DNA of 20,564 bases from a virus: the IMG/VR virus record IMGVR_UViG_3300037076_000264, positions 1 to 20,564 of that record. One strand, written 5' to 3'. Shown piece by piece: positions 1 to 20,564 of this stretch. Below the pieces are notes generated by a model. The model ran no database searches. It had not been told where the DNA came from and worked only from the letters and a program-made list of their open reading frames with translations. Made by a program: the position numbers and the translations under genes. Every line of letters begins with the position of its first letter. Position 1 is the stretch's first letter.

Positions 1-1832
1 CAGCCTTCCTGAAGCCTGTCTGGGACAGCAAGCTCGGGCAGAAGGTTGGCATGATGAACGTCCAGGCAGAATTTCAGGATGTGACAGCTAACCATCTGGT
101 CAGTGGCGACGATGAGGACAAGACCGTTTCCGCTCTGACCAAGGACAAACGGGATCTCGATGGGCGGTTAAAGATCGATGATGCCGGCAAGAAGATTGCC
201 GATGAGATCAGCGGAGACCCTTCCCCGGATGACTTCGACAAGCAGCATATCAATGTCGAGCAGCATAATGGCGGTATCAATGCCCAGACGCTTGAGCCGA
301 TCTATGAGGGCGACGTTGACGTTATAGTTGTTCCCCCCTATGAGATATTCCCGGACTCCTGCTGGCACCCGACGATTGATGACTGCCGAAAGATCATGCA
401 CGCCAGAGCTTACCCGGTGGATGAAATATATGAGAAGTACGGCGTCAAGGTTGATCAGGAACCGGTGGACTCCTACAAGATTCAGACTACCACCCTTGGC
501 CTGGCCGGTCTCGGTTATGGCTTCTACAACTTCAACCAGACGGTATCCAAGATCGAGGGCTACGCTGTCCTGAAGGAAGAGTACGAGAGACCCACCCCTG
601 CCTACCCGGATGGGCGCCTGATCGTCGTGGCCGGGCACAAGCTCCTGCACGTAGGGCCGCTTCCCTATCGAGTGGGGCCTGATGACAAGGCAGACATCGG
701 TATCACCAAGTTCGATTGTCTACGGCGGCCTGGTTGCTTCTGGGGGCGTTCCATCACCGAGCGCATCATCCCGGTACAGCGCCGGTACAATGCCGTCCGT
801 AACCGTAAAGCAGAGTTCCTTAACCGGGTAGCTATCGGTCAGGTGATCGTGGAAGATGGCTCCCTCGATGTGGACTGGGCAGAGAACAATGCCGGTTCTC
901 CCGGGGCGATCTGGATCAAGAAGAAGGGATACGCTGACCCCCACTTCATGCAGACGCCCGGCCTCCCTCCCGAATTTCATGAGGAAGAAGAGGCGCTGCT
1001 GAACGAGTTCACTTATATCTCCGGCGTTTCGGAGATCGCCAGAAATAGCGAAGCCCCTCCGGGCATCAAGTCCGGTGTCGCTCTCGCTATCGCCATAGAG
1101 CAGGATGATACCCGCCTGTCTCACACCGTAGGCAATTACGAAATGGGCCTGGTCGATTGCGGCAAACAAGTCTTGAGGTTGTATCGCCAGTTCGCCACGC
1201 AGAAGAGAATGATCCGCACCGTAGGCCCGGACATGGGGCTTGAACTGATGCAATGGGATAACCGAGACGTACGCAGTGATGACATCATCATTGAGACCAG
1301 TGCCATGCTTGCAGAGACCCCGGCCCAGCGTCGGGCGATGGTGTTTGACATGATGCAGAGCGGCTTGTTCAATGACCCGGACACCGGCAAACTTACCAAG
1401 GATGGACGCGCTAAGGTCTTGGATCTGATGCAGTTCGGTCACTGGGAATTGTCCGACGCCACGGATGCCCGGCAGATCAGCAAGGCAGAGAAGGAAAACC
1501 GCCTGATGGATCAGGGGCAGCAGGTGCAGGTCTCCGATGTGGACGATCATGTGGTCCACGTTACCCGCCACAACAACTACCGTCTGACTGATGAATACGA
1601 GGAGATGAATACGCAAGCAAATGGGGAACTGGACATTGTGTTTAAGATGCATACTCTGGCCCACTTGCAAGCGATGCATGGATCGGCGGGAGGAGCGCAG
1701 CCCCCTGGAGGAGCGCAACCCGCTCAGCCTTCCTTGCCCGCAGGACAGGGAACACCGCCAGCGCCAGGGCAGGGACAGTCACCAATGGCAGGGGCGCCAC
1801 AGATAACAGCAGCACAAGGAGGAGGAGTTTAA
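1..1832 (+). CDS. Phage portal protein, 5' end outside the window
   Basis: Portal proteins form the dodecameric ring at one vertex of the head through which DNA is packaged and ejected. The frame is already open at base 3, and the 16 codons before the first ATG (base 51) encode a plausible portal stretch (FLKPVWDSKLGQKVG), so the true start lies to the left. Recognisable portal features are the EGDVDVIVVPPYEIFPD segment, the SITERIIPVQRRYNAVRN helix, and a SGVALAIAIEQDDTRL helix in the second half. The visible part is 609 residues. The last ~60 residues are a Gly/Ala/Pro/Gln tail with a repeated GGAQP motif, probably disordered. The stop codon abuts the ATG of the scaffold gene, whose ribosome site (AAGGAGGAGGAG) lies in this gene's last codons, implying coupled translation. 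The family call is from memory of podovirus-type portals. Confidence 0.85.
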   Translation, partial: AFLKPVWDSKLGQKVGMMNVQAEFQDVTANHLVSGDDEDKTVSALTKDKRDLDGRLKIDDAGKKIADEISGDPSPDDFDKQHINVEQHNGGINAQTLEPIYEGDVDVIVVPPYEIFPDSCWHPTIDDCRKIMHARAYPVDEIYEKYGVKVDQEPVDSYKIQTTTLGLAGLGYGFYNFNQTVSKIEGYAVLKEEYERPTPAYPDGRLIVVAGHKLLHVGPLPYRVGPDDKADIGITKFDCLRRPGCFWGRSITERIIPVQRRYNAVRNRKAEFLNRVAIGQVIVEDGSLDVDWAENNAGSPGAIWIKKKGYADPHFMQTPGLPPEFHEEEEALLNEFTYISGVSEIARNSEAPPGIKSGVALAIAIEQDDTRLSHTVGNYEMGLVDCGKQVLRLYRQFATQKRMIRTVGPDMGLELMQWDNRDVRSDDIIIETSAMLAETPAQRRAMVFDMMQSGLFNDPDTGKLTKDGRAKVLDLMQFGHWELSDATDARQISKAEKENRLMDQGQQVQVSDVDDHVVHVTRHNNYRLTDEYEEMNTQANGELDIVFKMHTLAHLQAMHGSAGGAQPPGGAQPAQPSLPAGQGTPPAPGQGQSPMAGAPQITAAQGGGV

Positions 1833-2828
1833 ATGGCAGACTTTGAGGCAGTACCGCAGCCAACCGCAGAGGGTCTTGCAACATTCCTTACCGATCAGGG
1901 GCTGGGAGAGTACGAGGAGCCCGTTGAAACACCTACCGATCCCCCGGTACAAGACGCACCAGTAACCCCGGCCGAACCGGCCACAGCGCCGACTGATATA
2001 CCGCCAGCACCGCAGGAACCAACGCAGGAGCCAGTTGCACCCCAGACGCAGGAACCTCCGCAGCAGCCAGACGCAGCAGCCACGCAGATCACAGCCGTCA
2101 TGCAGGCACAGGCCCAGCTAGCCGAATCAGTAAGACTTCTCGCACAACAGGTACAGACAATGCAGCAGCCCCCTGTTCAGCAGGGAGCAGCACAACCACA
2201 GACACCGGTAGCCCCGGCAATGGATTTCACGAAGCTGATCGAGATCCCCGACGAACTGAAAGCAGAGTTCGCCAAGGCCAGAGAGGACTTCGACACCGGC
2301 GCAGAAGCCACAGCGTTAGCCCGGATGAACGCCTGGCAGATGGCGAAGGCCGACGAGATCCGGCAGGCCGCAGCATTTACCCAGTCTCAGCAGCAGGCTC
2401 AAGCCCAGGCGACCAAGAATGAATCTCTCTCCCGCGGGTATGCCATCCTGAGCAAGCAGTATGGCCCTGAGAACATCGAAGCCCACAGCCAGGAAATCGT
2501 GGACTTGATGCTCAATGAAAGCCCGGCGCTGAAACGCATGTTGGACACCGACCCGGAAGCAGCCCTGGTATCAGCCTTCGAGATCGTCAACGCCCGCAGC
2601 CAGGCAAAGATCGCCCAGGCAGTTCCCCAACCGGTTACGCAGCCGGCGCTTGCCCAGCCAGACAAGGACGCGATCATTGCCGAATACCTGAAAGCCGTGA
2701 AAGACGGTCAGCCCCCCGCAGTAATGGGAAATGCGGGAGGCGCAGGACGCCCGGCTATGGCAGCGCCAAACGATCTCACAAACCTCGACGCATCAATGAA
2801 AGCCTGGTTGACATCAGGAACCCTTTAA
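1833..2828 (+). CDS. Putative capsid scaffolding protein
   Basis: This 331-residue protein sits between portal and major capsid genes, the usual place for a scaffold that directs procapsid assembly and is then expelled. Residues ~30-85 are Pro/Gln/Ala/Thr-rich and probably disordered. Residues ~84-115 (TQITAVMQAQAQLAESVRLL) look like an amphipathic or coiled-coil helix. The middle (~130-250) is predicted helical and charged, with FTKLIEIPDELKAEFAKARE. The protein ends in a short segment, NLDASMKAWLTSGTL, of the kind scaffolds use to contact capsid subunits, but that role is inferred. The ATG directly follows the portal stop and has the strong AAGGAGGAGGAG site. No protease motif was seen. Function rests on position, composition and size; sequence homology cannot be checked here. 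Confidence 0.7.
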   Translation: MADFEAVPQPTAEGLATFLTDQGLGEYEEPVETPTDPPVQDAPVTPAEPATAPTDIPPAPQEPTQEPVAPQTQEPPQQPDAAATQITAVMQAQAQLAESVRLLAQQVQTMQQPPVQQGAAQPQTPVAPAMDFTKLIEIPDELKAEFAKAREDFDTGAEATALARMNAWQMAKADEIRQAAAFTQSQQQAQAQATKNESLSRGYAILSKQYGPENIEAHSQEIVDLMLNESPALKRMLDTDPEAALVSAFEIVNARSQAKIAQAVPQPVTQPALAQPDKDAIIAEYLKAVKDGQPPAVMGNAGGAGRPAMAAPNDLTNLDASMKAWLTSGTL

Positions 2829-2829
2829 G

Positions 2830-2847
2830 CTTGCCCATTGTGGCAAG
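2830..2847 (+). other. Intergenic hairpin before the capsid gene
   Basis: A perfect 6-bp inverted repeat CTTGCC/GGCAAG with a six-base loop (CATTGT) begins two bases after the scaffold stop. No T-run follows, so a simple intrinsic terminator is unlikely. An mRNA processing or stability hairpin ahead of the capsid message is more likely. Confidence 0.45.
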
Positions 2848-2876
2848 TAAACTTAACAGATAGGAGTGAACCATAA

Positions 2877-4133
2877 ATGCCTACCAACCCGAACATTACC
2901 GGTCTTACCAGCGCCGCAAACGCACTGAAAACCTTTTTCCTCCCGAGCCTCCGGTATCAGTTGAATATCGGAGCCAGCGTCGTGTTCGCTCAGTTCGAGC
3001 GTGGCAAGGAAGGCGTAGTCGGTAGCTCGATCACCATGGCTCTGCGGTACGGTCGTAACGGTGGCTACGGAGCAGGCTCCGACATCTCATCCCTGCCTGT
3101 CACCAACAGCCGGCAGACTGCTCAGGCGATCTGGCAGACCAAGAACATGTACGCCAGAATCCAATTGTCCGACAAGTTGCTGAGAGCAAGCAGGAGTAAC
3201 GTCGGAGCGTTTGCGAATATGTTCAAGCAGGAACTGCAGGATTGCCAGGATGACGCCAAAGAAAACGTCGCCCGGTCAGTATTCGGGGACGGCTCCGGCA
3301 TCCTTGCTGTCATCAGCAACGTAGGCAGCGCCCCGACCTATACGGTGACCGGTTATACCGCCTTCACCAACTACGTCATCGGCGGGGTAGATGTGTTGGC
3401 CGAAGGTATGCTGGTGGACTGTTGGGCGCCTGGTTCCTACCCGACCACCCAGCGCAACACCCCCGGCACCCCGTACTCGATCACTGCCGTCAACAACGCT
3501 ACTGCCGCAGTCACGCTCAACTCGACCGCAGGCACACCGCAGGTAAACGATTACCTGGTTGTTCAGAACGTGGCGTCCGGCACCACCCTGAACGGTGAGA
3601 TCACCGGTTTGGGAGCCATCTTCAACAACACCCAGAACATCTACGGCATTACCCGGTCATCCAACTACTGGTTCAACGCCCAGGTGCCCACGTCAGTCAA
3701 CGGAGAAATTTCCGAGGTAGTGATCCAGGCCGGCATCGACAACAGCCGCAAGTACGCGGCGGGGCATATCAAGTTCATCGTGGCCAGCTTCGGCGTCCGG
3801 CGTGCCTACCAGTACATGCTGCAGTCTCAGAAGAGGCAGATCAACACCCTGGAACTCAAGGGTGGCTGGAAGGCTCTGGAGTATCAGGGCGGCGAGAAGT
3901 CCGTACCGATCACGGCGGATCAGTATTGCCCGACCGGCTCCATGTTCCTGCTGGACACCGACGACTTCAAGGTGTACGAGTTGGAAGATTGGACGTGGAT
4001 GGATGAAGATGGAGCGATCCTCTCCCGCGTGGCCAATACGCCTGCATACGAGGCGACCATGGTCAAGTATGCGGACTTAGGTTGCCAAAAACCGCGTGCC
4101 CAGGTCTGGCTGCAGGGTATCACAGAACACTAA
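2877..4133 (+). CDS. Major capsid protein, HK97-fold type
   Basis: This 418-residue protein is the main shell subunit. The N-terminal part (residues ~1-140) has capsid-like segments: LRYQLNIGASVVFAQFERGK, the charged NMYARIQLSDKLLRASRSN, and a helix FKQELQDCQDDAKENVARS, followed by FGDGSG. Residues ~150-240 form a beta-rich insertion (SITAVNNATAAVTLNS, QVNDYLVVQNV) like the inserted domain of several podovirus capsids. The C-terminal half carries the aromatic, acidic stretch LLDTDDFKVYELEDWTWMDEDG typical of this capsid family. The ATG has TAGGAGTG 8-15 bases upstream. It is flanked on both sides by gaps with hairpins, unlike most genes here, which suggests special control of an abundantly made product. 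Assignment to the capsid role is strong; the exact subfamily is uncertain. Confidence 0.88.
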   Translation: MPTNPNITGLTSAANALKTFFLPSLRYQLNIGASVVFAQFERGKEGVVGSSITMALRYGRNGGYGAGSDISSLPVTNSRQTAQAIWQTKNMYARIQLSDKLLRASRSNVGAFANMFKQELQDCQDDAKENVARSVFGDGSGILAVISNVGSAPTYTVTGYTAFTNYVIGGVDVLAEGMLVDCWAPGSYPTTQRNTPGTPYSITAVNNATAAVTLNSTAGTPQVNDYLVVQNVASGTTLNGEITGLGAIFNNTQNIYGITRSSNYWFNAQVPTSVNGEISEVVIQAGIDNSRKYAAGHIKFIVASFGVRRAYQYMLQSQKRQINTLELKGGWKALEYQGGEKSVPITADQYCPTGSMFLLDTDDFKVYELEDWTWMDEDGAILSRVANTPAYEATMVKYADLGCQKPRAQVWLQGITEH

Positions 4134-4151
4134 AAACGGTTTCCTCCTCCT

Positions 4152-4175
4152 GGTGGCTCCCTTCGGGGAGCTGCC
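4152..4175 (+). other. UUCG-loop hairpin after the capsid gene
   Basis: Bases 4156-4161 (GCTCCC) pair with 4166-4171 (GGGAGC) around a TTCG tetraloop. The stem extends outward through two wobble pairs to GG/CC, about 10 bp in all. No T-run follows, so an RNA-stabilising or processing element is at least as likely as a terminator. Confidence 0.55.
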
Positions 4176-4205
4176 TGGGGATTAAACTAAAAGGAGTGAG
4201 ATAGA

Positions 4206-5111
4206 TTGAGCAAAAGCACAAAGAGTTTTTGTCCTGCTTTTGAAGCAGCGCAAGGCGTCGGACAAGGCGTAGCCCTTGACCCGATTGACAATATCCGGTT
4301 TATCAACGGCGTGGCTATATTTTCCTTCACTACCGCCATAACAGCAGGAGTAACGACTACCTCGCTGGCTGCTGGCAACTTCGCTATCACCAGCAATGCC
4401 ACTGGCCTTGGTACGCTGTTCGTGTCTGACGGTACGTACTGGCAGACCGCGGCCTCTAACGTCTCTACTGGTGTTACCCTCGCGGGTTCTCAGGTATTGA
4501 CCAATAAGACGCTGACTGATGCCATACTGAACGGCCTCATCCTGGGGGTCACCACGGCCATCACTCTGGCGGCCGCGGATGTTACCCTGAGCGCAGGACA
4601 GATCGCTACTGGTACCCTGGCGGTCACTACAGGCCACGCCACTCACTCGATCATCGGCCCGAACACAACCGGGCAGATGTACTTTGTGATCAACAACGAT
4701 CCAGTGAACATTGTCAACGTCAAGGTAGCAGGCCAGACGCCCCTGGTAATCCCCCAGGGCAAAACTGGTCTTGTCTACTGCAACGGAACAAACTACGCTC
4801 TGCTCGGTTTATTCGGCAAGGATACCGTTGCAAACGTAACAGGGGCTTCGCAGACATATACTGCTCTCGACACAGATGTGCTGGTTACCTGCACAACGGT
4901 TTCAGTAGCTTGCGCTATCACTTTACCGCAGGGAGCGGCCTATGCAGGCAAGAAATACGTGATTGCCAAAGATGCCAGCGCGATCACCGTGTCGGTAGCC
5001 GGTGCTACAGGGGCGATATACGGATGGACGAGTCCCCTGGCGTCTGGCGCGATTCACACTGTAACGCTTGTCTCTGACGGTACTAACTACTGGGCAGAGG
5101 CTTCGGTCTAA
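4206..5111 (+). CDS. Putative head fibre/decoration or tail-fibre-like protein
   Basis: This is a 301-residue Ala/Thr/Gly/Val-rich, beta-strand-rich protein with no charged catalytic motif. The start is TTG, preceded by AAGGAGTGA at a good distance (bases 4190-4198). Residues ~95-105 contain SQVLTNKTLTDAILNG, a motif common in phage fibre and appendage proteins. A short beta-hairpin signature recurs three times: FVSDGTYWQTA, YCNGTNYALLG and LVSDGTNYWAEA. The last occurrence ends the protein, as in many trimeric phage appendages. Its place just after the capsid gene, between two hairpins, favours a protein displayed on the head, made at high level with the capsid. A tail or neck fibre cannot be excluded. 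The function is inferred, not recognised from a named family. Confidence 0.6.
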   Translation: MSKSTKSFCPAFEAAQGVGQGVALDPIDNIRFINGVAIFSFTTAITAGVTTTSLAAGNFAITSNATGLGTLFVSDGTYWQTAASNVSTGVTLAGSQVLTNKTLTDAILNGLILGVTTAITLAAADVTLSAGQIATGTLAVTTGHATHSIIGPNTTGQMYFVINNDPVNIVNVKVAGQTPLVIPQGKTGLVYCNGTNYALLGLFGKDTVANVTGASQTYTALDTDVLVTCTTVSVACAITLPQGAAYAGKKYVIAKDASAITVSVAGATGAIYGWTSPLASGAIHTVTLVSDGTNYWAEASV

Positions 5112-5118
5112 AACAAGT

Positions 5119-5143
5119 GGGGGGCTTCGGTCCCCCTCTTTAC
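5119..5143 (+). terminator. Probable intrinsic terminator or processing hairpin with cUUCGg loop
   Basis: Six G (5119-5124) plus C5125 pair with G5130, T5131 and five C (5132-5136) around the loop TTCG, giving a 7-bp stem with one G-T wobble. TCTTTAC follows, a weak T-tract, so termination is possible but perhaps partial. Confidence 0.5.
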
Positions 5144-5162
5144 TAAAAAGGGAGTTGATCAG

Positions 5163-5897
5163 ATGCCCGATCTTTGCTCTATAGTTGAGCCGGTAAATGT
5201 CCAGAGCATGGCTGCATCAGGCGTTTGGACAGGGTTGCCCATAGCCCGGCTGAACAACAGCCAGATCACCGACGCGGTCAGACTGGCTATTTTCGCGAAC
5301 TACGGATTGACCGCGGCCATCGAGCAGAGTGATGACGGAGCATCCTGGTCGTCTCTCTATTCGCAGGCAAACACCGCGGGCCAGTTGTTGGATTCTGGCT
5401 GGATCACGGTTGCAAAGAGATTCTTTCACGTCAAGATCACCAACGGCTCTACGGCCCAGGGCGGCGACATCTACGCCAACCCTCAGTTTACCAATGCAGG
5501 CTTCATAGATGCCAAGCTGTGTCTGTTCATGCAGGAACCAGATACGGTCTCAGGCGGTACTGTCGCGATCTCTGGGAGTATAACGGCACAAGGAACCTTC
5601 ACAGATCGTTCTGGTGTCATAGCTGCCGGTGCTGTAGCACAACAGATCGCCGCGGCTAATACCGCTAGGCACTACTTTATGATTCAGAATCCTAGCGCGA
5701 TCGCACTTGCCGCGGCAGGAATCTCGTCAACTGAATCCCTGTGGGTTAACTTTGGCGCAGCATCAGTTGAGGGACAGCCATCTATAGAATTGCCTCCTGG
5801 GAACGGATTCATCATGGAGACCGGCTTTATCAACACAGGCCTGATATCAGTTATAGCAGCGACAACGGGGCATCCCTTCACAGCGAAGGAGGCTTAA
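5163..5897 (+). CDS. Phage structural protein of unknown role
   Basis: This 244-residue protein starts at an ATG with AAGGGAG upstream (bases 5148-5154). I do not recognise a named family for the N-terminal half, which has a beta-sandwich look: IEQSDDGASWSSLYSQ and WITVAKRFFHVKITN resemble small phage domains that compare values around a mean. The C-terminal ~100 residues (DRSGVIAAGAVAQQI, RHYFMIQNPS, LWVNFGAAS, IELPPGNGFIMETGFI) match a pattern I know from many phage virion proteins: a beta-rich surface domain with conserved 'QNPS...LWVNFG...ELPPG' order. It lies between the head-decoration candidate and the rhamnosidase, with the rhamnosidase SD (AAGGAGG) in its last codons, so both are probably co-translated. 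A virion surface or adaptor role for the rhamnosidase is possible but speculative. Confidence 0.6.
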   Translation: MPDLCSIVEPVNVQSMAASGVWTGLPIARLNNSQITDAVRLAIFANYGLTAAIEQSDDGASWSSLYSQANTAGQLLDSGWITVAKRFFHVKITNGSTAQGGDIYANPQFTNAGFIDAKLCLFMQEPDTVSGGTVAISGSITAQGTFTDRSGVIAAGAVAQQIAAANTARHYFMIQNPSAIALAAAGISSTESLWVNFGAASVEGQPSIELPPGNGFIMETGFINTGLISVIAATTGHPFTAKEA

Positions 5898-5899
5898 TT

Positions 5900-8800
5900 A
5901 TGGGATTCTTTGGCGGCACCGCTCCATCTAGTAAAACGTACTATCAAAGCCTCTTGCAATCCCTTATCTCAGGAGCGAGTCATCTTTTTCTGTTCTCAGG
6001 CCCGCTTCAAAGTTTGAATGATCAGTCTGGAAAGGGCGCAACTCTTACGAGAACCGGCACAACATTGACTTCTCAGGGGTTATCTTTTAACGGCATATCA
6101 GATTATGCAACTATTTCGCCAGTACCTACTCTTGGCTCACAATTTACAATCTATGCCCTGATTGATAATATTCAAAACAATCCTTTTGGCAATGCACAAA
6201 CTTATTTGGGCATACGTCCTTCTACTGGGGGCAATTATAATGTTGCTTTGTTGATGAGAGATAACGAGGCGAGCGTAAACTTCAGTGGTACTACTATATA
6301 TATTCCTACTGCTATAAATGGTGCTAACAATATAAACCCGCAGCAAATTCGTACTGGTTTTCAGCTTGTCACTTTACGGTATGATGGTGCTCATTTGCAG
6401 ATCTTAATCAATGGTGAGGTGCAAAAAAGCATCCCGCAAACGGGGACTCCAACAGTCGGAAGCACACCTATTTTTACCATAGGTGCTTTGTTGCAAAATG
6501 GCGGCGGCGGATATTACGACTTTGAGAACATAGTGATTGCAGCCCTTGCGGTCTATCCTACCGCCTGGCATAATGATGCCACTGTTCAGGCAAATGCCAA
6601 TATGTTGGGATTGCTTACTGGTCAGACTGTTTGGCCGACTCTACCACCAGGGCTAAGGGATAGCAGCGATCCTTACGCTCCGTTTATGTACCTCAGTTCC
6701 GGTGTTTTTCCCGAAAATCAGTGGGTGGAGTATCGAACGACGATCAGTTATACCAGTGGTGCATATCCTGTTCAATTGGCAGCTTCAGGGGAAGCTCGAC
6801 TCTACGTGAACGGACAATTAGCCATCGCATCATGCGGTAGGTCAAATTATTTCACGGTAGCACCCCGGCAGGTGGATATTTCGCCCTACCTTGTCAGCGG
6901 GACAAATGTTTTAGTTATAGAGCATTATCAGCAAGGCCGTCATCTCGATCAGTACAAAAGGAAAATCGATCTGCCTTATGCTGGGGTGATGCTCTACGAC
7001 ATGGCGACCGGCAATGCAAATTCCGGTACGGCTTGGAAATGTAGGGTTGCGCCAGAATATACGGCTCACTCTTGGATGCGTAGTGACACCCCTAGCACAC
7101 CTGGGTTTGATCAAATGAATCACTGCATCGTCTATAATCTCGCGAACTGGACAAATATTCATTCCACAAGCTACGATGCCAGTTCTTGGGCAAATGCCGT
7201 AGTAGTGGTTTTCGACCAGAGTCAGTGCAGGGTTTGCCAGCCTAACTGGGCTACGAGTTATTTTCTGAATACTTATACTCCGGTTTCAGCACAAGTTGGC
7301 TCCAGCACTGATCCAGGAGATTCAGCTTATCCTACATGGTCTCCTTGCCCGATGGCACAGCGTATTGCCACGGAGACCTGTGCCTTAAATGGATCAGGTG
7401 CAACGGTTTCATATAACGCTTCGACGAATACGGTTTCCATGCAGAGCGGTGCTTCTGATGCCTTTGCTACATTGGACTTCGGTGCTTTTCGCTATGGCAC
7501 GATTAGCCTGACCATCACGTGTCCGGCAGGGACAACGGGCGAATTGGACGTTGCTATGTCTGAGAACCGGGCAGATGCTACAGGGCATGCAGATCCGACT
7601 ACTTTATATGCCCCGATGGGAGCAGATCGTATCCTGTTAAGCCCTGGCACGTTTACGGTCAGATTAGGATTCGCTGCCTATGCGCCCCGCGGCGGTCGGT
7701 GCTTGCTTCTGAGAGCTAGAGGAACAGGTGGCGCTACAATCACCATTGTTCCCATAATCGAACACGCCAGCTATGTTCAAAATACAGGGTATGTTCCCAC
7801 GATTTCAGACACAACAATGCAGGGATACCTTACAATCTCTCAGAATGTTTTAACTGCTCATCTTCAGGATGTTAGGCTCGATCATTCTGTCCGAGACGAT
7901 GGGCAATTTATCCAAGATGCGTGTGCCTGTTCAAAGGCTGACCACTGGCTGGGCGGCTCAAATCCGTACAGAAAGATTCTTTTAGATCAGAGCAGAGACA
8001 TCTTTTATACAAATACCAATTGTTTTAGCAATTGCCCCCCAGATCTAGGTGCTGATGCTGGCGCTAAGATTGATTGGTCATTCTTCTTTGTCTACAACTT
8101 GTACGATGAATACTGGTGGACTGGTAATGTCGCTACATTACAAAGTCACTGGGACGCTCTATATCGTTTTATAAGTCAGATCCCGAATCAAGGCACATAT
8201 CTTACTGCTGCTGCTCTAACTGCTGCAGGATATGTATGGTATGGAGAACCCAGTGGCACTCATCCCCTAGATATGCTGATCATCAATGCCCGGTTTGTTA
8301 CGACTCTCCAACGGGCAGTGTATATAGCTCAGACTCTGGGGCAGAGTGCGGTCGCGCAAGCGTGGTCAACATGGGCGCAAAGCATCATAACTGCGATACA
8401 AGGTTGGAGAACACCCTCAAGCGGCCCCGTTCCGGCGCACCCAGTTTGCCCTTCTGCTGCGGGTGGATTGTCTACGTTTTCATTCCCTGGGGTGATGATG
8501 TCGCTAGTAGCAGGTGCAATTCCATCGGGGGATATCGCGCCACTGATCAGTTACCTGGCTCCTACTTCTATCCCAATTCCACCGAGCGGTGGAGATGACT
8601 GGAATATATGGTCGCATCTCTACGAATGGCCCGTTGCCGTGAAGCAGAATGGTGGCAATCCGTACCCTTGGCTGGATGCAGTATTAGCTCCTTTTGTGGC
8701 CGTTGGGTATCTGATTGAGAATCGTTTGGTAGGAGTTTTCCCTATGACGGCAACAAGCACCAATACGAAATCACACGCCTGGACTGGATCGGGTTTTGCG

Positions 8801-9049
8801 GGGTTTGTGGAAGGTGTGTTAGGCATCTCGATAGTGGCACCCGGTGGTGGGATTGCTTTCAACCCGGTGCTTGGATTGCCGAATCTGAATTTCACGTTAA
8901 ATAGCCCTGTCGGAATTTTCAACGTGCAAAAGTCAGGGACAACCTGGACTGTCACGGCTCCAACGGGTGGCACGATGCAGGTTGCTATAGCGGGAAACAG
9001 TACAATGACCCTGAACGCGGGACAGACAATTACTTTAACGGAAGTTTAA
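5900..9049 (+). CDS. LamG plus GH78-type alpha-L-rhamnosidase, putative virion depolymerase
   Basis: This 1049-residue enzyme probably removes alpha-L-rhamnose from a host surface polysaccharide. Residues ~25-230 are a LamG/concanavalin-like domain (SLNDQSGKGATLT, LSFNGISDYATI, LQILINGEVQKSI). Residues ~250-370 are the rhamnosidase N-terminal beta-sandwich (ARLYVNGQLAIASCG). Residues ~640-945 are the (alpha/alpha)6 barrel, with LDHSVRDDGQF at 660-670, KIDWSFFFVYNLYDEYWWTG near 723-742 and YEW at 908-910. Residues ~957-1049 are the C-terminal beta domain, starting KSHAWTGSGFAGFVEGVLGI, the usual GH78 hallmark. I infer acidic residues D666/D667 and E909 lie near the active site but cannot assign catalytic pairs. 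The SD AAGGAGG overlaps the preceding gene. G+C is clearly lower than in the head genes (24 of 60 bases in 6241-6300), suggesting acquisition. An intracellular role is less likely given the location. Confidence 0.8.
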   Translation: MGFFGGTAPSSKTYYQSLLQSLISGASHLFLFSGPLQSLNDQSGKGATLTRTGTTLTSQGLSFNGISDYATISPVPTLGSQFTIYALIDNIQNNPFGNAQTYLGIRPSTGGNYNVALLMRDNEASVNFSGTTIYIPTAINGANNINPQQIRTGFQLVTLRYDGAHLQILINGEVQKSIPQTGTPTVGSTPIFTIGALLQNGGGGYYDFENIVIAALAVYPTAWHNDATVQANANMLGLLTGQTVWPTLPPGLRDSSDPYAPFMYLSSGVFPENQWVEYRTTISYTSGAYPVQLAASGEARLYVNGQLAIASCGRSNYFTVAPRQVDISPYLVSGTNVLVIEHYQQGRHLDQYKRKIDLPYAGVMLYDMATGNANSGTAWKCRVAPEYTAHSWMRSDTPSTPGFDQMNHCIVYNLANWTNIHSTSYDASSWANAVVVVFDQSQCRVCQPNWATSYFLNTYTPVSAQVGSSTDPGDSAYPTWSPCPMAQRIATETCALNGSGATVSYNASTNTVSMQSGASDAFATLDFGAFRYGTISLTITCPAGTTGELDVAMSENRADATGHADPTTLYAPMGADRILLSPGTFTVRLGFAAYAPRGGRCLLLRARGTGGATITIVPIIEHASYVQNTGYVPTISDTTMQGYLTISQNVLTAHLQDVRLDHSVRDDGQFIQDACACSKADHWLGGSNPYRKILLDQSRDIFYTNTNCFSNCPPDLGADAGAKIDWSFFFVYNLYDEYWWTGNVATLQSHWDALYRFISQIPNQGTYLTAAALTAAGYVWYGEPSGTHPLDMLIINARFVTTLQRAVYIAQTLGQSAVAQAWSTWAQSIITAIQGWRTPSSGPVPAHPVCPSAAGGLSTFSFPGVMMSLVAGAIPSGDIAPLISYLAPTSIPIPPSGGDDWNIWSHLYEWPVAVKQNGGNPYPWLDAVLAPFVAVGYLIENRLVGVFPMTATSTNTKSHAWTGSGFAGFVEGVLGISIVAPGGGIAFNPVLGLPNLNFTLNSPVGIFNVQKSGTTWTVTAPTGGTMQVAIAGNSTMTLNAGQTITLTEV

Positions 9050-9102
9050 TTGCGGGAAGCAGGAATACCCTGGCACATTAGAGAATCATCCCCTATACTA
9101 TT

Positions 9103-9109
9103 AGGGAGG
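9103..9109 (+). promoter_or_regulatory. Strong ribosome binding site pointing to an ATT start
   Basis: AGGGAGG lies 8 bases before an in-frame ATT (9118), but 44 bases before the first standard start (TTG, 9154). It is the only strong SD in the gap, so it bears on where the methyltransferase begins. Confidence 0.5.
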
Positions 9110-9153
9110 CGATATCCATTAACGTTAACTGTCTCGTTTTTGGGGTATTAAAC

Positions 9154-9786
9154 TTGTGCGATGAAGAGATAAGAGGCAAACGAGTCTTGGAGGTAGGATC
9201 GCGCAACGTAAATGGTAGTTTACGGCCTATCATTGAGCGGTCATCCCCAGCAGACTACATTGGTGTAGATATAGAAAACGGCCCTGGGGTTGACATGATC
9301 TGCGATGCAGATAAGCTAGTCGATGTTTTTGGTTCAAACAAATTTGATTTAGTAGTCTCAATGGAGATGCTGGAACACGTTAAGGATTGGCAGAAGGTAA
9401 TATCTAATATTAAAAAGGCGTGTAATCCAGGTGGCGTGATTTTAATAACTACAAGGTCATACGGTTTTCATTATCATGCCTATCCATATGATTTCTGGCG
9501 TTATGAGATGAACGACATGAAGGAAATATTCAATGATTGTGAAATCTTGGCATTGGAAAGCGATGGTAGTTTACCAGGTGTGTTTATTAAAGCAAAAAAG
9601 CCGAGTGATTTTCAAGAAAACAACCTTTTAAACTATGGACTCTACAGCATGATAACGAACAAAAGAATACCTAAGATAGAAGACAAGGATTTTCGTTGTA
9701 AACATTATCGTCAAACTATAATGCGACTTAAAACAAGCGGGTTTATTGATCAATGCATGATTAGTGTTGGAAAACATTTAAGCTAG
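9154..9786 (+). CDS. SAM-dependent methyltransferase, class I (Methyltransf_11-like)
   Basis: This 210-residue protein, counted from TTG, likely transfers a methyl group from S-adenosylmethionine to a small molecule or sugar. The SAM-binding motif I is VLEVGSRNVNGS, followed by the acidic loop YIGVDIENGPGVD, the motif FDLVVSMEMLEHV, the post-motif strand CNPGGVILITTRS, and an aromatic stretch YPYDFWRYEMNDMKEIF. I know this combination from a family frequent in surface-polysaccharide clusters and phages; the substrate is unknown. Relatives, as I recall them, begin with an extra ~12 residues resembling the in-frame codons 9118-9153 (NVNCLVFGVLNL), so the real start may be ATT at 9118. The gene is AT-rich (23 of 60 G/C in 9361-9420 against 36 of 60 in the capsid gene), a sign of transfer. 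A rhamnosidase remnant begins right after its stop. Confidence 0.8.
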   Translation: MCDEEIRGKRVLEVGSRNVNGSLRPIIERSSPADYIGVDIENGPGVDMICDADKLVDVFGSNKFDLVVSMEMLEHVKDWQKVISNIKKACNPGGVILITTRSYGFHYHAYPYDFWRYEMNDMKEIFNDCEILALESDGSLPGVFIKAKKPSDFQENNLLNYGLYSMITNKRIPKIEDKDFRCKHYRQTIMRLKTSGFIDQCMISVGKHLS

Positions 9787-9863
9787 CCCTTCTCGCGCTT
9801 AATGGGAGAAGTAATAATCTGACCCTGAATCCGGGGCAGAAAGTGGCGATTGCTGAAGTTTAA
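9787..9863 (+). pseudogene. 3' remnant of a second rhamnosidase gene
   Basis: The plus-strand frame ending at TAA 9861-9863 reads [17 protein letters not shown], then KVAIAEV and stop. The intact rhamnosidase ends AIAGNSTMTLNAGQTITLTEV and stop. They align without gaps over the last 15 codons, with the same TLNxGQ core and the same EV-stop. About 32 of the last 45 bases are identical, counted by eye. No start codon or upstream domain remains, since the methyltransferase stop is immediately before it. It is best explained as the tail end of a displaced allele. The acetyltransferase overlaps it on the other strand. Confidence 0.65.
9788..9800 (+). repeat. 13-bp direct repeat, left copy
   Basis: CCTTCTCGCGCTT here is identical to 10492-10504. 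The two copies bracket the acetyltransferase gene. This copy also begins a hairpin, CTTCTC (9789-9794) pairing with GAGAAG (9806-9811). Confidence 0.7.
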
Positions 9864-10449
9864 CCCATTCTCCATTATCGTTTCGCTTTTTGATTGGTTT
9901 ACAAGGAACACCAACAGCTAATCTTCCCGGTTTTATGCTCTTGGTCACTACTGAACCGGCACCAATTACACAATCATCACCGATGGTTACTCCAGGAAGT
10001 ATGCAGACGTGAGTACCGATCCAGCATCTTTTGCCTATGCTAACGGGCTTGATTTCGAGAAGCATAAGTTCTGGTAACTGTTTAAAAGTATCGGGAGTGG
10101 AAAAGCCGTGGTTGTTATCGCAAATGAAAACATAGTCAGCAATTAGTGTGCCTTCACCTATTATCAACTTCCCAGCGCAAGCAATATGGCTAAACCAATT
10201 GACCGTAACATTATCCTCAAATATGAATTCTGGTGAAAATAATTTGCCATGATATTGAGCTACAGCCTGGATTCTGCAGTATTGTCCTATTGCTACGTTA
10301 TTTCCTAGTTTGATGTACTTACCGTTAATAATTGTTGTGCTAGGGGCGATAAAGCAGTTTTTACCTTTAGCATTAATTTTTGAAAGGTTATGCAGAGATC
10401 GTAGTTTAGATATCGACCCCAAAACAAACTCTATTGGACTCAATGCCAT
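9799..10449 (-). CDS. Left-handed beta-helix O-acetyltransferase (WcaF/maltose acetyltransferase type)
   Basis: This 216-residue enzyme of the hexapeptide-repeat family probably acetylates a sugar hydroxyl using acetyl-CoA. Hexapeptide-repeat turns run from about residue 35 to 185. DNNHGF (111-116) holds the likely catalytic His114. The C-terminal part [30 protein letters not shown] and [12 protein letters not shown] is the family hallmark. I start it at ATG 10449; a TTG codon just before it (10452) is also in frame, and AAGGAG lies only three bases upstream of the ATG. The last ~19 residues, from LQQSPLSAP on, are read from the antisense of the rhamnosidase remnant and are not typical of the family. 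It is the only minus-strand gene here and very AT-rich (20 of 60 G/C in 10321-10380), as expected of an independently expressed accessory gene. Confidence 0.85.
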
Positions 10450-10491
10450 CAACTCCTTCGAATGAGGTTTTCTAGGTGTTTTGTTTAAAGT

Positions 10492-10504
10492 CCTTCTCGC
10501 GCTT
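10492..10504 (+). repeat. 13-bp direct repeat, right copy
   Basis: CCTTCTCGCGCTT is identical to 9788-9800. It forms the left arm of a hairpin: CTCGC (10496-10500) pairs with GCGAG (10513-10517), and an inner CTT/AAG stem closes a TCGG loop. Confidence 0.7.
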
Positions 10505-10552
10505 TCGGAAGGGCGAGAGCAGTAGAACTTGACCGTTCCAATCGTTAAGTAA
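10492..10552 (+). pseudogene. Possible degraded third copy of the rhamnosidase 3' end
   Basis: In the frame set by the repeat, it reads [10 protein letters not shown], a TAG stop (10523), [11 protein letters not shown]. The order LLAL, then GR, then NLT resembles the 9787-9863 remnant ([13 protein letters not shown]) in the same phase, but the TLNPGQ core is not kept. The shared 13 bases are firm; common ancestry of the rest is only suggestive. Confidence 0.35.
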
Positions 10553-10573
10553 ACTTTCCAAGAAGGTGACTAA

Positions 10574-10975
10574 ATGGACTCAGCTTTTCGCAACGAAGTG
10601 CTATCCCGCTTGTCCGGCAAAGATTGGCTTATCCCGATCTTTTCTGATCCGCTGGACATCTGCAACCGGATCAGGGAAATTGACGAAACGCTGTTTCTAA
10701 CGAGAAATTGTCTTGGTCCCAATTACGAAGTTCATTCCACCGCCCACTACCCCCATACCTATGCCTGGGTTGTGCCCTGGAAGGATCTCGACACCCGCGT
10801 TCTGGACAAGGCCAGGGAGAATTGTGTAGAGCGCTCTGACGTTGCCTTTGCCGCTATCGACGAGTTCAACCGTCGCCACGAGGCAAGCATGGCCAGAGCT
10901 TTCACCACCCGCAACGACAACCTGGCAAGAGAGCATCAGAAGGAGTTTGCAAAGACCGCCTGGGAGGTTCTTTAG
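10574..10975 (+). CDS. Hypothetical phage protein in the head-tail joining region
   Basis: I do not recognise this 133-residue protein. It is soluble, charged and probably alpha-helical in its last ~60 residues (LDKARENCVERSDVAFAAID, NLAREHQKEFAKTAWEVL). A central stretch, HSTAHYPHTYAWVVPWKDLD, is rich in aromatic and histidine residues. No signal peptide or membrane segment is seen. The ATG is preceded by GAAGGTGA at a normal distance. Its stop codon abuts the start of the IPT-adaptor gene, so the two are almost certainly co-translated. G+C returns to the level of the head genes, which marks the right edge of the accessory island at about 10550. A neck or connector accessory role is plausible by position only. 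Confidence 0.75.
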   Translation: MDSAFRNEVLSRLSGKDWLIPIFSDPLDICNRIREIDETLFLTRNCLGPNYEVHSTAHYPHTYAWVVPWKDLDTRVLDKARENCVERSDVAFAAIDEFNRRHEASMARAFTTRNDNLAREHQKEFAKTAWEVL

Positions 10976-11824
10976 ATGGCTGCTCCGACAGTAACCAGCA
11001 TCAACCCGACCCGCGGCGTCACAGCAGGCGGGCAGAACGTGGTCATCAACGGCACTGGATTTTCCGACGTTACGGTTGTCAACTTCGGGACTGTTCCCGT
11101 TTACCCAGGAACGATACCGATAGGCTTCCCGGGAGGCGTAGGATTTTCCATCAACACTGCCGGCAATCAGATATTTGCCGTGGCTCCTCCCGGGGCAGCC
11201 GCGCAGGTAGATATAACCGTCACCTCGCCCGAAGGCACCAGCGCCACCAGCGCCAATGATAAGTTCACCTACCAGACGCCGGGCTACTTCAACACCGTGG
11301 CTGATGTCGTCACTTATGCGTCCAACAACCTGATCAGAAAGACGGTGGCATATTCAGACGCGATCCCCTGGATCAACGACTGTATGCAGACAGAGCTTCT
11401 TGACGATGCCTGTCTGTTCAACAATTGGTCAATCCAGCAGCCTCTCTACAATGTGGGCTATGCCGTGCCGCCTGACTTCATACGGGTGTATGCGGTCTAC
11501 GATAGCAACGGCGATGACTTCAGCGACTACGAGTGTGACAGCGCCTACATGTGGTTTGACTACGGCGCCTCGCTCTACACGGTGAGATATTACCAACTGC
11601 CACCGATAGTAACCAACATGTCCGGGACTGACCCGTTACCCTGCCATCCGCTGATCGCCAATGCGCTTCCGTACTACTTGGCCTGGGCTTTCGCTAATCC
11701 CGATTACCCTTCAGACAAGGACACCAATCAGAGGTACGCGCAGTTCAGGACTAAGGTGCAGTTTGCCTTAGATCGGATGCAGAAGAGGCTCAACAGGACA
11801 ATTAGGGTGAGCTCATTCAGATAG
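10976..11824 (+). CDS. IPT/TIG domain fused to a head-tail adaptor-like protein
   Basis: Residues 1-98 form an immunoglobulin-like IPT/TIG domain, seen in PTVTSINPTRGVTAGGQNVV, INGTGFSDVTVVNFG and VDITVTSPEGTSATS. Residues ~105-282 are a helical part like the small adaptor proteins between portal and tail in podoviruses: FNTVADVVTYASNNLI, DAIPWINDCMQTELLDD, YYQLPPIVTN, HPLIANALPYYLAWAFANPD and a C-terminal basic helix, FALDRMQKRLNRTIR. The adaptor call rests on this motif pattern and on the position just before the nozzle gene. IPT domains are usually found in surface-binding proteins, so here it may decorate the neck or help receptor contact. The start codon directly follows the preceding stop. 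No catalytic residues are apparent. Confidence 0.65.
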   Translation: MAAPTVTSINPTRGVTAGGQNVVINGTGFSDVTVVNFGTVPVYPGTIPIGFPGGVGFSINTAGNQIFAVAPPGAAAQVDITVTSPEGTSATSANDKFTYQTPGYFNTVADVVTYASNNLIRKTVAYSDAIPWINDCMQTELLDDACLFNNWSIQQPLYNVGYAVPPDFIRVYAVYDSNGDDFSDYECDSAYMWFDYGASLYTVRYYQLPPIVTNMSGTDPLPCHPLIANALPYYLAWAFANPDYPSDKDTNQRYAQFRTKVQFALDRMQKRLNRTIRVSSFR

Positions 11825-11836
11825 GATGTGATCAAG

Positions 11837-11983
11837 ATGGCATTTAGGCCAAAGACTGGTTCTAGCACGGTCAAGCCGGGGCAGAAGATGAACCCTTACC
11901 CCGCGGTTCCCGACAGTGTGATGAAGGCAAAGAGCACGCCGGCAACCACAGACCCCAAGCTAAAGATGAAAAGGGGATGGTAG
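11837..11983 (+). CDS. Small basic protein, 48 residues
   Basis: The ORF begins ATG GCA TTT AGG and ends at TAG 11981. It is rich in Lys, Pro, Thr and Ser (KPGQKMNPYPAVPDSVMKAK), with no hydrophobic segment, so it is probably disordered. AGGA lies ten bases before the ATG. It sits in tight array between the adaptor and the next small gene, and the SD of the next gene overlaps its end. Phage head-tail regions often carry such tiny proteins. I do not recognise a named family. Confidence 0.6.
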   Translation: MAFRPKTGSSTVKPGQKMNPYPAVPDSVMKAKSTPATTDPKLKMKRGW

Positions 11984-11986
11984 AGC

Positions 11987-12136
11987 GTGCCGTACCGCAG
12001 CCTTGCGCAGGAAGGGCTGTTTCATAGCAAGAATAGCCCGGTCTCCAAGAAGGTAGTCAAGGAGTTCGACAAAGCAACCAAGGGTATGCACCTTCCCAAG
12101 AAAGCCAAGGCCAAGAAGAAAGCGAAGAGGCGATAG
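11987..12136 (+). CDS. Small Lys-rich protein, GTG start, 49 residues
   Basis: It starts with GTG 10 bases after AAGGGG. The body, PYRSLAQEGLFHSKNSPVSK, followed by KVVKEFDKATKGMHLPKKAK, matches a short pattern I know from many phage genomes near head-tail genes (SKAQ..LFH...PVSKKVV.EFD.ASKG..LP). It ends in a very basic tail, KAKAKKKAKRR, that could bind nucleic acid. No biochemical role is known to me. The next gene starts at TTG two bases after its stop, within the same packed run. Confidence 0.7.
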   Translation: MPYRSLAQEGLFHSKNSPVSKKVVKEFDKATKGMHLPKKAKAKKKAKRR

Positions 12137-12138
12137 TC

Positions 12139-13569
12139 TTGCCGGCATATCAGGCGAACCGCGTAGATGATTTCAGCGAAGGCTTGCTGGACAGAATCTT
12201 GGATTCCAAGATCCCGCCTGGTTCGGCTCAATCTTGCGCGAACATGATCGGCTGGCAGACGGGTGCCCTGGATAAGCGCAACGGCCAGGCGCACCTCAAC
12301 GCGTCTCCGCTTGCAGGACCCATTCAGGGGCTCTACGCCTGCTACATCGGCGGGGTGAGGCAGATACTTGCGGCGGCCAACGGATCTGTCTATGCCTGGA
12401 TAGCGGGTGCCTGGTCATCCATCTACTCCGGTCTCAGCACTACAGCGCCGGTCAACTTCACAACCCTGATCAACCAGGTAGTGGGATCGGACGGCATCCA
12501 CCAACCATTTAGCTATACCGGATCTGGATCGGCTACGGCACTCACAGGCGCTCCCGTTGACGGCCAGTTTCCGATCTTCTTCAAGGATAAGCTGTTCATG
12601 GTGCCGACAAGCGATCCCTCTAATGCCCGGTGGTCAGCAGATTTCTACCCCTCGGATTGGACGAACCTGCAAAACTTCTGGCAGGTCTCTCAGGGTGATG
12701 GAGACACGATCACGGCCTGGATCAGCTTCCTCAATGATCTGGTGATCTTCAAGCGGTATTCCATCCACGTCCTCAAGGGCGCATCCCTCGAAGATTTCTC
12801 CATGGTGGATTATCCGACCGGCACCGGTTGCGTGGGAGCGCAAGCACTGTGTCAGTTCAATGAGCTTGTCTACTTCGTGGCCGACGATGGCCTGTATGTT
12901 TTCGATGGTGTGGACGTGTCAAGCATCAGCTACGACCGCATACCCAACTGGTTCATGAACAACGTCAACATGGCGGCGATCAGCAAGGCGGCCTGCGGGG
13001 TGTGGCGTAACTGGATCTGGTTTGCTCTGCCGACAGGCTCATCCACCACCAACAACGTCGTGATGCTCTACATCCCCCCTGCGTCAGGAGCGACCGGGGG
13101 CAAGTTCTTTCCCTTGACCGGGATCAACGCTCAGCAATTTCTCAGATATAACACCGGTTCCGGGCTGAAACTCTACGCTGGAGACCCGAGCGGCTACGTG
13201 AACCAACTGGACATTGGCTCAAGCGACTTCGGCAATGCGATCAGCGCCTTCTGGATACCCCAGACGGTGGATTCAAATATAGGCTCCTACAAGTACCTGG
13301 GGAAGGCTTCGATAGCCGATACGCCGGGCTGGACTACCCGGGCGGATCTCTTCGCTGCAATCGAGGATTCCGGCTCCTACGTCCAGGCCACTGTGGACAC
13401 GGAGCTTACCGACAGCCTGCATGAAGTTTTCAGGGTTCCCAGCATTTATAGATTCCATCAACTGCAGGCTAAGATTTCGCATACCTACCTGGGATCGTAT
13501 CAGGTGAGAAGTCTGGTTCTGGACATCGCATCGAAGGCAGGACAGCCACAACCGAAGAAAGGAGCGTAA
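12139..13569 (+). CDS. Beta-propeller tail-nozzle/hub protein (P22 gp10-like role)
   Basis: This 476-residue protein is all-beta, with repeated propeller-blade patterns: LYACYIGGVRQILAAANGSV, FKDKLFMVPTSDPSNARWS, FLNDLVIFKRYSIHVLKG and FNELVYFVADDGLYVFDGVD. I know the segment DGDTITAWISFLNDLVIFK as typical of short-tail nozzle or DNA-stabilisation proteins that extend the neck and hold packaged DNA. It starts at TTG, with GAAGAGG upstream in the preceding small gene. Placement after the adaptor and before the tailspike fits the P22-like order adaptor, hub, spike. Whether it is the gp10 hub or a fused nozzle cannot be decided from sequence alone. Its C-terminus, KAGQPQPKKGA, is short and basic, and its last codons hold the SD of the tailspike. 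Confidence 0.72.
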   Translation: MPAYQANRVDDFSEGLLDRILDSKIPPGSAQSCANMIGWQTGALDKRNGQAHLNASPLAGPIQGLYACYIGGVRQILAAANGSVYAWIAGAWSSIYSGLSTTAPVNFTTLINQVVGSDGIHQPFSYTGSGSATALTGAPVDGQFPIFFKDKLFMVPTSDPSNARWSADFYPSDWTNLQNFWQVSQGDGDTITAWISFLNDLVIFKRYSIHVLKGASLEDFSMVDYPTGTGCVGAQALCQFNELVYFVADDGLYVFDGVDVSSISYDRIPNWFMNNVNMAAISKAACGVWRNWIWFALPTGSSTTNNVVMLYIPPASGATGGKFFPLTGINAQQFLRYNTGSGLKLYAGDPSGYVNQLDIGSSDFGNAISAFWIPQTVDSNIGSYKYLGKASIADTPGWTTRADLFAAIEDSGSYVQATVDTELTDSLHEVFRVPSIYRFHQLQAKISHTYLGSYQVRSLVLDIASKAGQPQPKKGA

Positions 13570-13573
13570 CTGA

Positions 13574-15868
13574 ATGGGCATTGCCGTACCTGTAACCCAG
13601 CTTCCCTGCAACATAACATCGCAATTATCACAGGCGTCGCTTTTGTCTGCTTTGCAGCAGAATTTCGCGGCTATTGTGGCTGGGCTTCAGGCGACGCAGG
13701 GCTATTGCAATAATGCCGTGGCTCCGGTGATCGACCTTTCTTCTATCGCCAATTCGGAGATTCTGGGTTCGCAGGTAGCAGGGTTCGCCCGGCCTTCGGT
13801 TGCCTACACGGAAGAGGGCGTGCAGGTACAGACGCATATCCCGCGGTACGAGCAGATCGATACGAACGACTTTTTGTATGGGCTGCTGATGGAGGAAGGC
13901 ACGACCAACATAGGCTTATATAGTGAACAATTTACCAACGCGATGTGGGCAAGCAGCGGGACAATAGCAGTTACCGACAACGCGATTGTGGCCCCGAATG
14001 GAACTATGACGGCGGCAATCCTGGCTGGATCTACGGCAGGAGCGCATAGATACCAACGGATGACCGGTTATAACCCTGCGGGTAAAACAATAACCTTTTC
14101 CGTTTATCTAAAGGCTCCCTCCCCTTGCACTTGTAAGTTTGATGTTGGTGGCTATGGCGGACCAGACAACTACTCTCCCGCTCTCTCGGTAACAACGTCG
14201 TGGCAACGGTTCTCGTTCACTGCAACTTTTACATCTGGCCAGACCAACGATCTCTGCCCATTCATTGAAATGGATACCAATACGATCCATGCGTGGGGTG
14301 CACAGACTGAAGTTAGGCCCTACGCTACTTCCTATATGCCGACCACCAATGCGTCCGCTACTCGCTCCCCCGAATCCATGATCATCCCTACGGCCAACAT
14401 CTTCACGCCGGGGAGTTGGACGGTGGAGATGCGCTATACGCCGAAAAGCACGGTTACGGGATCGGGGAGCCTTGTTTTGTGGAGCATAGAAAACGGCTCT
14501 ACCAGCAATCTCTATGAGATGGGGGTTAACACTGCCGGGCGATTGTACTTGAGCACAAAAAGCGGCGGCGCGCAACTTGCTATCACTGGTTCCAGCGCGC
14601 TCCAAGTAGGTACAACTTATGCGATATTGGCATCTGGCAATGGTGCACAACTCACTCTTTGCTGCAATGGTGTCCAGTTTGGGCAGATAACTTACATTGA
14701 ACCTGTTGGCACACTACCCTCGATGATGAATATTGGATGGGCGCAGACTACGGGGGCGAATCAATGCAATGGCATCCTCGACGATCTCCGCATCTCCAAC
14801 GTCGCCCACACCATCACCGACCACAAGAACTACATCAGCAGCAACCAGCCGCTCCCTGTGGACGCCAACACGACGCTGAAGATGGACTTCGACCAGACGC
14901 TCAGGCAGACCTCAGTCCAGAGGCTGACCAACATCCAGGGCACCTTCACAGTAGCCGACGCTCTGACCACAAGCGATCCGAGCAAGGCGACGCATATCGT
15001 ACCTACCGGATGGACAACGGCTGAGGCAACGATCATGCAGGCGATGAGCGAGTTACCGGCTACGGGCGGGAGTATTGTGCTAATGGATGGGACGTTCAAG
15101 GTAGATGGGAAAATAGTTGTTCCATCCTTAGTGAGTTTACTTGGGCAGGGAGTATCAACGATAATTTATGTTAATACTATACTCCCTGATTGTGCAGTCG
15201 GTGATAACGTGGCACTGACGAGCAACGGAATTTCAATTACGTCCTTCCTTTTGCAAGGAAACAATGAGAGCTTTGGAATACGGTTGCTAAGTTCTACGGG
15301 ATGCCTGGTTAGCAACATCCAATTCAATAGTTGCGAGTATCCTATCTGGCTTGCAAGTAATAACAACACAATAACCAACAATATTATCAATGGAACTCCG
15401 ATTGGCAGTGGAATATCGATCTGGTCAAACAATAGCACAGTAAGCAATAATCAATGCTTAAATTGTGCATATTCTGGGATATACATAGGTGGTTCATACA
15501 ACACCGTAAACAACAATCAAGTTAATAACAATGGATGCGATGGGATAGAGATAGATAGTGGCAATCATAACACTGTATCAGGCAACAATTGTCAGGGGAA
15601 TGGCACTCTTACGAACAATACATATAACAACATAGAAGTTGTTCTGGGTAATTATAATAATATCCAAACAAACACATGCAGGGCAGGGGTTGGAGCCAAT
15701 AAACCGCATGCCGGCATTAGGGTAACAAGCGGCATATCAAATCTTGTTGCATCTAACGACTGTTATACCGGGGGCTCAACGGCTGGTCTTTCAGATTCAG
15801 GCACCACAACCAGCTTTGGTGCTGGCAACCGGGTTAATTCTGGGGCGTGGTCTACGACGCCGAGTTAA
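13574..15868 (+). CDS. Tailspike with carbohydrate-binding, LamG and beta-helix domains
   Basis: This 764-residue receptor-binding protein likely attaches to, and may cut, a surface polysaccharide. Residues 1-100 probably anchor it to the tail. Residues ~110-255 form a jelly-roll domain frequent in phage spikes (LYSEQFTNAMWASSG, KTITFSVYLKAP). Residues ~270-420 look like LamG (GSWTVEMRYTPKS, LDDLRISNVAHT). Residues ~480-755 are a right-handed parallel beta-helix: NTI/STV/NTV/NTV steps fall near 598, 621, 643 and 666, a 22-23-residue period. No catalytic pair could be picked out. G+C changes inside the gene: 35 of 60 bases at 14821-14880 but 21 of 60 at 15481-15540, so the helix part was probably swapped in from another source. 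The ATG follows AAAGGAG. Confidence 0.8.
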   Translation: MGIAVPVTQLPCNITSQLSQASLLSALQQNFAAIVAGLQATQGYCNNAVAPVIDLSSIANSEILGSQVAGFARPSVAYTEEGVQVQTHIPRYEQIDTNDFLYGLLMEEGTTNIGLYSEQFTNAMWASSGTIAVTDNAIVAPNGTMTAAILAGSTAGAHRYQRMTGYNPAGKTITFSVYLKAPSPCTCKFDVGGYGGPDNYSPALSVTTSWQRFSFTATFTSGQTNDLCPFIEMDTNTIHAWGAQTEVRPYATSYMPTTNASATRSPESMIIPTANIFTPGSWTVEMRYTPKSTVTGSGSLVLWSIENGSTSNLYEMGVNTAGRLYLSTKSGGAQLAITGSSALQVGTTYAILASGNGAQLTLCCNGVQFGQITYIEPVGTLPSMMNIGWAQTTGANQCNGILDDLRISNVAHTITDHKNYISSNQPLPVDANTTLKMDFDQTLRQTSVQRLTNIQGTFTVADALTTSDPSKATHIVPTGWTTAEATIMQAMSELPATGGSIVLMDGTFKVDGKIVVPSLVSLLGQGVSTIIYVNTILPDCAVGDNVALTSNGISITSFLLQGNNESFGIRLLSSTGCLVSNIQFNSCEYPIWLASNNNTITNNIINGTPIGSGISIWSNNSTVSNNQCLNCAYSGIYIGGSYNTVNNNQVNNNGCDGIEIDSGNHNTVSGNNCQGNGTLTNNTYNNIEVVLGNYNNIQTNTCRAGVGANKPHAGIRVTSGISNLVASNDCYTGGSTAGLSDSGTTTSFGAGNRVNSGAWSTTPS

Positions 15869-15882
15869 AAATGGAGGGCCAA

Positions 15883-16242
15883 ATGGCTACATACTTCGTT
15901 GTCAATGATGGTTTGTGTGCATTTCCAGAATACACCGTCGCAGTGAGCGATTGGGGCACCGTCGATCAGGCGCAGACCCCCTTCCAGATCGATGGGGATA
16001 CCGTGATCGTCTATGGCGACGATCAACTCGCCTACCTTGAGTCTCTGCTGACAGCAGGCGGCGCAACCTATCAATCCACCGCCTACACGGTAGATCCTTC
16101 AGCCTCTTCCTTGGTGGCGGGAGTAACCTTCATCAACTGGAGTGAATGCAACGATTACATAACCAACGGAACATTGCCTCAGAGCGTGGTGCAGGCGCGA
16201 CAGCAGGCGGCTATAAACAAGTTGATCAATGGAGGGGTTTAA
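15883..16242 (+). CDS. Small phage protein after the tailspike, possible chaperone or cap
   Basis: I chose ATG 15883 because GGAGG lies five bases before it; an upstream GTG in the same frame would overlap the spike gene and has no SD. The 119-residue product is acidic, with a beta-type first half (TYFVVNDGLCAFPEYTVAVS, FQIDGDTVIVYGDDQLAYL) and a helical C-terminus (QSVVQARQQAAINKLINGG). It lacks membrane segments. Tailspike and fibre genes are often followed by a small assembly chaperone, so that role is possible, but I do not recognise the family. The SD of the next gene lies in its last codons. Confidence 0.7.
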   Translation: MATYFVVNDGLCAFPEYTVAVSDWGTVDQAQTPFQIDGDTVIVYGDDQLAYLESLLTAGGATYQSTAYTVDPSASSLVAGVTFINWSECNDYITNGTLPQSVVQARQQAAINKLINGGV

Positions 16243-16243
16243 T

Positions 16244-17662
16244 ATGAACCGCATCAGAAGGATACTGAAGTTCTCTCTGTTTGCCTTTGGATCTGTCTTG
16301 ATCGGGGATTACTCAGCCTACAATGGCAAAGTCACGTACAGCAACGACCCTGCTCACCCGGTAGGCTCGACAGTATCTTCAGGCTCTTCAACATCGTCAA
16401 GCCAGAGCAACGCTGCGGCAGTGGCGGCATCGAATAAAGGTAATGCAATCAGCCCCACCGTTGCTCCTGCTACGGGTGGCGCTCAGTCTGCGGCGAACTC
16501 CTTTGGCGCATCTGATGGCACGTACTGGCCTACTGCGGCGGCAGCAGCCACTCACCAGGCTACTATCAACGCGGCGCATGGGGTAGCGACAGCAGCGCCA
16601 GCGCAAGCAGCCACTACCACTGCCCCGGCAGCGACCACCCCCGCTTCTACCGCGCCGGCTACCACCACCGCACCAGCATCTTCAACGAGCGCGGCGCAGC
16701 AATCGCTCCTGACCCAGCTACAGTCGATCATCTCAGGCATGTTGCCTTCTCAAACAGCGAACAACGCCCCTTCATCCGCGCAGATCGGCACCCTGGCGAA
16801 CCAGTACGCGCAACTTCAGGTCGATCCCCAGCTTACGGCCTTGCAGAGCCAGCTTGCAACCGCTCAGACGCAGGAGCAGGGGCAGATTTCACAGATACAG
16901 GCAGCTAACTCCCAACTGCCGCAGGAGGCTCAAACGATGCTCACCAACGCCCGGCAGCAGGCAATGGATGACGCCGCAGCCAGAGGCGCAGGAACGAGCG
17001 GAGTCTATGACTACGACAACCAGCAGTTATCGACCCCGATCATGGAGCAGGTCAACGCCGCCAACGCTCAATCTACAGCATCTCAGCAGGCAGCCATAAA
17101 TCAGTTAGCCACTACGAACGCTAACATCGGCAACCAGACAACAGCCCTGGGAACGCAGCAGGGGCAGATCGCCTCTCAGTACGCCGAGAGCCTGAACGAG
17201 TATTACACTTCGGCGGCGAATCAGAGCTTCCAGGGCATGGTGAACGCTGCCCTGGCTTTAGAAGCCCTTGGAGCGCAGATGGCAACTAGCGGCTCCGTTA
17301 CCCCGGGGACTGTAGGCGTCGGAGCAAGCGGCCAGGCTCAGGCAGGACTACCCGTAGGCACAACCGTAAACACGGCAGGCGGCAATTACACGATCACCGG
17401 GACGAATCCTAGTGGCGGGTATACCAGCGTACCGGCAGCAGGATCGACAACGCCAACGGCTCCCGCTACTTCAAGCGCCCCAACCGAATTGAGCACTGCT
17501 GTCACGGCGGCGGGCGGCACGATCTCTTGGGATCAGGCTACAGGAAACGTGACCATCAATGGCAAGGTTTATACTAAAACCGACCTAACACGAATGGGCG
17601 GTACTCTGAACGCCGACAACCACTGGTATCTGCCTCAGAGCGTGATTAGCCAGTTAATTTAA
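16244..17662 (+). CDS. Ala/Thr/Gln-rich putative ejection or internal virion protein
   Basis: I chose ATG 16244 because GGAGGGG (16231-16237) is six bases upstream; an ATG at 16229 would place the SD inside the ORF. The 472-residue protein has a basic then hydrophobic N-terminus, MNRIRRILKFSLFAFGSVLI, like a short membrane or signal segment. A Ser/Ala/Thr-rich low-complexity region (~40-155) with repeated TTAPAAT-type units follows, then a Gln-rich helical part (~155-330). The C-terminal ~50 residues (AAGGTISWDQATGNVTINGK) resemble the beta domain called copper amine oxidase N-domain-like, found in Firmicutes wall-associated proteins. Position in the ejection block and composition suggest an internal virion protein that enters the envelope with DNA. 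This is inference. Confidence 0.65.
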   Translation: MNRIRRILKFSLFAFGSVLIGDYSAYNGKVTYSNDPAHPVGSTVSSGSSTSSSQSNAAAVAASNKGNAISPTVAPATGGAQSAANSFGASDGTYWPTAAAAATHQATINAAHGVATAAPAQAATTTAPAATTPASTAPATTTAPASSTSAAQQSLLTQLQSIISGMLPSQTANNAPSSAQIGTLANQYAQLQVDPQLTALQSQLATAQTQEQGQISQIQAANSQLPQEAQTMLTNARQQAMDDAAARGAGTSGVYDYDNQQLSTPIMEQVNAANAQSTASQQAAINQLATTNANIGNQTTALGTQQGQIASQYAESLNEYYTSAANQSFQGMVNAALALEALGAQMATSGSVTPGTVGVGASGQAQAGLPVGTTVNTAGGNYTITGTNPSGGYTSVPAAGSTTPTAPATSSAPTELSTAVTAAGGTISWDQATGNVTINGKVYTKTDLTRMGGTLNADNHWYLPQSVISQLI

Positions 17663-17674
17663 GGAGGCTCCACT

Positions 17675-18412
17675 ATGCCGCCTACTCTCAGCCCGAACAT
17701 CGCGAATATGCTCTCTCAATTGGCGAACCGGCAGGCGAACCTGCAAACAGCCATACCTTCCTTGGCGGGGGCGATGCCCTATTCTATAGCTCCCTCTGGC
17801 GGTATTCCGAAGGTGCAGATGGGGCAGGGGGGTAGCCAAGTAGGGCCAGCCATGCCTCAGCCGGCAGCGCCTCAGAACACGATACAGCCTCCGCAGTCTG
17901 CTCAGCCCGCATCTCTACCTCAGAGCAGCAGCCCCAGCACGGTAGCGGGGATACCGACGCCGGCCAGTTTGGTTCAGAACCTGCAATACTATCTGCAAAA
18001 CGGGATGCTGCCAAGCCCTGCGGCACCGACAGGCGGGAACAGCGGCGGCACCCCGGCGCCTACCCTGGCAGACGTGGGCAATGGCAGTACATCTTACGCC
18101 CCTGCTCTCTCGCAGGCGATGCAGATAACCGGGGTAGATGCGGGCAAGTGGGGACCATACCTGAATTGGCTGGTGAAGCAAGAATCAAGTGGAGATCCCA
18201 ATGCCGTCAACCCGACGCCGGTAAACGGGGAGCACGCTACTGGCCTGTTGCAGACACTCCCGAGCACGTTTAAAGCGAACGCCGCTCCTGGAATGACCAA
18301 CATTAACGACCCGGTGGCCAACGCAGTGGCAGCGATCAACTACATTAAGGGCAGATACGGATCGCCGGGAAATATACCGGGGATCGGCCAGCAGAACTAT
18401 AAGGGATACTAA
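17675..18412 (+). CDS. SLT-type lytic transglycosylase, virion-associated
   Basis: This 245-residue protein has a Pro/Gln/Ser-rich N-terminal half (~1-140), probably disordered, and a transglycosylase domain at ~145-245. The likely catalytic Glu170 lies in WLVKQESSGDPNAVNP. GEHATGLLQTLPSTFKAN and VANAVAAINYIKGRYGSP are the following conserved motifs of the soluble lytic transglycosylase fold. Such enzymes cut peptidoglycan glycan strands to let DNA through the wall. The domain is short, ending at KGY shortly after the GRYGSP motif, which is typical of phage tail-associated versions. No signal peptide is present, consistent with delivery by the virion rather than secretion. AAGGAGG is eight bases before the ATG. 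It is placed between two low-complexity ejection-type proteins. Confidence 0.83.
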   Translation: MPPTLSPNIANMLSQLANRQANLQTAIPSLAGAMPYSIAPSGGIPKVQMGQGGSQVGPAMPQPAAPQNTIQPPQSAQPASLPQSSSPSTVAGIPTPASLVQNLQYYLQNGMLPSPAAPTGGNSGGTPAPTLADVGNGSTSYAPALSQAMQITGVDAGKWGPYLNWLVKQESSGDPNAVNPTPVNGEHATGLLQTLPSTFKANAAPGMTNINDPVANAVAAINYIKGRYGSPGNIPGIGQQNYKGY

Positions 18413-18433
18413 AAACTTGGAGGCGATCTAGAT

Positions 18434-18694
18434 ATGTCCGTGAATCCACCGATGGCACCACCTCAAGCGCCACAAGCAGGCCCACAACCGCAAGCCCCAC
18501 CGCAGGGTGGCGGGATGATTGCCATGATGCTGCCGATGTTGCAGGCCGCTCTAAAGCAGGGATTGACCTTGCAGGATGTGATAGCCGCGTTGCAGCAATC
18601 CGCTTCCAAACAGGGGGGCGCTCCACCACCACAGGCCGCTCCACAGCAGAATAGCCCATTGCTACAGACTCTAAGGCAAGGTATGGGCCAATAA
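18434..18694 (+). CDS. Small Pro/Gln-rich protein with one amphipathic or hydrophobic helix
   Basis: The 86-residue product begins after TTGGAGGCGAT. Both ends are Pro/Gln/Ala-rich and probably disordered. The centre, GGMIAMMLPMLQAALKQGLT followed by LQDVIAALQQ, is a Met/Leu-rich helix pair that could associate with membranes or with another ejection protein. The family is not recognised. It lies in the ejection block between the transglycosylase and a 330-residue partner, with no gap large enough for a promoter. Confidence 0.6.
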   Translation: MSVNPPMAPPQAPQAGPQPQAPPQGGGMIAMMLPMLQAALKQGLTLQDVIAALQQSASKQGGAPPPQAAPQQNSPLLQTLRQGMGQ

Positions 18695-18711
18695 ATAGGG
18701 GGTGTTGAGAT

Positions 18712-19704
18712 ATGGCGACGATCAGCAAAGCAGATGCTGATGCTCAGAGAAAACAGCTTCAGGATGACCCGAGCATCCAGTTTGGCAACCTGGATGCTCG
18801 CGGGGTAGCCACCGGGAATAAGAAGACTCCCGGAGGCGTGAACCTCAGCGCCACGATCTATCCCTCGACGACAGATCAGCAGGGCAAGACTGTTCAAGGG
18901 GCAGCCGGGATCATTGACAAGATCAACCAGGGCCTCCAGCAGCAGGCTTACGGTGACAATGCGCCCGCAGACAATAGCTGGTGGGATAACCTTCAGGACG
19001 CCATAGGCTCAATGGGCGTGGGTGCGAAACACGGAGGCGGTACTTACGTGCCCTACTCCGGGCAGCAGCTTGCCTATGAGCAGAAGCAGGACACGGAGAA
19101 TCAGGCTTACGGGCAGCAATATATGGATTACCTGACCGGGAAGAACACGAACGCGGATGCCGCCAACAAGTCAAAACTGTATGAGTCGGCGGTTGTCGAT
19201 GCCCAAAAAGACCCGAACTGGGGGGCGTACAGCCCCAATGACCAGCAAGCCGCGATTGAATCCATCTACAATGGCATGCTTGCTGCGTACAACTCTGGCT
19301 CAGGTGGGGGTGCTCCATCGGGAGGCGCTTCCGGGGCAGGAAGTGGCGCTCCTGCACCAGCAGGCGCGGCCCTTAGTGGAGGGGCTACCCCTCCGTCACA
19401 GATGGAGACCACGATCAATAGTTTATGCGACGCCAAGGGAGCAACGCTGAACAGCGTCTTGGCAACGATAGCCGCCCAGGGAAAAGCAAGCGGCGCAACT
19501 CCCGATCAGGTCAACACCTGGCAAGCACATGCAACTGCATATTGGAGCAGCAAGCATCCATCGCCCAACCCGGCGCAGGCCGATGTTACGCCCGGCGCAA
19601 ATGCTCCGACCGTGCCTACAAGCATAGACCAGGATTGGCAGAACTCCAGCCTTAAGAAATCCTTGGGCAACTTCTGGAACTATATCAATACGCCCCAAAA
19701 GTAA
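18712..19704 (+). CDS. Putative ejection/internal virion protein
   Basis: This 330-residue protein starts at an ATG preceded by AGGGGGTG. The N-terminal ~190 residues are polar and helical, with Gln/Tyr/Asp-rich stretches (INQGLQQQAYGDNAPADNSW, LAYEQKQDTENQAYGQQYM). Residues ~198-225 form a Gly/Ser/Ala/Pro linker. The C-terminal third is helical again (LNSVLATIAAQGKASGATPD) and ends WQNSSLKKSLGNFWNYINTP. No transmembrane segment or catalytic motif is visible. The linker between two helical parts, and neighbours that include a transglycosylase and a membrane-type protein, fit P22-like ejection proteins. The assignment is by context only, with no family recognised. Confidence 0.6.
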   Translation: MATISKADADAQRKQLQDDPSIQFGNLDARGVATGNKKTPGGVNLSATIYPSTTDQQGKTVQGAAGIIDKINQGLQQQAYGDNAPADNSWWDNLQDAIGSMGVGAKHGGGTYVPYSGQQLAYEQKQDTENQAYGQQYMDYLTGKNTNADAANKSKLYESAVVDAQKDPNWGAYSPNDQQAAIESIYNGMLAAYNSGSGGGAPSGGASGAGSGAPAPAGAALSGGATPPSQMETTINSLCDAKGATLNSVLATIAAQGKASGATPDQVNTWQAHATAYWSSKHPSPNPAQADVTPGANAPTVPTSIDQDWQNSSLKKSLGNFWNYINTPQK

Positions 19705-19716
19705 GGAGATATTCTG

Positions 19717-20564
19717 ATGGCAGATTGGGATTTCTCTCAAACGCCAACAACAAATACAGGCACAACTCCCGGGTGGAATTTCTCCGCCCTCCCTTCTGAT
19801 GTGCAGGCCGCCCAGCAGCAGGCTCAGTCTGCCTATCAGCAGCGCGAGGCGAATCCTGCTCAGGCGCGCTCTGATACGCTCGGTTCAACCATCGGCGGCC
19901 TCGGTGAATCGATCTACAAGGGCGCTGACCTGGAGAACCTGGTTGACAGCCTCCGGGGGATGTCCGACAAGGATAAATTCATCCAGAGTGTGCGCTATGG
20001 GCATGTTACCCCTACCGCGGCAGACGTAGAAAAGTACGGCCTGACCGCCGACGACTTGGAGCAGAATCAGATCAACTCCGGCAAGGCGCAGGGAATAGCT
20101 CACGGTGTCGGGCAGTTCGCCGGGGGGATGGTTCCCTGGTTGGCAGCCGGCGCATTGACCGGGGGTGCCGCGGACGCCGTTGGCCTGGGAGCAGAGGCGA
20201 TGGAAGGAGCTCCCCTGCTGGCCCGTCTTGCCGCGGCTATCGGTAGGGGCGCAGTAACAGGCGCAGGAGTGACTGGTTATGATGCCCTGATGGGCGAGAA
20301 GCCGACCGGCAAAGACCTCGCGCAGAACATAGCCGTAGGTGGCGCTTTCGATGTAGGCGGGACGGCGGCGGGGCTGGCAGGACAGGCGCTCAAGTTGCCA
20401 CAGATGATCTCCCGGCCTGTCGGCGCTTTCGTCGGTGGTTCGGCAGGGGCTCTGGCGTCAGGACAGCCCTCCCCATTGAAGCAGGGTGGGACGATGGCGG
20501 CAGTAGAGGCGCTGATGACCGCCCTTGGTGGCCGTGGAGCGTTTATGCCGGGCGCTCCCAATGC
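19717..20564 (+). CDS. Putative ejection protein with glycine-rich membrane segments, 3' end outside the window
   Basis: An open frame starts at ATG 19717, seven bases after AAGGAGAT, and runs to the right edge without a stop: 282 complete codons are visible. The first ~120 residues are polar and Gln-rich (DVQAAQQQAQSAYQQREANP), with a helical acidic segment (MSDKDKFIQSVRYGHVTP, ADDLEQNQINSGKAQG). From residue ~128 it becomes Gly/Ala-rich and hydrophobic: GVGQFAGGMVPWLAAGALTG, GGTAAGLAGQAL and GAFVGGSAGALASG. These look like glycine-zipper segments that can insert in membranes, as expected for an ejection protein forming a channel for DNA entry. The full length is unknown, and large multidomain versions exist. 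The membrane role is inferred. Confidence 0.65.
   Translation, partial: MADWDFSQTPTTNTGTTPGWNFSALPSDVQAAQQQAQSAYQQREANPAQARSDTLGSTIGGLGESIYKGADLENLVDSLRGMSDKDKFIQSVRYGHVTPTAADVEKYGLTADDLEQNQINSGKAQGIAHGVGQFAGGMVPWLAAGALTGGAADAVGLGAEAMEGAPLLARLAAAIGRGAVTGAGVTGYDALMGEKPTGKDLAQNIAVGGAFDVGGTAAGLAGQALKLPQMISRPVGAFVGGSAGALASGQPSPLKQGGTMAAVEALMTALGGRGAFMPGAPN

Follow-up and report, generated by a model that had tools for sequence, protein, structure and literature searches.

Tailspikes of coliphages are modular, with exchangeable receptor-binding domains, and their conserved flanking motifs and DNA are proposed recombination hotspots in the part of the published account that was available (PMC10408124). 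Few phage proteins are as mosaic as tail spikes and fibres, and the accessible portion of a study of this mosaicism describes the shuffling as ongoing and as reaching across families (PMC10684548). An extract of one report (PMC10218006) describes measurements in which the head spike fibre of RcGTA binds capsular polysaccharide. A modular tailspike is a known kind of protein; the example described here is divided into three internal slots, and its base composition follows the slot.

The window is the whole of the virus record IMGVR_UViG_3300037076_000264, 20,564 bases in length. Its portal protein matches PF16510 P22_portal (E 9.6e-16) and its capsid protein NF033394 capsid_maj_Podo (216 bits; cut-off 80), the combination expected of a P22-like podovirus. 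The spike gene (13574–15868) encodes 764 residues and lies directly downstream of the neck gene, a position suggestive of a homotrimer mounted on the tail, the structure models being of single chains. Scans of viral contigs and genome contigs yielded three full-length homologues of the spike (L002, L007 and L008) and a fourth, L003, that is cut off by its contig end. The neck gene is used as the backbone yardstick throughout; its product has 71–96% amino acid identity among the relatives, the identical pair L002/L003 aside.

Features of the window and its relatives. Coordinates are those of the window unless another contig is named; identities are of amino acids.
Feature	Coordinates	Strand	Evidence and properties
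Variable cargo slot: rhamnosidase/LamG, methyltransferase, acetyltransferase (acetyltransferase on the minus strand)	5900–10452		Pfam matches
Neck gene	12139–13569	+	PHROG 3287 and 578 (head closure) matches
Conserved N-terminal anchor, residues 1–112	13574–13909	+	77–80% identity in distant pairs; GC3 0.65
Slot 1, residues 113–250, variable spike-fibre/carbohydrate-binding-like domain	13910–14323	+	NF048003
Conserved link, residues 251–292	14324–14449	+	56–77% identity to relatives; GC3 0.74
Slot 2, residues 293–396, LamG/ConA-like lectin core	14450–14761	+	Pfam PF13385; GC3 0.52
Conserved hinge, residues 397–508	14762–15097	+	85–89% identity; GC3 0.79
Slot 3, residues 509–732, AT-rich right-handed beta-helix body	15098–15769	+	PF13229; GC3 0.39
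Conserved C-terminal cap, residues 733–764 and stop codon	15770–15868	+	78–84% identity, three full-length relatives
Cargo slot, LamG protein	L002 2851–4458 (also L003)		535 residues
Cargo slot, two ORFs	L007 2009–3748		277 and 297 residues
Cargo slot, no gene	L008 5375–5390
Aspartyl protease domain gene after spike	L008 10264–10809	-	Domain match
CHAP domain gene after spike	L007 10357–10869	-	Domain match
Protease-like fragment after spike	L002 10336–10674	-	By eye

The gene neighbourhood has several further features. The adaptor gene (10976–11824) encodes 282 residues with one IPT/TIG domain; the adaptor has 383 residues in L002, L003 and L007 and 184 in L008, as if TIG domains had been gained and lost. 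An ORF between the adaptor and neck genes of L007 (5873–6457, leftwards) resembles an HNH endonuclease by eye. A secreted-looking gene directly follows the spike gene on the opposite strand and overlaps its 3′ end in L008, L007 and L002; among window ORFs of at least 70 residues there is no equivalent. G+C rises to 64–68% at the right end of the window (19951–20550).

Four conserved joints (anchor, link, hinge and cap) and three variable slots make up the spike protein. The anchor presumably attaches the spike to the virion and is 95% identical between L002 and L007. Slot 1 corresponds to a match to NCBIfam NF048003 GTA_spike_fiber (residues 105–265, 102.3 bits; cut-off 36) and is only 18–24% identical to the four relatives, one of which passes the same cut-off (L007, 48 bits; L003 scores 35, L002 28, and L008 has no match). 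Slot 2 lies within a match to Pfam PF13385 Laminin_G_3 (residues 271–413, E 3.7e-12) and is 34–41% identical to the three full-length relatives. Surface polysaccharide is the probable ligand of both slot 1 and the LamG core. The hinge ends with the N-cap and first coil of the beta-helix, the body of which matches PF13229 above its cut-off (residues 553–677, E 3.9e-11). A single-chain model of the helix built with five sequences (pLDDT 78.3, pTM 0.83) has the phage tailspike 6f7k as its nearest solved fold (TM-score 0.71 by query length, E 3.3e-6); its fold matches include lyases and epimerases, and also non-enzymes. The probable function of the helix, as in tailspikes, is to bind or trim a glycan. 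C-terminal beta-helix repeats behind a group-conserved N-terminal anchor are the features of a right-handed beta-helix tailspike. A full-length AlphaFold model (mean pLDDT 54.5) is too poor for the anchor and served as a first look.

The full-length homologues are 49–52% identical to the window protein in the best segment, and all three have the same order of parts. The AT-rich helix starts within residues 507–534 in each of them, with 2-lnL support for the GC3 change point at window residues 513–523, 512–534 and 507–516. The variable helix has GC3 of 0.24, 0.34 and 0.28 in the homologues and 0.39 in the window, and the hinge 0.75, 0.72 and 0.81, with 0.79 in the window; overall, helix GC3 of 0.27–0.40 stands in backbones of 0.62–0.70. 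Conservation and GC3 covary along the alignment (Spearman 0.71, 27 alignment windows). The C-terminal part of the helix, with 59–64% identity among the window, L002 and L008, has GC3 of 0.23–0.39. None of the group members found has a GC-matched helix.

The original prediction reported a fall in G+C from 58% to 35% within the gene, beginning near 15070 at the start of the beta-helix. The two values are exact (58.3% at 14821–14880 and 35.0% at 15481–15540) and the drop is real. Fitting two breakpoints to G+C along the gene places the AT-rich stretch at 15110–15678 (38% G+C, with 54% on both sides), so the step stands but was placed ~40 bases early, and its edge lies near the start of the helix, just past the conserved first coil, and not at the domain border. 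GC3 drops from 0.62 (codons 1–499) to 0.41 (codons 500–764); the value expected for the latter, from its amino acids and the codon usage of 11 further window genes, is 0.67 (z −9.0). A single GC3 change point is blurred in the window gene (2-lnL support at residues 457–510, tested within 397–640) because a very GC-rich patch of the hinge (14786–14948; GC3 0.96, above backbone level) directly precedes the AT-rich helix. The anchor keeps the composition of the phage, as had been proposed for both the anchor and the LamG part; the spike-fibre domain (GC3 0.49) and the LamG core both fall below the ~0.67 expected.

Helices of nine beta-helix spike genes from other phages, a hand-picked and non-random control set, were compared with their own neighbour genes and gave GC3 z values of 0.1, −0.5, −0.3, −3.3, −0.8, 1.4, −3.1, −1.2 and −3.9. 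The same test gives −9.4 for the window helix and −12.8, −8.2 and −11.8 for the three full-length homologues. One neighbour gene of L032 was left out of this test (frame problem), Myxococcus phage Mx1 (L026) is represented by the matched last 166 codons only, and L033 is excluded, its match being to the N-terminal part, outside the helix. The shift is absent from six of the nine controls and mild in three, and none has one of the size seen in the window, which argues against beta-helix genes being AT-rich by nature.

The clearest view of exchange comes from L002 and L003, which have five mismatches over their first 8,300 nt and one more single difference just upstream of slot 1. In slot 1 they share only 58% of amino acids and 64% of nucleotides, and the last 153 aligned bases after it, to the end of L003, are again without mismatch. 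Synonymous identity is 47/85 in slot 1 and 110/110 and 35/35 in its flanks, and within the shared part of the gene the two phages differ essentially in slot 1 alone. A second pair, L002/L007, has neck identities of 96% (amino acids) and 92% (nucleotides), and helix identities of 33% and 40% (amino acids) in its two parts. Synonymous identity in this pair is 84/105 in the anchor versus 47/102 in helix and cap (p 4e-7), so selection for altered amino acids does not explain the divergence by itself; in the helix alone synonymous identity is 37/77, versus 375/446 in the backbone (p 6e-11; counts rebuilt from fractions). The variable domain is therefore replaced between near-identical phages, slot 1 in the first pair and the helix in the second, and the predicted mosaic nature of the gene, with recombining receptor-facing parts, is borne out.

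Codon identity in the helix lies at 0.35–0.49 in all six pairs, where 0.38–0.44 is expected at random, and in the neck gene at 0.51–0.84 versus 0.38–0.40. Quartet bootstraps for L002 with L007 are 1.00 in neck and anchor and 0.02, 0.33 and 0.15 in slots 1, 2 and 3, the signal in slot 2 being unclear. These patterns support allele replacement over fast change in place, and slot exchange within the group is well supported; for the window's own gene we infer it from the group because the window has no near-identical partner. The longest exact words shared in the six pairs of the four full-length genes measure 19–36 nt in the hinge and 9–11 nt in the variable part of the helix. Homologous recombination could therefore start at the joints and would be the route of exchange. 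Synonymous identity of the hinge exceeds that of the neck gene in all five distant pairs (p<0.05 in three, with neck counts rebuilt from rounded fractions); strong codon bias in the hinge could be the cause.

Relatives of the helix were sought in phage records, plasmids and genomes. Ten phage records match the whole protein, all within residues 39–443, and none matches the helix; the helix on its own has no match among phage records, low-complexity filtering perhaps masking it. One plasmid record matches the whole protein (residues 88–292), and the helix of L019 has no plasmid match. A profile built from the C-terminal end of the helix and the cap matches four of 398 genomes of the phylum of L008, a contig of a genome labelled Peptococcaceae MAG that is itself among the four. 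The link to Bacillota is biased, because the genome search for the helix covered one phylum only. One match (genome G102) is in a 262-kb contig, L048, and belongs to a distant prophage syntenic with the window, with the same order of acetyltransferase (opposite strand), gene 10574, neck, spike, and genes 15886, 16229 and 17675; identities to the window are 33% (neck), 47% (portal) and 45% (capsid). Its spike has no detectable copy of the window's anchor. The hexapeptide acetyltransferase of L048 (14594–15184) is 34% identical to that of the window and has the same slot and the opposite strand. With the helix at the same place in a distant prophage of the lineage, Bacillota are the likely hosts.

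Helices in three of the matched genomes have GC3 of 0.35, 0.35 and 0.38 versus 0.43, 0.52 and 0.50 in neighbour genes (z −2.0, −5.4 and −4.7; the first, a weak shift, is that of L048). A related helix end is also found on a BppU_N anchor in an AT-rich phage contig (L013, IMGVR_UViG_2528768222_000002; 37% G+C), where the C-terminal helix part and cap are 40% identical to those of the window and a diverged cap ends the BppU-anchored protein. L019 and L021 carry the helix or its C-terminal part on other N-terminal regions; the frame analysis of these two took in L025, which has no passing frame of at least 150 residues. In phage Mx1 the gene part related to the helix C-terminus has a GC3 (0.68) fully matched to that of the neighbouring genes. 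AT-rich codons are thus no requirement of the fold, and some helix carriers lack the shift. No close donor was found: along the last ~130 residues, the nearest outside helices share 37–45% identity with the helices of the window, L002 and L008. The distant capsid relatives L040–L044 have no detectable anchor or helix of the window kind in the sequence covered. L040 contains a separate beta-helix-like ORF and, transcribed leftwards (17019–17603), a gene for a protein with a copper amine oxidase N-terminal (stalk-like) domain; this domain is common in Bacillota, and its presence is in line with Bacillota hosts.

A second variable site lies outside the spike gene, as predicted: the cargo slot that holds the rhamnosidase differs by lineage, with other genes in some relatives and none in another. 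The cargo genes of the window are also AT-shifted, with GC3 of 0.44 (rhamnosidase/LamG; z −17.1), 0.37 (methyltransferase) and 0.36 (acetyltransferase).

What the composition step means depends on how the helix came to its place. One reading, in line with the original prediction, is a graft: this phage alone would recently have taken an AT-rich helix in place of a GC-matched tip. The sharpness of the step, beyond any amino acid explanation, and the AT-rich relatives of the helix, found in genomes of Bacillota and on an AT-rich phage contig, would fit, but all three full-length homologues repeat the architecture and have the step at almost the same residue, and this, with the helix in syntenic L048, makes it a standing property of the helix module and not the trace of one host switch. 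The lack of any GC-matched helix in the group, and the greater identity of the window helix to those of L002 and L008 (55–57%) than to those of the outside contigs L019, L020 and L021 (36–38%), also count against a single graft, which is largely refuted by the homologues and is very unlikely as the main reading. Present as it is in each full-length relative examined, the AT-rich tip looks more like a module under recurrent exchange than a single graft. The alternative that the shared step reflects codons alone, with Asn-rich repeats forcing AT-rich codons without transfer, draws on the Asn share of 16% in residues 500–764 versus 6% in residues 1–499. With Asn removed, however, GC3 of codons 500–764 is still 0.40 against 0.66 expected (z −8.4), so neither Asn codons nor amino acid make-up explains the step, and Asn-rich control helices (0.12–0.13 Asn) range from z 0.1 (Mx1) to −3.3; the codon-usage check proposed with the original prediction rules this artefact out, and we give it almost no credence. 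Of the two parts of the refuting condition set by the original prediction, homologues sharing the full-length architecture and the shift do exist, but Asn codons as the sole cause do not hold.

A more serious competitor, which we nonetheless consider unlikely, is that an ancestral AT-rich helix has been kept with the backbone, its AT-rich codons maintained by selection at the level of translation, mRNA structure or coil folding while receptor pressure diverges the helix fast. The syntenic position of the helix in L048, the AT-richness of its better conserved C-terminal part, and the clustering of the four group helices (support 88/94, under the starred level of the tool) all agree with such descent, and the clustering would also fit one old acquisition with later exchange within the group. 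Against it stand the synonymous differences between the L002 and L007 helices despite nearly the same backbones, the replacement of slot 1 seen directly in L002/L003, and the fully GC-matched relative in Mx1. Targeted mutagenesis of the diversity-generating-retroelement type would account for extreme local variation beside identical sequence, as in L002/L003. The changes in that pair include every base type, as well as insertions and deletions, and are not adenine-specific; there is no direct repeat of at least 30 bases in the window, hence no template repeat of that size, and no reverse transcriptase among the scanned window proteins (part of the ORFs). We set its probability at practically nil.

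The reading that we consider probable is a modular receptor-binding spike on a podovirus-like phage, with slots that are exchanged and helix alleles drawn from an AT-rich pool. Conservation of the anchor, link, hinge and cap would keep the protein assembling on the virion, while the three slots would be replaced through homologous recombination with the alleles of other phages, so that the virion would bind or trim a different surface polysaccharide; a change of host range is a plausible outcome. Such a pool feeding the helix slot is the simplest reading of the composition: helix alleles would circulate in it, probably among phages and prophages of low-G+C Bacillota, and we propose that the helix body is AT-rich because they arrive faster than they adapt to the base composition of the carrier. 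A more far-reaching version, which we put forward tentatively and hold to be possible rather than probable, is a combinatorial host-recognition device with three independently exchangeable slots held by four joints, in which the carrier-independent AT-composition of the pool marks the source of a module.

Homologues should accordingly be checked before a G+C step within a receptor gene is read as one recent host switch. If the pool exists, such steps could trace phages that share receptor modules. L002 and L003 form a natural experiment in which one sugar-binding-like domain is replaced and the rest of the shared stretch is barely changed.

Searches of the literature, in the parts of it available, did not meet these phages or slot-specific composition, which does not establish their absence in print. 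Among related systems, the BppU-anchored protein of L013 shares a related C-terminal helix part and cap but differs in its BppU_N anchor and 37% G+C contig, with no hinge or LamG of the window kind seen. By fold, the window helix, compared as a model, is best matched by the Dettilon tailspike gp208 (6f7k), yet with 17% identity. The RcGTA head spike fibre has the same domain (NF048003) as slot 1 (102 bits); there it is on a head spike, and the window has it as one of the domains of a longer spike, whose gene follows the neck gene. Beyond the mosaicism described in the accessible portion of PMC10684548, the group offers a near-identical pair differing in essentially one domain, and a composition that follows the slot and not the carrier. 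With the coliphage tailspikes, as far as the available text of PMC10408124 goes, the window spike has in common a conserved N-terminal anchor, an exchanged receptor domain and conserved DNA around it; that text does not mention 'GC content'. The window spike, from an uncultured phage of an uncultured host, differs from those tailspikes in having internal joints, three slots and a conserved C-terminal cap.
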